Assembly (NCBI GenBank): GCA_018672315.1
Contig: CP076053.1
Location: forward strand, 1,909,827-1,973,826
Length of the DNA stretch: 64,000 nt
Source: Nocardioidaceae bacterium
GTDB lineage: Bacteria > Actinomycetota > Actinomycetes > Propionibacteriales > Nocardioidaceae
Reading direction: 5' to 3'
Shown here: positions 1 to 64,000 of the stretch, piece by piece
Layout of the letters: every line of letters begins with the position of its first letter
How positions within the stretch are numbered: position 1 is the stretch's first letter
Notes under the pieces: generated by a model
The model's database searches: none
Seen by the model: the letters and a program-made list of their open reading frames with translations, nothing else
Told to the model about the DNA's origin: nothing
Program-made: the position numbers and the translations under genes

Positions 1-743
1 TCGGTCGGCCGGGTGTCGGCCGGGTCCGGCACGTACCACACGAGCCGGTCCTCCGCCCCGAGCAGACGGAGCGCGACGGCGGCGTTGTCGGCGCGCAGCA
101 CCTCGTCGTTGCGGAGGGCCGACCCCGCGCTGAAGCGGGTCGACGCGGCGTCGGACACCAGCAGCGGCCCCGAGAAGGTCTCGAAGCACGCGTCCGCACC
201 GGCCGGCACGGCGGCGGTCGCGACCACGGGGGCGGTCGTGGCGGTGGCGAGGGTGAGCCCCGCGTACGCCGGGTCCTCGCACTGTGCGGAGACCCTCCCG
301 GTGACCGTGTCGGGGGCGCCGGAGAGCAGCGGCAGCTGCGGGTTCAGACCGATCAGGAGCAGCCGCGAGGCCGGTGCGTCGGCGACGCTGCGGCGCAGAC
401 CGGCGAGCGTGCTCCTGCCCAGCCGTGAGGGGTCGGTCACGACCACCTGGGCGCCGCTCAGGTCGGCCGCCTCGAGCGCCGCGGCATCACGGACGACCTC
501 CACCACGACACCCTCGTCGGCCAGCACGCGCGCGAGGGCCTGGGCGCCCTGGTCCCCGGGGTTGTCGGGGTCGAGGTAGCCGTCGCGGTCGGCTCGGTCG
601 GCAGTGAGGAGCGAGACGATCACCAGCACCGCGAGTACGGCCGCGACCAGCCCGACCAGGCGGGCTCGGGTGCCCGGGCGCGGACGTCCTGCGCGGTCTG
701 CGGCCCCCGCCGTCGCCGAAGCCGCCGCGGTCCCCGGGCTCAC
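1..743 (-). CDS. DUF4350 domain protein, 3' end outside the window
   Basis: The gene is cut by the left edge, so the C-terminus is missing. I chose a GTG start at 743 because its GTGA overlaps the TGA of the upstream DUF4129 gene, a typical translational coupling. The product begins with an Ala/Gly-rich cytoplasmic tail, then one membrane helix (about residues 32-50), then LDPDNPGDQGAQALARVL and an alternating beta/alpha region (QVVVTDPSRL, LLLIGLNPQL), which is the pattern of the DUF4350 domain. Last of three overlapping minus-strand genes. In actinobacteria such clusters are often followed by a MoxR-type ATPase, not visible here. The biochemical role is unknown; an envelope function is inferred from the membrane neighbours. 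Confidence 0.75.
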   Translation of the reverse strand, partial: MSPGTAAASATAGAADRAGRPRPGTRARLVGLVAAVLAVLVIVSLLTADRADRDGYLDPDNPGDQGAQALARVLADEGVVVEVVRDAAALEAADLSGAQVVVTDPSRLGRSTLAGLRRSVADAPASRLLLIGLNPQLPLLSGAPDTVTGRVSAQCEDPAYAGLTLATATTAPVVATAAVPAGADACFETFSGPLLVSDAASTRFSAGSALRNDEVLRADNAAVALRLLGAEDRLVWYVPDPADTRPT

Positions 744-1396
744 TGCGGCACCGCCGCCACCGACGCGCCCTCGCCCGGGCGCGGCTGCTGCTCGGCCAGC
801 GTCTCGCCGGTGCGCAGGGCCCGCTCGGCCTCCTCGGGCGTCGCACGCCGGTCGCCGTAGACGACGTCCTCGAAGGACCGGACGGCTGCGTCGATGTCGC
901 CGGCGCGGTCGGGGAACCAGCGCGTCGCCTGCGCCCCGACCTCGCGGGCGGTCGACCCGGGTCGCACGTCGCTCGAGCCGGGTCGCTGCTCGAGGTCGCG
1001 GGCCAGGCCCCGCAGCGCCTCGCGCACGGCGTCGTCGAAGCGCCCCTGGTCGTACGCCGCCCGCGCCCGGTCACGGTGCTCGGCTGCCGTCGCCGTGGAG
1101 TCGCCGAGGACGGCGGGGACGGCACGGGCCCGTGTCTCCGGGCGCAGTCGCGAGAGCAGCCACAGCAGCACGACGGCCAGGGCGACGGCCGCCACCGTGA
1201 GCGTCAGGAGGTTGAACGCGCCGGCCTCGGCGACCGCCTGCTGCGCGTCCTCGATCAGGCCGAAGACGAAGTCACGGGCCTGCTCCAGGAGCGTGGGACG
1301 GTACTCGCTGCCGCTGAGCTCCCGGCGCAACAGGTCCCGCGCCGGCCCGGGGTCGGGCAGCAGCGCCCCCGGCGCCGTCACGGTCGCGGCGAGCAT
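740..1396 (-). CDS. DUF4129 domain membrane protein
   Basis: 218 residues from an ATG whose A is also the last base of the upstream stop codon (TGATG). A hydrophobic segment (LLTLTVAAVALAVVLLWLL, about residues 60-80) precedes a cytoplasmic helical C-terminal domain containing AAYDQGRFDDAVREALRGLA and later GSTAREVGAQA, the layout of DUF4129. The gene sits between a glycerophosphodiester phosphodiesterase membrane-domain gene and a DUF4350 gene with overlaps at both ends, so the three are almost certainly one transcript. A much longer open frame extends upstream to 2026 but lies inside the previous gene and is rejected. Function unknown; seen family-wide beside MoxR/DUF58 systems linked to envelope or metallochaperone roles (family knowledge). 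Confidence 0.8.
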   Translation of the reverse strand: MLAATVTAPGALLPDPGPARDLLRRELSGSEYRPTLLEQARDFVFGLIEDAQQAVAEAGAFNLLTLTVAAVALAVVLLWLLSRLRPETRARAVPAVLGDSTATAAEHRDRARAAYDQGRFDDAVREALRGLARDLEQRPGSSDVRPGSTAREVGAQATRWFPDRAGDIDAAVRSFEDVVYGDRRATPEEAERALRTGETLAEQQPRPGEGASVAAVPQ

Positions 1397-2541
1397 CAGC
1401 GCGGGCTGTCCTGGCCGCCCTGGCCGCCCTCGCCGCCCTGGCCGCCCTGGGCTCGCCGGGCGGCCTGCTGCCGCAGACGTACGTCGAGTCCTTCGCGACG
1501 GATCCGCACGTCGATGTACTGCAGGGCGACCACGGCACCGACGAAGGGCGTGGCCAACGCGCCGGAGACCACCGCGGAGAGGTTGTCGGAGACCAGCACG
1601 AGCACGGTGCCCCACGTGTCGTCGCCGAGGAGGAACAGGCTGGCCACACCGATCAGGCTCAGCGGGATCGAGACGATGGAGGCCACGAGGTACGCCGTCA
1701 CGCTGATCAGCAGGTAGATGCCGAGCAGACGCCAGAAGCTGCCACGACTCAGGGTGCGGCTGCGGCGCGCCGACGCGACCACGCCGGAGCCCTCCAGCAC
1801 CAGGACGCAGGGGGCGAGCAGGAAGAAGCGCGTCCAGAACCACACGACGGCGACGAACGCACCGACCCCGAGCACGACCCCGGTCAGCGCCCCCACCACG
1901 GTGCCGGCGGCCGCGGTGACGGCGACGGCGACGCCGACCACGACAGCCGTCGCCACCAGGGGGAGGAGACCCGAGACGATCGTGAGGCCGAGCAGGCGCC
2001 ACAACCGCGGTCGCGTACGCCGCCACGCCTCCCCGGCACGCAGCTTCTCACCGATCGCGGCGCGGGCGACGACCTGCACGACCAGGCCCGTGACGACGAC
2101 CCCGGCGAGGGTCGAGGCCAGGAAGGTGAGCAGACCGCTCACCACGGGCGCGGTGCCGAAGGGTTCCGCGGTGCCTGCCTCCAGCGAGGCGACGTCGGGG
2201 ACGAGCGGGCCCAGCTGTCCGGAGAGCGAGAGCAGGGCCAGACCCACGGCCGGGATGGCGAGGAAGACCAGGTTCACCAGGAACGCGACGCCGAGGGTGG
2301 CGCCGGGGTTCTGCCGGATGGTGCGGAAGGCCCCGTCGAACATGTCACCGAGCCCCAGGGGCCGCAGCGGCACCGTCGCCCGGGTCGTGGGCGGCGCCGT
2401 CCATCCTGTCGCCGCACCTGCCGGTCGCGGAGACGTCGGCGCATCGCCCGTGGGGGCGCCCCACGACTGCTGCGAGGTGGGCCCCGGGTCGCTGTCCCCC
2501 GGGGGAGGGGCCGCGTCACCGGGTGGCGGGAAGCTGCTCAT
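1396..2541 (-). CDS. Glycerophosphoryl diester phosphodiesterase membrane-domain protein
   Basis: 381 residues. The N-terminal ~75 residues are Pro/Gly/Ser-rich and probably disordered in the cytoplasm. The motif LGDMFDGAFRTIRQNPGATLG (about residues 80-100) then introduces several long hydrophobic segments, and the protein ends in a short Gly/Gln-rich tail. Start motif and topology match the GDPD membrane-domain family, which lacks the catalytic phosphodiesterase domain; no catalytic motif is visible. First gene of the minus-strand trio, divergent from the ribosomal superoperon. Function unknown, possibly membrane scaffolding. Confidence 0.8.
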   Translation of the reverse strand: MSSFPPPGDAAPPPGDSDPGPTSQQSWGAPTGDAPTSPRPAGAATGWTAPPTTRATVPLRPLGLGDMFDGAFRTIRQNPGATLGVAFLVNLVFLAIPAVGLALLSLSGQLGPLVPDVASLEAGTAEPFGTAPVVSGLLTFLASTLAGVVVTGLVVQVVARAAIGEKLRAGEAWRRTRPRLWRLLGLTIVSGLLPLVATAVVVGVAVAVTAAAGTVVGALTGVVLGVGAFVAVVWFWTRFFLLAPCVLVLEGSGVVASARRSRTLSRGSFWRLLGIYLLISVTAYLVASIVSIPLSLIGVASLFLLGDDTWGTVLVLVSDNLSAVVSGALATPFVGAVVALQYIDVRIRREGLDVRLRQQAARRAQGGQGGEGGQGGQDSPR

Positions 2542-2630
2542 ACCGGCATCCTCTCAGGAGGCGCCGACGCTCGCTGTCGGCCGGTGCGGCCACCCGCCCT
2601 GACTGCGGTCCTGCCCTCCGCGGCCTCGAT

Positions 2631-2659
2631 TTGGCGAGGTGAGCGATGTCTGCCAAGAT
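2631..2659 (+). promoter_or_regulatory. Candidate promoter of the S10 operon
   Basis: TTGGCG at 2631-2636 and CAAGAT at 2654-2659 are separated by 17 nt, a reasonable sigma-70-like pair in the 424-nt divergent spacer, about 300 nt ahead of rpsJ. The -10 matches the consensus at only three positions. TTGACT at 2701 was considered as a second -35 but has no -10 at a good distance. Confidence 0.5.
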
Positions 2660-2965
2660 AGTCCGGTTGCTCCGGCGAGGTCGCCGGGGTGCGGCACGAC
2701 TTGACTACTGAACAGGCTTCTCCAGCTCGATGGTGGTCAGTGCTGTGTCCGCGCCGTCGCAGGAGGCCTCGTTCGACCCGACGAGAACGTCATGTCGGGG
2801 CAGCCACCACCCGCAGGATCCGGCACGTCGCTGGCTCGAAGGCCACGACACGCCCGACCTCGGGGGTCGGCGGGAGCAGAGCGTGCCTCAGCAGTTCGAG
2901 GTAGCGCAGGACCCGTGACAACACCGTGAGCACGCGGCACGACGAGCAAAGGACAGACGAGACCT
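2660..2965 (+). promoter_or_regulatory. Long 5' leader of rpsJ
   Basis: About 300 nt separate the candidate promoter from rpsJ and no credible gene lies here. In other bacteria the S10 leader carries the L4-binding attenuator (known for Enterobacteria). I see no clear single terminator hairpin here, so regulation is only suggested by the length. Purine-rich AAAGGACAGACGAG before the rpsJ ATG supplies the ribosome binding site. Confidence 0.35.
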
Positions 2966-3274
2966 ATGGCGGGACAGAAGATCCGCATCAGGCTCAAGGC
3001 CTATGACCACGAGGTGATCGACACCTCGGCGCGGAAGATCGTGGACACCGTCACCCGTACGGGTGCGAAGGTCGCCGGCCCGGTGCCGCTGCCGACCGAG
3101 AAGAACGTGTACTGCGTGATCCGCTCGCCGCACAAGTACAAGGACAGCCGCGAGCACTTCGAGATGCGGACGCACAAGCGTCTGATCGACATCCTCGACC
3201 CGACCCCCAAGACGGTCGACTCGTTGATGCGTCTCGACCTGCCTGCCGGTGTCGACATCGAGATCAAGCTCTGA
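2966..3274 (+). CDS. rpsJ: Ribosomal protein S10
   Basis: 102 residues, the usual length. The N-terminus [19 protein letters not shown] and the signature [19 protein letters not shown] are those of S10, a 30S head protein that also binds NusB in transcription antitermination. First gene of the superoperon; rplC starts 11 nt after its stop. The start is fixed by family N-terminus and by AAAGGA upstream. Confidence 0.98.
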
Positions 3275-3285
3275 GGTCGGTAGCC

Positions 3286-3957
3286 ATGAGCACTGTTGAG
3301 AGAAACGTGAAGGGCATCGTCGGTCGCAAGATCGGCATGACCCAGATGTGGGACGCGGACAACCGCATCGTCCCCGTGACGGTCGTCGAGGCCGGCACCA
3401 ATGTGGTCACCCAGGTCCGCAAGGCCGAGGTCGACGGCTACAACGCCGTCCAGCTCGGCTTCGGCGAGATCGAGGGCCGCAAGGTCGCCAAGCCCCAGGC
3501 CGGTCACTTCGAGAAGGCCGGGGTCACCCCCCGTCGTCACCTCGTCGAGGTGCGTACGGCGGACGCCGGCTCCTTCGAGATCGGCCAGGAGGTCCCGGTC
3601 GACACCTTCGCCACCGGCGACGTGGTCGACGTGACCTCCACCAGCAAGGGCAAGGGCTACGCCGGTGTCATGAAGCGCCACGGCTTCTCCGGCGTCGGCG
3701 CCTCGCACGGTGCCCACCGCAACCACCGCAAGCCGGGCTCCATCGGTGCCTGCGCGACGCCGGGTCGCGTGTTCAAGGGCATGCGGATGGCCGGTCGCAT
3801 GGGTGGCGAGAAGGTCACCACGCAGAACGTCACCGTCGTCGGTGTCGACGCCGAGCGCGGGCTCCTGCTGCTCGGTGGTGCCGTCCCGGGCCCCAAGGGC
3901 GCGCTCGTGCTGGTGCGCTCGGCCGCGAAGCAGCTCGAGAAGGAGGCCGCCAAGTGA
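3286..3957 (+). CDS. rplC: Ribosomal protein L3
   Basis: 223 residues. The product has the L3 pattern with [13 protein letters not shown] near the start, the [19 protein letters not shown] loop that reaches towards the peptidyl transferase centre, and a basic C-terminus. Binds near the 3' end of 23S rRNA and is an early assembly protein. Its stop codon overlaps the GTG start of rplD, indicating coupled translation. Confidence 0.98.
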
Positions 3958-4583
3958 GCGCCAAGACCGTGCAGGTCGACCTCCCCGCGGAGATCTTCGA
4001 CGCGAAGGTGTCGATCCCGCTGATCCACCAGGTCGTCGTGGCCCAGCAGGCCGCCGCCCGCCAGGGCACGCACGACACCAAGACCCGCGGCGAGGTCCGC
4101 GGCGGTGGTCGCAAGCCGTACAAGCAGAAGGGCACCGGTCGCGCCCGTCAGGGTTCGATCCGCGCGCCGCAGTTCGTCGGCGGTGGCACCGTCCACGGCC
4201 CGACGCCCCGCTCGTACGACCAGCGCACCCCCAAGAAGATGAAGGCCGCCGCCCTGCGCGGGGCCCTCACCGACCGGGCGCGCAACAACCGCATCCACGT
4301 CGTGGAGGCGTTCGTCGAGGGCGACAAGCCGTCGACGAAGTCCGCGATCTCCGCGCTGACCTCGCTCAGCACCCGTGCCAAGCAGCTCGTCGTGCTCGAG
4401 CGCACCGACCAGCTCAGCTGGCTGTCGCTGCGCAACGTGCCGAGCGTGCACGTCGTGGCCGTCGACCAGCTCAACACCTACGACGTGCTGGTCGCCGACG
4501 ACGTCATCTTCACCCAGGGCGCGTTCGACGCGTTCGTCGCCGCCCGCTCCGGTGCCGGCAAGACCACCGAGGGAGACGCCTGA
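3954..4583 (+). CDS. rplD: Ribosomal protein L4
   Basis: 209 residues from a GTG at 3954 that overlaps the rplC stop (GTGA). A far longer in-frame extension upstream is a shadow of rplC and is rejected; this start gives [18 protein letters not shown], the normal L4 beginning. The extended exit-tunnel loop contains [20 protein letters not shown]4 lines the polypeptide exit tunnel and in some bacteria represses its own operon. Its TGA shares its last base with the rplW ATG. Confidence 0.97.
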
Positions 4584-4885
4584 TGAGCACCCTGCACAAG
4601 GACCACCGTGACGTGCTGCTCGCACCCGTGGTGAGCGAGAAGAGCTACGGCCTCCTCGACGAGAACAAGTACACGTTCCTCGTGCGCAAGGACGCCAACA
4701 AGACCGAGATCAAGATCGCCGTCGAGAAGGTCTTCGGCGTCAAGGTCACGGCGGTCAACACGCTGAATCGTCCCGGCAAGACCCGTCGTACGCGCAACGG
4801 TCTGGGCAAGCGTCCCGACACCAAGCGCGCGATCGTGTCGCTCGCCGACGGTGAGCGCATCGACATCTTCGGCGCGGTCGGCTGA
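4583..4885 (+). CDS. rplW: Ribosomal protein L23
   Basis: 100 residues. ATG at 4583 shares its A with the rplD stop. [21 protein letters not shown] and the later [14 protein letters not shown] identify L23, located at the tunnel exit where trigger factor and SRP dock. An upstream in-frame extension belongs to an rplC/rplD shadow frame. rplB follows after 26 nt. Confidence 0.97.
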
Positions 4886-4911
4886 CCGGGCAGAGCGAGG
4901 ACTGAGAACAC

Positions 4912-5745
4912 ATGGCAATTCGCAAGTACAAGCCGACCACCCCGGGCCGTCGCGGCTCCTCGGTGGCCGACTTCGTCGAGGTCACCCGCGACTTCCCCGA
5001 GAAGTCCCTGGTCAAGCCGCTGCCGAAGAAGGGCGGTCGCAACAACCAGGGCCGCATCACCACCCGTCACCAGGGTGGGGGGCACAAGCGCGCCTACCGC
5101 GTCATCGACTTCAAGCGCTACGACAAGGACGGCGTGCCGGCCAGCGTCGCGCACATCGAGTACGACCCCAACCGCACGGCGCGCATCGCGCTGCTGCACT
5201 ACGCCGACGGCGAGAAGCGCTACATCATCGCGCCGGTCGGTGTCGCGCAGGGCACACGGCTGGAGTCCGGACCGAACGCCGACATCAAGCCCGGTAACAA
5301 CCTGCCGCTGCGCAACATCCCTGTCGGCACCCAGGTGCACTGCGTGGAGCTGCGGCCCGGCGGCGGTGCCAAGATCGCCCGCTCCGCCGGCATCCGTGCC
5401 CAGCTCGTCGCCCGTGAGGGCAACCGCGCGCAGCTGCGGATGCCCTCGGGCGAGATGCGCTACGTCGACGTGCGCTGCCGCGCCACCGTCGGCGAGGTGG
5501 GCAACGCCGAGCAGTCCAACATCAACTGGGGCAAGGCCGGCCGCATGCGGTGGAAGGGCAAGCGCCCGACCGTCCGCGGTGTCGTGATGAACCCCGTCGA
5601 CCACCCGCACGGTGGCGGTGAGGGCAAGACCTCCGGTGGTCGCCACCCGGTCAGCCCGTGGGGCAAGCCGGAAGGCCGTACGCGCAAGCGCAAGGCCTCC
5701 GACGCCATGATCGTCCGTCGCCGCCGCTCCGGCAAGAAGCGCTGA
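4912..5745 (+). CDS. rplB: Ribosomal protein L2
   Basis: 277 residues, the typical length. Starts [15 protein letters not shown] and carries the conserved [15 protein letters not shown] loop near the C-terminus, whose histidine is important for peptidyl transferase and subunit association (family knowledge). Highly basic C-terminal tail. GCGAGGACTGAG upstream supplies the ribosome binding site. Confidence 0.98.
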
Positions 5746-5760
5746 GAAGGGAACTGACCC

Positions 5761-6042
5761 ATGCCACGCAGCCTCAAGAAGGGCCCCTTCATCGACGACC
5801 ACCTGCAGAAGAAGGTGGACGCCGAGAACGAGAAGAACAGCCACAACGTCATCAAGACGTGGTCGCGGCGCTCGATGATCGTGCCCGACATGATCGGCCA
5901 CACCATCGCCGTCCACGACGGCCGCAAGCACGTGCCGGTGTTCATCACCGACTCGATGGTCGGCCACAAGCTGGGCGAGTTCGCACCCACGCGCACGTTC
6001 AAGGGCCACATCAAGGACGACCGCAAGGGCCGCCGGCGCTGA
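5761..6042 (+). CDS. rpsS: Ribosomal protein S19
   Basis: 93 residues. Begins [19 protein letters not shown] and contains the S19 signature [19 protein letters not shown]. Forms a complex with S13 in the head of the 30S subunit, near the A-site finger. AGAAGGGAACTG before the ATG is the ribosome binding site. rplV begins 43 nt downstream. Confidence 0.98.
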
Positions 6043-6085
6043 GCCCGGCGACCTCGCTGCGAAGACAACGGATAGGTACTGAGAC

Positions 6086-6505
6086 ATGAGTGTGACTGAG
6101 CGCCGGCGCACGAGCGCCCGCCGCGAGAGCCTCCTGGGCGACGCCCCGGGTGCCTTCGCGAGCGCCCGATTCACCCGCATCGCGCCGATGAAGGCCCGCC
6201 GCGTCGTGGACCTGGTCCGCGGCCTGGGCGTCGACGAGGCACTGGCCCTCCTGCAGTTCGCGCCGCAGGCCGCCAGCGAGACCGTCTACAAGGTCCTGGA
6301 GAGCGCCGTGGCCAACGCCGAGACCGGCGAGGGCCTCGAGCGCGGCGACCTGGTGGTCTCCAAGGCCATGGTCGACGAGGGCCCGACGATGAAGCGCTGG
6401 CGCCCGCGGGCCCAGGGCCGAGCCACCCGCATCAACAAGCGCACCAGCCACATCACGCTGGTCGTGCAGCCCGCGTCCGCGATCGAGAAGGGACGGAAGG
6501 CCTGA
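6086..6505 (+). CDS. rplV: Ribosomal protein L22
   Basis: 139 residues. The core ([19 protein letters not shown] and the tunnel loop [15 protein letters not shown]) is L22, the globular-plus-beta-hairpin protein lining the exit tunnel and a macrolide-resistance site. About 25 extra basic residues precede the usual start, as is common in actinobacteria. Stop overlaps the rpsC start by one base. Confidence 0.97.
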
Positions 6506-7323
6506 TGGGCCAGAAGATCAACCCGAACGGCTTCCGCCTGGGTATCAGCACCGACCACCGCAGCCGTTGGTACGCCGACAAGCTCTACTCCGCCTACGTG
6601 GGCGAGGACGTCGCGATCCGTCGCAGCCTCTCCAAGGGCATGGAGCGGGCCGGCATCTCCAAGGTCGAGATCGAGCGCACCCGTGACCGGGTCCGCGTCG
6701 ACATCCACACCGCCCGACCGGGCATCGTCATCGGTCGTCGCGGCGCGGAGGCCGACAAGATCCGCGGCAACCTCGAGAAGCTCACCGGCAAGCAGGTGCA
6801 GCTCAACATCCTCGAGGTCAAGCAGCCCGAGGTCGACGCGCAGCTGGTCGCGCAGGGCGTGGCCGAGCAGCTCGCCGGTCGTGTGGCCTTCCGCCGCGCG
6901 ATGCGCAAGGCGCTGCAGACCACGATGCGCTCGGGCGCCAAGGGCGTCCGCATCCAGTGCTCGGGCCGCCTCGGCGGCGCGGAGATGTCCCGCTCGGAGT
7001 TCTACCGCGAGGGACGCGTCCCGCTGCACACGCTCCGGGCCGACATCGACTACGGCTTCTACGAGGCCAAGACGACCTTCGGCCGCATCGGCGTGAAGGT
7101 CTGGATCTACAAGGGCGAGGTCGCGGGCACCCGCGCCGAGCGTGAGGCGCAGGCCGCCCAGCGCGCCGGCGCCCCGGGCCGCGGCCGCCCGCCGCGCGGA
7201 GACCGTCCGTCGCGTCCGAGCCGGGGCGACCGTCCCAGCCGCAGCGACCGGGCACCGCAGACCGACACCCCCGCCGAGGCCCCCGTGGCCGAGGCGGCCA
7301 CCACCACGTCCGGGGAGGGCTGA
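6505..7323 (+). CDS. rpsC: Ribosomal protein S3 with low-complexity C-terminal tail
   Basis: 272 residues. Starts [15 protein letters not shown] and contains the KH motif [14 protein letters not shown]; the second domain includes [20 protein letters not shown]3 sits at the mRNA entry channel and takes part in helicase activity. After about residue 210 there is a tail rich in Arg/Pro/Gly/Asp/Ala (repeated GDRPSR units), longer than in E. coli but common in actinobacteria and probably disordered. Confidence 0.97.
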
Positions 7324-7327
7324 GCAC

Positions 7328-7747
7328 ATGTTGATCCCCCGCAGGGTCAAGTACCGCAAGCAGCACCACCCGAAGCGGACCGGCCAGGCCAAGGGCGGCA
7401 CCAAGCTCGCCTTCGGTGACTACGGCATCCAGGCGCTGGAGGGTCACTACGTGACCAACCGGCAGATCGAGTCCGCTCGTATCGCCATGACCCGTCACAT
7501 CAAGCGTGGCGGAAAGGTCTGGATCAACATCTACCCGGACCGTCCGCTCACCAAGAAGCCCGCCGAGACCCGCATGGGTTCGGGCAAGGGCTCGCCGGAG
7601 TGGTGGGTCGCCAACGTCAAGCCGGGCCGCGTCATGTTCGAGCTGTCGGGTGTGCCCGAGGACGTCGCCCGCGAGGCGATGCGCCGCGCCATCCACAAGC
7701 TGCCCATGAAGTGCCGGTTCGTGACCCGTGAGAGTGAGGGTTTCTGA
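7328..7747 (+). CDS. rplP: Ribosomal protein L16
   Basis: 139 residues from the ATG at 7328, 4 nt after the rpsC stop. Begins [19 protein letters not shown] and carries the [15 protein letters not shown] segment and the [15 protein letters not shown] motif of L16, which organises the A-site and central protuberance region of the 50S. The upstream extension of the open frame lies within rpsC. Its TGA overlaps the rpmC ATG. Confidence 0.97.
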
Positions 7748-8004
7748 TGGCAACCAAGGCGCACGAGCTCGACGAGCTCAACGACGTCGACCTCGAGAGC
7801 CGGCTTCGCGAGGCCAAGGAGGAGCTGTTCAACCTCCGCTTCCAGGCCGCGACCGGTCAGCTCGAGAGCCACGGCCGTCTGCGGACGGTCAAGAAGGACA
7901 TCGCCCGGATCTACACCGTGGTGCGTGAGCGCGAGCTCGGCATCCGCAGCACCCCGGGCCAGGACGGCGCAGGCAGCGCAGAGAACGAGGACGGTGCCGC
8001 ATGA
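7747..8004 (+). CDS. rpmC: Ribosomal protein L29
   Basis: 85 residues. Two helices with [24 protein letters not shown] followed by the [11 protein letters not shown] motif identify L29, located at the tunnel exit next to L23. The ~20-residue tail after the conserved domain is acidic/Gly-rich and is not part of the common fold. Coupled to rplP upstream and overlapping rpsQ by four bases. Confidence 0.95.
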
Positions 8005-8279
8005 GCGAGACCACCACTGACAGCACCGAGCGCTCCGCGCGCAAGGTCCGCGAGGGTCTTGTCGTGAGCGACAAGATGGACAAGACCGTCGTGGTCTCGG
8101 TCGAGGACCGCGTCAAGCACGCGCTCTACGGCAAGGTCCTGCGGCGCACGACGAACCTCAAGGCCCACGACGAGGGCAACGAGTGCGGCACCGGCGACCG
8201 GGTCCTCATCATGGAGACGCGTCCGCTGTCGGCCACCAAGCGCTGGCGCGTCGTCGAGGTGCTCGAGAAGGCCAAGTAA
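8001..8279 (+). CDS. rpsQ: Ribosomal protein S17
   Basis: 92 residues; ATG in an ATGA overlap with rpm[23 protein letters not shown] is the S17 OB-fold signature. Binds 16S rRNA early in assembly at the subunit body. It closes the first translationally coupled block; a 102-nt spacer with two hairpins precedes rplN. Confidence 0.97.
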
Positions 8280-8288
8280 CACCTTCCT

Positions 8289-8354
8289 GCCGGTCCGCTC
8301 GACCGGCCCCAGTTCCAACGAAGTTCGGCCAGGCTCGCCGCCGCAGGCGGTGAG
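8289..8354 (+). promoter_or_regulatory. Two hairpins between rpsQ and rplN
   Basis: GCCGGTC/GACCGGC (8289-8295 and 8301-8307) and CTCGCCGCC/GGCGGTGAG (8334-8342 and 8346-8354) form short stems in the only sizeable gap between the S10-like and spc-like parts of the superoperon. There is no T-run, so termination is uncertain; they could be processing or feedback sites. Confidence 0.4.
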
Positions 8355-8381
8355 AACCGGCACGACAACCAGGAGAAATCG

Positions 8382-8750
8382 ATGATCCAGCAGGAGTCGC
8401 GGCTCAAGGTCGCCGACAACACGGGTGCCAAGGAGATCTTGTGCATCCGCGTGCTCGGCGGCTCGGGTCGCCGCTACGCCGGTATCGGCGACACCATCGT
8501 CGCCACCGTCAAGGACGCGATCCCCGGCGGCAACGTCAAGAAGGGCGACGTCGTGAAGGCTGTCGTCGTGCGCACCGTGAAGGAGCGCCGGCGCCCCGAC
8601 GGCTCGTACATCCGCTTCGACGAGAACGCCGCGGTGATCCTCAAGAACGACGGTGAGCCCCGCGGTACCCGCATCTTCGGCCCCGTGGGCCGCGAGCTGC
8701 GTGACAAGCGGTTCATGCGCATCGTCTCGCTCGCACCGGAGGTGCTCTGA
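8382..8750 (+). CDS. rplN: Ribosomal protein L14
   Basis: 122 residues, the canonical size. Starts [19 protein letters not shown] and contains [21 protein letters not shown]14 lies at the subunit interface and is the docking site of RsfS silencing factor. ACCAGGAGAAATCG upstream is a strong ribosome binding site, consistent with a fresh translation start after the rpsQ-rplN spacer. Confidence 0.98.
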
Positions 8751-8753
8751 GTC

Positions 8754-9098
8754 ATGGCGACCAAGATCAAGAAGGGCGACACCGTGAAGGTGATCGCCGG
8801 CAAGGACAAGGGTGCCGAGGGTCGTGTGATCCAGGTGCTCCGTGAGGCCGACCGCGTGATCGTCGAGGGCGTGAACCGCATCCAGAAGCACACCCGGGCC
8901 ACCGCGCCCGGTGCGACCGGAGGCATCGTCACCACCGAGGCGCCGATCCACGTGTCGAACGTGATGCTCGTCGAGGGCGACGGCGTGACCCGCGTCAGCG
9001 CTCGCCGTGACGAGGTCACCAAGCGCCGTCCCGACGGCTCGACGTACACCGCCCAGCGCAGCGTCCGCGTCTCGCGGAAGACGGGCAAGGAGATCTGA
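8754..9098 (+). CDS. rplX: Ribosomal protein L24
   Basis: 114 residues. Begins [20 protein letters not shown], the KOW motif of L24, an assembly initiator of the 50S subunit. Three bases separate it from rplN, and its stop overlaps the rplE ATG. Confidence 0.97.
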
Positions 9099-9667
9099 TG
9101 ACCGAGACCGCCACCGAGCGTCCGTACCCGCGCCTGAAGAAGCGGTACCGCGAGGAGATCATCCCCGCGCTGCAGTCCGAGTTCGACATCCAGAACGTCA
9201 TGCAGGTCCCCGGCCTGGTGAAGATCGTCGTGAACATGGGTGTCGGCGAGGCCGCCCGCGACTCGAAGCTGATCGAGGGCGCCGTCCGCGACCTGACCGC
9301 GATCACCGGTCAGAAGCCGCAGGTCACCAAGGCCCGCAAGTCGATCGCGCAGTTCAAGCTGCGTGAGGGCATGCCGATCGGCGCGCACGTCACGCTGCGC
9401 GGCGACCGCATGTGGGAGTTCGCCGACCGGCTGCTGAGCCTGGCGCTTCCCCGCATCCGTGACTTCCGGGGCCTGTCGGACCGTCAGTTCGACGGTCGCG
9501 GCAACTACACCTTCGGTCTGACCGAGCAGGTCATGTTCCACGAGATCGACCAGGACCGGATCGACCGCTCCCGCGGCATGGACATCACGGTCGTCACGAC
9601 CGCCACCAACGACGACGAGGGCCGCGCCCTGCTCCGGCAGCTCGGCTTCCCGTTCGCCACCCGCTGA
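9098..9667 (+). CDS. rplE: Ribosomal protein L5
   Basis: 189 residues. Contains [20 protein letters not shown] and [18 protein letters not shown], both L5 signatures. Binds 5S rRNA and contacts the P-site tRNA from the central protuberance. The first ~12 residues ([12 protein letters not shown]) are an actinobacterial-type extension. Confidence 0.98.
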
Positions 9668-9683
9668 GGATCGAGGAAACCCC

Positions 9684-9869
9684 ATGGCGAAGACGTCCCT
9701 GAAGGTCAAGGCGGCCCGCAAGCAGAAGTTCGCGGTCCGCGGCTACACGCGCTGCCAGCGCTGCGGCCGGCCCCGCTCGGTGTACAGGAAGTTCGGCCTG
9801 TGCCGCATCTGCCTGCGCGAGATGGCCCACCGCGGCGAGCTGCCCGGCGTCACCAAGTCCTCCTGGTGA
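9684..9869 (+). CDS. rpsZ: Ribosomal protein S14, zinc-binding type Z
   Basis: 61 residues, the length of the zinc form rather than the ~100-residue C-minus form. Two CxxC pairs (CQRC and CRIC) form the zinc site in the 30S head. In many actinobacteria a zinc-independent paralogue elsewhere replaces this protein under zinc starvation (established); no such copy is in this window. Confidence 0.97.
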
Positions 9870-9956
9870 CCCACCCCCCTACTCCACACACGATCTCCGA
9901 AGGTCGCGACGGCGCAGCCGCACGCGAAACCACGGTGGGAAAGGGCCGATGAGGCC

Positions 9957-10361
9957 ATGACGATGACAGACCCCATCGCAGACATGCTCACGCGTCTGCG
10001 CAACGCCAACCAGGCGTTCCACGACGAGGTCTCGATGCCGCACAGCAAGCTGAAGGTCGGCGTCGCCGAGATCCTGAAGCGGGAGGGCTACATCGCCTCC
10101 TTCGAGACCACCGACGAGGCCGACACCGTCGGCAAGACGCTCACGATCACGCTGAAGTACGGCGTGAACCGCGAGCGTGCCCTCGCCGGCGTGCGCCGCA
10201 TCTCCAAGCCCGGCCTGCGGGTGTACGCGAAGTCCACCGGACTGCCGAAGGTCCTCGGCGGCCTGGGCATCGCGATCATCTCCACCAGCCAGGGCCTGCA
10301 GACCGACCGCCAGGCGAACAAGAACGGCGTGGGTGGGGAAGTCCTCGCCTACGTCTGGTGA
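9957..10361 (+). CDS. rpsH: Ribosomal protein S8
   Basis: 134 residues starting [19 protein letters not shown], the standard actinobacterial start, though the second ATG at 9963 is possible. The C-terminal [19 protein letters not shown] is the S8 signature. Central 16S-binding protein and, in E. coli, repressor of the spc operon. The 87-nt gap before it carries GGGAAAGGG upstream of the ATG. Confidence 0.97.
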
Positions 10362-10389
10362 CGACGAGACCAGAGGAAGGAACACGCAC

Positions 10390-10929
10390 ATGTCGCGCAT
10401 TGGCAAGTACCCCGTCCCGGTCCCGTCCGGCGTGGACGTCACCGTCTCCGACGCTGTCGTCACGGTGAAGGGCCCGAAGGGCACCCTCAGCCACACGGTG
10501 GCCGCACCCATCACCGCACAGGTCGCCGACGGCACCGTCGTGGTGGAGCGTCCCGACGACCACCGCAACTCCAAGGCCCTGCACGGCCTGACCCGCACCC
10601 TGATCGCCAACATGGTCCACGGCGTGACCGAGGGCTTCGAGAAGAAGCTCGAGATCCAGGGCGTCGGCTACCGCGTGCTGTCGCAGGGTCCGACCAAGCT
10701 GGAGTTCCAGCTCGGCTACTCCCACCCGATCATCTTCGACGCGCCCGAGGGCATCACCTTCAGCGTCGAGGGGCCGACGAAGCTCGGCGTGGTCGGCATC
10801 GACAAGCAGCTCGTCGGCGAGACCGCCGCGAACATCCGCAAGCTCCGCAAGCCCGAGCCGTACAAGGGCAAGGGTGTCCGCTACGCGGGCGAGCACGTCC
10901 GCCGCAAGGTCGGAAAGGCTGGCAAGTGA
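10390..10929 (+). CDS. rplF: Ribosomal protein L6
   Basis: 179 residues from the ATG at 10390, after [28 protein letters not shown] and the C-terminal [19 protein letters not shown] are L6. It lies near the factor-binding centre of the 50S. The longer upstream reading frame overlaps rpsH and is rejected. Its stop overlaps the rplR start. Confidence 0.97.
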
Positions 10930-11312
10930 TGGCCATCTCGCTGAAGAACAACAAGCACACGTCCAGCCGCCAGCGTGCGCGGCTGCGCCGTCAGGTGCGC
11001 GTCCGCAAGAAGATCACCGGCACGGCCGAGCGGCCGCGCCTGGTGGTCACCCGCTCCTCGCGCCACATCAGCGCGCAGGTCGTGGACGACGGCCGGGGCC
11101 ACACCCTCGCGTACGCCTCCACGATGGAGACCGACGTACGCGCCGCCGAGGGCGACAAGACCGCGCAGGCCACCAAGGTCGGCGAGCTCGTCGCTGCACG
11201 CGCCAAGGAAGCCGGTGTCGACACGGTCGTCTTCGACCGCGGCGGCAACAAGTACCACGGCCGCATCGCGGCCCTCGCCGACGCTGCCCGCGAGGGCGGG
11301 CTGACGTTCTGA
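10929..11312 (+). CDS. rplR: Ribosomal protein L18
   Basis: 127 residues from the ATG at 10929 (shares a base with the rplF TGA); a GTG three bases earlier is the alternative. Contains [19 protein letters not shown] and ends [16 protein letters not shown], both typical. L18 binds 5S rRNA with L5 and brings it into the 50S. Confidence 0.96.
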
Positions 11313-11370
11313 CCCCGGGTCAGTCCAGGCCTACGGCAGCGAAGACCGAGAAAGAGAAGAGGAAAGTCTC

Positions 11371-11967
11371 ATGAGCGGACCCCAGCGCGGACGCGCCGGC
11401 GGTGGCGGTCGTGGCGGTCGTGACGACCGACGCGGCGGCCAGGGCGCGGAGAAGAACCAGTACATCGAGCGCGTCGTGGCGATCAACCGCGTCGCGAAGG
11501 TCGTCAAGGGTGGTCGTCGCTTCAGCTTCACCGCCCTGGTGATCGTCGGCGACGGCGACGGCATGGTCGGCGTCGGCTACGGCAAGGCCAAGGAGGTGCC
11601 CGCCGCGATCGCGAAGGGCGTGGAGGAGGCCAAGAAGGCGTTCTTCCGCGTGCCCCGCATCCAGGGCACCATCCCCCACCCGGTGCAGGGAGAGAAGGCC
11701 GCAGGCGTCGTCCTGCTGCGTCCCGCCGCACCCGGTACCGGTGTGATCGCCGGTGGCCCGGTGCGTGCGGTGCTCGAGTGCGCCGGCATCCACGACGTGC
11801 TCAGCAAGTCGCTCGGCAGCTCGAACCAGATCAACATCGTGCACGCCACGGTCGAGGCGCTCCGCTCGCTCGAGACGCCGGAGGCCGTCGCCTCGCGCCG
11901 TGGCCTCCCCGTCGAGGACGTCGCTCCCGCCGCGCTGCTGAAGGCGCGCGAGGAGGTGTCGCCCTGA
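11371..11967 (+). CDS. rpsE: Ribosomal protein S5
   Basis: 198 residues. An N-terminal Gly/Arg-rich stretch precedes [21 protein letters not shown], the S5 double-stranded RNA-binding domain, then [21 protein letters not shown]5 acts in decoding fidelity and mRNA unwinding. AAGAGGAAAG before the ATG is the ribosome binding site. Stop overlaps rpmD start. Confidence 0.98.
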
Positions 11968-12149
11968 TGGCCACGCTGAAGGTCGTCCAGATCAAGTCCC
12001 CGATCGGCCGCAAGCAGGAGCAGCGCGACACCCTGCGCTCGCTCGGCCTGAAGCGCATCGGTGACACCGTCGTCAAGGAGGACCGTCCCGAGTTCCGGGG
12101 CATGGTCCACGCGGTACGCCACCTGGTGACCGTGGAGGAGGTCGACTGA
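11967..12149 (+). CDS. rpmD: Ribosomal protein L30
   Basis: 60 residues, the normal bacterial length. [20 protein letters not shown] and [20 protein letters not shown] are L30 signatures. ATG at 11967 shares its A with the rpsE stop. One base separates its stop from the rplO ATG. Confidence 0.97.
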
Positions 12150-12150
12150 C

Positions 12151-12591
12151 ATGACCCTGAAGATCCATCACCTCAAGCCGGCTCCCGGCGCCAAGACCGC
12201 GAAGACCCGTGTCGGTCGCGGTGAGGCCAGCAAGGGCAAGACGGCCGGTCGCGGCACCAAGGGCACCAAGGCCCGCTACCAGGTGCCCGCTGCCTTCGAG
12301 GGTGGGCAGATGCCCATCCACATGCGGCTGCCGAAGCTGCGAGGCTTCAAGAACCCGTTCAAGGTCGAGTTCCAGGTCGTCAACGTCGAGCGCATCGGCG
12401 CCCTGTTTCCGCAGGGCGGCACGGTCGGCGTGAAGGAGCTCATCGCGGCCGGTGCCGTCCGCAAGGGCCAGCCGGTCAAGGTGCTCGGCACCGGGGACAT
12501 CGACGTGGCCGTGCAGGTCACCGCCGACGCGTTCTCGGCGAGCGCGGTCTCCAAGATCGAGGCCGCCGGCGGGTCGACCACCACCGTCTGA
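12151..12591 (+). CDS. rplO: Ribosomal protein L15
   Basis: 146 residues. Begins [15 protein letters not shown], with the basic glycine-rich [20 protein letters not shown] segment and [19 protein letters not shown]15 is a late 50S assembly protein. Last gene before a strong terminator; secY then has its own candidate promoter. Confidence 0.97.
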
Positions 12592-12600
12592 ACATCCACG

Positions 12601-12635
12601 AGAGGGCGGGGACGCAACGCGCGTCCCCGCCCTCT
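12601..12635 (+). terminator. Strong hairpin terminator after rplO
   Basis: A perfect 15-bp stem (AGAGGGCGGGGACGC with its complement) around the 5-nt loop AACGC, 9 nt after the rplO stop. No long T-run follows, as usual in high-GC actinobacteria. It suggests partial or complete uncoupling of rplO and secY expression. Confidence 0.8.
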
Positions 12636-12681
12636 TCTGGTCCCGGGCGGGCACGGCCGTCTCGGCCGATCCGCTCGCTTT

Positions 12682-12690
12682 GTTACAGTC
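12682..12690 (+). promoter_or_regulatory. Candidate extended -10 promoter of secY
   Basis: TGTTACAGT contains TGn followed by TACAGT (12685-12690), an extended -10 element, 57 nt before the secY GTG and just after the rplO terminator. No convincing -35 is visible, which is tolerated for extended -10 promoters. Confidence 0.45.
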
Positions 12691-12746
12691 ACCCGGGTCT
12701 CGCGGCGCGCGTCCGCCGAGCCCTGTGAACCGAGGAGAGGACCACG

Positions 12747-14054
12747 GTGCTAGGCGCCTTCGCCAACGCTTTCCGCACGCCGGACCTGCGCAAGAAGATC
12801 CTGTTCGTGCTGGGGATCATCGTGATCTTCCGGCTGGGCTCGCAGGTCCCTGCCCCGGGTGTCGACGTCGGCAACGTCCAGCAGTGCTTCACCCAGGCCG
12901 GCAACGAGGGCGTCTTCGGCCTGATCAACCTCTTCTCGGGCGGCGCGCTGCTGCAGCTGACCGTGTTCGCGCTCGGGATCATGCCCTACATCACCGCGAG
13001 CATCATCCTGCAGCTGCTGGTCGTCGTGATCCCCCGGCTGGAGGCCCTCAAGAAGGAGGGCCAGGCCGGTCAGACCAAGATCACGCAGTACACGCGCTAC
13101 CTGACCCTCGGCCTGGCCGCGCTCCAGGCGACGGGCATCGTCGCCGTGGCCCGCGCCGGCCAGCTCTTCCCCGAGTGCCCCAACGACCTGCTGATCGACG
13201 ACGGTCTGCTGACGTTCCTGACCGTCGTCATCACGATGATCGGCGGCACCGCGGTCATCATGTGGCTCGGTGAGCTCATCACCGACCGCGGCGTCGGCAA
13301 CGGCATGTCGATCCTGATCTTCACCCAGGTCGTCGCGACCTTCCCCGCAGCCCTGTGGTCGGTGCGTACGGCGAACCAGAGCTCGGCCGGCGGCGGTTTC
13401 TTCCTCCTCGGTGCCGTGATCCTCGTCGGTCTCGTCGTGGTCGCCGCGGTCATCTTCATCGAGCAGGCCCAGCGCCGCATCCCGGTGCAGTACGCCCGCC
13501 GCATGGTGGGCCGCAAGATGTACGGCGGCTCCTCGACCTACATCCCGCTGAAGGTCAACCAGGCGGGCATCATCCCGGTCATCTTCGCCTCGAGCCTGCT
13601 CTACCTGCCGGCGCTGGGCAGCCAGTTCAACCAGGAGTCGGCCTTCGCGGGCTTCGTCAGCACCTACTTCGTCGACGGCAGCCACCCGCTCTACATGCTG
13701 ACGTTCTTCCTGCTGATCGTCTTCTTCACCTACTTCTACGTCTCGATCACGTTCCCGCCGAACGAGATCGCCGACAACATGAAGAAGTACGGCGGCTTCA
13801 TCCCCGGCATCCGTGCGGGACGCCCGACCGAGGAGTACCTCTCCTACGTCGTCTCCCGCATCACCTTCCCGGGCGCCATCTACCTCGGCCTGGTCTCGCT
13901 GATCCCGCTGGTCGCCTTCGTGGCCATCGGCGCGAACCAGAACTTCCCCTTCGGCGGCACCTCGATCCTGATCATGGTCGGCGTGGCCCTCGATACGGTG
14001 AAGCAGATCGAGAGCCAGCTGCAGCAGCGCAACTACGAAGGGTTCCTCCGGTGA
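12747..14054 (+). CDS. secY: Protein translocase subunit SecY
   Basis: 435 residues from a GTG preceded by GAGGAGAGGACCAC. Ten hydrophobic segments and the motifs [25 protein letters not shown]-like [11 protein letters not shown] and [10 protein letters not shown] identify the channel subunit of the Sec translocon. The genes for SecE and SecG are not in the window. Its TGA overlaps the adk GTG, so channel and adenylate kinase are co-translated, a classic bacterial arrangement. Confidence 0.98.
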
Positions 14055-14620
14055 GCAAGCGACTGATCCTGATGGGCCCCCCGGGGGCGGGCAAGGGCAC
14101 CCAGGCCAAGGCCGTGGCCGCGACCCACGACATCCCGGCGATCTCGACCGGCGACATCTTCCGCGCCAACGTGAAGGACTCCACGGAGCTCGGCAAGAAG
14201 GCCCAGGAGTACATGGACGCCGGCAAGTACGTCCCCGACGAGATCACGAACTCGATGGTCGCGGACCGCCTCGCCGAGCCCGACGCCAAGGCCGGGTTCC
14301 TGCTCGACGGCTACCCGCGTACGGAGGCGCAGGTTGCCGAGCTCGACAGCATGCTCGCCGAGCAGGGCGCATCGCTGGACGCCGCCGTCGTGCTCGAGGT
14401 CGACGAGGACGAGCTGGTGGCCCGCCTGATGCAGCGTGCCGAGAACGAGGGCCGCAGCGACGACTCCGAGGAGGTCGTCCGCGAGCGCATGGCCGTCTAC
14501 AAGGCCGAGACCGCACCGCTGATGGACATCTACGAGCAGCGTGGCCTGCTCTGCCGCGTCGACGGCATGGGCTCGGTCGACGAGGTCCGCGAGCGCATCA
14601 GCGCAGCGCTGGAGAGCTGA
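14051..14620 (+). CDS. adk: Adenylate kinase (short-LID form)
   Basis: 189 residues from GTG in a GTGA overlap with secY. P-loop [15 protein letters not shown]-binding region with [10 protein letters not shown] and the [10 protein letters not shown] motif are present. The LID is the short type ([15 protein letters not shown]), without the four-Cys zinc site of Gram-positive long forms. Converts ATP plus AMP to two ADP in the cytoplasm. The larger open frame upstream is a secY shadow. Confidence 0.97.
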
Positions 14621-14630
14621 GCCGCACCCG

Positions 14631-15449
14631 GTGGGGTTCCGCGACCGCGGCGTCGAGATCAAGACGCCCGAGCAGATCGCGTTGATGCGCGAGGCCGGCC
14701 TGGTCGTCGGGCGCACGCTGGAGCTGCTGCGCACGGCGGTGGCACCCGGCATGACCACCGGCGAGCTCGACGCGATCGCCGAGGAGAGCATCCGCTCCTC
14801 CGGTGCGACGCCGTCGTTCAAGGGGTACCACGGGTTCCCCGGGTCGATCTGCTGCTCGGTGAACGAGGAGGTCGTGCACGGTATCCCCGGCGAGCGGGTC
14901 ATCGCCGAGGGCGACGTCGTCTCCATCGACTGCGGGGCGATCGTGCAGGGCTGGCACGGTGACGCGGCGCTGACCCTCGCCGTGGGGGAGGTGCCCGACG
15001 AGGTCGCCGAGCTGATGCGGGTCACCGAGGACTCCCTGTGGGCCGGCATCGCGGCCGCGCGCCGCGGAGGGCGGGTGACCGACATCGGGCACGCGGTCGA
15101 GACGCACGTACGCGCCGCCGGTGACTACGGCATCCTCGAGGACTACACCGGTCACGGCATCGGCACCGCCATGCACCTGCCCCCGAACGTGCCGAACTAC
15201 GGACGCCCCGGTCGCGGACCGAAGCTGGTGCCGGGACTCGCGCTGGCGGTCGAGCCGATGATCACCCTGGGATCCGCCGAGACGGTCACGCTCGAGGACG
15301 ACTGGACGGTGGTGACCGAGGACCGGTCGGTGGGCGCGCACTACGAGCACACCTTCACCCTGACCGAGACCGGCACCTGGGTGCTGACCGCCCTCGACGG
15401 CGGCAAGCAGCGTCTCGAGGCCCTCGGCGTCCCCTTCGGCGGCATGTAA
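14631..15449 (+). CDS. map: Methionine aminopeptidase, type I
   Basis: 272 residues from GTG at 14631, 10 nt after adk (GVEIKTPEQIALMREAG follows within ten residues). Metal ligands of the pita-bread fold are visible: the Asp in VVSIDCGAI, the Asp in WHGDAAL, His in YTGHGIG, Glu in AVEPMI and Glu near the end in ALEDDWTVVTED. Removes initiator Met from nascent chains. The usual secY-adk-map order is kept; infA follows after one inserted gene. Confidence 0.96.
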   Translation: MGFRDRGVEIKTPEQIALMREAGLVVGRTLELLRTAVAPGMTTGELDAIAEESIRSSGATPSFKGYHGFPGSICCSVNEEVVHGIPGERVIAEGDVVSIDCGAIVQGWHGDAALTLAVGEVPDEVAELMRVTEDSLWAGIAAARRGGRVTDIGHAVETHVRAAGDYGILEDYTGHGIGTAMHLPPNVPNYGRPGRGPKLVPGLALAVEPMITLGSAETVTLEDDWTVVTEDRSVGAHYEHTFTLTETGTWVLTALDGGKQRLEALGVPFGGM

Positions 15450-15519
15450 CCCCATGTTGTCGTCGCTCCGCGCGGCGCCGGCGACCAGCGGAGCGACACC
15501 ACAAACGTTTTAGATGGGG
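15450..15519 (+). terminator. Imperfect palindrome with T-run after map
   Basis: GTCGCTCCGC (15462-15471) pairs with GCGGAGCGAC (15488-15497), and an outer CCCCAT/ATGGGG (15450-15455, 15514-15519) extends the structure; GTTTTA follows the inner stem. It probably ends the secY-adk-map transcript. The sequence resembles a dispersed palindromic repeat, but I cannot test its copy number. Confidence 0.55.
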
Positions 15520-15559
15520 ATGGGTGGAATGGCGGGTCGCATCGGAGGGTTGTGTGTCC

Positions 15560-16630
15560 ATGAGTGATCTCCGCCTGTCCGTGCTCGACCTCGTCCCCGT
15601 CCGCGCCGACGGCACCAGCGCCGATGCGGTGGCTGCCTCGCGGTCGCTCGCGCAGACCGCCGACCGGTTGGGGTACGAGCGCTACTGGGTGGCCGAGCAC
15701 CACAACATGCCGGCGATCGCCTCGACGAACCCGCCCGTGCTGATGGGCATCCTCGCCGGCGCGACCGAGCGGATCCGGGTCGGCTCGGGCGGTGTGATGC
15801 TGCCCAACCACGCGCCGCTCGTGGTCGCTGAGCAGATGGCGCTGCTCGAGGCCGCGTACCCGGGCCGGATCGACCTGGGGATCGGCCGCGCGCCCGGCAC
15901 CGACCCGGTCACCTCGTGGGCGCTGCGGCACGGTGCCGCCGGTGTCACCGACGACGCGGTGAACCAGTTCCCGACCTACGTCGAGCAGATCGTCGCGATG
16001 ATGAGCCCCGAGGGGGTCGGGCTGCAGCTGTCGGGGCGTACGCACGCCCTGCGCGCCACGCCCGCGGCCACCGGCAGTGCCCAGCCGTGGCTGCTGGGCA
16101 GCTCGGACTACTCCGCGCGCCTGGCCGCGCGCCTGGGCCTGCCGTACGTCTTCGCCCACCACTTCCAGGGCAAGGGCACCGCCGAGGCGCTCGCGCTGTA
16201 CCGGCAGGGATGGGCCGAGGCGGGCCACGAGCACGCCCCGCGTACGTTCCTCACCGTCAACGCGGCCGCCGCGCCGACCGCCGAGGAGGCCCACCGGCGC
16301 GCGCTGCCGCAGGCGATGTCGATGCTGACCCTGATGACGGGTCAGCCGCTGCACGCCCAGCACACGGTCGAGGCGGCGGAGGCGGCGTACGCCGAGCTGC
16401 CCGAGCAGCACCGCGACCTCGTGGACGCGATGCGCCGCCGCTGGCTCGTCGGTCCCGTCGAGGAGGTCAGCGCCCGCCTGAGCGACTTCGCCGCGGAGCA
16501 CGACGTCGACGAGGTGATGCTGCACCCGGTGAGCGGCGGCTTCGCCGACGAGGAGCCGGCCACCACACCGGGGCGGGTGCAGACCCTGGAGCTGCTCGCC
16601 GCACGGGCCGGGGTGCCGGCCGGGGTGTGA
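15560..16630 (+). CDS. LLM-class flavin-dependent oxidoreductase (luciferase-like)
   Basis: 356 residues. The start at 15560 is chosen over 15524 because GGAGGG lies about 10 nt upstream and the domain begins at once (LRLSVLDLVPV). YWVAEHHNMPAIAST, GSGGVMLPNHAPLVVAEQM and GRIDLGIGRAPG are luciferase-like monooxygenase signatures of the MsnO8/YtzB-type subgroup. Likely uses FMN or F420 with NAD(P)H; substrate unknown. It interrupts the usual map-infA order, so it may be a later insertion in the superoperon, though its base composition looks like its neighbours. Confidence 0.88.
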   Translation: MSDLRLSVLDLVPVRADGTSADAVAASRSLAQTADRLGYERYWVAEHHNMPAIASTNPPVLMGILAGATERIRVGSGGVMLPNHAPLVVAEQMALLEAAYPGRIDLGIGRAPGTDPVTSWALRHGAAGVTDDAVNQFPTYVEQIVAMMSPEGVGLQLSGRTHALRATPAATGSAQPWLLGSSDYSARLAARLGLPYVFAHHFQGKGTAEALALYRQGWAEAGHEHAPRTFLTVNAAAAPTAEEAHRRALPQAMSMLTLMTGQPLHAQHTVEAAEAAYAELPEQHRDLVDAMRRRWLVGPVEEVSARLSDFAAEHDVDEVMLHPVSGGFADEEPATTPGRVQTLELLAARAGVPAGV

Positions 16631-16661
16631 CCGGTCCGTCACGCGCACCCGTCCCCGCGGA

Positions 16662-16692
16662 TTGGTGTTTTCCACACCCCGACCCCTAGACT
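16662..16692 (+). promoter_or_regulatory. Candidate promoter of the infA-rpmJ-rpsM block
   Basis: TTGGTG (16662-16667) and TAGACT (16687-16692) lie 19 nt apart, in the 259-nt gap after the LLM gene. The -10 is good, the spacer is long. The remaining ~190 nt up to infA would be a 5' leader; I see no gene in it. Confidence 0.45.
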
Positions 16693-16889
16693 GACATGTC
16701 GGTCCCACGTGGGCCGTGTTTCGTGGTGCCACGCGGCTGCTCGTCGTACGCCGGTGTCTCGCCTTGGTCGAGGTGCCGTCGCGCGCAGGGAGCGGCACCA
16801 CGTAGCGGCGTCCACGAGGTCCACTCCGGCCATCCGGAGGAGGTTCTGCGGACCGACGGTAGACACCAGACGAACAGATTGCGGAGGAC

Positions 16890-17111
16890 ATGCCGAAGAA
16901 GGAAGGCGTCATCGAGATCGAAGGCACCGTCATCGAGGCGTTGCCGAACGCGATGTTCCGCGTGGAGCTCTCCAACGGCCACAAGGTGCTGAGCCACATC
17001 AGCGGCAAGATGCGCCAGAACTACATCCGCATCCTCCCTGAGGACCGGGTCGTCGTGGAGCTCTCCCCGTACGACCTGACCCGAGGTCGCATCGTCTACC
17101 GGTACAAGTGA
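16890..17111 (+). CDS. infA: Translation initiation factor IF-1
   Basis: 73 residues, exactly the family size. Starts [20 protein letters not shown] and contains the S1-like OB-fold motif [16 protein letters not shown] with [11 protein letters not shown] at the end. Binds the ribosomal A site during initiation. GCGGAGGAC precedes the ATG. Followed by rpmJ after 22 nt. Confidence 0.98.
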
Positions 17112-17133
17112 GCCGACACCGAAAGGACCTGCG

Positions 17134-17247
17134 ATGAAGGTCTACCCCAGCGTCAAGCCGATCTGCGACAAGTGCAAGGTCATCCGTCGCCACGGCCGCG
17201 TCATGGTCATCTGCGACAACCCGCGCCACAAGCAGCGCCAGGGCTGA
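17134..17247 (+). CDS. rpmJ: Ribosomal protein L36, zinc form
   Basis: 37 residues. [20 protein letters not shown] followed by [15 protein letters not shown] has the C-x2-C (Cys11, Cys14), Cys27 and His32 zinc ligands of the C-plus form. Smallest ribosomal protein of the 50S. AAAGGACCTGCG precedes the ATG. Confidence 0.97.
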
Positions 17248-17370
17248 GCAGAGGGCAGCACCGCACCACCCCGCACGACCAGCAGCACCAGCACGACAAC
17301 TGAATCCCACGACGTGTCAGCTCGCCGGGCTCCTGACCTGTTCAGGAGCTCCCGGCGTCACCCCCGGTCT

Positions 17371-17403
17371 GGAGGCCGGGGCCTCCCCCCGGACGTCCGG
17401 GGG
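17371..17403 (+). promoter_or_regulatory. Hairpins in the rpsM leader
   Basis: In the 212-nt rpmJ-rpsM spacer, GGAGGC/GCCTCC (17371-17386) and the perfect 18-nt palindrome CCCCCGGACGTCCGGGGG (17386-17403) form adjoining stems 57 nt before rpsM. In E. coli S4 represses this operon by binding an rpsM leader pseudoknot; whether these stems do the same is inference. Attenuation is the alternative. Confidence 0.4.
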
Positions 17404-17459
17404 ACACCGAGGACGCTGCACGACCAGACACCTCCAGCGAACCGAAGGGACAGCCAGAC

Positions 17460-17834
17460 ATGGCACGCCTCGTTGGTGTCGACCTCCCGCGCGACAAGCG
17501 CGTCGAGATCGCACTCACCTACATCTACGGCATCGGCCGTACCCGCTCCCAGCAGCTCCTCGCCGCCACCGGCGTCGACCCGAACGTCCGGGTGCACGAG
17601 CTGGGGGACGAGGAGCTGGTCAAGCTCCGCGACGAGATCGAAGCGAACTTCAAGATCGAGGGTGACCTCCGTCGTGAGGTCCAGGCCGACATCCGTCGCA
17701 AGGTCGAGATCGGCAGCTACCAGGGTCGCCGTCACCGCCAGGGCCTCCCGGTCCGCGGTCAGCGCACCAAGACCAACGCCCGCACCCGCAAGGGTCCGAA
17801 GCGCACCGTGGCCGGCAAGAAGAAGACCCGCTGA
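17460..17834 (+). CDS. rpsM: Ribosomal protein S13
   Basis: 124 residues. Starts [20 protein letters not shown] with the H2TH region [14 protein letters not shown] and the basic tail [18 protein letters not shown]13 contacts the P-site tRNA and the 50S from the 30S head. AACCGAAGGGACAGAC is the ribosome binding site. Confidence 0.98.
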
Positions 17835-17908
17835 CGCGCTGCCACCTCCGACGCCGTCAGGCGTCGACACCGATCTGAGCAACCACCAGAACTTCCAAGG
17901 AGCAGTTC

Positions 17909-18316
17909 ATGCCTCCCAAGAGCCGACAGGCTTCCGGCGCCAAGAAGGTGCGCCGCAAGGAGAAGAAGAACGTCGTCCAGGGCGAAGCCCACATCAAGTC
18001 GACGTTCAACAACACCATCGTCACGATCACCGACCCGACCGGTGCGGTGATCTCGTGGGCCAGCGCCGGCACCGTCGGCTTCAAGGGCTCGCGCAAGTCG
18101 ACCCCCTTCGCCGCGCAGATGGCCGCCGAGGCCGCCGGCCGCCGTGCCCAGGAGCACGGCATGAAGAAGATCGACGTCTTCGTCAAGGGTCCCGGCTCCG
18201 GCCGTGAGACCGCGATCCGCTCGCTGGGCGCCATCGGGCTCGAGGTCGGCACCATCGCCGACGTCACCCCCACGCCGCACAACGGCTGCCGCCCGCCCAA
18301 GCGCCGTCGCGTCTGA
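17909..18316 (+). CDS. rpsK: Ribosomal protein S11
   Basis: 135 residues. [20 protein letters not shown] and [17 protein letters not shown] are S11 signatures, and it ends [11 protein letters not shown]. Forms the platform of the 30S beside the Shine-Dalgarno helix. A small CGACGCC/GGCGTCG hairpin lies in the 74-nt gap before it (17849-17866). Confidence 0.98.
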
Positions 18317-18354
18317 CGCGCCCGACCTTTTTCCCAGAACAGGAGACGTGACCC

Positions 18355-18963
18355 ATGGCCCGCTACACCGGCCCGATCACCCGCAAGTCCCGCCGCCTGG
18401 GCGTGGACCTCATCGGCGGCGACCAGGCGTTCGAGAAGCGCCCGTACGCCCCCGGCATGCACGGACGCACCCGCATCAAGGAGTCCGAGTACCGCAACCA
18501 GCTGCAGGAGAAGCAGAAGGCCCGCTTCACCTACGGCGTGCTCGAGAAGCAGTTCGCGAACTACTACAACGAGGCGTCGCGCCGCGAGGGCAAGACGGGT
18601 GACAACCTGTTGCAGCTGCTCGAGTGCCGCCTCGACAACGTCGTCTACCGCGCCGGCTTCGCCCGCACCCGCCGTCAGGCCCGCCAGCTCGTGAACCACG
18701 GGCACTTCCGGGTCAACGGCAAGAAGGTGGACATCCCCTCCTTCCAGGTGACGCAGTACGACATCATCGACGTGCGCGAGAAGTCGCTGCAGATGACGCC
18801 GTTCATCGTGGCCCGTGAGACCCACGGCGAGCGCGTCGTCCCCGGCTGGATGGACGCCTTCCCCGAGCGGATGCGCATCCTCGTCCACCAGCTGCCGACG
18901 CGGGAGCAGATCGACATCCCCGTCACCGAGCAGCTCATCGTGGAGTTCTACTCCAAGAAGTGA
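18355..18963 (+). CDS. rpsD: Ribosomal protein S4
   Basis: 202 residues. The start MARYTGPITRKSRRLGVDL and the S4/RNA-binding domain (ECRLDNVVYRAGFARTRRQA, LVNHGHFRVNGKKVD) are clear. Primary 16S-binding protein and fidelity factor; regulator of the alpha operon in E. coli. The N-terminal zinc-site cysteines of some S4 proteins are absent (C-minus form). Confidence 0.98.
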   Translation: MARYTGPITRKSRRLGVDLIGGDQAFEKRPYAPGMHGRTRIKESEYRNQLQEKQKARFTYGVLEKQFANYYNEASRREGKTGDNLLQLLECRLDNVVYRAGFARTRRQARQLVNHGHFRVNGKKVDIPSFQVTQYDIIDVREKSLQMTPFIVARETHGERVVPGWMDAFPERMRILVHQLPTREQIDIPVTEQLIVEFYSKK

Positions 18964-19078
18964 CTCTGCAAGGTCGGTCGCGCCCCGGCGCGGCCGACCT
19001 CGCCCCGCTCCACACCCTTCTCCCACGCTGCGGTTCGAGCCCGTCATATAGCGGGTGGGCTCGGAAAGGAAACAACCA

Positions 19079-20089
19079 GTGCTCATTGCTCAGCGCCCCA
19101 CCCTGTCCGAAGAGGTCGTCGACGAGTACCGCTCCCGGTTCACCATCGAGCCGCTCGAGCCGGGCTTCGGCTACACCCTCGGCAACTCGATGCGTCGCAC
19201 CCTGCTGTCCTCCATCCCGGGGGCCTCGGTGACCAGCATCAAGATCGACTCGGTGCTCCACGAGTTCTCGACCATCGAGGGCGTCAAGGAAGACGTCACC
19301 GAGCTCATCCTGAACCTCAAGGGTCTCGTCGTCTCCTCCGAGCACGACGAGCCGGTCACGATGTACCTCCGCAAGGACGGTGCGGGCACCGCCACCGCCG
19401 CCGACATCGCCCCGCCCGCAGGCGTCGAGGTGCACAACCCCGACCTGCACATCGCCACCGTCAACGACTCCGGCTCGCTGGAGATGGAGCTCGTCGTCGA
19501 GCGCGGCCGCGGCTACGTCTCCGCGGCGCAGAACAAGATCGGCGACAACGAGATCGGCCGCATGCCGGTCGATTCGATCTACAGCCCCGTGCTGAAGGTG
19601 ACCTACAAGGTCGAGGCCACCCGAGTCGAGCAGCGCACCGACTTCGACAAGCTGATCGTGGACGTCGAGACCAAGCCCTCGATCGCTCCGCGCGACGCCC
19701 TCGCCAGCGCCGGCAAGACCCTCGTCGAGCTCTTCGGCCTCGCCCGCGAGCTCAACGTCGAGGCCGAGGGCATCGACATCGGCCCGAGCCCGGTCGACGA
19801 GCAGCTCGCCGCCGACCTGGCCCTGCCGGTCGAGGACCTCAACCTCACCGTCCGGTCCTACAACTGCCTCAAGCGCGAGGGCATCCACACCGTCGGAGAG
19901 CTCATCGGCCGCTCCGAGCAGGACCTGCTCGACATCCGCAACTTCGGCGCCAAGTCCATCGACGAGGTCAAGCTGAAGCTGCACGAGATGGGCCTCTCGC
20001 TCAAGGACTCCGCCCCCGGCTTCGACCCGGCCACCGCGCTCGCGGCCTACGACGAGGACGAGTCCTTCGTCGAGGACGAGCAGTACTGA
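19079..20089 (+). CDS. rpoA: RNA polymerase alpha subunit
   Basis: 336 residues. I chose the GTG at 19079, which gives [19 protein letters not shown] and is preceded by GGAAAGGA at proper spacing; the ATG frame start at 19055 has no such site. N-terminal dimerisation domain has [21 protein letters not shown]-terminal domain (about 250-310) has [17 protein letters not shown] and the [13 protein letters not shown] helix-hairpin. The C-terminal tail is acidic. Core RNA polymerase assembly and activator contact. Confidence 0.97.
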
Positions 20090-20149
20090 CACCAGCAGCA
20101 CCCCTCTAGCCCGAGTACCTGACACGGCTCGGGAGGAACGAGAGACATA

Positions 20150-20725
20150 ATGCCTACCCCCAAGAAGGGCACCCGCTTCGGCGGCAGCCCCGCCCACCAG
20201 CGGCTCATCGTCGCCAACCTCGCGACGCAGCTCTTCGAGCACGGCGCCGTGCGTACGACCGAGGCCAAGGCCCGGCTGCTGCGCCCGCACGCCGAGAAGC
20301 TGATCACCAAGGCGAAGAAGGGCGACCTGCACAACCGCCGCGAGGTCCTCAAGACCATCCGCGACAAGTCGGTCGTCCACACCCTCTTCACCGAGATCGG
20401 CCCGATGTTCGCCGAGCGTCCCGGCGGCTACACCCGCATCACCAAGATCGGCCCCCGCAAGGGCGACAACGCCCCCATGGCCGTCATCGAGCTGGTGACC
20501 GAGGCGTACGAGCCGAAGGCAGGCACCGGTGCGGGCAACGTGCAGTCCGGCCGGGCCACGGCGCCTGCCGAGGAGCCGACCGCCGAGACCGCGTCCGACG
20601 ACGACGCGCTCCCGGGCACCCCGGACAACCCGGTGCAGGTCGACTCCGAGGGCGAGGCCGACGAGGTCGAGTCCCCCGAGGGGGGCATCGAGGCCACCCC
20701 CGAGGACGCCGACAAGCAGGACTGA
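20150..20725 (+). CDS. rplQ: Ribosomal protein L17 with acidic C-terminal extension
   Basis: 191 residues. The first ~120 are canonical ([32 protein letters not shown]-like [35 protein letters not shown]). The last ~65 residues are rich in Glu, Asp, Ala and Pro, an extension frequent in actinobacteria and probably disordered. GGGAGGAACGAGAG precedes the ATG. Last gene of the ribosomal run. Confidence 0.97.
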
Positions 20726-20765
20726 GCAGCACCCGCACCACGACGTCAGTCACGGCGTCACTTCG

Positions 20766-20795
20766 CAGGCCCGTCCCCGACCGGGGGCGGGCCTG
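20766..20795 (+). terminator. Terminator after rplQ
   Basis: CAGGCCCGTCCCC and GGGGGCGGGCCTG form a 13-bp stem (one G-U pair) with a GACC loop, between rplQ and truA. It should end most transcription from the ribosomal superoperon, with some read-through into truA. Confidence 0.75.
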
Positions 20796-20838
20796 TGGTG
20801 TGTCCGGGGCGAGGAGCGCCGTTTGGGAGGATGGGGGG

Positions 20839-21702
20839 ATGCGGCTCCGGATGGACCTGGCCTACGACGGGACCGACTTCCACGGCTGGGCCGCCCAACC
20901 CGGCCTGCGCACCGTGCAGGGCGAGCTCGAGGCCGGCCTGGCCACGGTGCTGCGTGTCCCCGAGGTGGCGGTGACGTGCGCCGGGCGTACGGACGCCGGG
21001 GTGCACGCCCGCGGTCAGGTCGTGCACGTCGACGTCGACCGTCCGGTGCTCGAGGGAGCCCGAGGCCGCGGCCCCGACGACGCGCCCACGTCGCTGCGCC
21101 GGCGCCTGCACGGGGTGCTGCCCGCGGACGTGCGCGTCCACGACGTGCAGGAGGCCCCGCCGGGGTTCGACGCGCGCTTCGGTGCCCTGTGGCGGCGCTA
21201 CGCCTACCGCGTCGCCGACGCGGGCGTACGCCACGACCCCCTCACGCGGGGGCACGTGCTCGCCTGGCCGCGTCCGCTGGACCTCGACCTGCTCGACGAG
21301 GCGGCGAGCCGGCTCGTCGGTGAGCACGACTTCGCGGCCTTCTGCAAGCGCCGTGAAGGGGCCACGACGATCCGTAGGCTGCTGGAGCTCCGCTGGGAGC
21401 GGGACGCCGCGGGCGTCGCCACCGCGACGGTGCGCGCGGACGCCTTCTGCCACTCGATGGTGCGCGCCCTGGTCGGTTGTCTCCTCGTCGTCGGGGAGGG
21501 CAACAGGCCGCCGGAGTGGGCCGGGCAGGTGCTCGCCGCCGGCGTACGCGACCCCGCCGTGCGCGTCGCTCCCGCGCACGGGCTCACGCTCGAGGAGGTC
21601 CGCTACCCCGACGACGACGAGCTCGCAGCCCAGGCCGAGCGGGCTCGCGTCGTGCGTACGCTGCCGCCCACCCAGGACGCCCAGGACGCCCAGGACTCCT
21701 GA
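20839..21702 (+). CDS. truA: tRNA pseudouridine(38-40) synthase TruA
   Basis: 287 residues from the ATG at 20839 (GGAGGATGGGGG just before; the longer frame from 20800 is less likely). [16 protein letters not shown] opens the domain, and [17 protein letters not shown] holds the catalytic Asp in GRTDAGVHA. Later motifs [16 protein letters not shown] and [13 protein letters not shown] fit. Modifies U38-40 in tRNA anticodon arms. Classic rplQ-truA order. Convergent with the next gene, 8 nt apart. Confidence 0.95.
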
Positions 21703-21710
21703 CCGGCCCG

Positions 21711-23117
21711 TCAGCCCGCGGAGGCGGGGGCCAGAGGGTGGCGGCGCGACGGGAGCAGCTCGTGGGCGAGCCGGGTGGTCTGCGTCCTGAGGTCGGGGAC
21801 GGCCGTCACCTCCCACTCGTGGGCGCCGCGTCGTCCGGCCCCGAGCACGGTGAGTCCGATCTCGGCGCGGCCGGAGGCGTCCAGGGGGTGACCGTCGACG
21901 TCGACGTCCACGCCGAGCCCCAGCCGGTGGGGACGCAGGGTGCCTGTCTCGAGGAGCCTGTCCACCAGCGGGTTCCACCCGGCAGTCGGGACGGGGCGGG
22001 GGCCGGTCGCGTTGACCACCAGACCCGCCGCCGAGGGGTCGACCGCGTCGGGGTGGTCGAGCACGACGGTCCGGTCGCGCATCAGCCGACGCATCAGGTC
22101 GGCGCTGTCGGGCGCCATGCGGTGCCGCAGCGTCTCCCAGGTGCGGGCGTGCTCGGCGACGAAGCGGTGCTGCTCGGCGGCGGTGAAGCCCGCCCACAGC
22201 GAGTTCGCGCGGGCGCGCACGGCGTCGACGACCGGCCGCCACGGCGTGCCGGTCTCCCGGCACGCGGCCAGCTGTGCCGTGAGCGCTGCGACGACGTCGT
22301 CGAGTCGCTCACCGCCGGGTGCCGGCACGTGGTCGAGACGGCGCGTGGCCGTGGTGTGCGCGGTCGGGAGCGCGCCGGTGCGGGAGCAGACCGTGAAGCG
22401 CAGGTCGGGTCGGTCGTGGTGCAGGGCGCAGACGACGTCGACCATGGTGAGACCGGACCCGATGACCAGCACCTCCCGGGCGGATGCCGCCGCGGCGGTG
22501 AGGTCGGTCGCCCACGGGTCGGGCACGTAGCGGGCTCCCGGCAGCCCCCCGACCGCGCGTTCGAGGTGAGGCAGCCGGGCCGGGGGAGGCGTGCCGAGCG
22601 CAAGCACGACGTGGTCGGCGACGAGCTCGCGTCGCTGGCCGCCGGTGCGCACGACCACGAGGTGCGTACGCCGTCGGCGACCGCCGCGCGTGGAGTCCCG
22701 CAGCCGTCGCAGGTCGACGGCCTCGCCCACGGTGCGGGCGAAGAGGGACCCCGGCGGGACCGGGGTGGTGTCGGCGAGGTCGCGCAGGTAGCGGCCGTAG
22801 AGCGCTCGCGGGACGAAGGAGGTGCCGGTGACGCCGAGCCCGCGTCGGGCCGCCCAGCGGACGAGGTGGTCGGGGTCGCCGTCGACGGCGCTGAGGCGCC
22901 CGGCGTAGTTGTTCAGCAGGTGCCAGGGGTGCTCGCTGCGGTAGGGCAGTCCGGGGCCCACCGGCCCGTGGCGCTCGACGACGGTCACGGCGACGGGTGT
23001 CGCGGCGTCGGCGCGGTCGAGCACGGCCCGGGCGGCCATCACGGCGGCGGCTCCACCGCCGACGACCACGACGCGCAGCGGCGGGGGAGGGGTGGGACGT
23101 GCGGGGGGAAGGACCAC
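21711..23117 (-). CDS. FAD/NAD(P)-binding protein (PF13454-type)
   Basis: 468 residues from GTG at 23117, after AGAGGAGACAGCC. An N-terminal dinucleotide fold (VVVVGGGAAAVMAARAVL) is followed by GPVGPGLPYRSEHPWHLLNN, then a second nucleotide motif VLVIGSGLTMVDVV and the ATG-type VVNATGPRP. This layout matches the FAD/NAD(P)-binding family of the HcaE/YdhS type with a Gly-Leu-Pro-Tyr motif after the flavin site. Substrate unknown. It stands alone, with a low-GC palindrome directly upstream that looks like a repressor site. Confidence 0.82.
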   Translation of the reverse strand: MVLPPARPTPPPPLRVVVVGGGAAAVMAARAVLDRADAATPVAVTVVERHGPVGPGLPYRSEHPWHLLNNYAGRLSAVDGDPDHLVRWAARRGLGVTGTSFVPRALYGRYLRDLADTTPVPPGSLFARTVGEAVDLRRLRDSTRGGRRRRTHLVVVRTGGQRRELVADHVVLALGTPPPARLPHLERAVGGLPGARYVPDPWATDLTAAAASAREVLVIGSGLTMVDVVCALHHDRPDLRFTVCSRTGALPTAHTTATRRLDHVPAPGGERLDDVVAALTAQLAACRETGTPWRPVVDAVRARANSLWAGFTAAEQHRFVAEHARTWETLRHRMAPDSADLMRRLMRDRTVVLDHPDAVDPSAAGLVVNATGPRPVPTAGWNPLVDRLLETGTLRPHRLGLGVDVDVDGHPLDASGRAEIGLTVLGAGRRGAHEWEVTAVPDLRTQTTRLAHELLPSRRHPLAPASAG

Positions 23118-23131
23118 GGCTGTCTCCTCTG

Positions 23132-23157
23132 GTAAGCGATAAAGACTATCGACTTAC
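23132..23157 (-). promoter_or_regulatory. Palindromic operator candidate before the FAD-protein gene
   Basis: GTAAGCGATA (23132-23141) and TATCGACTTAC (23147-23157) are inverted copies with one inserted base around a 5-nt centre, in an AT-rich patch that stands out from the surrounding sequence. It begins 15 nt upstream of the GTG, so a bound dimer would cover the promoter or start. A MarR- or TetR-type regulator is plausible; none is adjacent. Confidence 0.45.
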
Positions 23158-23195
23158 TAGAGATTAGATCACGTTGTGGAGGACCGCCCCGCGAC

Positions 23196-25649
23196 TCACC
23201 GACCGACGCGGAACCGCAGACGCTCCGAGGCCTTCGTCGCGCCCTCGCCGCTGTAGCGCACGACCACCACGTGGGAGCCGGCCGACAGCCGTCCGAGCCG
23301 GACGGTCGACCGCTCGCCGGTGACCGCGCGCGTCGCCTTCTCGGTGCCGTCGAGCAGCACCGTCACGGTGCCCGTCGGCCGCAGCCCGGGTGTGCGTACG
23401 CCGATGCTCAGGGTCGCCCTGCGGCGTTCGGTGCTCACGCGCGCGGAGATCGACGGCTTCGCGAGCACCGCGCGGCGCACCGGGACGACGATCTCGCCGC
23501 GGTCCCAGTCGGTCGCCGTGGCCCGCACCCGCAGGGAGATGCGGTGGCCGACGTCGGCGGGAGTGAGTGTGTACGTCGCCTCGTCCGCCCCCGCGACGGG
23601 CTCGCCGTCGCGCAGCCACCGCAGTGTCGTGCGTACGCCCCGCGCGTCGATCTCACCGCGCCGCAGCGACAGGGTGCGACCGACGACCGGTCGGCCCTCC
23701 ACACGGGGGTCGGTGGTCCAGGCGAGACGTCCGTAGGTCGGCACCACCGGCCGTGACGTCGAGCTGATCGGCCGGTAGCCGGCCGCGGTGAGCCGCTGCT
23801 CGACGACGACCTCCGCACCCACCAGGTCGCGGGTCAGGCGCAGGGTCCGGCCGGTCTCCCCGGTGATCGGCATGCCGTCGGCGAGCCAGCGGTAGCGCAC
23901 CTCGTCGGGCTCCACCGACCACTCCCCGAGGGTCGAGGTCAGGGTCTGACCCGTCCAGGCCGTGCCCTCGATGCCCGGCCGGGTGACGCGTCGCACGTCG
24001 CCGCGGGCGGTGCCGGTGAGGGCGGAGGCGTACGCCACGACGTCGCGGTAGCCGGGACGGGAGGCGGTGATCCGTGCCGAGATGCGGGTGTGCACGTGGC
24101 TCGCCGCCGGGGTGAAGGTGCGACCCGTCGCGCCGGGGATGTCGGTGCCGTCGGCCATCCACTGCACGCCGAAGGTGGGCGTGCGCGACCAGCGGCCGAG
24201 GTCCAGGCCGAGCTCACGACCGACCTTCGGCGTCCCGGTGACCGTGGGCGCCTTCTGCGTGACCAGGGTCCCGAGGTCCACCGGGGTGCTGGCCCGGGTC
24301 GTGGCCGACGCGGTGCGGTAGCCGTCCTTGGTCGCCGTGACCGTCACGCTCAGACGAGCGCCGAGCTGCTCCACGGCGGGGGTGAAGCCGCGTGAGGTCG
24401 CCTCGGGGATCGCGGTGCCGTCGGCGCGCCACTGGTAGCTGAAGGAGGTGCCCGCGGGCCAGCCGCCGGGCTCGGCGCGCAGCCTGGCGCCGACCCGCGG
24501 GTCGTCGGGCAGGGTGGGCGGCGCGGTCTGGGTCAGCGTCCCGGGTGCGACGCGGGCGCTGGGCGCGGAGGCCGCGGCGAGGGGCTTGTAGCCGAGCAGG
24601 TCCTGGCGTGCGCGCACGGTGATGGGCTTGTCGAGGTCCTCGGGTCGGGGCGTGTACGTCTCCCCGGTCGCTCCCGGCACGGGCCGGCCGCCGACGAACC
24701 ACTGCAGCGCGGGGGCGGCGGCGGGTCGCGTACGCCCGGTGGCGGCCGTCAGGGGCACGCCCACCTCGGGGGTGCCGCGCACCACGGGCTCGCGCTTGAG
24801 CTCGAGCAGCCCGCGCTTGACCTTGGGAGTGCGGGGGCTCTGCGCGACACCGGTCTTGACGTCGTCGCCACGGGCGACGGTCCGCACCGTGATGCGCGCG
24901 CCGGCCAGCTCACCGGACAGGCGCAGGCGTCTGCCCTCGACGCCCGGGATGCGACGACCGTCGGCGAACCAGGCGTAGCTGAGCTCGGGGCTGATGGTCG
25001 TCGGCCACCAGCGGCCGCGGTCGGCGACGAGCGCCTCCCCGACCTGGGTGACGCCCTCGAGCGACGGCTTCTCCAGGGCCTTGAAGCGCAGGGGCTTGAA
25101 GTGGATGAAGCCCTCCGGGTAGGAGGAGGTGCCGCGGAACAGGGTGCGCTGGCCGTACCCGCCGCGGGTGGCGTAGTTGTACTCCTCGATCTTCACCCAC
25201 CCGGCGCCGGCGGCCATCACGTACGCCACGTGCCCCGGCGTGGAGCCCGGGGAGTTCTGGGGCCACCAGGCGACCGCCCCGCGGGTGGGAGCGTTGTTGA
25301 CCTGGATGCCGAGCCCGCGGGCGACCCCGGCCCAGTAGCCGGCGTCGCTCCAGCGCGGTCCGAGGAAGTAGTTGTGGAACGCGACGCCCTTGTCGTTGTT
25401 CAGACGCCAGGCGACGAAGGAGGTGCACTCGCGGTTCCAGAAGTTCCACGGGTCCGCGACGCCGTCCTGCACGACGTTCTTCAGGCGGCTCGGGTAGTCG
25501 TCGACACCGACGCGCGCCTGCGCCGGCGAGGCGGTGAGAGGGGCGAGAGCAAGGGTCGCGACCGCCAGCGCCGCGACAGTTCGCCACCGGGGTCTGCCCT
25601 GGTGTCGGCACAGGGACGCGTGGGACGCGTGGTGTGTCGAGTGACCCAT
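23196..25649 (-). CDS. Secreted CHAP-domain hydrolase with Ig-like repeats
   Basis: 817 residues. A signal peptide (ALAVATLALAPLTASPAQA, about 27-45) is followed by a CHAP domain with ECTSFVAWRLN (Cys75), PGHVAYVMAAG (His140) and IEEYNY (Glu155/Asn158), the papain-like catalytic set of peptidoglycan amidases or endopeptidases. About six to seven ~85-residue repeats follow, each with a GTPKVGREL-like opening, W.ADG.PIPGATGRT-type turn and a closing VTA...GY motif, then a terminal Big_3-like domain with LLDGTEKATRAV. Likely exported to act on or bind the cell wall. No SD is present; TAGCGT lies 8 nt before the ATG, suggesting a leaderless mRNA. Confidence 0.87.
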   Translation of the reverse strand: MGHSTHHASHASLCRHQGRPRWRTVAALAVATLALAPLTASPAQARVGVDDYPSRLKNVVQDGVADPWNFWNRECTSFVAWRLNNDKGVAFHNYFLGPRWSDAGYWAGVARGLGIQVNNAPTRGAVAWWPQNSPGSTPGHVAYVMAAGAGWVKIEEYNYATRGGYGQRTLFRGTSSYPEGFIHFKPLRFKALEKPSLEGVTQVGEALVADRGRWWPTTISPELSYAWFADGRRIPGVEGRRLRLSGELAGARITVRTVARGDDVKTGVAQSPRTPKVKRGLLELKREPVVRGTPEVGVPLTAATGRTRPAAAPALQWFVGGRPVPGATGETYTPRPEDLDKPITVRARQDLLGYKPLAAASAPSARVAPGTLTQTAPPTLPDDPRVGARLRAEPGGWPAGTSFSYQWRADGTAIPEATSRGFTPAVEQLGARLSVTVTATKDGYRTASATTRASTPVDLGTLVTQKAPTVTGTPKVGRELGLDLGRWSRTPTFGVQWMADGTDIPGATGRTFTPAASHVHTRISARITASRPGYRDVVAYASALTGTARGDVRRVTRPGIEGTAWTGQTLTSTLGEWSVEPDEVRYRWLADGMPITGETGRTLRLTRDLVGAEVVVEQRLTAAGYRPISSTSRPVVPTYGRLAWTTDPRVEGRPVVGRTLSLRRGEIDARGVRTTLRWLRDGEPVAGADEATYTLTPADVGHRISLRVRATATDWDRGEIVVPVRRAVLAKPSISARVSTERRRATLSIGVRTPGLRPTGTVTVLLDGTEKATRAVTGERSTVRLGRLSAGSHVVVVRYSGEGATKASERLRFRVGR

Positions 25650-25657
25650 GGGACTCG

Positions 25658-25709
25658 ACGCTAGGGGCCATCGCGGCGCGCGTCTCCCTTACCGCAGATT
25701 CGGCGGTAA
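25658..25709 (-). promoter_or_regulatory. Leaderless promoter and inverted repeat of the CHAP gene
   Basis: On the minus strand TAGCGT (25663-25658) is a -10 candidate 8 nt before the ATG. Upstream, TTACCGC (25689-25695) and GCGGTAA (25703-25709) form a perfect inverted repeat with a 7-nt centre, placed where an activator upstream of the -35 would bind. Confidence 0.4.
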
Positions 25710-25751
25710 AGACAGGAATGCGTACGGCGTGTCGCGTCGTGTCCGGTCGGG

Positions 25752-26300
25752 TCAGGAGCGTTGCCGGTGCGCGTCGCGCCGGCGCGCACGGCGGAAGCCC
25801 CCGGCCACCACGACGCCGAGGGCTGCCCCGAGCAGGGCGCCGACACCGTTGAGCAGCACGTCGTCGATGTCGAAGGCCCGGCCGAGGCTGAGCTGGGCGG
25901 TCTCGATGGCCAGCGAGCCCAGCACGCACAGGGACACGCAGTGGCGCCACCGGAGGCCGGTCGCGACCGGGAGCAGCAGGGCGACGGGCACGAACATCAC
26001 GACGTTGCCGGCGAGGTTCAGCAGGCCGAGGTCGCGGTTGCTGTTGAGCAGGGCCCGGCGGATGCCGTCACCGGGCATCAGGTTGACGCCGTTGGCCGCA
26101 CCGCCCGGCTCCCCGCCGGTCAGGGTCACCACGAGCACGGCGGCGATGGCCCCGAGCAGCAGCACCCGGCTGGCGCGGGCGACGGCGGAGTACGGGTCAC
26201 CGCGCAGCCAGGCGGGACGCGCCACCGCGTACGCCGCGGCGCAGCCGGCGACGACCGCGAGGAGCAGCAGCTCCAGTGGGACGTAGCTCAGCGCGGACAC
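25752..26300 (-). CDS. VanZ-family membrane protein
   Basis: 182 residues from GTG at 26300, preceded by GGAGGATGGGTCC; a longer frame to 26375 lacks a good site. Four to five hydrophobic helices and the VanZ motifs NLAGNVVMFVPVALLLPV, SLAIETAQLSLGRAFDIDD and LLNGVGALLGA are present. VanZ-like proteins alter glycopeptide resistance in enterococci, but most actinobacterial ones are of unknown role. It lies head-to-tail before the CHAP gene with 102 nt between them. Confidence 0.9.
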   Translation of the reverse strand: MSALSYVPLELLLLAVVAGCAAAYAVARPAWLRGDPYSAVARASRVLLLGAIAAVLVVTLTGGEPGGAANGVNLMPGDGIRRALLNSNRDLGLLNLAGNVVMFVPVALLLPVATGLRWRHCVSLCVLGSLAIETAQLSLGRAFDIDDVLLNGVGALLGAALGVVVAGGFRRARRRDAHRQRS

Positions 26301-26364
26301 GGACCCATCCTCCCCTCCGCACCTGCGGGCACGCTGCGGGCACGCGAGGAGCCACCTGAGAGCA

Positions 26365-26433
26365 ACAGGCATCACCGTCGTCCGCCGGGGTGCGCCCCGC
26401 TCGGCGTGCCGCGTCGGTCGCCGTGATGCCTGT
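26365..26433 (-). repeat. Inverted repeat between hydrolase and VanZ genes
   Basis: ACAGGCATCAC (26365-26375) and GTGATGCCTGT (26423-26433) are perfect 11-nt arms with a GC-rich 47-nt centre, just after the hydrolase stop codon. It may end that transcript or be a cruciform-forming element. Confidence 0.5.
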
Positions 26434-26438
26434 CGGTC

Positions 26439-27377
26439 TCAGCGCCCCTCGGTGCCGACGACGCCGCGGAGGAAGTCCACCTGCGCGGCCACCGACCGCT
26501 CGAACGGCTCACCGAGGTAGATGTCGAAGTGGCCGACCGCCTCCCGGTGGACGGTCACGGGTCCGGCGGCCTTCTCGGCGACGGCCTCGACCGCGGCCAC
26601 GGGGGCGATCGAGTCCTGCTCGGCGATCACGAGCATCACCGGCATCGTCAGGCTCGCCGCCGCGCTGACCGGACGGTTCATCGAGATCGGCAGGATGCCT
26701 GAGGCCTTCATGCGGTTCTCGAAGGTCGGCCCTGCGATGGCGGAGTAGCCGGGTAGGGCGTCGGACGCGGTGATCGCGGCCAGCGTGCCGGGCTCCGCGA
26801 CGATCGGGATCTCGGGCTCGGGCCGTCCCGCCGCGCGCATGGCGGCCGCCCGCAGCGCGACGCCGCTGAGCTTCGCGAGCTGGGCGGGCCCGGCGTAGGA
26901 CAGGATCTGCGCGACCGCGCGCGCCCCGTCCATCGCCGCGCCCTGGCTGATCACACCGGCCACCCGCCGGTCGGCGGCTGCGACGGCGACCACGTGGCCG
27001 CCGGAGTAGGAGCTGCCCCACAGCACGACGCGGTCGGGGTCGACGTCGGGGAGGTCCCGCACCTGGTCGAGCACCGCGACGTAGTCCTCACGGTGGCGGC
27101 GGTGGTCGACGCGCTGCCGGGTCGCGTCGGTGCCGTCGTCGGAGTCCGACGTGCCGAAGCCGCGGTAGTCGAAGAGCACCACGTCCGCGCCCGCCGCGGC
27201 GAAGCGCTCGGCGAAGGGCAGCAGGCCCGAGTCCTTCGTGCAGCCGAAGCCGTGCGCCATCACCACGCACGGCCGGCCCGCCCCGGTCGCCCACCGGTCG
27301 TGGTCGGCGCGCAGGTGCCACGCCCCCAGGCGTACGCCGTGGCTGGTCAGGTCGATGTCGCGCGGCTCGGTCCCCAT
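26439..27377 (-). CDS. Alpha/beta hydrolase (Xaa-Pro/serine-aminopeptidase-like)
   Basis: 312 residues. The oxyanion motif VVMAHGFGCTKDSG and the nucleophile elbow LWGSSYSGGHV (G-x-S-x-G) precede the acid in AEQDSIAP and the catalytic His in AVGHFDIYLG. The closest pattern is the dienelactone hydrolase/S9-like family. Soluble, no signal peptide. Substrate unknown. The ATG at 27377 has no SD, but TAGCGT ends 6 nt before it, so a leaderless mRNA is likely. Divergent from the secreted-protein/kinase operon, with 11-nt direct repeats in between. Confidence 0.85.
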   Translation of the reverse strand: MGTEPRDIDLTSHGVRLGAWHLRADHDRWATGAGRPCVVMAHGFGCTKDSGLLPFAERFAAAGADVVLFDYRGFGTSDSDDGTDATRQRVDHRRHREDYVAVLDQVRDLPDVDPDRVVLWGSSYSGGHVVAVAAADRRVAGVISQGAAMDGARAVAQILSYAGPAQLAKLSGVALRAAAMRAAGRPEPEIPIVAEPGTLAAITASDALPGYSAIAGPTFENRMKASGILPISMNRPVSAAASLTMPVMLVIAEQDSIAPVAAVEAVAEKAAGPVTVHREAVGHFDIYLGEPFERSVAAQVDFLRGVVGTEGR

Positions 27378-27431
27378 GGCCGCACGCTAGGCCCGGGTCC
27401 GACCGCCGCGCCAGAGCTGGATGAGGGCGTT

Positions 27432-27464
27432 CTCATCGTGGCCTCACGGTGACCTCATCGTGAC
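27432..27464 (+). promoter_or_regulatory. Three tandem 11-mers, response-regulator-type box
   Basis: CTCATCGTGGC, CTCACGGTGAC and CTCATCGTGAC follow each other without gaps in the divergent spacer. An 11-nt direct-repeat period is the hallmark of OmpR/PhoB-family binding sites. The central GGTGACC is one base off the GGTGAAC unit of the PHO boxes in this window. The box ends 43 nt before the ATG at 27508. Confidence 0.5.
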
Positions 27465-27507
27465 GCCGCAGAGTCATCTCGTCAGCAACCCACCACAGGA
27501 GGACACC

Positions 27508-27951
27508 ATGAACGAGACCCACACCCGCACCGGCCTGCTGCGCCGCATCATCCCGACCACCCTGCTCGGGGTCGCCGCCGCGACCGTCGTCGGACTCATC
27601 GGCTTCTCGACGCCGACCGTCGCCTCGGCCGACGCCGACCCCGCGGTCAAGCGCGACGAGGACGTCGTGGAGATCGTGCTCGTCGACGACGACGACGACG
27701 ACACCAACAGGACCCGGGGCACCCGCACCCGCGGCGGTGCCACCAACGACGCCACCAACGACGCCACCGGCGACAGCCGCTCGCGCAACGACAACACCAA
27801 CAGCCGGTTCACGGCCGTCAGCCGCGACCGGGACGTCTCGCGCGGGGACCTGACGAAGGACTTCACCCGTGACGGCGGGGACCGCACCCGCGACTGGACG
27901 AAGAACGCCACCAACGACCGGTCGCGCAACGACACCCGCGGGGGCCGCTGA
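27508..27951 (+). CDS. Secreted Asp/Asn/Arg/Thr-rich protein
   Basis: 147 residues from the ATG after AGGAGGACACC; a longer frame from 27421 is rejected. A twin-basic-start signal peptide (LLRRIIPTTLLGVAAATVVG, then ASADA) is followed by an acidic cluster (VDDDDDDTNRTRGT) and a low-complexity tail built on NDATND, RSRND and DWTKNATND units. No cysteine and no known domain. Probably exported and disordered; Asp clusters could bind Ca2+ (inference). The kinase gene starts 3 nt after its stop, so the two are one operon. Confidence 0.7.
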   Translation: MNETHTRTGLLRRIIPTTLLGVAAATVVGLIGFSTPTVASADADPAVKRDEDVVEIVLVDDDDDDTNRTRGTRTRGGATNDATNDATGDSRSRNDNTNSRFTAVSRDRDVSRGDLTKDFTRDGGDRTRDWTKNATNDRSRNDTRGGR

Positions 27952-27954
27952 GCC

Positions 27955-28863
27955 GTGTCCGCCCTCGAGATGGAGAAGGACGCCTGGGGCCTCGCCGAGG
28001 GTGACGCCATCACCCCCGAGCTGACGACCGTCCGTCGGCTCGGGGGCGGGGCGGCGTACGAGGCCGTGCTCGCCTTCGACGAGATCACCCTCGGACCGGT
28101 GGTCGTCAAGCTCGTCCGCCCCGACCAGGTCCAGGACGCGAGCACGCTGCGCGGACTGGCCCGCGAGGTCGAGGCGCTGGAGCTCGTACGCCACCCCGCG
28201 GTCGTGCGCGCCCTGCGCCACGACCTGGACAGCGAGCGGCCCCACCTGGTGCTGGAGGCCCTGGACGGGCCGCGCCTGTCCTCGCTGATCCGCCGCTACG
28301 GTCCGCTGCAGCCCGAGCAGTACCTGCCGCTGGGGGTCGAGCTCGCCGCCGCCGCGCACTACCTGCGGCACCTGGGCTGGGTGCACCTGGACATCAAGCC
28401 GAGCAACATCATCATGGGTGCGCCGGCGAAGCTGATCGACCTGTCGGTGGCGCGGCCGGAGTTCGAGGCACGAGCGCTGACCTACGCCGTGGGAACCGAC
28501 GCCTACATGGCACCCGAGCAGTGCGTCCCGCAGCAGCTGGGGGAGCCGTCGTACGCCTCGGACGTGTGGGGCATCTGCGCCACCCTCGCCGTCGCCATCA
28601 CCGGCACCCGGGTCTTCGCGGGACAGCGAGCCACCGAGGAGGGTCGTGCGGCGACGTTGCCGCAGGTCACGGGCAGCGCGGTCGACGACCTCGCACCGCG
28701 CCTGCCGTCCGGGTTCCCGCGGGAGCTCGCCGACGTGCTCCTCGCCGGGCTGGCCCACGACCCGGCCGACCGGCCGATGCCCCACGAGATCGCGGACGCC
28801 ATCGGCCCCGTGCTGGCAGGGCTGCCCCGGGGACGCCTCGCGGGCGCCTTCAAGGTGCGGTGA
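27955..28863 (+). CDS. Serine/threonine protein kinase, soluble, divergent
   Basis: 302 residues from GTG at 27955. Kinase subdomains are visible: glycine loop RRLGGGAAYEAVL, Lys52 in VVVKLV, Glu72 region in REVEALE, catalytic loop VHLDIKPSN (Asp146, Lys148, Asn151), metal Asp162 in IDLS and GTDAYMAPEQ (180-189). HRD is HLD and DFG is DLS, so this is a non-RD kinase that may not need activation-loop phosphorylation (inference). No transmembrane segment or PASTA domain. Co-transcribed with a secreted disordered protein. The gene ends 2 nt before a convergent tRNA gene. Confidence 0.85.
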   Translation: MSALEMEKDAWGLAEGDAITPELTTVRRLGGGAAYEAVLAFDEITLGPVVVKLVRPDQVQDASTLRGLAREVEALELVRHPAVVRALRHDLDSERPHLVLEALDGPRLSSLIRRYGPLQPEQYLPLGVELAAAAHYLRHLGWVHLDIKPSNIIMGAPAKLIDLSVARPEFEARALTYAVGTDAYMAPEQCVPQQLGEPSYASDVWGICATLAVAITGTRVFAGQRATEEGRAATLPQVTGSAVDDLAPRLPSGFPRELADVLLAGLAHDPADRPMPHEIADAIGPVLAGLPRGRLAGAFKVR

Positions 28864-28865
28864 GG

Positions 28866-28938
28866 TGGGCCCCCAGGGGATCGAACCCTGAACCCACGGA
28901 TTAAAAGTCCGTTGCTCTGCCGGTTGAGCTAGAGGCCC
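28866..28938 (-). tRNA. tRNA-Lys (anticodon TTT)
   Basis: 73 nt. Acceptor GGGCCTC pairs with GGGGCCC (one G-U), D stem GCTC/GAGC, anticodon stem ACGGA/TCCGT with loop CTTTTAA, T stem CAGGG/CCCTG with TTCGATC. Anticodon TTT reads AAA/AAG. The CCA end is not encoded (ACCT). Its 5' end overlaps the last 10 nt of the upstream same-strand CDS. Confidence 0.97.
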
Positions 28939-29435
28939 TCGGGCGCCGAGCCTAGGCGGTACTGCGCGACCACGGCGGCCAGGCCGTCCGGGTCGACCTG
29001 GCTGCGGGTCAGCGTCGCGGTGCGGCCGCCGGGGCCGGTCAGGTGCGTACGCCACTTCTTGGAGCGTCGGTCGCCGGTCTCCTCGAGGCTCACCTGGGGG
29101 TCGCGGAGGTCGAAGCGCTGCTCGGTGTCGCTGCGGTGCAGCAGGAGGACGCCGGCGACGACGCGTACGCGGGTGCGGTCGGCCCCGAGGAACGCCGCCC
29201 ACAGCACGAGCGCGAGCGAGGTGAAGCTGAGGGCGATGCCGATGTCGTCCACCGCGCGGCTGCGGATCGCCTGCACCGTGGCCAGCGCGGCGGCGACGGC
29301 GACGCCGAAGAACGAGAGCACGAGCACGAAGCCGTGCCGGCTGCCCCGGTCGATCGCGTAGACGAGCCGGCCGTCCCGGTCGCGGGAGGCGGTCACGGAG
29401 TCCGGGAGGGTCCGCCCGTCGGCCGTGGTGGACAC
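28929..29435 (-). CDS. Two-helix membrane protein with PH-like tail
   Basis: 168 residues from GTG at 29435, 2 nt after the upstream stop; a longer frame is a shadow. Two hydrophobic segments (GFVLVLSFFGVAVAAALATV and IALSFTSLALVLWAAFLGA, about 38-58 and 69-87) precede a C-terminal domain with VRVVAGVLLLHRSDTEQRFD and GRTATLTRSQVDP resembling bacterial PH-like domains. Role unknown. Its stop codon TAG and last three codons lie inside the acceptor/D region of tRNA-Lys. Confidence 0.7.
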   Translation of the reverse strand: MSTTADGRTLPDSVTASRDRDGRLVYAIDRGSRHGFVLVLSFFGVAVAAALATVQAIRSRAVDDIGIALSFTSLALVLWAAFLGADRTRVRVVAGVLLLHRSDTEQRFDLRDPQVSLEETGDRRSKKWRTHLTGPGGRTATLTRSQVDPDGLAAVVAQYRLGSAPEGL

Positions 29436-29437
29436 GG

Positions 29438-30460
29438 TCAGCCCCGCGGGGCGGCCGCCGCCACGTCGGCGCCGGTCACGTCGAGGTCCGGGCTCACGAT
29501 CGCCACGACGAACCGGCCCCGGTTGTCGGCCGGGGTCGCGTCGCCGGCGGTGAGCAGCAGCTTGCCGTCGCGCTTGGCGGTCCAGCTGAGCTCCTGGACG
29601 CGGCCACCGGTGCAGGGCGTACGCCGCCACGGCTTGCCCTTGCGGCCGATCGTCAGGCCGTCCGCCGCGGGCACCCAGCTGCGGGTGGCGGTCTCGCGCC
29701 GGCAGGCGGCGTCGGTGGGTGGACCGCCCGCGCCGGTGCGGATGCGACCCACGACGAGCATCCGGTACGTGCGGCCCTTCTGCATCCGCCAGGGCAGGCG
29801 TACGGGGCCCTCGTCGGCTCCGACCGTGGTGGTGACCAGCTGGGTGCGCTCGGGGTCCACGAACCGGGTGCCGGGCACGAAGACCGGCAGCGAGGCCACG
29901 TCGCGGTCGCGGTAGAAGCTCGTCTGCGCGGCGCCGCCCGCGTGCGACAGCGAGATGTGCACGTGGTCGCGGTGCCGCAGGGTCGGCGAGCACTGCTTCA
30001 GGGGTTTGCCGCGACAGGAGGAGGACACGTACTTCTCGGGGGCGAAGCCGCGGTAGGCGCTGTACATCTGGTCGTCCCAGATGACGTACATGATGCCCAT
30101 GCGGCGGGCCAGCGCGTTGTCGTTGCCGGCCCTGTCGGTGGCGAAGAGGTCGGTGAGGAGCCGGTCGACCCGGGCCACGTCGGCAGGGTTCGAGGCGTTG
30201 GCCGACCAGTCGACGGCGCGGCCGTCCTTGTGCTCGCTCGCGCCGTCGGTGCAGGCGCGCAGCAGGCTGACGATCGAGCCGCCGTAGGTGCGGGAGACGT
30301 GGTCGGCGAGGTACTGCGTGCCCGGCTGCACCTTCGTGGCGCACACGGACTGGCCCTCGTACCCGGCGTAGTCCTCCACCTGGCCGACCGCCAGGAGGCC
30401 GGCGACCAGGACGAGGGGAACGGCGCGTGTGAGCCGGCGGCGTACGCGTGCAGTGACCAT
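29438..30460 (-). CDS. Secreted ARB_07466/M15-like protein
   Basis: 340 residues from ATG at 30460 after GGGGGATACACCG. A signal peptide or anchor (AVPLVLVAGLLAVG, 13-26) precedes a domain with SEHKDGRAVDWS (His77, Asp84) and RHRDHVHISL (163-170). The S-x-H-x2-G-x-A-x-D and H-x-D-H-V-H arrangement is that of M15-like zinc peptidases and of the ARB_07466-like C-terminal domain. The second half (after about 185) is an unassigned beta-rich region. May cleave peptidoglycan cross-links, but activity is not shown for this subfamily. Operon with the two-helix protein. Confidence 0.8.
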   Translation of the reverse strand: MVTARVRRRLTRAVPLVLVAGLLAVGQVEDYAGYEGQSVCATKVQPGTQYLADHVSRTYGGSIVSLLRACTDGASEHKDGRAVDWSANASNPADVARVDRLLTDLFATDRAGNDNALARRMGIMYVIWDDQMYSAYRGFAPEKYVSSSCRGKPLKQCSPTLRHRDHVHISLSHAGGAAQTSFYRDRDVASLPVFVPGTRFVDPERTQLVTTTVGADEGPVRLPWRMQKGRTYRMLVVGRIRTGAGGPPTDAACRRETATRSWVPAADGLTIGRKGKPWRRTPCTGGRVQELSWTAKRDGKLLLTAGDATPADNRGRFVVAIVSPDLDVTGADVAAAAPRG

Positions 30461-30807
30461 CGGTGTATCCCCCGTGACATGTCCGTTTCAGGTCTCAGGT
30501 CCTGACGGTATGGACGGCCGCCGGGGCCGCGCGGAGGAACGCGGAGGATTTTGCCGAGCACGGCGGGGCGCGGGAGACCCCGGCCGCGGGAGGGTCGGCG
30601 TCAGGAGTGGGTGATCGGCGTCCGGCTTGCTAAGGTGGGGAGCCAGCAGCAGGTGCAAGTTCCAGCAGTTCACGAACGTCGTTGGAGTTTGTCAGTCCAC
30701 GGCGTTCCTCCGCGTCCTTCCAACGCGTCAGGGATACCGCCAGGAGTCATCTGGTGCGGGCGTCGCAACACGGCGACGTCCCCCCACCGCAAGGAAAGAG
30801 AAGCAAC
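30461..30807 (+). promoter_or_regulatory. Divergent spacer with cold-shock promoter and long leader
   Basis: No gene in this 347-nt stretch. TGCTAAGGT at 30628-30636 is an extended -10 (TGn plus TAAGGT at 30631-30636) oriented to the cold-shock gene, giving a leader of about 165 nt. Long structured leaders are the usual temperature-sensing device of csp genes (established in E. coli; inference here). Confidence 0.5.
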
Positions 30808-31011
30808 ATGGCACAGGGCACCGTGAAGTGGTTCAACGCTGAGAAGGGCTTCGGCTTCATCGCTCAGCAGGACGGCGGCGACGACGTCTTCGTCCACTAC
30901 TCCGCCATCCAGACCCAGGGCTACAAGTCCCTCGACGAGAACCAGCAGGTCGAGTTCGACGTCACGCAGGGCCCCAAGGGCCCGCAGGCGGAGAACGTCC
31001 GCCCGCTCTGA
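30808..31011 (+). CDS. Cold-shock protein
   Basis: 67 residues from the ATG at 30808 with AAGGAAAGAG upstream; the longer open frame is rejected. [20 protein letters not shown] holds RNP1 (KGFGFI) and [13 protein letters not shown] holds RNP2 (VFVHY), the nucleic-acid-binding faces of the five-strand OB barrel. RNA chaperone for mRNA melting and antitermination in the cytoplasm. Closest to CspA/CspB types. A 19-bp terminator follows. Confidence 0.95.
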
Positions 31012-31018
31012 GAGCGTT

Positions 31019-31086
31019 CTCGGGTCCGACCCGAGCAGATCGACCCACACGGGGGTCCGGCGCGAGTGCGCCGGGCCCCCGTGTGG
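31019..31086 (+). terminator. Double hairpin terminator after the cold-shock gene
   Basis: CTCGGGT/ACCCGAG (31019-31025, 31029-31035) is followed by a 19-bp stem (31045-31063 with 31068-31086, one G-U pair, loop GAGT). The second stem is among the longest in the window. Confidence 0.8.
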
Positions 31087-31353
31087 CATGCACGCAGATG
31101 CCCCGAGTCGCCTCGGACGTGGGCGATCCGGGCACACAGGTGACTTTCGGCCCATTGTGGAGAAGCCGGGGCCGGGGGAGGCTTTGACCATAGAGTGGAT
31201 CGAGCGACGCGGGGGATCGTCACCATGGCACCAGCGATGACAGGACCAGCCGTCGACTCGACGAGGCCCGGCGTACGACGCCGCTTCGTGCCCCGACAAT
31301 CGGCGCGCCGACCGGCTCGCCGCACCCGACTGCAGCTGAAGGAGACGCGTCCT

Positions 31354-31494
31354 GTGAGCGACAAGTTCGACGTCTCCCTGGAGGACTCGGATCTGCTCGA
31401 GGAGGTCGAGCTCACCACGAGCCTGATCATCGCGGCCACCGAGAGCGACTCGGGCCTCTCCCAGGAGGAGATCGATCGACTCCTGGGCCTCTGA
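31354..31494 (+). CDS. Small acidic protein, 46 residues
   Basis: Starts at GTG 31354 (SDKFDVSLEDSDLLEEVE), with AAGGAG 10 nt upstream; a longer frame to 31195 is rejected. Hydrophobic core VELTTSLIIAATES, then LSQEEIDRLLGL at the C-terminus. Net acidic, no cysteine. I do not recognise a characterised family. A -10-like TAGAGT at 31191-31196 would give a leader of ~150 nt. It ends before a strong bidirectional terminator, so it is a free-standing gene. Confidence 0.6.
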   Translation: MSDKFDVSLEDSDLLEEVELTTSLIIAATESDSGLSQEEIDRLLGL

Positions 31495-31500
31495 ACGAGA

Positions 31501-31534
31501 GACGGCGCCCTCCCCGCTCGGGGAGGGCGCCGTC
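31501..31534. terminator. Bidirectional terminator, small ORF/pstB
   Basis: A perfect 15-bp stem (GACGGCGCCCTCCCC and complement) with GCTC loop between convergent genes: the 46-residue ORF on the plus strand and pstB on the minus strand. Confidence 0.85.
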
Positions 31535-31562
31535 GTCGTCTGCGGCCCGCTGGTGGAGCGGA

Positions 31563-32342
31563 TCAGCCGAAGCGACCCGAGATGTAGTCCTCGGTGCCCT
31601 GCTGGTCGGGGTTGGAGAAGATCTTCTTGGTCGGGTTCATCTCCACGAGCTGTCCGGGCTGCCCGGCGCCCTTGAGGTTGAAGAAGGCCGTGTCGTCGCT
31701 GACGCGTGCGGCCTGCTGCATGTTGTGGGTGACGATCACGATCGTGTAGTTGCTCTTCAGCTCGTGGATCAGGTCCTCGATCGCCGAGGTCGAGATCGGG
31801 TCCAGGGCCGAGCACGGCTCGTCCATCAGCAGCACCTGCGGCTCCACCGCGATCGCACGGGCGATGCACAGCCGCTGCTGCTGACCGCCGGAGAGGCCGG
31901 CACCGGGCTTGTTGAGACGGTCGTGCACCTCGCCCCACAGGTTCGCCCCGCGCAGCGACCGCTCGACGATGTCGTCGGACTCCTGCTTGCTCATCCGCTT
32001 GGAGTTCAGCCGGTTGCCGGCGAGCACGTTGTCGTAGATCGACATGGTGGGGAACGGGTTGGGCCGCTGGAAGACCATGCCGATCTGGCGGCGTACGTCG
32101 ACCGGGTCGACGTCGGGCGCGTAGATCGACTGCCCGTCGACGGTGACCTTGCCGTCGACGTACGCGCCGTCGATGACCTCGTGCATGCGGTTCAGCGAAC
32201 GGAGCAACGTCGACTTGCCGCAGCCGGAGGGACCGATGAAGGCGGTCACCGACTTCGCGGGGATCGTCATGTCGACACCTTCGACGGCGCGGAAGTCGCC
32301 GTAGTAGATGTCGAGGTCCTCGATGGTGATCGACTTGGCCAT
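31563..32342 (-). CDS. pstB: Phosphate ABC transporter ATP-binding protein PstB
   Basis: 259 residues. Walker [21 protein letters not shown]-loop VFQRPNPFP, signature [16 protein letters not shown], Walker [13 protein letters not shown] and H-loop [16 protein letters not shown] are all present; the Asp-rich linker and length are PstB. Drives high-affinity phosphate uptake and takes part in Pho signalling. Last gene of pstSCAB; phoU is not in the window. Confidence 0.97.
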
Positions 32343-32358
32343 CAGATCTGCGTGCCTC

Positions 32359-33474
32359 TCACTTCTTGATCGACTTGGTGCCGAAGTAGCGTCCGGCGAA
32401 TCGTGCCAGCAGGTTCAGCCCCATGACGATCGCGATCAGCACCAGGGCGGCACCCCACGCGCGGTCGCGGGCCGGATCGGGCGGGAAGCCGGGCTGGGTG
32501 TACTGGTAGTAGATGAACAGCGGGAGCGCCATCATGCGGTCCTGGAACAGGTTCCAGTTCAGGAAGTCGGTCGACCCGGCGATGATCAGCAAGGGGGCGG
32601 TCTCACCGGCGACGCGGGCGACGGCCAGCGTGACACCGGTGATGATGCCGCCGATCGCGGTGGGGAGCACGACCTTGACGATGGTGCGCCACTTCGGCAC
32701 GCCCAGGGCGTACGACGCCTCGCGCAGTTCGTCCGGCACCAGCTTGAGCATCTCCTCGGTGGCGCGTACGACGATCGGGATCATCAGCAGGCTCAGCGCC
32801 ACCGAGCCACCGAAGCCGAAGCGGATGCCGGGACCGAAGAAGATCGAGAAGAGCGCGAAGGCGAAGAGGCCGGCGACGATGGACGGGATGCCCGTCATGA
32901 CGTCGACGAGGAACGTCGTGATCCTGGCGGCGCGCGAGCCCTTGCCGTACTCCACCAGGTAGATCGCCGCCATGATGCCGACCGGCACCGAGATCACGGT
33001 GGCGCCCGCGGTCATCAGCAGCGTGCCGATCAGGGCGTGGTAGATGCCGCCGCCCTCGCCGAGCACGTTGCGCATGTCGTAGGTGAAGAACGTCGGGCTC
33101 AGCACGCCGACGCCCTTGGAGACGACGGTGAAGACCAGCGACCCCAGCGGGATGATCGCGATGACGAACGCGGTCCACATCAGGGATGTCGCGGCACGGT
33201 CGACCGCGGCGCGGCTGCCCTCCACGGCGCGTGACCACAGGGGTAGCGCGAGGTTGAAGAGGACGATGCCGAGCACGACCGTGGCGACGATGCCGCCGCC
33301 CAGCAGGAAGGCGATGCCGGCGCCGACGGCGAGCGAGCCGATCAGCGCGATGAGCGGGGCCCGGCCGGGCAGTGTCGGCCTGACGATGTCGGCGGTGATC
33401 GCGTCGAACTGGTCGGTGACCGAGTCGGTCACCACGTCCTCACCGGGCCCGGGCGTCGGGTTCGTGGTGGTCAT
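32359..33474 (-). CDS. pstA: Phosphate ABC transporter permease PstA
   Basis: 371 residues from the ATG at 33474, which shares its A with the pstC stop. A ~50-residue cytoplasmic N-terminus is followed by six or more helices and the EAA-type loop [29 protein letters not shown], typical of Pst[21 protein letters not shown] is the family signature. The N-terminal extra helices make it longer than E. coli PstA. The rest of the longer upstream frame overlaps pstC. Confidence 0.95.
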
Positions 33475-34424
33475 CAGGAGCTCCTCCCGGACCGCTCGAC
33501 GATGGCTCGCGCGGCGAAGTTGACGACGAAGGTGAGGGCGAAGAGCACCAGGCCGGAGAAGATGAGCACGTTCACGGCGACACCGCTCGACTCGGGGAAG
33601 TCCAGGGCGATGTTGGCCGCGATGGTGTCGGGGTTGGCGGACCCGATGAGGTTGATCGTCACCGTGCCGGTCGCTGAGAGGATCATGGCGACCGCCATGG
33701 TCTCGCCGAGCGCGCGCCCGAGGCCGAGCATCGTGGCGCTCACCATGCCGGACTTCGCGTACGGGAAGACGGTCATGCGGATCATCTCCCAGCGCGTCGC
33801 GCCGAGCGCGAGGGCCGCCTCCTGGTGCAGGGTCGGCGTCTGGGCGAAGATGTCGCGCATGATCGCCGAGATGATCGGCAGGATCATGATCGCCAGCACG
33901 ATGCCGACGGTGAGGATGGTGCGCCCGCCGGGGTCCGCGGGATTCGCGAAGAAGGGGAGGAACCCGGCGTTCTCGTTGAGCCACTGGTAGATCGGCACCA
34001 GCTGGGGACCGAGGAAGCCGATGCCCCACAGGCCGTACACGACCGAGGGCACGGCGGCGAGCAGGTCGATGATGTACCCGATCGGCACCGCGAGCCTGCG
34101 GGGTGCGTAGTGCGAGCTGATCAGCGCCACGGCGATGCTCAGCGGCGTGGCGAGCAGCAGGGCGATGGCCGCGGCGAGCACCGTGCCGTACACCAGCGGC
34201 CAGGTGTAGCTGAAGAGGTTGCCCGCGCCCTTGTAGTCCTCCGCGCCGAAGGCGGGGATGCCCTGCACCGTGAGGAAGATGCCGACGCCCGCGAGGGCGA
34301 CCAGGATGGTGAAGCCCGCTCCGCGCGAGATGCCGGCGAAGATCACGTCACCGGCGCGCTTCTTCTCGCGGCTCGTGACGACGTCGGCGTCGCTCGCCGT
34401 GTCGCGTGGTCTGGTGTCGCTCAC
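33474..34424 (-). CDS. pstC: Phosphate ABC transporter permease PstC
   Basis: 316 residues from GTG at 34424, with GGAG seven bases upstream. Six transmembrane helices; AVPSVVYGLWGIGFLGPQLV and the EAA loop LHQEAALALGATRWEMIRMTVFPY are PstC signatures. Pairs with PstA to form the channel. The much longer open frame to 35204 overlaps pstS and is rejected. A hairpin lies between pstS and this gene. Confidence 0.95.
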   Translation of the reverse strand: MSDTRPRDTASDADVVTSREKKRAGDVIFAGISRGAGFTILVALAGVGIFLTVQGIPAFGAEDYKGAGNLFSYTWPLVYGTVLAAAIALLLATPLSIAVALISSHYAPRRLAVPIGYIIDLLAAVPSVVYGLWGIGFLGPQLVPIYQWLNENAGFLPFFANPADPGGRTILTVGIVLAIMILPIISAIMRDIFAQTPTLHQEAALALGATRWEMIRMTVFPYAKSGMVSATMLGLGRALGETMAVAMILSATGTVTINLIGSANPDTIAANIALDFPESSGVAVNVLIFSGLVLFALTFVVNFAARAIVERSGRSS

Positions 34425-34479
34425 CGGAGGGCTCCTCGAGTGTGGCGGTGGGGGGCAGCGGGTGGAGCGGGCCGGATCA

Positions 34480-34514
34480 GCACGTCCCGGAGCCAGCATG
34501 GCCCCGGGACGTGC
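34480..34514 (-). promoter_or_regulatory. Hairpin between pstS and pstC
   Basis: GCACGTCCCGG (34480-34490) and CCGGGACGTGC (34504-34514) form an 11-bp stem with a 13-nt loop in the 140-nt spacer. It is probably a partial terminator or 3' protecting structure that makes the binding-protein mRNA more abundant than the permease mRNA. Confidence 0.55.
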
Positions 34515-34564
34515 CGATTGGCGAACCGGGTGGACCCGGTGCTCGGGTCCGTCCGGTCCGTGGA

Positions 34565-35695
34565 TCAGCCGGCGGCGGTGATGCTCTCGACGATGCCCTC
34601 GGCCTCGTCCTGGAGGGACTGCGGCAGCGGAGCCGAGCCGGCGTTCTCCGCGGCGGTCTGCTGGCCCGCGTCGCTGAGCACGTAGCCGACGTAGCCCTTG
34701 ACCAGGTCGGCGGTCTCCTGGTCGTCGTACTGGGGGCAGGCCAGAATATAGGAGGTCAGCACGATCGGGTAGGTGCCGGCCTCCTCGGTCTGACGGTCCA
34801 GCTCGAAGACGATGTCGCTGGCGTCGCGACCCTCGACCCGCGGGGAGGCCTCGAGGATGTTGGCAGCGGCCTCGGCGCTCGGCTCGACGAACTCGCCGCC
34901 CACACCGACGTTGGCCACCGACAGGTCGCCGGCCTGCGAGGCGTCGGCGTACCCGATGGTGTTGGCACCGCTGGAGACGGCGTCGATGATGCCCGAGGTG
35001 CCCTGGGCGGCCGACCCGCCGCGCTGGCCGCCCAGCGGCCAGGTCTCGACGACACCGAAGGTCCAGGTGTCGGGGGCGACGGCGTCGAGGTACTCGGTGA
35101 AGTTCTCCGTCGTGCCCGAGTCGTCGGCGCGGTGCACGGGGGTGATCGCGTTCGAGGGCAGGTCGACGTTCGGGTTCGTCTCGGCGATGGCCGGGTCGTC
35201 CCACTGGGTGATCTCGCCGGCGAAGATGCCGGCGATGGCCTCGGGGGAGAGGTCGAGGCTGTCGACGCCCTCGAGGTTGAAGACCAGGGCGATCGGGCTG
35301 ACGTAGCTGGGGACCTCGATGACCGATCCGCCGCAGCGCTCTTGGGCGGTGGCCAGCTCCTCGTCCTCGAGAGGCGCGTCGGAGCCGGCGAAGTCCACGC
35401 CGCCGGAGACGAAGGACTCGCGGCCGCCTCCGGAGCCGACCGGGTCGTAGTTGACCTGCACGTCGGGGTTGGCGGTCTGGAAGCCGGCGGACCAGGCGCC
35501 CATCGCGGCCTCCTGGGTGGAGGCGCCGGCGCCGTTCAGGGTGCCGGAGAGGCCCTCGACCTGCGGGGCGGCGTTCGGGCCGCCGGTGTCACCCTCACCG
35601 CCGGCGTTGCCCGCCGAGCACGCCGTGACGAAGCTGAGGCTGAGGGCGGCGCCGACCACGGCGGCGCGGTGGAGCGGGGTGCGCATGGAACGCAT
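34565..35695 (-). CDS. pstS: Phosphate-binding lipoprotein PstS
   Basis: 376 residues from ATG at 35695 with AGGAGA 7 nt upstream; the longer frame is rejected. Lipobox VTAC with the lipid-modified Cys26 ends the signal peptide. The phosphate site shows GAGASTQEA, DPVGSGGGRESF and RADDSGTTENFTEY, all PstS family. Anchored outside the membrane, it feeds PstCA. A PHO box lies ~110 nt upstream. Confidence 0.96.
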   Translation of the reverse strand: MRSMRTPLHRAAVVGAALSLSFVTACSAGNAGGEGDTGGPNAAPQVEGLSGTLNGAGASTQEAAMGAWSAGFQTANPDVQVNYDPVGSGGGRESFVSGGVDFAGSDAPLEDEELATAQERCGGSVIEVPSYVSPIALVFNLEGVDSLDLSPEAIAGIFAGEITQWDDPAIAETNPNVDLPSNAITPVHRADDSGTTENFTEYLDAVAPDTWTFGVVETWPLGGQRGGSAAQGTSGIIDAVSSGANTIGYADASQAGDLSVANVGVGGEFVEPSAEAAANILEASPRVEGRDASDIVFELDRQTEEAGTYPIVLTSYILACPQYDDQETADLVKGYVGYVLSDAGQQTAAENAGSAPLPQSLQDEAEGIVESITAAG

Positions 35696-35802
35696 CTGGT
35701 GTTCTCCTGGTGATCGGCGACGGCCCGGTCCGGGCTCGCAGTCGCAGTGTCGTCGGACGAACGGGATCTTGCTGATCGCAGGTGTCGCGATGCCCGTCCG
35801 TC

Positions 35803-35820
35803 GGTGAACAGGAGGTGAAC
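35803..35820 (-). promoter_or_regulatory. PHO box upstream of pstS
   Basis: GGTGAAC occurs twice, at 35803-35809 and 35814-35820, an exact 11-nt period (GTTCACC on the transcribed strand). This matches the PhoP box of actinobacteria, which is built from 11-nt direct repeats. It sits 108 nt before the pstS start, so pst should be induced under phosphate limitation. Confidence 0.8.
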
Positions 35821-35855
35821 GCAGCCGGGTGGATCGTGTGACGCTGGTCGCCGGT

Positions 35856-36818
35856 TCAGGCGGGACGGTCGATGCGGGCCGCCGCTGCACCCGGCACGGG
35901 GGAGCCGGAGCCGTCGAGCAGGTACGCCGTGCGCAGGGAGTGGGTCTCGACCGCCAGCACCTGGCCGCGTACGTGCGTGACTGCCGTGAAGTCGCCGGTC
36001 TCCAGGGCCTCGGCCTCGATGCCCAGCGCGGCGTACACCAGCGGCAGCACCGGGCGGTGGCTGCACAGCACCGTGGAGGCGTCGCGGGCCAGGAGGTCCG
36101 CGACCACGCGGCGCACCTTGCCCTTCGTGGCGTGCTCCTCGGCGAGCCAGCGGGTCGTGTGCAGCTTCTGGCCGCTCACCTTGGCGTACGGCCGGACGGT
36201 GTCGACGCACCGCGTGCTGGAGCTGGAGACGACGCGGGTGGGGGCGTACGAGCCGAGGAGCGGTGGCAGCGCGCGGGCGTCGTCGGTGCCGGTGGCGGTC
36301 AGCGTGCGCTCGGTGTCGTCGCCCTTCCAGCGCTTGCGCGAGCGGGACTTCGCGTGGCGTACGACCAGCAGCGTGTGCGTGTCCTGCGGCCGCTGCGTCG
36401 CCTCGTCGACGAGCAGCGAGTCGAGCTCGAAGTCGATCAGGCCCCGCGCCTCGGCGGCCGGCACCCAGCGCACCTCGTCGATCTCGGTGCCGCGGGTGTA
36501 GCCCCTGACCTCCGCGGCCTCGGGGTCGCCGAGCACCCGACCGGTCCACCACAGCACCCGCTTGCTCCTGCCCTGGGTCTCGTAGGTGGAGTCGGGCAGA
36601 CGGGCGCCGAGGCGTACGCGCAGCCCCGTCTCCTCCTCGACCTCGCGGACGGCGGTAACCAGCGGGTGCTCGCCGCGGTCGACCTTGCCCTTCGGGACGG
36701 ACCAGTCGTCGTAGCGCGGGCGGTGCACGAGCAGCACCTCCGTGCCGCGCCTGCCCGGCCGCGTCACCACGGCGCCGGCGCTGAGGACATCTGCTCGCGA
36801 GGCTGCGGCACCGGGCAT
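35856..36818 (-). CDS. Nudix hydrolase fused to SixA-type histidine phosphatase (MutT1-like)
   Basis: 320 residues from ATG at 36818. N-terminal Nudix domain has the box from Gly44 to Leu66 (GKVDRGEH, then REVEEETGL). The C-terminal half has a RHA catalytic motif (VVRHAKSRSRKRW, 152-164) and STRCVDTVRPYAK of histidine phosphatases. This two-domain layout is that of mycobacterial MutT1 (Rv2985), which hydrolyses 8-oxo-dGTP/diadenosine polyphosphates. It lies near ppk as in mycobacteria, and divergent from the DUF3352 gene. Confidence 0.9.
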   Translation of the reverse strand: MPGAAASRADVLSAGAVVTRPGRRGTEVLLVHRPRYDDWSVPKGKVDRGEHPLVTAVREVEEETGLRVRLGARLPDSTYETQGRSKRVLWWTGRVLGDPEAAEVRGYTRGTEIDEVRWVPAAEARGLIDFELDSLLVDEATQRPQDTHTLLVVRHAKSRSRKRWKGDDTERTLTATGTDDARALPPLLGSYAPTRVVSSSSTRCVDTVRPYAKVSGQKLHTTRWLAEEHATKGKVRRVVADLLARDASTVLCSHRPVLPLVYAALGIEAEALETGDFTAVTHVRGQVLAVETHSLRTAYLLDGSGSPVPGAAAARIDRPA

Positions 36819-37000
36819 GACAGCTAGTCTCACACCCGTCGGGGCGGTCCCACCACCTGACTGGAGCATTGAGCAGGTGACGTACGCCCAATGGTGAGTC
36901 GAGGGTGGGAGATCGGTCCGTAGGGTCGGTGACGGTCGCCACGGAATCGACCCGACGTGGACGCGAGATCGACCCGAGGCCATCACGAGGGAGGGCTGCG

Positions 37001-38059
37001 ATGAGGCGAGGACGCGTGCTCCTGCCCGTGCTGATCGTGCTCGTTGTCGTCGGCGCGGTGGTGTCGGTGCTGGTGCCGCGAGGAGCCGGGTCGTCGCTGG
37101 AGCAGGCCGTCGAACGCCTGCCCGAGGACGTGCTGCGGGTCTCCTACGTCGACTGGCAGTCCGTACGCGCCGCCTCAGCCGACCCCGGCATCGACGCCTC
37201 CGAGCGCGAGATCGCCCGGTTCGTACGCCGCGTGGACGAGCTCGACGCCGCGCCCCTGACCGCGCTGGGCGACGAGATCGACCTCTACCAGCGCACCTTC
37301 GGCGTCTCGGTGCTGAGCGCCAGGTGGGAAGCGCTCGGCCAGTCCCGCGAGGGCGACGTGGACCTGCTCGCCGTGGACGACTCGGTCGACCTCGCCGAGG
37401 TCGAGCGACGGCTCGCGGCGCTCGGGTACAGCGAGCCCAGCGGCGGCCCCGGCTCCGGTGGCCTGTGGATCGGGGGGTCGGACCTGGTGGCGGGTCTCGA
37501 GGACGGACTGACCCCGATCGTGCAAGTCGTGGCGGTGCTGCCCGAGGAGAGGCTCGTGGCGTTCTCCACCTCCGACGTCTACCTGCAGCAGACGCTGGAG
37601 GTGATCGCCGGGGAGACGCCGTCGCTCGCCTCGGTCGAGCACGTCGAGCAGCTGGTCGCGGCGGCGGGCGCACCGACCGCGGGCGCGCTGCTGGCACAGG
37701 ACTACGTGTGCGAGGCCCTGTCGATGACCACCGCGGCGCCCGACGACCAGGTGGCGCTGGACGCCGTGGACGACGGAGCGACGCCGATGGAGGGCTACTG
37801 GTTCGGGCGGACCGGCCGCGACCTCACCATCGCGATGGCCTTCGACTCCGCCTCCCAGGCCGAGGGCAACCTGCAGGTGCGGGCCGAGCTGGCCTCGGGA
37901 CCGGCGTACGGACAGGGCGGGCGGCTCGCCGACCGCTTCGACCTCACCGCCGCCCGCGCGGAGGACGAGCTCGTGGTGCTGGACGCCCAGGTGCGTCCGC
38001 GCACGAACCTGATGACCGCGTTCGTCGAGGGTCCGGTCGGGTTCGCCACCTGTGGGTGA
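37001..38059 (+). CDS. DUF3352 family membrane-anchored protein
   Basis: 352 residues from the ATG at 37001 behind GGGAGGG. An N-terminal anchor (VLLPVLIVLVVVGAVVSVLV, 7-26) is followed by an extracytoplasmic domain beginning with LPEDVLRVSYVDWQSVRAAS and SVLSARWEALGQSREGDVD; the family is DUF3352-like. No catalytic motif visible. A possible promoter TAGGGT lies ~70 nt upstream. Role unknown. Confidence 0.65.
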   Translation: MRRGRVLLPVLIVLVVVGAVVSVLVPRGAGSSLEQAVERLPEDVLRVSYVDWQSVRAASADPGIDASEREIARFVRRVDELDAAPLTALGDEIDLYQRTFGVSVLSARWEALGQSREGDVDLLAVDDSVDLAEVERRLAALGYSEPSGGPGSGGLWIGGSDLVAGLEDGLTPIVQVVAVLPEERLVAFSTSDVYLQQTLEVIAGETPSLASVEHVEQLVAAAGAPTAGALLAQDYVCEALSMTTAAPDDQVALDAVDDGATPMEGYWFGRTGRDLTIAMAFDSASQAEGNLQVRAELASGPAYGQGGRLADRFDLTAARAEDELVVLDAQVRPRTNLMTAFVEGPVGFATCG

Positions 38060-38086
38060 GTCCGGCTCCCGGCCTCCGGCCTCCGG

Positions 38087-38184
38087 CCTCCTGAACGCCC
38101 GCGTATGCGGGCATTCCAGAAGTTGCGCGTTGCTGTGAACCCGCGCAGGTCCAGGATCAGCCGCGTACGCGGGCGTTCAGGGCG
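38087..38184. repeat. Left copy of ~95-nt inverted palindromic repeat
   Basis: Contains two palindromes, GCCCGCGTATGCGGGC (38097-38112) and CCGCGTACGCGG (38161-38172), with a GTT/CCGCGCAGG middle. Aligned by eye, it matches the reverse complement of 39268-39361 over nearly its whole length, starting with an identical CCTCCTGAACGCCCGCGTAT. It brackets the DUF559 gene on its 3' side. Confidence 0.8.
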
Positions 38185-38219
38185 GGCGCAGCCCGGGCAA
38201 AAGGCGGCACCCGTACGGA

Positions 38220-39185
38220 TCAGACGGGAGCGCGCTCGGCGAGGAAGAACTTCTCGCGCAACATCCTGATCGTCGCCTCCCGACGCGGGGGCCACAGGTC
38301 GGACCAGGTCAGGCGTACGACGGTGTAGCCCAGTGACCGCAGCCAGTCCTCGCGCTGCTTCTCGTCCCACAACAGCTCCTCGGGCGTACGGTCGCGTCCG
38401 AAGCGTCTGAGGTCGCCGTACTTCGAGCGCCCGTCGAACTCGATGACGAGCCGTCCGAGCAGCAGGTCGACGTCCGCGTGACGGTTTCCGTGCTCGATGC
38501 GGGCCTGGGTCGTCACCGGTCCCAGGCCGAGGGCGGCGACGATCAGCCGTGACACGGTCTCGCCGGGGCTCTGGCTGCCGGCGTCGGTCAGCTCGGCGAG
38601 TCGGCGCGTGTGCGACGCGCCCGGCCAGTGAGCGGTCTCCTCGACCATGTCTCGTAGCTCGTCGAGCTGGGCGCCACGGTTCAGCGCGGCATCGGCTGCC
38701 ACGACTCCGGTGAGCTCGCCGTACCGTCGCGCGAGGTCCAGGGCGGTGCGCAGCGGGCTGGTGACGACCAGGCCGTGTGCGAGGGCGCGGTGATGCTCCG
38801 GCACGGCGGCGACGTGGGCTCGGCTGCGTACGCGCGGTCTGCTGCCTCGCGGTGTCGGGACGGTGAGGTGGATGAGGTCATCGTCGACCGGGGCGGCATG
38901 TGGCAGCACGACGGGGAGGTGGGACAGCGTTGCGGCGGTCTCGTGACTGAGCACGCAGCGTCGGCCGGTGACCACGCACGCGTGGCAGCGCATCGCGAGT
39001 CGCTGGACCTCGTCGGCTGCGTTCCAGGCGTCGCTGGTGACGAAGCGGCCCCGGCGTACGCGCCGCCAGTCGCCGGAGCGTACGAGGTGCTTGATGTCGT
39101 CGTCGGTGTAGCCGGTCGCCAGGACCTCCCCGCGGGTGAAGACACCACCGCGCGCCGCGGCCTGGATCTCGAGATCGATGTGCAT
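38220..39185 (-). CDS. AbiEi-domain/DUF559 protein (PD-(D/E)xK-like), repeat-bracketed
   Basis: 321 residues from the ATG at 39185; an in-frame start at 39275 is rejected because the longer form runs into the flanking repeat. Residues 8-55 (AARGGVFTRGEVLATGYTDD, then RRVRRGRFV) are the AbiEi antitoxin-type winged-helix domain. The C-terminal part has DVDLLLGRLVIEFDG (Glu249, Asp251) and GYTVVRLTWSDLW, the DUF559/Vsr-like nuclease fold. Often multicopy in Nocardioides-type genomes (from memory). No toxin partner is adjacent. Nuclease or regulatory role is open. The gene is enclosed by inverted 95-nt repeats, suggesting a mobile or domesticated module. Confidence 0.8.
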   Translation of the reverse strand: MHIDLEIQAAARGGVFTRGEVLATGYTDDDIKHLVRSGDWRRVRRGRFVTSDAWNAADEVQRLAMRCHACVVTGRRCVLSHETAATLSHLPVVLPHAAPVDDDLIHLTVPTPRGSRPRVRSRAHVAAVPEHHRALAHGLVVTSPLRTALDLARRYGELTGVVAADAALNRGAQLDELRDMVEETAHWPGASHTRRLAELTDAGSQSPGETVSRLIVAALGLGPVTTQARIEHGNRHADVDLLLGRLVIEFDGRSKYGDLRRFGRDRTPEELLWDEKQREDWLRSLGYTVVRLTWSDLWPPRREATIRMLREKFFLAERAPV

Positions 39186-39267
39186 CCGAGAAGGGTGCGC
39201 GACGAATCGGCATTCTCCGACCCCTGGCATCCGGCCCTGTGGACAACGGTCGCGCGCTCTCGCCCTC

Positions 39268-39361
39268 TCGAACACCCGCGTACGCGGGCACTTCTGAACC
39301 TGCGCGGGGTTACAGACCCGCAGATCTTCGGGATTGCCCGCATACGCGGGCGTTCAGGAGG
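39268..39361. repeat. Right copy of ~95-nt inverted palindromic repeat
   Basis: Holds ACCCGCGTACGCGGG (39274-39288) and GCCCGCATACGCGGGC (39336-39351), ending GGCGTTCAGGAGG. Inverted relative to 38087-38184, with about three quarters or more of bases identical. It lies 83 nt upstream of the DUF559 start codon, so it may include the gene's promoter region. Confidence 0.8.
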
Positions 39362-39414
39362 GCCGGGGACGGGCCGGGGGACGGGCCCGGGGCCCGGGGC
39401 CCGGGGCCGGGGGC
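39361..39414. repeat. G/C-only tract after ppk
   Basis: A ~55-nt run of GGCC and GGGG/CCC blocks with two A residues lies between the right repeat and the ppk stop. Four or more G4 runs on the plus strand make a quadruplex possible; on the ppk transcript it would be C-rich. Confidence 0.5.
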
Positions 39415-41697
39415 CTAGCGCGTACGCCGCTTGGGTCGACGCCGCGCGCGCTCCATGGCCCACTCCTGCAGGTCCACCTGCCCGGCGCTGCGCGTCCAGG
39501 TGCCGTCGGCGTCGAGCTCCCAGGTGGAGGTGTCGGCGTCGAAGGCCACGTCGAGCAGCTCGGTGGCCTGCGAGCTCAGCTCGGGCGTACGCAGCGGCGT
39601 CAGCACCTCCACGCGACGGTCGAGGTTGCGGTGCATCATGTCGGCGGACCCGATCAGCACGTCCGGGTCACCGCCGTTGTCGAAGGCGAAGACCCGGGAG
39701 TGCTCCAGGAAGCGTCCGAGCACCGAGTGCACCTCGATGTTCTCGCTCAGCCCCTCCACGCCGGGGCGCAGGCAGCAGATGCCGCGCACCAGCAGCTGCA
39801 CGGGCACACCGGCCATGGACGCGCGGTACAGCTCGTCGATGATCACCTCGTCGACGAGCGCGTTGCACTTCATGCGGATGCGTGCGGCCCGGCCCTCCAG
39901 GTGGTGGGCGACCTCGCGGCGGATCCGGGAGACGATCCCGGTGCGTACGGTGTCCGGCGCGACCAGCAGCTGGGAGTAGCGGTAGTTGCGGCTGAAGCCG
40001 GACAGGTTGTTGAACAGGTGCGCGACGTCCTCCCCGATGTCGGGGTCGGTGGTCAGCAGGCCGATGTCCTCGTAGAGCCGCGCGGTCTTCGGGTTGTAGT
40101 TGCCCGTCCCGATGTGGGTGTAGCGCCGGATGCCCTCGGGCTCGTCGCGTACGACCATCGCCAGCTTGCAGTGCGTCTTCAGCCCGACCTGGCCGTACGC
40201 CACGTGGCACCCGGCCTCCTCCAGCTTGCGCGCCCACCGGATGTTGGCGGACTCGTCGAAGCGCGCCTTGATCTCCACCAGCGCCATGACCTGCTTGCCG
40301 GCCTCGGCGGCGTCGATGAGGGCGTCGATGATGGGGGAGTCACCGGAGGTGCGGTAGAGCGTCTGCTTGATCGCCAGCACGTTCGGGTCGGCCGCGGCCT
40401 GCTCGATGAAGCGTTGCACCGAGGTGGCGAAGGAGTCGTACGGGTGGTGCAGCAGCACGTCGCGCCGGCTCACCGCCCCGAAAATGTCCACGGGGGAGGA
40501 GCTCTCCACCTCGGCCAGCGAACGGTGCGTCTTGGGCAGGAACGGCGGCAGCTTCAGGTCGCCGCGGTCGAGGTCGGCGATGTCGCCGAGGCCGCGGAGG
40601 TCCAGCGGTCCGCGGAGCCGATAGACCTCCGACTCGGTGACGTCGAGCTCGGCCATGAGCAGCTCGAGCACGTGCTCGTCGATGTCCACGGCGACCTCGA
40701 GCCGCACCGGCGGACCGAAGCGCCGCCGGATCAGCTCCTTCTCCAGCGCCTTGAGCAGGTTCTCCGCGTCGTCCTCCTCGACCTCGAGGTCCTCGTTGCG
40801 GGTGACGCGGAAGAAGTGGGCGCTGAGCACCTCCATGCCCGGGAAGAGCCGGCGCAGGTGCTCGTGGATGATGTCCTCCATCGGCACGAACCGCTGGTCG
40901 CCGACCTGCACGAAGCGCGAGACGTTGCTCGGCACCTTGACCCGCGCGAAGTGCTCCTTCTTCGTCTTCGGGTGCCGTACGAGCACGGCGAGGTTGAGCG
41001 AGAGCCCCGAGATGTACGGGAACGGGTGCGCCGGGTCCACCGCCAGCGGCGTGAGCACGGGGAAGACCCGGTCCTTGAAGAACTTCTTGCAGTACTTCTG
41101 CTCGTCGCGGCTGAGGTCGTCCCACCGCACGACCTCGATGCCCTCCTCGGCCAGGGCCGGGGCGATGTCGTCGACGAACAGGTCGGCGTGACGTTTCATC
41201 AGCGCCTCGGCCTCGTCGAGGATCTCGTTGAGCAGGTCCCGCGGCAGCAGGCCGGAGACGCCGCGCTGGGCGACCCCCGCCGCGATCCGGCGACGCAGGC
41301 CGGCGACCCGCACCATGAAGAACTCGTCGAGGTTCGAGGTGAAGATCGTCAGGAACCGCACCCGGTTCAGCAGGGGCAGCGTCGTGTCCTCGGCGAGCTC
41401 GAGCACGCGGCTGTTGAAGCGCAGCCACGACAGCTCCCGGTCGAGGAACCGGTCGGTGAAGCCGAGCTCGTCGAGGTCGACGGGCTCCTCGACGTCCGCT
41501 GCACCGTCCTCGACCGGCAGGATCTCGATGCCCGCGCCGCCCTTCGCGACCGCCTCGGCGTCCGCGGGCCGCCCGATGGCCTCGGTGCCCGACGTGCCCG
41601 CCGCCGGCACCCCTCGCTGGTCGGCGTGCTCCGTCGAGGACGCGGTCTCGTCGGTCACGGGCTCAGCAGCGGAGGTGTCGGTGGTGCCAGCACTCAT
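39415..41697 (-). CDS. ppk1: Polyphosphate kinase
   Basis: 760 residues. [21 protein letters not shown] opens the PPK N-terminal domain; [40 protein letters not shown] and [15 protein letters not shown] follow. The THCKL histidine corresponds to the autophosphorylated His435 of E. coli PPK1, and [20 protein letters not shown] is the second signature. Makes and degrades polyphosphate at the cytoplasmic side. About 65 extra acidic/Ala residues precede the domain. A PHO box 22 nt upstream suggests phosphate control. Confidence 0.97.
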
Positions 41698-41718
41698 GGA
41701 CCGATCGTGGCACGTGCA

Positions 41719-41736
41719 GGTGAACGACAGGTGAGT
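41719..41736 (-). promoter_or_regulatory. PHO box upstream of ppk
   Basis: GGTGAAC (41719-41725) and GGTGAGT (41730-41736) repeat with the same 11-nt period as the box before pstS, one base off in the second unit. It ends 22 nt from the ppk ATG and 30 nt from the divergent lipase ATG, so it could control either; ppk is the natural target. Confidence 0.65.
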
Positions 41737-41765
41737 CGCGTACGCCGCTCTGGAAGGCTGCGGTC

Positions 41766-42902
41766 ATGGTCTCGCTGTCACGACTGCCCGGTCGGCTCGC
41801 CGCCCGGCTGCCCGTCCCCGTCCCTCCTCGCGGCCACCGTCTGCTCGGCGACCCGCCTGCGGTCGCGCGGTTGAAGAACGCGGCGCTCGACGGCGCCCTG
41901 TCGCTGCCGGCCCCGGTCGTACGCCGCCTCGCGGGCGCACCCGTCGACCTCGACGGCCAGCGCCTGCACCCCGAGCCGCAGCTGATGCTGCGCCTGATGA
42001 GACTCACCCGTGAGCCGCAGGTGCCGACCCTGGAGCTCGCCGCGGGGCGCAGCGCGACCGAGGTGCAGGCCCTGGCCGCGGGTGGTCGCCAGCCCGTCGG
42101 CGCCGTCCGCGCGCTGCGGGTCGCGGGCGCCGAGGGTGACCTCGACGCACGCCTGTACGTCCCCCGCGCCCTGCGCGACTCCGCCGACTCCGACGGCGGC
42201 GGCCTGGTCGTCTACTTCCACGGCGGCGGCCACGTCTGGGGCAGCCTCGACTCCCACGACCCGGCCTGCCGTCACCTCGCCGAGGAGTCGGGGCACCGGG
42301 TGCTCGCGGTGGACTACCGGCTCGCGCCCGAGCACCCGTACCCGGCGGCCGTCGAGGACTGCTTCGAGGCGTACGTCTGGGCGCTCAACAACGCCCGCGG
42401 CCTGGGCTGCGACCCCGACCGTCTCGCCGTCGCGGGCGACTCCGCCGGTGGCCACCTCGCGGCCACGACGGCGCTGCGGGCCGCCGAGCAGGGCCTGCAG
42501 ATGGCCTTCCAGCTGCTGATCTATCCCGTCACCGACTTCGTCCGCACCTCACGCAGCCGCGAGATGTTCGCCCAGGGGTTCTTCCTGGAGTCGGCCTACA
42601 TGGACCGTGGCGGCGCCTCGTTCTTCCCCGAGGAGGGCATGCGCAGCCAGCCGTACGCCTCGATCCTCACCCGCGAGGAGTTCCCCGAGGGGCTCGCTCC
42701 CGCCCATGTGGTCACCGCCGGGTTCGACCCGCTGCGCGACGAGGGCGAGGCGTACGCCGTGGCCCTGCGCCAAGCCGGGGTGCAGGTCACCTGCGACCGG
42801 TTCGAGGGGATGATCCACGGCTTCTTCAACGCCGTGGGCGTGGGATCGGAGATGCGTCGCTGCGCCGCCGCGGCGATCGCACCGCTGACCGCGGCGCTGT
42901 GA
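41766..42902 (+). CDS. Alpha/beta hydrolase, HSL/LipH type
   Basis: 378 residues from the ATG at 41766, with GGAAGG upstream. The oxyanion motif VVYFHGGGHVWGS, the nucleophile motif VAGDSAGGHLAA, the acid in GFDPLRDEGEAY and His in MIHGFFNAVG are the hormone-sensitive-lipase catalytic set. No signal peptide; likely cytoplasmic carboxylesterase for short acyl esters. An ~85-residue N-terminal region is not assigned. Ends before a bidirectional terminator. Confidence 0.92.
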   Translation: MVSLSRLPGRLAARLPVPVPPRGHRLLGDPPAVARLKNAALDGALSLPAPVVRRLAGAPVDLDGQRLHPEPQLMLRLMRLTREPQVPTLELAAGRSATEVQALAAGGRQPVGAVRALRVAGAEGDLDARLYVPRALRDSADSDGGGLVVYFHGGGHVWGSLDSHDPACRHLAEESGHRVLAVDYRLAPEHPYPAAVEDCFEAYVWALNNARGLGCDPDRLAVAGDSAGGHLAATTALRAAEQGLQMAFQLLIYPVTDFVRTSRSREMFAQGFFLESAYMDRGGASFFPEEGMRSQPYASILTREEFPEGLAPAHVVTAGFDPLRDEGEAYAVALRQAGVQVTCDRFEGMIHGFFNAVGVGSEMRRCAAAAIAPLTAAL

Positions 42903-42922
42903 CCTCCCGCGGGTGAGCACGA

Positions 42923-42964
42923 CGCAGCAGGGCCCCGCACCGACCGGTGCGGGGCCCTGCTGCG
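42923..42964. terminator. Bidirectional terminator, lipase/CsbD
   Basis: A perfect 20-bp palindromic stem starting CGCAGCAGGGCCCCGCACCG with a 2-nt centre, between convergent genes. Both transcripts would end here. Confidence 0.85.
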
Positions 42965-42973
42965 CGCGGTGCC

Positions 42974-43183
42974 TCAGAGGTTCTCCTCTGCGGCCTCCTG
43001 CTTCGCCTCGGCCATCTCGGCCTTCGACTCGTGCGCGTCGGCCTTGGTCTCCTCCTTGGAGGACTTCAGGTCCTGCACGCCCTTCTCGGACTGCGCGGCA
43101 CCTTCCTCCTGGAGCTCGTCCTTGCCGGTGACCGCGCCCGCGGCCTCCTTGGCCTTGCCTGCGACTGCGTCTCCGATGCCCAT
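42974..43183 (-). CDS. CsbD-like stress protein
   Basis: 69 residues from ATG at 43183 behind AAGGAGGCCCCC. MGIGDAVAGKAKEAAGAVTG is the CsbD pattern, followed by charged Glu/Ala/Lys repeats (ESKAEMAEAKQEAAEE) expected to be helical or disordered. In Bacillus CsbD is sigma-B controlled. A second related gene lies upstream. Confidence 0.85.
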   Translation of the reverse strand: MGIGDAVAGKAKEAAGAVTGKDELQEEGAAQSEKGVQDLKSSKEETKADAHESKAEMAEAKQEAAEENL

Positions 43184-43247
43184 GGGGGCCTCCTTCAGAT
43201 CTGGTGCGGTGCGGTGCCGGGTGGTGCTCAGCGGTGGCGCGTACGCG

Positions 43248-43496
43248 TCACTTCTTCGCGTTCTTGGCCGCCTTCTCGCGCTTCTCCTGGGTCTCGGCCT
43301 TGGCGTTGTGGGCCTCGGCCTTCGCCTCGGCACGGAGAGCCTTCAGGCGCTCGGTGCCCTTGGTCTGCTGGGCCTCGCCAGCCTGCACGAGGTTCTCGTT
43401 GTCGATGACCTCACCGACGACCTCCTTGCCGAGGCCGATGACCTTGTCGGCGATGCCGGCGACGTTCTTGGGGCTGACGGACGGGATGACGGACAT
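43248..43496 (-). CDS. CsbD-related stress protein
   Basis: 82 residues from ATG at 43496 behind GAGGAGCACCC. Residues 12-35 have the CsbD-like AGIADKVIGLGKEVVGEVI, then an Ala/Lys/Glu-rich helical tail ending EKREKAAKNAKK. Same size class and charge pattern as the next gene, 64 nt away, so they may be a duplicated stress pair. A near-palindrome GGGAGTACATTCCC lies upstream at 43571-43584. Confidence 0.7.
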   Translation of the reverse strand: MSVIPSVSPKNVAGIADKVIGLGKEVVGEVIDNENLVQAGEAQQTKGTERLKALRAEAKAEAHNAKAETQEKREKAAKNAKK

Positions 43497-43651
43497 GGGT
43501 GCTCCTCGTGTGTCGGGTGCGTGCGTGGTGCGCCTGTCACGGTCGGCGGGTGCCGCCGCGTCGGCGCATAGGGAGTACATTCCCCCGGTATGTCCGGCTG
43601 AACGTCGACGGCGTGCGAGGTGGCCCACACCTCGCAGCCGGACGGCGCGGC

Positions 43652-44572
43652 TCAGGAGCCGCGGGCCTCGCGTACGTACTGCACGTGGGTGTCGAGGTCG
43701 GCGTGGGTGAAGCCGAGCTTCTCGTACGTGCGGATCGCCGCGGCGTTGTCGCCCTCGACGTAGAGCAGCAGCTCCGAGGCGCCGGCGTCGACCATGTGGT
43801 GCAGCCCCGCGAGGCTCAGCAGCGTGCCCAGCCCTCGGCCCTGGGCCGCGGGGGCGATGCCGAGCACGTAGATCTCACCAGGGATCTCACCGTCGTTCCC
43901 GGCCCCCGGATCGAGCTTGGTCCAGTGGAAGCCCAGCACCTCGCCCGACTCCTCCTCGACGGCGAGCAGCAGCCCGCGCGGGTCGAACCAGTCGGAGTCC
44001 GCTCGCTGCTCGAAGCCGTCCACGTCGAGCGCACCCTGCTCGGGGTGGTCGGCGAACGCGGCGGCGTTGATCGTCAGCACCGCGTCGCGGTCGTCCTCGC
44101 GGGTCGGGCCACCGGCGGACTCCTCGGACCCGAGGTGTCGCAGGCGTACGCCGGGGCTCTCACGCAGGTCCGCGAGCGAGGGCAGGTGCTCGATGCCGCG
44201 CCGCATGACCCACAGGGCGCGCGCCCGCGCGAAGTGGTGCCGCTCGGCCAGCGCCCGCGCGGCGGGGTGGTCGCCGTGGGACCAGGCGCGCACGGTGGCG
44301 GTCACCTCGTCGAGGAGGATCGCGGTGCGTGCGCTGCCGACGCCCTCGCCGCGTACGTCGGGGTCGACGACCAAGTGCAGGTCGGCGCCGCCGTGCTCGT
44401 CGTGGGTGACCCAGGCCGCGGCGTGCTGGTCGACCGAGGAGAGCTGCTCGGGCAGTCCGTCGCGCTCGAGCTGCAGCAGCACGGCCTCGTCGAAGGGGGC
44501 GGTGCCGTCGTGCGCGGTCGCGCGTTCGGCGAGGCGGCGTACGTGCTCCAGGTGCGACCCGGTCGAGCTCAC
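43652..44572 (-). CDS. mshD: Mycothiol synthase
   Basis: 306 residues from GTG at 44572 in a GTGA overlap with the glnR stop. Two GNAT halves: the acetyl-CoA motif [14 protein letters not shown] (about 80-94) and [20 protein letters not shown] in the second half, with [20 protein letters not shown] between. Transfers acetyl from acetyl-CoA to Cys-GlcN-Ins, the last step of mycothiol synthesis. The glnR-mshD order is as in Mycobacterium (Rv0818-Rv0819). Confidence 0.95.
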
Positions 44573-45282
44573 GCGTTGACCTCGGCCTCGGCCGGCTCGC
44601 CCGAGCGCGGCGGCAGCACCAGCCGGTAGCCGACGTTGCGGACCGTCCCGATGAGGGACTCGTGGTCGGGGCCGAGCTTCGCGCGGAGCCGGCGTACGTG
44701 CACGTCGACGGTGCGGGTGCCGCCGTAGTAGTCGTAGCCCCAGACCTCCTGCAGCAGCTGCGCGCGGGTGAAGACGCGGCCGGGGTGCTGCGCGAGGTAC
44801 TTCAGCAGCTCGAACTCCTTGAACGTCAGGTCCAGCACCCGCTTGCCCAGCCGCGCGGTGTAGGTGACCTCGTCGACCACGATCTCCCCGGATCGGATCA
44901 GGTGGGCCTCGCCGTCGTCCTCGACGGCCTCGGCGGCCCGGCCGATCGCGATGCGCAGGCGGGCCTCCAGCTCGACGGGCCCGCACGTGGAGAGGAGCAC
45001 GTCGTCGGTGGCCCAGTTGGCCTGCACGACCGAGAGACCGCCCTCGGTGAGGATCAGCAGCACCGGGGCCTCGGCGCCGGTCGTGCGGATCAGGCGGCAC
45101 AGGTCGCGGGCGTGGGCGAGATCGTTGCGGCCGTCGACGAGCAGCGCGTCCGCGGCGGGGGCCTCGAGCAGGGCCGCGCCCTCGGCCGGCATCACCCGCA
45201 CCTGGTGGGGGAGCAGGCTCAGCGCGGGCAGGACCTCGGCGCTGGCCTGGAGGCTCGAGGTCAGCAGAAGGAGTGTGGCCAC
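44569..45282 (-). CDS. glnR: GlnR-type nitrogen response regulator
   Basis: 237 residues from GTG at 45282 with GAAGG upstream. The receiver domain ([37 protein letters not shown]) is the atypical GlnR form, and the C-terminal winged helix has [20 protein letters not shown] and [13 protein letters not shown]. No sensor kinase nearby, consistent with an orphan regulator. In actinobacteria GlnR controls ammonium and nitrate assimilation and binds GTnAC-type boxes. Confidence 0.93.
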
Positions 45283-45342
45283 GCGGGCACCTTCGCTTCA
45301 GGAGTGGACGGTCGCTGAGCTGCGTACAGCAGAATAGGGCAG

Positions 45343-45672
45343 ATGAGCTCGGCGAAGATCAGCACGGGGCCCGGCGAGGGCGACGTCACAGGCCCGGACG
45401 CCGGTGCGGGCGTCGTGCTGGTGCGCTACTGGGCGGCGGCCCGCGCGGCGCGCGGCGTCGCGGAGGAGCGCGTCGAGGTGCCGGCCGAGGGGGTCACGAT
45501 CAGCGAGCTGCTGGCAGGGGTGACCGAGCGGGGTACGCCACGGCTCGCGGCGGTCGTCGCGATCTGCTCGGTGCTGCTCGACGAGACGGCCGTGCACGGC
45601 CCGGACGTACGTGTCGCGCTGGCCCGCCCCGGCTCGGTCGTCGACCTGCTCCCACCCTTCGCAGGCGGCTGA
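45343..45672 (+). CDS. MoaD/ThiS-family small sulfur carrier
   Basis: 109 residues. After an unconserved N-terminus, VLVRYWAAARAARGVAEE and LLPPFAGG at the end are the beta-grasp fold with the C-terminal Gly-Gly that is adenylated and thiocarboxylated. Partner E1-like or molybdopterin genes are not in the window. Diverges from glnR. CAGAAT lies 7 nt before the ATG, so it may be leaderless. A CACGC/GCGTG hairpin follows its stop. Confidence 0.85.
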   Translation: MSSAKISTGPGEGDVTGPDAGAGVVLVRYWAAARAARGVAEERVEVPAEGVTISELLAGVTERGTPRLAAVVAICSVLLDETAVHGPDVRVALARPGSVVDLLPPFAGG

Positions 45673-46118
45673 GCACGCGTTTGCGTGTGCCAGATCACAG
45701 CTTCGGCTGCTGTCACACGTCCACGCGTGAGCGACGGCGAGACGCTGCTCGGACTGACAGGAACGACGCCGATTCCGACACCGATTCGGACAGGAACGGA
45801 CATTCGTGCCTTGACGGTCCAGTCCGCCGTCACTAATTTCGCCAGCGTACGAGCGGCGGTCGGACCGGGTCTGCAGGCCTTCGCCGACGCGCGTACGCCG
45901 TGGCCCGATCCAGCCATGGCGGACGCCGGCCCCACCCCCTCGTGGGCCGACGTCCGGGTGGCGGCCCCAGTCCCCCTGGTGGCCGCCACCCTTCTCGGTC
46001 CGCGGCCGTCGCCACCTCGGTCCCGAGGTCCGTATGTCCGACATGTCGGGATGCAGACCTTCGGCACTGGTCGTGCCCGCGGGGCTGGGCCACCCTGAGC
46101 TCGGGAGGGGTGAGGCGC
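45673..46118 (+). promoter_or_regulatory. Promoter and long leader of the LPXTG gene
   Basis: No convincing gene in 446 nt (a 60-residue frame at 45916 is low-complexity and without SD). TTGACG (45811-45816), a 17-nt spacer and TAATTT (45834-45839) make the best sigma-70 promoter of the window. The predicted leader is about 270 nt and contains CCGACATGTCGG (46038-46049), a perfect 12-nt palindrome. Upstream, CCGATT and CCGACA units repeat. Confidence 0.6.
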
Positions 46119-46724
46119 ATGCGGGACACGAGGAGGGTCGCGTACGCGGCCAGGGTCGCGCTCGGCACGCTCGCGCTCTCGCTGGCCTCGGCGGGAGCGG
46201 CGTACGGATCCATCGCCGACGGCGCTGAGGACGACAACCGCGATCCCGTGCTCGTCGTCACCTGCCACCTCGTCGAGGGTGCACCGGGGGAGCCGCCCAC
46301 CGAGGTCTGCTTCGAGGCGCAGATGGGTGAGGGGGAGGTGCCGGCGCCGGCTGAACCCGATCCCACCGAGCAGCCCGAGCTCACCGAGCAGCCCGAGCCC
46401 ACCGCGGAGCCGATCCCCGAGCCCGAGCCCACGCCCGAGCCCGGTCCGCACCGCGGTCCCTCCCGTCAGCCGCCGTCCGGGGCGAACGCGGACGGCCCGC
46501 CGACCGCCACGGTCTCCACGACCACCGTCACCACCGTCACCACTGAAGCCCCGTCAGGCGACGCGGGCACCGAGCCTGCGGGGAGCGGCTCCGCCCCGGC
46601 GGTGCGCCGGCTCCCGGCGACGGGACCCTCCGACGTCGACCTCCCCGTGCTCGCGCTCGCCGTGGCCCTCGTGGCCGGCGGTGGGGCGATGATGCGGCGG
46701 GGCTCGTCCCGCGCGAGCGCGTGA
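46119..46724 (+). CDS. LPXTG cell-wall-anchored protein
   Basis: 201 residues from ATG at 46119 after GGGAGGGG. Signal peptide with VALGTLALSLASAGAAYG (to ~30), a short region with two cysteines (VTCHLVEG, EVCFEAQ), a Pro/Glu/Thr-rich spacer of PEP/TEQP repeats, and LPATG (165-169) with a hydrophobic helix and RR tail. Sortase should anchor it to peptidoglycan. Equivalent in position to the exported Rv0817c of Mycobacterium (inference from synteny). Confidence 0.82.
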   Translation: MRDTRRVAYAARVALGTLALSLASAGAAYGSIADGAEDDNRDPVLVVTCHLVEGAPGEPPTEVCFEAQMGEGEVPAPAEPDPTEQPELTEQPEPTAEPIPEPEPTPEPGPHRGPSRQPPSGANADGPPTATVSTTTVTTVTTEAPSGDAGTEPAGSGSAPAVRRLPATGPSDVDLPVLALAVALVAGGGAMMRRGSSRASA

Positions 46725-46784
46725 AGCGCCTCACCGGCTGAGCGACCCGCGGAACACCACGCGGACCACAGGGGTTGTCCCGTC

Positions 46785-47300
46785 ATGACCGGCTTCATCG
46801 TCCTCGTGATCGCTCTCGTCGCCGCCACGGCCTTCGGGCTCTACCGCACAGGCACGGACGGTCGGTTCACCGGCACGCGCGCCGTCCGCGGGGCCGACGG
46901 GGCCGACGGGGCCGACAGGGCGGCGGACTCCGCCCAGCCCACCGGCGAGAAGGCCGTCGAGACGGGTGAGGAGCCCGCGTCCGACGACGCGGTGCTGACC
47001 CTCGGGGAGGCGGACCTCGACGGTCCGCTCGGCGAGCGGGCGACGCTGGTGCAGTTCTCCTCCGCCTTCTGCGCCCCGTGCCGCGTGGCCCGCCGCGTGC
47101 TGGGTGAGGTGGCGACGGAGGAGGCCGGCGTACGCCACGTCGAGATCGACGCCGAGTCCCACCTCGAGCTCGTGCGAGCGGCCGGTGTGATGCGTACGCC
47201 CACCACCCTCGTGCTCGACGCCGCCGGACGCGAGGTGGCACGCGCAAGCGGTGCGCCCACGAAGGCGCAGGTCAGCGCCTCGCTCGCGGAACTCCGATGA
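46785..47300 (+). CDS. Thioredoxin-like protein, membrane-anchored
   Basis: 171 residues. One N-terminal helix (FIVLVIALVAATAFGLY, 4-20), a linker with GADGADGAD, then a thioredoxin fold with FCAPCR (Cys96, Cys99) and the cis-Pro in MRTPTTLVL. Resembles ThiX (Rv0816c), next to cysA2 in Mycobacterium. Predicted to face outward or inward depending on topology; a redox partner for the sulfur genes downstream is plausible. Confidence 0.85.
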   Translation: MTGFIVLVIALVAATAFGLYRTGTDGRFTGTRAVRGADGADGADRAADSAQPTGEKAVETGEEPASDDAVLTLGEADLDGPLGERATLVQFSSAFCAPCRVARRVLGEVATEEAGVRHVEIDAESHLELVRAAGVMRTPTTLVLDAAGREVARASGAPTKAQVSASLAELR

Positions 47301-47370
47301 GCAGGTCTCAACTATTGGGATCGCATCTCACGATGCAGGACGCCAACGCGCGCTGCGGCGCGGATGCCCC

Positions 47371-47376
47371 TACGCT
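47371..47376 (+). promoter_or_regulatory. -10 element of the leaderless leader peptide
   Basis: TACGCT ends 7 nt before the ATG at 47384, the spacing expected when transcription begins on the start codon. No SD precedes the ATG. No clear -35. Confidence 0.6.
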
Positions 47377-47383
47377 CGCTCCC

Positions 47384-47461
47384 ATGTTCACGACACCGCT
47401 GACGAAGCGACGGGCAGTCGACCACTGCCTCGTGCGCTCCTCACTGTGTCGAATGCCCTGA
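47384..47461 (+). CDS. Cysteine-containing leader peptide of the sulfur operon
   Basis: 25 residues, too short to be noticed by length-based gene finding. The sequence runs MFTTPLTKRRAVDHCLV and then RSSLCRMP, with Cys15 and Cys22. The basic/HC...LC pattern and leaderless start match actinobacterial leader peptides of sulfur operons; in M. smegmatis a leaderless polycysteine ORF (Ms5788A) attenuates exactly this DUF4395-CysA-DUF1416 operon. GCTCCT within codons 18-20 (47436-47441) is complementary to AGGAGC of the DUF4395 SD (47550-47555), giving a plausible switch. Confidence 0.75.
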   Translation: MFTTPLTKRRAVDHCLVRSSLCRMP

Positions 47462-47561
47462 CAGGCACCGCTTCTCGCTGACGGCATCCCGTCGCGTCGG
47501 TGCTTCAGCCGGCCCGCGCGTCCCGCGCCGGTCGATCCCGTCGTGCTTCAGGAGCAACGTC

Positions 47562-48041
47562 ATGTCCACCCTCTCCGACTCCACCACCCCCGCCCCGGCT
47601 GCACCGGCACCGCAGGCGGCCGGCGGCATCGACCCGCGCGGGCCGCAGTTCGGCGCCGCCCTCACCACCGTGATCCTGGCGGCCGTGCTGCTCGTGCCGA
47701 CCCCGGTGGCGATCGGCCTGCTGGCGTTCCAGACGGTGCTCTTCGGTCTCGGCGTGGGCCTCGGCGTGGCGCGCACGCCGTACGCGTGGCTCTTCAAGAA
47801 CCTGGTGCGCCCGCGCCTCGGCGCGCCGAGCGAGCTCGAGGACCCGCGGCCTCCCCGCTTCGCCCAGGCCGTCGGGCTGGGCTTCGCGGTGGCCGGCCTG
47901 GTCTCCTACGTCGCCGGCGCCGTCGTGCTGGGCCAGGTCTTCGTCGGCTTCGCCCTCGCTGCGGCGTTCCTGAACGCGGCCTTCGCGTTCTGCCTCGGCT
48001 GCGAGATGTACCTGCTCCTCGCCCGCCTCCGCGCCCGCTGA
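47562..48041 (+). CDS. DUF4395 membrane protein
   Basis: 159 residues from ATG at 47562 after AGGAG. Four hydrophobic segments; PRGPQFGAALTTVILAAVLL, RTPYAWLFKNLVRPRLG and FCLGCEMYLLL are DUF4395 features. First structural gene of the operon with the sulfurtransferase. Function unknown; a role in thiosulfate or sulfane-sulfur handling is inferred from context. The long ~100-nt leader holds the SD and possible pairing with the leader peptide. Confidence 0.9.
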   Translation: MSTLSDSTTPAPAAPAPQAAGGIDPRGPQFGAALTTVILAAVLLVPTPVAIGLLAFQTVLFGLGVGLGVARTPYAWLFKNLVRPRLGAPSELEDPRPPRFAQAVGLGFAVAGLVSYVAGAVVLGQVFVGFALAAAFLNAAFAFCLGCEMYLLLARLRAR

Positions 48042-48089
48042 CCCCCGAACAACTCCCACCGCAACCGCAACCGCAACCGAAGGACACCC

Positions 48090-48938
48090 ATGAGCCGCGA
48101 GAACTCCCTGGTCAGCACCGACTGGGTCGCCGAGCACCTCGATGACGACACGGTCGTGCTGGTCGAGGTCGACGAGGACACCGCCGCGTACGACCGCGGC
48201 CACATCGCCGGGGCGATCAAGCTCGACTGGACGACGGACCTGCAGGACCAGGTGCGCCGCGACTTCGTCGACGCCGACCAGTTCGCGAGCCTGCTGAGCG
48301 AGAAGGGCATCGCCGAGGACGACACGGTGGTGCTCTACGGCGGCAACAACAACTGGTTCGCGGCGTACGCGTACTGGTACTTCACCCTCTACGGCCACGC
48401 CGACGTGCGGCTGATGGACGGTGGCCGCAAGAAGTGGGAGCTCGAGGCCCGCGAGCTGACCGACGAGACGGTCGAGCGTTTGGCCACGACCTACCCGGTG
48501 CGCGAGCAGGACCCGACCTACCGCGCCTGGCGCGACGACGTCGTCGCCGCGATCGGCACGCAGAACCTGGTCGACGTGCGCAGCCCCGACGAGTACGCCG
48601 GCCGGCTGCTGGCCCCGGCCCACCTGCCGCAGGAGCAGGCGCAGCGCGCCGGCCACATCCCGACCGCCGCGAGCGTGCCGTGGAGCAAGGCCGCCAACGA
48701 CGACGGCACCTTCAAGTCCGACGAGGAGCTGCGCCGCATCTACGAGGAGGCCGGCGTGGACTTCAGCAAGGACACCATCGCCTACTGCCGCATCGGCGAG
48801 CGCTCGAGCCACACGTGGTTCGTGCTCAAGGAGCTGCTCGGTCAGGAGAACGTGAAGAACTACGACGGGTCCTGGACCGAGTACGGCTCGCTCGTCGGCG
48901 TGCCCGTCGCCCTCGGCGACTCCGCGGGTGCAGCCTGA
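48090..48938 (+). CDS. sseA: Thiosulfate sulfurtransferase (CysA2/SseA type)
   Basis: 282 residues. Two rhodanese domains; the active-site Cys233 is in AYCRIGERSSHTWFV. DTVVLYGGNNNWFAAYAYWY and NLVDVRSPDEYAG are family signatures. Transfers sulfane sulfur from thiosulfate to cyanide or thiols. In Mycobacterium it functions with DUF1416 and MoeZ. Stop overlaps the DUF1416 ATG by one base. Confidence 0.95.
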   Translation: MSRENSLVSTDWVAEHLDDDTVVLVEVDEDTAAYDRGHIAGAIKLDWTTDLQDQVRRDFVDADQFASLLSEKGIAEDDTVVLYGGNNNWFAAYAYWYFTLYGHADVRLMDGGRKKWELEARELTDETVERLATTYPVREQDPTYRAWRDDVVAAIGTQNLVDVRSPDEYAGRLLAPAHLPQEQAQRAGHIPTAASVPWSKAANDDGTFKSDEELRRIYEEAGVDFSKDTIAYCRIGERSSHTWFVLKELLGQENVKNYDGSWTEYGSLVGVPVALGDSAGAA

Positions 48939-49240
48939 TGTGCGGCGCGCAGCGCGGCGGACTGCCGCTCGACGGTGTCGACGTGAACAAGGAGGCCGTG
49001 GTGCAGGGCCAAGTCTGGAGCCTCGCCGCGGACGAGCCGGTGAGCCCGGCGTACGTGCGGCTCCTGGACCGCAGCGGTGAGTTCACCGCCGAGGTGCCGA
49101 CCTCGGCAACCGGTCACTTCCGGTTCTTCGCCTCCGACGGCGACTGGACCCTGCGTACGCTCGCGCCCGGCAAGGACGCGGTCGACACCCCGGTCACAGC
49201 GGCCGTGGGTTCCGTGGCAGAGGTCGTCGTCGAGGTCTGA
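48938..49240 (+). CDS. DUF1416 protein (SseC-like)
   Basis: 100 residues from ATG at 48938. Starts MCGAQRGGLPLDGVDVNKEAV, with the beta-sandwich motif VRLLDRSGEFTAEVPTSATG, WTLRTLAPGKD and an acidic VVVEV end. Named sseC in mycobacteria because it follows the sulfurtransferase. Fibronectin/carboxypeptidase-regulatory-like fold; molecular role unknown. Confidence 0.93.
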   Translation: MCGAQRGGLPLDGVDVNKEAVVQGQVWSLAADEPVSPAYVRLLDRSGEFTAEVPTSATGHFRFFASDGDWTLRTLAPGKDAVDTPVTAAVGSVAEVVVEV

Positions 49241-49247
49241 CCGCCCA

Positions 49248-49323
49248 GAGGGCACAAAGTTCCGCCGAGAGGGCACAAAGTCACGCCGAGAGGGCACAAA
49301 GTTCCGCCCAGAGGGCACAAAGT
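49248..49323. repeat. Four tandem 21-nt repeats
   Basis: GAGGGCACAAAGT starts at 49248, 49269, 49290 and 49311, a 21-nt period. The linking segments alternate TCCGCC and CACGCC, so the true unit may be 42 nt. It follows the DUF1416 stop. Not CRISPR: spacers are 8 nt and nearly identical. Confidence 0.9.
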
Positions 49324-49371
49324 CACGCGCGTACGGCGTGGGTGCCGACGCTCTCCACGCGGACAGACAAA

Positions 49372-49405
49372 GGCCGCGCCGGTGTCTCGGGTCACCGGCG
49401 CGGCC
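49372..49405. terminator. Hairpin with TCTCGGGT loop, copy 1
   Basis: GGCCGCGCCGGTG pairs perfectly with CACCGGCGCGGCC around TCTCGGGT. It lies between the end of the sulfur operon and the end of the DUF4012 gene and may end both. A second copy with compensatory changes is at 52163-52196. Confidence 0.75.
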
Positions 49406-49493
49406 GATACTGATTGTGCACGACAACCACGCGCACTTCACATCCTGGTCTCGAAACGCGCGGTATTGCTGTAGACCTGTCTACAGGCGGTCG

Positions 49494-51287
49494 TCAGCAG
49501 GTGGTGCGCCCGATCTCCACAGGCACGGGCCGCACCTGTGGCGTGACCTGCAGGTCGACCGGACCGGTGAGGCCAGGAGGGGCGAGGAACGGAATCGTGA
49601 TCGTTCCCGTCTGGCCGGGATCGAGCCCGAGACCGAAGACCTGGACCGGGAACCCGCCGTCCGTGTGTTCATCGGTGGTGCTGGGGTTCGTCGTCGTCTT
49701 TCCCTGAGCGGAAGTCTTCTCGGTGACCGCCTCGTCTGCGAGCACTGTGGACCCGGTCGGGAAGTAGACGTAAAGATTCGTGACGTTGAAGCCCCGGGGC
49801 CGCGAGAGTCCCAGGATGTAGGCGCCGAGCGGGGAGGGGTCCTCGGGCACGCGCGACGTCAGGGTCACCGCGACCTCGACGCGCTGCCGTGGCCGGTCCG
49901 ATCCGTCAGCCTCGCAGCGGATCGAGCGGGTGGTGACTTCCGATTCGAGGTAGAAGTCGAGCTTCGATCCGGAGGCGTTGTTGAAGAAGACCCCGACGTA
50001 GGGATTCGCGTCCTGGCTGCCGTCCAGGTCGCCGGCGATGGGGGCGCGGGCGATCTCCGCCTGCTCGGCCTGACGCGTCGACCAGAGCAGCAGGCGACGC
50101 TCGGTCACCGCGCGGGTGAGGGCGTCCAGCAGTGCACGGGGGTCCGCGCCTCCGGCGGTCACGGCGTCGAAGACGGCGCCGGCCGCGGTCGCGAAGACGG
50201 CGTCCTGACGGGCGGGGTCGTCGGGGTTGTCGAGGTAGACCTGGTTCAGCAGGTACGGCACGACGTTGTCCGCCGTCAGCTCGACGGTCTCGCCGTCGGG
50301 CAGCTCGACGGTGACCGGGCCGGTGGCCCGCAGCAGGTAGGACAGGGCCACGGGGTCGACCGAGGCGACCCCGTCGACCTCGGTGTCGTGGGTGTCGGCC
50401 CACATCGCCGCCGCCAGCTCACCGGACCGCGGGAACCGTGGCGTCAGGTTCACGTCCTGCGCGAACTGGCCGAGGATGTCCCCGTAGATGGCCTGCTCCT
50501 CGTCGGTCAGTGGCACCACCGGCTCGTCGTAGTTCCCCAGACCTTGAGCGCTGCCCTGCTCGCCCAGGCGGAGGCGGCCGTCGTCGGCGCGCAGCTCGGC
50601 GTACGCCCCGGGGATGCCGCCCGTGGCGCGCAGCTCGGCGTTGTTCTGCACGAGCAGCAGGTAGCGCCGCCGCTCCTCGCTGCCCAGCATCGGCGGCAGC
50701 AGCCGGGCCGCGGTGGCGGCCTCCCCGGTGATGCCCTCGATCCTGGTGATCTCTTCCTTCAACGTCGCGAGCGGGTCGGCGATGATCGGGCGTACGCCGG
50801 CCAGGTCGATGCCCCGGGCGCGGGCGCCGAGGTCCACGAGCTGGGTCGACGCGCGGTCGAGCCGAGGTGCGGCGGCGGCGAGCGGGTCGAGGTCGATGCG
50901 TCCGTCGGTGGGGATCAGGTTGCCGGGCTCGAGGTCGGTGACGACCGCGAGCAGGTCCGTGCCGACGCCCTCGGCAGCATCGGCGACGAGGTCGGCGGCT
51001 TCGCGGACGGCGGTGACGTCGTCACCGATGCTCGGCAGCACCGACGCGGTCGCCCAGACGGGGCCGCTGACGTGGTCGGCCGCGTCGCGGGCGTTCGTGC
51101 GCACCTCGGCGAGGTCCTCGCGGGCGTCGGCGATGCGCCCGTCCCGCACGGCGGAGGTGAGGCGGTCGGTGGCGACGGAGGCCGTACGGAGCTCCTCGGC
51201 GGCCTGGATGCCGGTCCACCCGGCCCATCCGAGAGCGCCCAGCACGACGAGCACGATGGCGAGGAGCGACCAGCGGACGACGCGCAC
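49494..51287 (-). CDS. DUF4012 domain protein
   Basis: 597 residues from GTG at 51287 with GGAAGGAAG upstream. One N-terminal helix (WSLLAIVLVVLGALGWAGW, 6-24), a coiled region to about 150, then the DUF4012 core with RRYLLLVQNNAELRATGGIPG, a TGPVTVELPDG segment and FFNNASGSKLDFYL. Predicted extracellular on a membrane anchor. DUF4012 proteins are often near polysaccharide or surface-protein genes. Here an Ig-like secreted protein gene lies 103 nt upstream. Function unknown. Confidence 0.9.
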   Translation of the reverse strand: MRVVRWSLLAIVLVVLGALGWAGWTGIQAAEELRTASVATDRLTSAVRDGRIADAREDLAEVRTNARDAADHVSGPVWATASVLPSIGDDVTAVREAADLVADAAEGVGTDLLAVVTDLEPGNLIPTDGRIDLDPLAAAAPRLDRASTQLVDLGARARGIDLAGVRPIIADPLATLKEEITRIEGITGEAATAARLLPPMLGSEERRRYLLLVQNNAELRATGGIPGAYAELRADDGRLRLGEQGSAQGLGNYDEPVVPLTDEEQAIYGDILGQFAQDVNLTPRFPRSGELAAAMWADTHDTEVDGVASVDPVALSYLLRATGPVTVELPDGETVELTADNVVPYLLNQVYLDNPDDPARQDAVFATAAGAVFDAVTAGGADPRALLDALTRAVTERRLLLWSTRQAEQAEIARAPIAGDLDGSQDANPYVGVFFNNASGSKLDFYLESEVTTRSIRCEADGSDRPRQRVEVAVTLTSRVPEDPSPLGAYILGLSRPRGFNVTNLYVYFPTGSTVLADEAVTEKTSAQGKTTTNPSTTDEHTDGGFPVQVFGLGLDPGQTGTITIPFLAPPGLTGPVDLQVTPQVRPVPVEIGRTTC

Positions 51288-51390
51288 GCAGACTTCCTTC
51301 CGGGATCAGCGATCAGGTGGGCCGAGAGGCCAGGACGCACGACGAGTCCGCACGGCCTCGCCGTACGGACTCGTCAGGAGCAGCAGTGAA

Positions 51391-51807
51391 TCAGCGGCGC
51401 TTGTAACGGAAGCGGCGCGTCTGGACGTCGTTCTCGTAGTTCGCGTTGCCGAGGTAGCGCACCGTCACGAAGCCGGCGCGGCCGCGCTTGGGGGCCTTGA
51501 ACCGGATGGTGCACTGGCTGTCGCTCCGGGTGCGGCAGGTGCGCTTCGCGATGATCTTGCCGTTCTGGCGTCGCACGCGCACGACGACGAGGCCCTTGGG
51601 ACGGCCGGCGTCGCTGACGAGCTGCACGTTGATCGCGTTGCTCTTGCCGAGTGCGGGCCGGGGGACGTTGACGACGACCCGGGCCGGAGCGGGCGGGACG
51701 TAGCGGTCACCCGGTGCGGCCTGCGCGGTCTGGGGGACTCCCATGAGCATCGTGCCGGCCACGGCGGTGGCGATGGTGGCGCCGACGGCGCGCTTGGTGG
51801 TGGTCAT
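51391..51807 (-). CDS. Small secreted Ig-like (Big_3-type) protein
   Basis: 138 residues from the ATG at 51807 after GGAGGACACCAC. Signal peptide GATIATAVAGTMLMGVPQTAQA (to ~29, split by a helix-breaking Gly), then a domain with RPKGLVVVRVRRQNGK, CRTRSDSQCTIRFK (two cysteines) and VTVRYLGNANYEND, the Ig-like domain 3 pattern also at the end of the CHAP protein. Extracellular, function unknown. Confidence 0.75.
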   Translation of the reverse strand: MTTTKRAVGATIATAVAGTMLMGVPQTAQAAPGDRYVPPAPARVVVNVPRPALGKSNAINVQLVSDAGRPKGLVVVRVRRQNGKIIAKRTCRTRSDSQCTIRFKAPKRGRAGFVTVRYLGNANYENDVQTRRFRYKRR

Positions 51808-52162
51808 GTGGTGTCCTCCGAGAAGCCTGGGTGCGTGGGCGAGGAGTAGCACATCACGGAAAGACGTACGGGTCTAGGGGATTAGTACCTATGGTCCGTG
51901 GATACAGGCGGCGCGGGCCGGGGCCCTGAGTGACCGAGGAGCCCGGCGGGTCGTCCGGGGAGGGGACCTGGAGACCCGCCGGGCCACCGGGCTCGCAGTG
52001 GGAGGTCGCGAGCCACGGTCGACGCGGTCGTTGCTGGGCCGGGGAACCCCGACTCGTCGTCGTCAGAAGACTAGGTGCCCTCACTCAGAGGGGCTAGTCA
52101 TGACGGGCCATGTGGCGTCGATGTGACGCAGGCCTCGCAGCGCCGTCATGAGGACATGAAAA
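51808..52162. other. Gene-free spacer with hairpins
   Basis: No supported gene. GCCCGGCGGGTC (51941-51952) pairs with GACCCGCCGGGC (51973-51984), and the region has competing arms GGAGCCCG/CGGGCTC. GACTAG and CTAGTC arms occur near 52070-52100. The minus frame 51854-52084 is not credible because of composition and lack of SD. Confidence 0.4.
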
Positions 52163-52241
52163 GACCGCGCTGGCGTCTCGGGTCACCAGCGCGGTCGACT
52201 ACGACTATGGCGCACGAGAGCGTTTGCGCCAACCCGAGACG
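52163..52241 (+). ncRNA. Hairpin with TCTCGGGT loop, copy 2, with pseudoknot potential
   Basis: GACCGCGCTGG (52163-52173) pairs with CCAGCGCGGTC (52186-52196), loop containing TCTCGGGT. Compared with copy 1, two base pairs changed G-C to A-T and C-G to T-A, preserving pairing. CGTCTCGGGT (52174-52183) is also complementary to ACCCGAGACG (52232-52241), a 10-bp loop-to-downstream pairing absent from copy 1. Next stem GGCGCA/TGCGCC lies between. Confidence 0.5.
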
Positions 52242-52435
52242 AGGTCTGACGGCAACTATTTTCCATTCTCCGAGTACGCGGTGCCGAAAGTCCCGAATAC
52301 GACAGATGTCGGGCCTGGGATGCTGGTTCTGCAGAGCGGGACGTCCGGGACCAAGGTCCCGAATGGTCTGATCCACCCGGACCATCTATTGCGGACTTTC
52401 CGCGCGCCCCGGCCGGCTCGACAAGAGTTCGACGC
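52242..52435 (+). promoter_or_regulatory. Structured leader before the Ig-repeat gene
   Basis: Relatively AT-rich. CGGGACC-AA-GGTCCCG (52346-52361) and ATGGTC/GACCAT (52363-52368, 52380-52385) are stems. GTCCCGAAT occurs twice. No known riboswitch recognised. A promoter could be TATTTT near 52257. Confidence 0.35.
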
Positions 52436-54295
52436 ATGGGGAGTCACCGGGCAGCGCGACCGGGCAAGCGCAACGCGCTGATCGTCGCTGCCGTCATCGC
52501 CGTCGCGGGCAGTCAGCTCGGAGACCGGTTCATGCCCGCGCTCGACAGCGGCGGCGACGAGGCCGCCCAGGTGCCGTGGGCGACAGACTCCTCACCGGTG
52601 GCCGCGCAGGCCCCGGTCGACCCCGACCAGGCGGCTCTCGAGCTCGCGCAGGCCGGCCAGGACCGAGCGTCCGACAGCGATGCGCCGGCAGGCCGGTCCC
52701 TGAGGAGCGAGACGCCGGCCGAGCGTCTCGAAGGGCTCGACACCAAGGTCACGCCGCCACCCCCCGCGACCATCTCCGGCGTCGTCCGCACGCCGTCCGG
52801 CGCGCGCCTCGACAACGTCGTCGTGGAGGCCGTCGCCGTGCAGAGCCCGCGGACGCCCCTGGGTGACGAGCTCACCCGCGCGCCTGTCGCGGCCACGGTG
52901 CTGAGCGGCGACACGGCGGCGGGTCGTGGGGCGTACGCCCTGGAGGTGCCGGCCGGTCGCTACGTCGTGCGCTACCGCCCGGCCCCGGGCGGTCAGGCGT
53001 GGCGTGCCGACTACAACGGTGACGTCGCCGCCGGCGAGCCCTTCATGGTGGACCCGGGCGAGGGGATCGCCATGGCGTCGCAGCAGATGGAGCGGTCACG
53101 ACCCGTGACGATCCGCGGGCTGGTCTGGGACGAGAGCGCGGCGATGGTGCCGAACGTCGTGGTGCAGCTCGTACGCAAGGCCGGCGCGACGATGGTGCCG
53201 GTCGACTTCGCGATGACCGATGAGCTGGGGGCGTTCGAGTTCCCGCTGGCGGCGCGCGGCGAGCGCTACACGGTGCGGATCCGAGGGGGGTCCGACACCG
53301 AGGGCACGGTGCTGCCGGTCGGTCACGCGTGGTTCGGGGACGTCACCGAGTCCGTGCAGGCTCGCTGGGTGACGGCGGGCGAGGGTGCCTCGAAGGTGAC
53401 ACTCGGCCCGATCCGGATCACCGAGCGCATCGAGACGGTCACGGCGCCGACGATCGAGGGAGACGTACGCGTCGGGGCGGTGCTCGAGGTCGCCGATGGC
53501 ACCTGGAACACGACCCCGGCCGCGGAGGCGAGCGCCAGCGAGCCGTCTCGAAACCAAGGGCTCGACCCCGGCCTCACCTACCAATGGCTCCTCGACGGTG
53601 AGGAGATCGCGAACGCGGTCGCCCCCACCTACCGGGTCGCCCAGGCCGACCTCGGGTCGATCATCTCCGTCCGCACCCGCGCCACGGTGGCCGGCGTGAG
53701 CGCCGAGGCGTACGCGCTCCCGCAGCTGGTGCGCCAGGCCGCCCCGCCGACGGCGACCACCCCGCCCACGCTCGACGGCGATCCCGTCGTCGGCGAGAGG
53801 CTCACCGCCGACGTCGGGGAGTGGGCGCCGCGTGCCGGCGCGAGCTCGGGCCAGGTGCGTACGTCGGTCGCGTGGCAGCGCGACGGCATCCGGATCCCGG
53901 GAGCCACGGGACGCACCTACCGGGTGCAGTCCGGCGACGTCGGCCACGAGATCGCGGCGGTGGTCGCGGCCGTGGTCACCTCGCAGGCCGGACGGTCGGA
54001 GACCGCGCTCGTGCCGACCGTGCCCGTACGCATCGACAACCTCCTCTCGACCACGACCGCCGAGAGGGTCGGGAATCGCGTCGCGGTGACCGTGACGAGC
54101 TCGGGCGGCGACCCGGTCACGGGCGAGGTGATGCTGCTCGACGGACGTGGTGGCGTACTCACTCGGCGACCGCTCACCGCAGCCGACGGCGGCTCCCTGA
54201 CGATGCCGGGTGCGGGCTCATCCGTGGTCTTTCTGGGTGGTCCGGGTCTCACCGACTCAACCGCAGCTCTCGGACGTGCGAGGGCCGGCCGGTAG
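52436..54295 (+). CDS. Ig-repeat surface protein
   Basis: 619 residues. A N-terminal helix (ALIVAAVIAVAGSQLG, 14-29) anchors or exports it. Two carboxypeptidase-regulatory-like beta domains (ATISGVVRTPSGARLDNVVV, then VTIRGLVWDESAAMVPNVVV) are followed by two ~90-residue repeats (PTIEGDVRVGAVLEVADGTW; PTLDGDPVVGERLTADVGEW) of the same type as in the CHAP protein, and a last beta domain. No SD before the ATG; start uncertain. EPSRNQGLD is encoded by a copy of a dispersed repeat fragment (GTCTCGAAACC). Function unknown. Confidence 0.75.
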   Translation: MGSHRAARPGKRNALIVAAVIAVAGSQLGDRFMPALDSGGDEAAQVPWATDSSPVAAQAPVDPDQAALELAQAGQDRASDSDAPAGRSLRSETPAERLEGLDTKVTPPPPATISGVVRTPSGARLDNVVVEAVAVQSPRTPLGDELTRAPVAATVLSGDTAAGRGAYALEVPAGRYVVRYRPAPGGQAWRADYNGDVAAGEPFMVDPGEGIAMASQQMERSRPVTIRGLVWDESAAMVPNVVVQLVRKAGATMVPVDFAMTDELGAFEFPLAARGERYTVRIRGGSDTEGTVLPVGHAWFGDVTESVQARWVTAGEGASKVTLGPIRITERIETVTAPTIEGDVRVGAVLEVADGTWNTTPAAEASASEPSRNQGLDPGLTYQWLLDGEEIANAVAPTYRVAQADLGSIISVRTRATVAGVSAEAYALPQLVRQAAPPTATTPPTLDGDPVVGERLTADVGEWAPRAGASSGQVRTSVAWQRDGIRIPGATGRTYRVQSGDVGHEIAAVVAAVVTSQAGRSETALVPTVPVRIDNLLSTTTAERVGNRVAVTVTSSGGDPVTGEVMLLDGRGGVLTRRPLTAADGGSLTMPGAGSSVVFLGGPGLTDSTAALGRARAGR

Positions 54296-54317
54296 GCGGG
54301 ACGCGAGCCCGGCTCCC

Positions 54318-54443
54318 TCAACTCAGCCGCAGGATGAACACTCCGATGATGCACCCCGTGAGCAGACAGAACGCGATCACGGCGGCCATCTGACTGGTCA
54401 TCGGCGGGCGCGGAGATCTCTCGGGGTCGTCGTCGGACTGCAC
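54318..54443 (-). CDS. Small membrane protein, 41 residues
   Basis: Read from the minus strand: an acidic head of ~18 residues (QSDDDPERSPRPPMTSQM) and one hydrophobic helix (AAVIAFCLLTGCIIGVFIL) ending RLS. GTG start at 54443, or ATG at 54401 (27 residues). No SD; AACAAT 12 nt upstream could be a -10. Coding status is inferred from its composition and hydrophobic pattern. Confidence 0.4.
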   Translation of the reverse strand: MQSDDDPERSPRPPMTSQMAAVIAFCLLTGCIIGVFILRLS

Positions 54444-54515
54444 ATCAGACAAACGATTGTTCACGACTAAAGTGACGCGAGGGCGCGGTCACATCGCGCC
54501 GCCGTGCAGGGCGAC

Positions 54516-55478
54516 TCAGCCCAGCGAGCTCAGCGCCCTCACCGCGAAGCGGAACTGCGAGTTGCGGGGCAGCTTGCCGAACGCGGCGCGGGTGGCGTCC
54601 GGTCCGACGACCTTGCGGCGGGTGACGGTGCGACCGTTCTCGGTGGTGCCGCGCAGCACGACGGCGTACCCGGTGATCGCCGCGCCCCGCTCGCGGGCAG
54701 GGTCCCAGGTGACGACGACGCGGCGGGCGCGTACGCGGGCGTCGAGGCCCTGCACACGCGTGGGTCGCAGCACGGGCATGTTCACCACGTAGGTGATCGG
54801 CTCGCTCGCGCCGGCGTCGCTGAGGGCGGTGAGCGCGAGGCGGTACGTCTCGCCCCACTCCAGCCCGTCGCTGGAGATCTCGCGGGCCTCGGGACCGAGG
54901 TTCACCGGGCCCGACGGGAGACCGGTGACGCGGTACCCGGTCACGGGTGCACCGCGCTCGACGAAGGGGCTCCAGGTCATCTTCACCGACGTGCCGCCCC
55001 GGGTGACCAGGTGCAGCGAGGGGATGCCGGGGGCGCGTACGGGGGCGATCTCCTCGGTGCCCGGCGGGATCTCCGAGGCGTCGTTGACCGCGGAGGTCGC
55101 GACCACGTAGATCGTGTAGCGCGTCTCGGTGGCGAGGCCGGTGAAGGTCGCGGAGCGGGCCTCGGGGCCGAGCTCGACGGTGCGGGTGCCGGGGCGTACG
55201 GCCACGGTGTAGCCGGTGATCGGCGTGCCGTTGGGCGTCGCCGGGTCCCAGGTGACGGTCAGGGTGCCGTCGTCGAGGACGGCGCGGAGGTTCTCCACGC
55301 GCGACGGGGCGCTCGCCTGGCCCGAGGCGACCGGCACCGCGGCGGTCTCGGTGCCCTCGGCGTACGCGGGGCTGATCGTGCCGAGCCCGCCCAGCAGGAC
55401 TGCGGCGGACACGGTCGAGACGAGAGCGCGGGCGGGGACGGCAGAGAGACGTGCGTGCCGGCGGGACCGAGAAGACAT
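54516..55478 (-). CDS. Secreted protein with three FN3 domains
   Basis: 320 residues from ATG at 55478 (an in-frame start at 55529 is possible). Signal peptide with LVSTVSAAVLLGGLGTISPAYA (about 19-40). Three fibronectin type III repeats with the WDPATPNGTPITGYTV, WSPFVERGAPVTGYRV and WDPARERGAAITGYAV cores. Extracellular, function unknown; FN3 in actinobacteria often decorates secreted enzymes. Confidence 0.85.
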   Translation of the reverse strand: MSSRSRRHARLSAVPARALVSTVSAAVLLGGLGTISPAYAEGTETAAVPVASGQASAPSRVENLRAVLDDGTLTVTWDPATPNGTPITGYTVAVRPGTRTVELGPEARSATFTGLATETRYTIYVVATSAVNDASEIPPGTEEIAPVRAPGIPSLHLVTRGGTSVKMTWSPFVERGAPVTGYRVTGLPSGPVNLGPEAREISSDGLEWGETYRLALTALSDAGASEPITYVVNMPVLRPTRVQGLDARVRARRVVVTWDPARERGAAITGYAVVLRGTTENGRTVTRRKVVGPDATRAAFGKLPRNSQFRFAVRALSSLG

Positions 55479-55526
55479 GAGGCTGACCTGTCGCGAGAAG
55501 GGCGCGGACCTCCCGCGCGCCACGCG

Positions 55527-55556
55527 CATCCTATCTAGACAATCCGGACATTGTCA
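55527..55556 (-). promoter_or_regulatory. Promoter and operator of the FN3 gene
   Basis: On the minus strand GTGACA (-35), an 18-nt spacer and TAGGAT (-10, 55532-55527). GACAAT (55537-55542) and ATTGTC (55549-55554) form an inverted repeat inside the spacer, a likely repressor site. Confidence 0.55.
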
Positions 55557-55655
55557 CCGGTTGTCCGACACACAGGACCTTGGGCCCAATGCGGACAGAG
55601 ACCGCAAGGGACCGAGAACCGGCGAGTGTCCTCACCCCGGGGCATGATCGTCGTC

Positions 55656-56045
55656 GTGGAGACATGGACCCTGGCCGAGATCGACGCAGCGGTGAGGGCG
55701 TCGTGGGGACCTGACACGTCGTTCGCCACGACCGACTACATGGCCCGGGCGCCCGGGAAGCCCTCGCGCGGTCAGTGCGGGACGACCGCTCTGGTCGTCC
55801 AGGACCTGCTCGGTGGCGACCTGATGGTCGCCGACGTGGCGTACGAAGGTCAGGTGGAGGGCGTGCACTACTGGAACCTGATGCCCGACGGGAGCGAGGT
55901 GGACCTGACGCGAGACCAGTTCGCCCCCGGCGAGTCCCTCGTCAACCAGCGACGAGTGCTCGTGGGCCGGGATCCCTCCTCCGCCGGGGAGCAGCCGTTC
56001 CAGGTGCTGAGGACGAGAGTCGCCGCGGCCCTCGGTCCCCAGTAG
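55656..56045 (+). CDS. YunG-like protein
   Basis: 129 residues from GTG at 55656 (ATG at 55644 possible). RASWGPDTSFATTD, then SRGQCGTTALVVQDLLGG, GVHYWNLMPDGSEVDLTRDQF are YunG-family features. Cys and His in GQCGTTA and VHYWN are reminiscent of papain-like folds, but no activity is known. CATGAT lies 7 nt before the GTG, suggesting a leaderless mRNA. Confidence 0.7.
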   Translation: METWTLAEIDAAVRASWGPDTSFATTDYMARAPGKPSRGQCGTTALVVQDLLGGDLMVADVAYEGQVEGVHYWNLMPDGSEVDLTRDQFAPGESLVNQRRVLVGRDPSSAGEQPFQVLRTRVAAALGPQ

Positions 56046-56100
56046 GTCCGCGCGCGAGCAGGACTCCCTCGGAGCAAGTCAGGCGTCTTACCCTGGTCGC

Positions 56101-56814
56101 GTGCATCCACCCGCCACCGCCACGCGCGGCGTCCTCGTGGGCGCCGTCTGCGGTGTCGGCGCGGTGGTCGCGCACCAGCTGGCCGGGGGTGGCGCGGTGC
56201 CGCTCTCCCTCGCCCTGGTCGTGCTCGCGGGCAGCGTGGCGCTGGGACCACTCCTCGTACGCCGCGCCGGCCCCGCCCACCTCGGGGTGCTGGCCGGGGC
56301 GGCGGTGCTCCTGCAGTTCGCCGCCCACCTCGCGATGGCCCTGCTCTCACCGGCGCAGATGGCGTTGGCGGCCACGCGGCAGGCGATGGCCGAGGCCGGG
56401 CCCGTCCGCGTCCTCGGTGACCACCCCGGCTGCGAGGGCCACGTGATGTCGCACTCCGACGCCATGGCGGCCGGGCTGATGCCCCACGACATGAGCGGAC
56501 ACGGCAGCGGTCTGCTCGGCGCCCTCGACCACGCGGTCGGCATGGTGCTCGCGGGCGGCGTCTCGATGCTGCTCGCCCACCTCGCCATCGCCGCGCTCAC
56601 CGCGCTCGTCGCCCGCGGCGCCGACCGGGCGGTGCTCTCCGCGCTCACCGAGTGGCTGCTGCCGCTCCTGCCGGTGCTCCTCACCCTCGTGCCGCGCCCG
56701 ACGCTCCCCGCGGCGAGCACGCCGCTGCTGACCCCGACCACGGCCCCCTCGCGTACGCCGGCAGCGCCCCGCGGACCACCGCGCCGCACGACGTACCTCA
56801 TCTCCCTCACCTGA
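56101..56814 (+). CDS. Polytopic membrane protein with His/Met-rich loop
   Basis: 237 residues from GTG at 56101; TACCCT ends 6 nt before, so leaderless. Four to five helices; between helices 3 and 4 an extracytoplasmic loop (108-134) has His and Met in HPGCEGHVMSHSDAM and MPHDMSGHG, a metal-binding composition typical of copper-related proteins. A Pro/Thr/Arg tail ends it. No family assigned; the PepSY gene downstream supports a copper or heme context. Confidence 0.65.
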   Translation: MHPPATATRGVLVGAVCGVGAVVAHQLAGGGAVPLSLALVVLAGSVALGPLLVRRAGPAHLGVLAGAAVLLQFAAHLAMALLSPAQMALAATRQAMAEAGPVRVLGDHPGCEGHVMSHSDAMAAGLMPHDMSGHGSGLLGALDHAVGMVLAGGVSMLLAHLAIAALTALVARGADRAVLSALTEWLLPLLPVLLTLVPRPTLPAASTPLLTPTTAPSRTPAAPRGPPRRTTYLISLT

Positions 56815-56891
56815 CGGACCTCGACCGGGGCCTGTCGGGCCCCTGCGTGCAGCCGCGCCCGGACGCGGCCACGCCCTCTCGAGAGGCCGTC

Positions 56892-58403
56892 ATGACGACC
56901 ACCCCTGTCCAACCTCCACACCCCGCTGATCGAGGTGCGAAAGCCCGACCGGTGGTCGAGGAGCGAGGCGATAGCCGAGCCGCGAGACCCCGGTCCCGCT
57001 CGATGCGCCCGCTGCTCCTCCGCCTGCACTTCTACGCGGCGATCCTCGCCGCGCCGTTCCTGCTCGTCGCCGCGCTCAGCGGCGGCCTGTACGCCCTCGC
57101 GCCGCAGATCGAGCAGGTCGTGTACGCCGACGAGCTCACCACCGACTCCCGCGGTCCGGCGCTGCCGTTGGCCGACCAGGTCGCCTCCGCCCGCGAGGTC
57201 GAGCCGACGCTGCCGCTGCTGGCGATCCGTCCCGCGGAGGAGGTCGGGCAGACGACCCGCCTGCTCTTCGACGACGGCCGCACTGAGGAGTTCCGTCGCC
57301 TCGCGGTCTTCGTCGACCCGGTCACCGCGGAGGTGACCGGCGAGTCCACCTCGTACGGCTCCTCCGGCGCCCTGCCCCTGCGCACCTGGGTCGGCGAGCT
57401 GCACCGCCACCTGCACCTCGGTGAGCCCGGGCGGCTCTACTCCGAGCTCGCCGCGTCCTGGCTCGGTGTCGTCGTCGCCGCCGGGCTCGGCCTGTGGCTG
57501 ACCCGCCCCGGTGGTCGAGGGCGCTTCGGTGGCCGAGGAGCGAGGGGCTACCCGAGCCGCGAGACCCAGGGCGCGACCCGGCGCACAAGCCCTCGCCGTC
57601 GCACCCTCGCCCTGCATAGCACCGTCGGCCTCTGGGCCACTCTCGGCTTCCTCATGCTCTCGGTCACCGGGTTGACGTGGTCGACGTACGCGGGCGCGAA
57701 CGTCTCCGAGCTCCGCTCCGCGCTGTCCTGGACGGCTCCGCCGGTCATCAGCGAGACCGGCCCCGGCTCGAGCGAGGAGGCGGGCCGCGCCGGCCACGCC
57801 GGCCACGGCGGCCACGGCGGCGACACCGCGGGCGGATTCATCCCGGTCGACAGCCTGGGAGTGGGATACGACGCCGCGCTCGCCTCGGCCCGTGCCGAGG
57901 GGCTCGACGGTCTGGTGGAGGTGACGGGTCCGACGGCGCTGAACGGCACGTACGTCGTCTCCCAGACCGACTCCACCTGGCCGACCCGTGGTGACGTGAC
58001 CTCGATCGACCCGGAGACCGGGTCGGTGGTCGACACGGTGCGCTTCGACAGCATCCCGCTGATGGCGAAGGCGGCCTCGTGGGGCATCGACCTGCACATG
58101 GGTGTGCTGTTCGGGTGGGTCAGCGCGATCGCGATGTTCGGACTGGCGCTGGCGCTGGTCGCGATGATCGTGACGGGCTACCGGGCGTGGTGGCTGCGGC
58201 GTCCCACGCGGGGACACGCGTTGCGAATGGGGCGGCCCGTACGCCGCGGTGCGTGGCGGTCACTTCCTCCGGTCGGCACAGCCGCCGTCGTGGTGGTGGC
58301 CCTCGCTGTGGGCTGGTTCCTCCCGGTGCTGGGGGTGAGCCTGCTGGTGTTCCTCGCGATCGACCTCATGGTCGGTCTGCGCGGCAGCCGACAGACGGCC
58401 TGA
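56892..58403 (+). CDS. PepSY-associated transmembrane protein
   Basis: 503 residues from ATG at 56892. Four helices (RPLLLRLHFYAAILAAPFLL at ~39-58; another at 195-210; RTLALHSTVGLWATLGFLML; a C-terminal pair). LHFYAAILAAPFLLVAALSG and the H-rich GHAGHGGHGG stretch plus WGIDLHMGVLFGW are PepSY-TM features; such proteins are linked with iron/copper reductase systems. Two segments (PVVEERGDSRAARPRS and RGRFGGRGARGYPSRET) are translated copies of a dispersed repeat. Confidence 0.85.
   Translation: MTTTPVQPPHPADRGAKARPVVEERGDSRAARPRSRSMRPLLLRLHFYAAILAAPFLLVAALSGGLYALAPQIEQVVYADELTTDSRGPALPLADQVASAREVEPTLPLLAIRPAEEVGQTTRLLFDDGRTEEFRRLAVFVDPVTAEVTGESTSYGSSGALPLRTWVGELHRHLHLGEPGRLYSELAASWLGVVVAAGLGLWLTRPGGRGRFGGRGARGYPSRETQGATRRTSPRRRTLALHSTVGLWATLGFLMLSVTGLTWSTYAGANVSELRSALSWTAPPVISETGPGSSEEAGRAGHAGHGGHGGDTAGGFIPVDSLGVGYDAALASARAEGLDGLVEVTGPTALNGTYVVSQTDSTWPTRGDVTSIDPETGSVVDTVRFDSIPLMAKAASWGIDLHMGVLFGWVSAIAMFGLALALVAMIVTGYRAWWLRRPTRGHALRMGRPVRRGAWRSLPPVGTAAVVVVALAVGWFLPVLGVSLLVFLAIDLMVGLRGSRQTA
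56951..56990 (+). repeat. Dispersed repeat copy A inside the PepSY gene
   Basis: GGTGGTCGAGGAGCGAGGCG, then ATAGCCGAGCCGCGAGACCC. Same element as 57510-57568 and 63073-63110. In frame within the coding sequence. Confidence 0.8.
57510..57568 (+). repeat. Dispersed repeat copy B inside the PepSY gene
   Basis: A partial unit GGTGGTCGAGGGCGCTTC is followed by a full one ending GAGCCGCGAGACCC. Same orientation as copy A, also in frame. Confidence 0.8.
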
Positions 58404-58410
58404 CGCACAG

Positions 58411-58441
58411 CGGGCGCCGGGGCCAGTGGCCCCGGCGCCCG
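58411..58441 (+). terminator. Terminator after the PepSY gene
   Basis: CGGGCGCCGGGGCC and GGCCCCGGCGCCCG form a perfect 14-bp stem with AGT loop, 7 nt after the stop. Confidence 0.85.
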
Positions 58442-58529
58442 CCGGTCGTTCTCTCCAGCGGCGGCAGGTGGCAGGTGGGACGGGCGGCCTCCATCTGCGT
58501 CTCGGTCTCACGTTCACGACGCGCTCCGG

Positions 58530-59375
58530 TCACGGCGGTGACAGACGAACCGAGAATCCGCGCCACAGTGCCGCCGCAACGGCCATCCGTCGATCGACCG
58601 AGTCGGGCACGACGCCCTGCTGCGCGGGGATCTGTAGCGCTCGCGCCATCGTCAGCACGGACTGGTCGTTCATTCTGTCGAGGAGCTCGGCCTGCCGCGT
58701 CGCTCCGACGGTTCGCGCAGCGTCCTCGCCCACGACGTGGGCCGTGGCGAGGCCGACGTCCCATCCGTGTTCGGTCAGCTCATGGAGGTCTCCGTCCCAG
58801 AGCCGCTCCGAAGTGTCTTCATCGATCTCGTGCCACAGCAGGACGGCTGCGAGGTCCTGGGCATCCTTGTCGTCGCCACGCGGCGCGCGATCGATGAAGG
58901 CAGACAGTTTGAGCGCCGCGTAGCCGCTGACACGTGGCCCGGATCACGGCTCCGCCGGGCAGTTGACAGGCGGTGGAAGTGGCGAAGACCTCGCGATATC
59001 CCCAGACATTGAGGCCTTCCGGTCGACGAGGCGGCGCGACGACACCGGGTGGGTGCTCGACGTCGCCGAACGGGACGATGTCGGTGGGGATGCCGGCGAT
59101 GTCGAAACGGACGCCAGAGTGGCCCAAGCGTACGAAGCCTCGCGTGGCGGACTCGAACTCTTCGAGGTCGGACACGATGAGGGAAGGTCGACGTCGCTCG
59201 TGGCGCGAAGCGCTACCGGCGTACCGAGGGACGCGTGCACCGCGTCGCGGTAGGCAGCGCCCACCAGGAGGATGCTTTCCGCGTCGAGACCGCTGCCCCT
59301 CGCGAGCATCTCGGCGACGATCGTGTCGACCAGTTGCAGGTCCACCGGCCGGAAAGCAGCGGGGTCACCCAGCAT
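58530..59375 (-). pseudogene. AbiEii-type nucleotidyltransferase toxin, frameshifted
   Basis: ATG at 59375 overlaps the upstream antitoxin stop by 11 nt. First segment LDAESILLVGAAYRDAVHAS, then ALRATSDVDL (nucleotidyltransferase motif). At about 59188 one base is missing, and the reading continues in another frame as LEEFESATRGFVRLGHSG and VRFDIAGIPTDIVPFGDVE. At about 58925 an extra base returns to the first frame for GYAALKLSAFIDRAPRGDDK, DAQDLAAVLLWH and the end. The -1 and +1 shifts cancel, total 846 nt. Toxin probably inactive, unless these are sequencing errors. Confidence 0.75.
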
Positions 59376-60312
59376 GGCACTCGCGCCACTCGACGGCCGC
59401 TTGCATCAGCCTCGGGTCGGTCGAGGACATCAGGTCTCCATACACGAGCGGCCAGGGCGCGGCCGGCAGACGCCCTCCCCGGACCGTGACCTCGTACGCC
59501 GGCTCCGCGCCCGACGGCGGGGTCCAGAACTGCCGTCTCAAGAACACATCGGCCTTCCTGTCGCGACGCCAGCGATTGAGCCTGATCCACGCGGTGGGAA
59601 ATTCGACCGAGTACAACGAGAGCGTGAGCGGCGAGCGGATGGCCGGCGCCGCTGCCTCGCCGCTCACGTACGCCGGCGGCACCTCCGCGGGCACGACGAG
59701 TTCTTGCCGCTCGGCCATGAATGCAGTCATCTCGAGCTGCGGTCCCAGGTTGAGGGGGTAGTTCGCGGCCCAGGCGTCGAGCAGTCGGTGGCGGGTCGAC
59801 CCGGCGGGGTCGTAGCTGAGTTGACCTAGAGCGTTCTTGGTCTGATGCACGAGGCTCAGCGACGTGCCTGATACTCCGGCGAGGTCGCGCAGGGGTGCGT
59901 CCACGAGAAACGGCCAGGTGAGAAGGGCCGCCACGATCTGAGATCTACGTCCGCTGAAGAGGTTCGCGGGACGACCCCGTGATGCGTCGCCGTCAGGCCG
60001 GGACGCCCCGCGGACGTCGATGAGGACGTTGCCGAAACTGATGTAGGCGTTGCCGGAGAGGTCAACGAACTGTGCCTGCTGCTCGCGCAGACGCTCCGCC
60101 TGCTTCGCGTTGACGCGGCGGAGGAGCAGCAGGATCGGCGGGCGCTGTTCCGCGACCGATGCACCCGCCGGCGGCGAGGTCGCTTGGAGCAGACGGAACG
60201 CCTGTCCTGAGCCCGAGCGCGCGAGACGGACGACCCGATCGCCACCATCGGCTTCGTCTGCGGTCGAGAGTCCGAGCTGATGCAGGACGGTCAGCCACGG
60301 GGTCACGCTCAC
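59365..60312 (-). CDS. AbiEi-family antitoxin
   Basis: 315 residues from GTG at 60312, preceded by GAAAGGG; a longer GTG start at 60378 overlaps the repeat-rich operator. SVTPWLTVLHQLGLSTADEA opens, later QFVDLSGNAYISFGNVLIDV, PANLFSGRRSQIVAALLTWP and a winged-helix region (RDLAGVSGTSLSLVHQTKNA, helix-turn-helix). This is the AbiEi-type transcriptional antitoxin and repressor. The toxin gene downstream is frameshifted. Confidence 0.82.
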   Translation of the reverse strand: MSVTPWLTVLHQLGLSTADEADGGDRVVRLARSGSGQAFRLLQATSPPAGASVAEQRPPILLLLRRVNAKQAERLREQQAQFVDLSGNAYISFGNVLIDVRGASRPDGDASRGRPANLFSGRRSQIVAALLTWPFLVDAPLRDLAGVSGTSLSLVHQTKNALGQLSYDPAGSTRHRLLDAWAANYPLNLGPQLEMTAFMAERQELVVPAEVPPAYVSGEAAAPAIRSPLTLSLYSVEFPTAWIRLNRWRRDRKADVFLRRQFWTPPSGAEPAYEVTVRGGRLPAAPWPLVYGDLMSSTDPRLMQAAVEWRECHAG

Positions 60313-60340
60313 GCGAGGATCCCTTTCGATGAGGACTCGA

Positions 60341-60382
60341 TGTTCGGTCTTATCGAACACTAGCAATTCATCGAACACTTGC
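60341..60382 (-). promoter_or_regulatory. Operator repeats of the AbiE locus
   Basis: ATCGAACACTAGC (60352-60364) and ATCGAACACTTGC (60370-60382) are direct repeats 18 nt apart; TGTTCG (60341-60346) with CGAACA (60354-60359) is an inverted repeat. The set sits just upstream of the antitoxin start, consistent with negative autoregulation as known for AbiEi. Confidence 0.6.
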
Positions 60383-60400
60383 GATGGTCCAGGGATCGAT

Positions 60401-61288
60401 CTATCCCTTCAACGTCGGCACCAGCACCTCCGCCACCTCAGCCCCGAACTCCTCGTGGGCGAACAGCCCTCCCCGGCGTACGACGTGCAGCTGCGCCGGC
60501 CCCGCGAAGCTCGGCAGCATCGCCCGCGCCTCCTCCGCGGGGAAGAACGGGTCCTCGGCTCCGTAGACCAGCTGCACCGGTGCGCTCATCCGCGCGTGCA
60601 CCTCGCCGAGCCGGCGCACGAGATCGAGGTCGAAGGCGCGCAGCAGCTCCCCGGCCGCCCACCGCCGCTCGGGGTCCTCGCGCAGGGGCTGCAGGAAGAA
60701 TTCGGCGAACTCGCCGTCCAGCAGGTCGGCGTCGGCGAACGCGCCACCGAGCAGCAGCGGCGTACGCCGAAGCCTCGGCGCGTTCAGCAGCCGCGCCAAC
60801 ACGTGCTCGACCCCAGGCACGTGCCGGGCGGACACGAAGGACCGGAACCGCCACCCCATCCCCGTCGACAGCTCGGTGTCGAGCAGCCCCCATCCGCGTA
60901 CGCGCGGGTCGTCGGCGAGCGCGTGCCGGGCGATCAGGCCGCCGGAGTCGTGCCCGACCACCGCGACCGACCCGGGCTCGAGCAGCCCGAGGGCGTCGAG
61001 GACGCGGCGTACGGCCTCGGCGTGCTCGAGGATCCCGAAGCGCGCGCCGCGGTCGAAGCGGCTCTGCCCGGCGCCCACCAGGTCGACCACGTGGCAGCGC
61101 ACGTGCGCCGCGAGGTGGGGGAGCAGGGTGCGCCAGGTGGCGCCGGAGACCGGCCAGCCGTGCACGAGGAGCACGTCGGGTCCGGTGCCGACGGAGCGTA
61201 CGGCGACCTCACCGTTCCCCACGTCGACGAACTGGTCGGGGGTCTCACGGAACATCTCGCTCGCCTCGGCAGCGGTCAACGTGGTCAC
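60401..61288 (-). CDS. Alpha/beta hydrolase, epoxide-hydrolase-like
   Basis: 295 residues from GTG at 61288 with AGGAGGACCCC upstream. HGWPVSGATWR is the HGxP oxyanion motif; the elbow VVGHDSGGLIA places Asp114 at the nucleophile position (as in epoxide hydrolases, GHDWGG). Acid Asp in YGAEDPFF and His in RGGLFAHEEFG. Cytoplasmic. Divergent from the XRE regulator, so probably its target. Confidence 0.88.
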   Translation of the reverse strand: MTTLTAAEASEMFRETPDQFVDVGNGEVAVRSVGTGPDVLLVHGWPVSGATWRTLLPHLAAHVRCHVVDLVGAGQSRFDRGARFGILEHAEAVRRVLDALGLLEPGSVAVVGHDSGGLIARHALADDPRVRGWGLLDTELSTGMGWRFRSFVSARHVPGVEHVLARLLNAPRLRRTPLLLGGAFADADLLDGEFAEFFLQPLREDPERRWAAGELLRAFDLDLVRRLGEVHARMSAPVQLVYGAEDPFFPAEEARAMLPSFAGPAQLHVVRRGGLFAHEEFGAEVAEVLVPTLKG

Positions 61289-61356
61289 GGGGTCCTCCTG
61301 GGTCGGGGTGATGAGTGGCTCGCCGCCAGCCTTCGTGCGTACGCGGGCGCTCGCAA

Positions 61357-61401
61357 TGACGTCACGAGGTAGGTGCCGTCCGGCGCCGGCGTCCCTACGC
61401 T
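61357..61401 (+). promoter_or_regulatory. Operator and leaderless promoter of the XRE gene
   Basis: TGACGTCA (61357-61364) is a perfect palindrome in the divergent spacer; TACGCT (61396-61401) ends 6 nt before the ATG, giving a leaderless mRNA. Confidence 0.5.
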
Positions 61402-61407
61402 CACGAC

Positions 61408-62241
61408 ATGACGAGACCCGACACCCACGTCGGCGCGCTCCTGCGTCACTGGCGTGGCCGTCGCGGCATGAGCCAGCTCGACCTGGCGATCGCGGCGGAC
61501 GTCTCGAGCCGCCACGTCAGCTTCGTCGAGACCGGCCGGTCCCAGCCGAGCGCGGAGATGGTGCTGCGCCTCGCCGCGGCGCTGGAGGTGCCGCTGCGCC
61601 AGACCAACGTGCTGCTCCGCGCCGCCGGTCACCCGGCACGCTTCGAGGACACCGGCGCCCTGCCCCCGGCCGTGGCGGCGACGCTGCAGACGATGAAGGA
61701 GCACCACGAGCCGTACCCGCTCATCGTGCTCGACCGCGCCTACGACGTGCTGGACCTCAACGACGCCGCCGCCCGGCTGCTGTCGGGCGTGCTCTCCAGC
61801 GTGCTGCCCGGTGGCCTCGCCACGACCGCGGACGCCGACGCCCCCGACCAGCAGCGGCTCAACCTCGCCCGCCTCACCCTCGACCCGGCCCTCGGCGGGC
61901 AGATCGTGCTCAACCACGACGCGGTCGCGCGCGACCTGCTCTGGCGCGTCCAGCGCGAGCTGCTCACCGACCCCGACGACGAGCGGCTGCGTACGGTGGC
62001 CGAGGACCTGCTCGCGACCCCGGGCATCCCCGAGGACTGGCGCCGCCCCGACCCCACCGCCCCGTCCGACCCCACGCTGGACCTGCATCTGCGGGTCGGT
62101 GAGGAGGTCTGGTCGTTCCGCATCGTGCTCAGCGCGCTGCTCGCACCGCTCGAGGTCGCGCTCGACGAGCTGCGCATCGAGCAGTGGTTCCCCGCCGACG
62201 AGGTCACCCGGCGGGGGTGTCAGGCCCTCGCCGGCCACTAG
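61408..62241 (+). CDS. XRE-family regulator with MmyB-like domain
   Basis: 277 residues. HTH at about 8-62 (LRHWRGRRGMSQLDLAIAAD, VSSRHVSFVETGRSQPS). The C-terminal domain (PYPLIVLDRAYDVLDLNDAA, LNHDAVARDLLWRVQRELLT, WSFRIVLSALLAPLEVALDEL) is the MmyB-like ligand-binding type, which may bind fatty acids (known in related proteins). Divergently paired with an epoxide-hydrolase-like enzyme. Confidence 0.93.
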   Translation: MTRPDTHVGALLRHWRGRRGMSQLDLAIAADVSSRHVSFVETGRSQPSAEMVLRLAAALEVPLRQTNVLLRAAGHPARFEDTGALPPAVAATLQTMKEHHEPYPLIVLDRAYDVLDLNDAAARLLSGVLSSVLPGGLATTADADAPDQQRLNLARLTLDPALGGQIVLNHDAVARDLLWRVQRELLTDPDDERLRTVAEDLLATPGIPEDWRRPDPTAPSDPTLDLHLRVGEEVWSFRIVLSALLAPLEVALDELRIEQWFPADEVTRRGCQALAGH

Positions 62242-62329
62242 GCAACCGTCCGGTCACGCCCGTCGCTTGCCTCGCCACGATTCGGGGGAGATGACTTCCG
62301 GATCCCGTGAGCAGCCACAGGAGGACGAC

Positions 62330-63067
62330 ATGGCACCCACCGCCGACACCGACCACGCGCGGGATGACACCGGGTCGGGTCCCGTACGCGTCGCCCTGGT
62401 CGACGACTACGAGGTCGTCATCCGCGGTCTGGCCTCGCTGCTGGAGCCGTTCGGTGACCGCGTACGCGTCGTCGAGCTCGACGCCGGGCTGCGCGAGGTG
62501 GACGCGGCGGTCGACGTGATCCTCTACGACACGTTCGCCCAGCCGCGGGGTCAGGCGTTCGACTGGGACATCGTCTCGAGCCTGCTCGACCACGCCGACT
62601 GCCGGAACCTGCTCGTCTACAGCTGGCACGTCGACGACGAGATGGTCGCGGCGAGCCGCGAGGCGGGCGCCCGGGGGTGTGTCGGCAAGCACCTGGAGGC
62701 CGAGGAGCTCGTCGAGGCGCTGGAGAAGGCGGCCCGCGGCGCCGAGGTCTTCGTGACCGGTCAGGAGGACTCGGCCGCCGAGAGCGACTGGCCCGGACGC
62801 CAGTTCGGGCTGACCGAGCGCGAGTCCGAGGTCATCGCCCTGGTGGTGCAGGGACTCAGCAACGCCGACATCGCGCACTGCGTCTACCTCGGCGAGAGCA
62901 CGGTGAAGACCTACCTGCGGCAGGCGTACCAGAAGATGGGCTTCACCAGCCGTACGCAGGCCGTGCTGTGGGGCATCAAGCACGGCTTCTCACCGAAGCA
63001 CCAGCGGTTCACGATCAAGAAGGGCGCGAAGCAGGTCGCGACCGGCGGCCAGGCCACGAGTCGCTGA
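62330..63067 (+). CDS. Orphan LuxR/NarL-type response regulator
   Basis: 245 residues from ATG at 62330 after AGGAGGACGAC. Receiver domain: VALVDDYEVVIRGL (Asp25/Asp26), phospho-acceptor candidate Asp67 in LYDTF, and GCVGKHL. The LuxR HTH is at about 163-220 (LTERESEVIALVVQGLSNAD, then STVKTYLRQAYQKMGFTSRT). A basic tail of ~25 residues follows. No histidine kinase nearby. The longer upstream frame is a shadow. Confidence 0.9.
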   Translation: MAPTADTDHARDDTGSGPVRVALVDDYEVVIRGLASLLEPFGDRVRVVELDAGLREVDAAVDVILYDTFAQPRGQAFDWDIVSSLLDHADCRNLLVYSWHVDDEMVAASREAGARGCVGKHLEAEELVEALEKAARGAEVFVTGQEDSAAESDWPGRQFGLTERESEVIALVVQGLSNADIAHCVYLGESTVKTYLRQAYQKMGFTSRTQAVLWGIKHGFSPKHQRFTIKKGAKQVATGGQATSR

Positions 63068-63072
63068 CCACG

Positions 63073-63110
63073 GGTGGTCGAGGAGCGAAGCGCTAGCTGA
63101 GCCGCGAGAC
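63073..63110 (+). repeat. Dispersed repeat copy C
   Basis: GGTGGTCGAGGAGCGAAGCG, then CTAGCTGAGCCGCGAGAC. Lies between convergent genes; its antisense supplies the last residues VSRLS and the stop codon of the Brp/Blh gene. Confidence 0.8.
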
Positions 63111-64000
63111 TCTCGTCCGGTCCAGCCACGCCACCACGAGCCCGTGCGGCACGGTCAGCGCGGTGACGAGCCAGATCTGCTCGCGCAGCACGGAGGCGAG
63201 TCCGGCGTCCCCGGCCAGCCGCACCAGCACGACCAGCGCGACGACCGCCCCGGCGGTGGCCGCGGCCGCCGCGAGGCACAGCGGCAGCAGGGGGCGTCTC
63301 GCGTACGCCGCGTCGCGCCTCAGCAACGCCAGGTGGCGCGGCGAGTGCCACGCCGCCAGGTACACCGCGATCGTCACGACCGGTGGCGCGAGCAGCGCGC
63401 ACGCAGTGAGCAGCGCGAGCTCGGTGGCCGGCCCTCGGCGTCCCGTACGCCAGGCGTACGCGGCCAGCCCTGCGCCGGCGACTGCGATCAGCACGGCAGC
63501 CCCACCCGCCGCGATCATCAGAAGTCGACCGTCGGCGCCCAGGGGAGGGGAGTCCCGCCACGCGGGGACGACCTGGAGGATCCACGACGCGGACTGTCCC
63601 GGGTGCGCGACCAACGGCAGCACCACGACGACGAGTCCGCTGATCAGTCCAGCGCTAGCGCCCCAGGCGCGGGGGAGCGGGGCGCCGGTCTCCCGGTGGA
63701 AGGTGACCTCCCCGGCCCCGAAGTGCGCGACCGACAGCACCACCAGCAGGGTGAGCCCGAGCAGGGGGACGCTGCGGGAGACGGTCCAGATCAGGGCGGC
63801 GAGGGTGGCATACGCGAGGCCGAGCCCGGCGTACGTGCCCCAGGTCAGCCGCAGCGAACGCAGGTACGGCGCCGCCGCGTCGGCCGCGCCGTGCGGCAGC
63901 GTGACCAGCAGGGCGAGCAGCACGAGCGGGAGCTCGAGGGGTGCCCAGCCGGCGGTGCCGCCGTCGAGAAAGAGGTGGCTGAGGGCCGCGGCGAGCGCCG
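63093..64000 (-). CDS. blh: Brp/Blh-family beta-carotene 15,15'-dioxygenase, 5' end outside the window
   Basis: At least 302 residues; the frame is open to the right edge, so the start is not seen. Histidine motifs TLPHGAADAAA, VAHFGAGEV, AAWHSPRHLA and LTVPHGLVVAWLD and about eight hydrophobic segments fit the Brp/Blh family, which cleaves beta-carotene to retinal at the membrane. Retinal would serve a rhodopsin, to be sought upstream of the window edge. The C-terminal VSRLS comes from a dispersed repeat. Confidence 0.78.
   Translation of the reverse strand, partial: ALAAALSHLFLDGGTAGWAPLELPLVLLALLVTLPHGAADAAAPYLRSLRLTWGTYAGLGLAYATLAALIWTVSRSVPLLGLTLLVVLSVAHFGAGEVTFHRETGAPLPRAWGASAGLISGLVVVVLPLVAHPGQSASWILQVVPAWRDSPPLGADGRLLMIAAGGAAVLIAVAGAGLAAYAWRTGRRGPATELALLTACALLAPPVVTIAVYLAAWHSPRHLALLRRDAAYARRPLLPLCLAAAAATAGAVVALVVLVRLAGDAGLASVLREQIWLVTALTVPHGLVVAWLDRTRVSRLS

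Follow-up and report, generated by a model that had tools for sequence, protein, structure and literature searches.

An AbiEi–nuclease gene between inverted palindromic arms is probably the gene-bearing form of a small RAYT/REPIN-like mobile element

The window, by which we mean the whole 64,000-nucleotide stretch of DNA that was analysed, carries a single gene enclosed by two palindromic arms. The insertion site is formed by the 3′ end of ppk and the 3′ end of the left flanking gene (36905–38059). The features at the locus are as follows.

36905–38059, plus strand: left flanking gene, no Pfam match, convergent with ppk
38090–38181, plus strand: left arm, from the family alignment (RNA fold z −7.4)
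38090–38119, plus strand: outer palindrome of the left arm
38120–38152, plus strand: central hairpin of the left arm
38153–38181, plus strand: inner palindrome of the left arm
38220–39185, minus strand: AbiEi plus Vsr-like nuclease gene (DUF559/MTES_1575-type), 321 amino acids
38286–38573, minus strand: predicted Vsr-like nuclease part, about residues 205–300
38586–39185, minus strand: AbiEi-like DNA-binding part, about residues 1–200
39267–39358, minus strand: right arm, the left arm inverted, from the family alignment (RNA fold z −8.6)
39415–41697, minus strand: ppk (polyphosphate kinase), right flanking gene

Each arm is a copy of a 96-nt repeat, and the two copies at this locus are inverted and bracket one gene. 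Positions 38076–38178 and 39270–39372 are 80% complementary in inverted orientation across 103 nt, which confirms the inverted repeats around a single gene that a sequence-only reading of this DNA had described. That reading counted two palindromes per flank, whereas we find three hairpins in each copy: an outer palindrome (CCTGAACGCCCGCGTATGCGGGC...) and an inner one, with a central hairpin between them whose loop is of the TGYA type. Because each arm is itself quasi-palindromic, the two can also be aligned directly (71%), but the inverted alignment is better. Copies of the repeat fold with z of −6.6 to −9.3 relative to shuffled sequence, and the palindromes are therefore beyond chance. An Rfam search with the repeat returned no known RNA family, only sub-threshold, miRNA-type matches to the hairpins, and we dropped an assignment of this kind. 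GC-rich, CCGGCCT-like tracts lie immediately outside the arms (38066–38086 and 39362–39414) and are weakly inverted with respect to each other.

The enclosed protein has the two parts that the sequence-only reading named, an AbiEi domain and a Vsr/DUF559-like nuclease core. The first is matched by Pfam AbiEi_4 (E 4e-7) and by the PADLOC AbiEi models; the second falls below the Pfam cut-offs and is visible in the predicted structure. The AlphaFold model is confident (pLDDT 93.4), and a Foldseek search against the PDB aligned it with 6y8q, an AbiEi antitoxin (E 9.7e-6 over about 200 columns), and with the catalytic domain of the homing endonuclease I-Bth0305I (3r3p; probability 1.00, TMt 0.78, with an E-value of only 0.033), followed by NGO0050 and then Vsr. 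Domain lengths and conserved residues place the nuclease match in the C-terminal part, and residues E209, D240, E249, K255, R278 and W294 are invariant across 38 relatives. As modelled, the protein is an AbiEi antitoxin fold joined to a Vsr-like homing-endonuclease domain of the I-Bth0305I type. Its N-terminal and middle parts resemble AbiEi of the AbiE type IV toxin–antitoxin system; unlike that antitoxin, it carries a nuclease domain, its gene is bounded by arms, and no gene for an AbiEii nucleotidyltransferase toxin adjoins it (the neighbours are ppk and the gene with no Pfam match). A longer open reading frame of the gene, extending to 39275, starts inside the right arm. A wide protein scan across named genomes found distant relatives only, and plasmids and phages hold few relatives.

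The 3.6-Mb genome (one contig), which is the only member of its genus among the genomes compared, contains about 21 copies of the 96-nt repeat. All lie at most 63 nt past a stop codon, with two overlapping one predicted gene end by 8 nt (gene calls came from a simple codon-usage script). Eight are in convergent gaps, 13 in tandem gaps, where they are always closer to the upstream stop, and none in divergent gaps. The copies are moderately diverged from one another (about 75–93%). No gene in this genome matches PF01797, the Y1 (RAYT) transposase family, which rules out a RAYT as the driver. Given so many gene-end repeats, two of them might flank one gene by coincidence, an explanation that we favoured at first: from the copy number, we estimate the chance of one such pair among 21 gene-end copies at about 0.1.

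The Pfam family PF04480 matched only two other genes in the window's genome and missed the window gene, and paralogues were therefore sought by protein search. The arms of a second AbiEi/DUF559 gene, at genome position 2280462, differ markedly from these (GCATGTAACCCCATGTTGTGG...) and are likewise dispersed, at seven further sites, every one at a gene 3′ end. Two of these are near-perfect palindromes and three are arm–spacer–arm pairs, in which a spacer of roughly 70–110 nt replaces the gene; the latter are MITE-like internal deletions. One single element of this family lies inside the window.

15442–15504, plus strand: single dispersed element of the 2280462-gene family

The open reading frame at 14541–15449 takes its stop codon, TAA, from this element. 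In terminal inverted repeats and gene-less, short-spacer derivatives, the 2280462 family resembles the MITEs of DDE insertion sequences; it differs from them in that no DDE transposase lies between the arms. No target-site duplication was seen by inspection. Two close paralogues in the same genome (L012 and L013) have no clear inverted flanks. A third DUF559 gene (1357969, L016) has tandem GAGGGGTCACTTCCCGC arms, which recur near another DUF559 gene (L015, 664–764) and at a further site (L144, 2355–2410).

A covariance model (R1), built solely from the 21 copies in the window's genome, was run over 342 genomes of the family and found related elements in 31 genomes, all in one other genus. Matches in G030 and G032 were judged to be chance, apparently within coding DNA. 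The stem sequences of the relatives are genome-specific and the architecture is kept. Each of the 71 element sites examined in relatives falls in a gap between convergent or tandem genes, and almost all directly adjoin the 3′ end of a gene; with the window's genome included, divergent gaps contain 0/92 sites (p about 1e-11, given the gap frequencies). Several elements occupy orthologous positions across species, each with the stem type of its own species. Moderate divergence within the genome and the many positions common to species point to slow or old movement, and the compared copies and sites show none that is recent.

One could suppose that nothing here moves: the arms would be operators and two-way terminators of an autoregulated, AbiEi-like gene, and the dispersed copies would make up a regulon at gene ends that this gene's own protein controls. 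Binding to inverted repeats is known for AbiEi antitoxins (PMC7319586), the arms are strong hairpins close to the start and stop of the gene, and element positions are common to different species. We consider this unlikely, because the dispersed copies sit at 3′ ends rather than at promoters, and because a fixed regulatory gene would not be expected to leave gene-less arm–spacer–arm pairs or to occur at sites that in other genomes are empty or hold a single element, as described below.

The arms recur around other genes of the same kind. In L244, two elements surround another AbiEi/DUF559 gene that is only 27% identical to the window gene. We located AbiEi/DUF559 genes by protein profile in 22 other, element-bearing genomes and scanned 70 loci. 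Model R1 places elements on both sides of 15 of the 70 genes; R2, a model built from a wider element set and trained partly on the window and L244, does so at 28/70 loci and finds an element on one side at 7/70. The geometry of bracketed genes is constant, with the 5′ arm mostly 40–130 nt upstream of the start and the 3′ arm at the stop codon. For a model-free test, we took the 350 nt on either side of each gene and aligned the upstream segment with the downstream one in reverse complement, with a threshold score of >54. Inverted flanks above this threshold occur at 77/97 AbiEi/DUF559 loci. Among controls of like length from the same stretches, 1/239 exceeded 54 and proved to be the DUF559 gene of L244, which leaves 0/238 other genes (Fisher p 2e-57, for loci that are mutually related and not phylogenetically independent). 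The 29 ppk loci in the test scored at most 29, and genes with long gaps on both sides were negative. The remaining 20/97 DUF559 loci have no clear inverted flanks. In a first look at Agreia, another actinobacterial genus, flank scores were 45–73. With bracketing recurring at 28/70 such genes and in the model-free test, we dropped coincidence, which we now regard as barely credible.

Many of the DUF559 flanks are unlike the arm type of the window; each gene tends towards its own multi-palindrome arm, and paralogous genes within one genome bear different palindromes. Dispersed elements follow the same division: 65 of 79 find their best match among the arms of bracketed genes of the same genome, compared with a mean of 9.2 and a maximum of 20 after shuffling. 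The two arms of one unit reach 0.57 of the maximal alignment score, versus 0.27 for arms at orthologous loci of other species. These pairings bear on the idea that an unrelated transposase moves the units in trans, as cargo or MITEs, with the nuclease as a passenger, for example a defence gene. AbiEi relatives are indeed known in defence, but the arm sequence and the cognate dispersed copies are particular to each nuclease gene, no gene other than the nuclease was found between arms, and the window's genome lacks a Y1 transposase; a passenger nuclease therefore seems improbable to us.

Comparison of sites across genomes reveals empty and occupied versions. At the ppk junction of three other genera, gaps of 3, 7 and 54 nt separate the ends of the two genes and are empty, and in a fourth genus the junction holds a single palindrome–hairpin element. 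In two more genera, it is occupied by DUF559-type genes of other lineages (L046, 3777–5032; L047, 333–1399), one with 82-nt inverted palindromic arms and the other with a 14-nt inverted repeat, TCAGGTAGTTCGTG. The ppk 3′ junction is thus a recurrent landing site for DUF559-type genes. Two other gene pairs differ in the same manner: one has a whole unit in L281 and a single element in L205, and one has a whole unit in L284 and a single element in four other genomes (L198, L208, L219 and L228). No target-site duplication was seen by inspection in this comparison, which was made without a close strain that has the exact empty site.

The rival that deserves most attention is a homing-type selfish gene. 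Here the nuclease would cut sites that hold a single cognate element, and the unit would enter by recombination between arms, so that the element is target and boundary rather than a transposon end. The nuclease fold, as modelled, is nearest to the homing endonuclease I-Bth0305I; single-element and whole-unit versions exist at the same gene pairs; and arms that are alike within a genome and different between orthologous loci are what break-driven gene conversion would be expected to produce. Against this, some ppk junctions have no element at all, and the unit or its arms can therefore land where no element remains. The arms are also inverted rather than direct, albeit quasi-palindromic, and the dispersed copies would still require a means of spreading. 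The window gene shares a predicted nuclease fold with Vsr-like (EDxHD) homing endonucleases such as I-Bth0305I, but differs from them in lying outside any intron or intein, in having a full AbiEi-like part and in being flanked by palindromic arms with dispersed copies. It is neither an insertion sequence of the DDE kind nor a homing gene carried by an intron or intein, and we take the homing-type explanation to be a possibility of some substance, on the lesser side of even.

Our preferred reading, which we consider probable, sees in the block a small mobile element, in its gene-carrying form, that resembles RAYT/REPIN systems and uses an unrelated enzyme. In those systems (REPtron and TIRtron), too, a single-copy enzyme gene sits between inverted palindromic repeats, cognate copies are dispersed in extragenic space, inverted palindrome pairs form the minimal unit and paralogues have different repeats (PMC3116915, PMC3733652); some of their enzyme genes have unrelated terminal inverted repeats on either side (PMC3116915, PMC3733652). 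The differences are that the window enzyme is an AbiEi plus Vsr-like nuclease instead of an HUH Y1 transposase, that the GTAG at the hairpin foot is absent from the window arms by inspection, that the element has about 20 copies instead of hundreds and that it lies strictly at 3′ ends. The element would work like RAYT/REPIN systems but lacks their defining feature, the HUH transposase. The sequence-only reading had likened the locus to REP elements around an enzyme other than a RAYT, and had looked to many repeat copies in the genome, repeat pairs around DUF559 genes elsewhere and sites without the block in relatives. The about 21 copies, the bracketing at 28/70 loci by model and 77/97 model-free, the ppk junction empty in three genera and the two sites with single-element and whole-unit versions support it; neither of the outcomes that it named as contrary, repeats found only here or repeats with no link to DUF559 genes, was seen.

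The observations establish the bracketing, the cognate dispersed copies, the internally deleted forms, the empty and occupied sites, the 3′-end position and the fold; how the DNA moves is an inference from them. Under this mobile-element reading, the AbiEi-type winged-helix half would most likely bind its cognate arms, much as AbiEi antitoxins bind inverted repeats, and the nuclease half would cut or nick them. Repair or replication would then copy whole units, gene-less arm pairs or minimal palindrome–hairpin–palindrome units to new sites, and the same copying would keep all copies of one genome alike; the window protein itself, rather than another enzyme, would be the mover. Only insertions past stop codons would survive, where the hairpins could act as two-way terminators. 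Since the central hairpin is a palindrome, a unit whose arms recombined with each other would lose its gene and be reduced to palindrome–hairpin–palindrome, the form common among dispersed copies.

We also lean, with somewhat less assurance, towards a broader proposal: that in Actinomycetes the AbiEi plus Vsr-like nuclease genes supply the enzymes for an entire, hitherto undescribed class of mobile elements. Each such gene would recognize the multi-palindrome arms that belong to it, insert at the 3′ ends of genes and give rise to MITE- and REPIN-like miniatures that evolve in concert with it. By title and abstract, in partial coverage of the literature where absence is not proof, we found no paper that treats DUF559 together with repeats; one DUF559 paper reports a repair function of the Vsr kind. 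REP/REPIN repeats have been linked with a single type of enzyme, the HUH RAYTs; for some palindromic repeat families, such as the CGTC REPs, no enzyme is known (PMC3733652). In the present case, an arrangement of the REP/REPIN type is paired with an unrelated DNA-binding nuclease. If the proposal is true, a numerous gene family that now goes under the labels antitoxin or DUF559 represents a class of mobile elements, a new nuclease type joins the enzymes of transposition or homing, and the orphan palindromic repeats of high-GC bacteria gain a candidate source.

Arms and genes do not always share a history. The window gene is about 27% identical to most genes bracketed by its arm type, and in a tree it groups with genes that bear other arm types, far from most genes with its own. 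Arms and genes therefore may sometimes have been re-paired in evolution. At three bracketed genes (L257, L267 and L281), extra copies of the element occur in tandem or about 1.2 kb past the 3′ arm.
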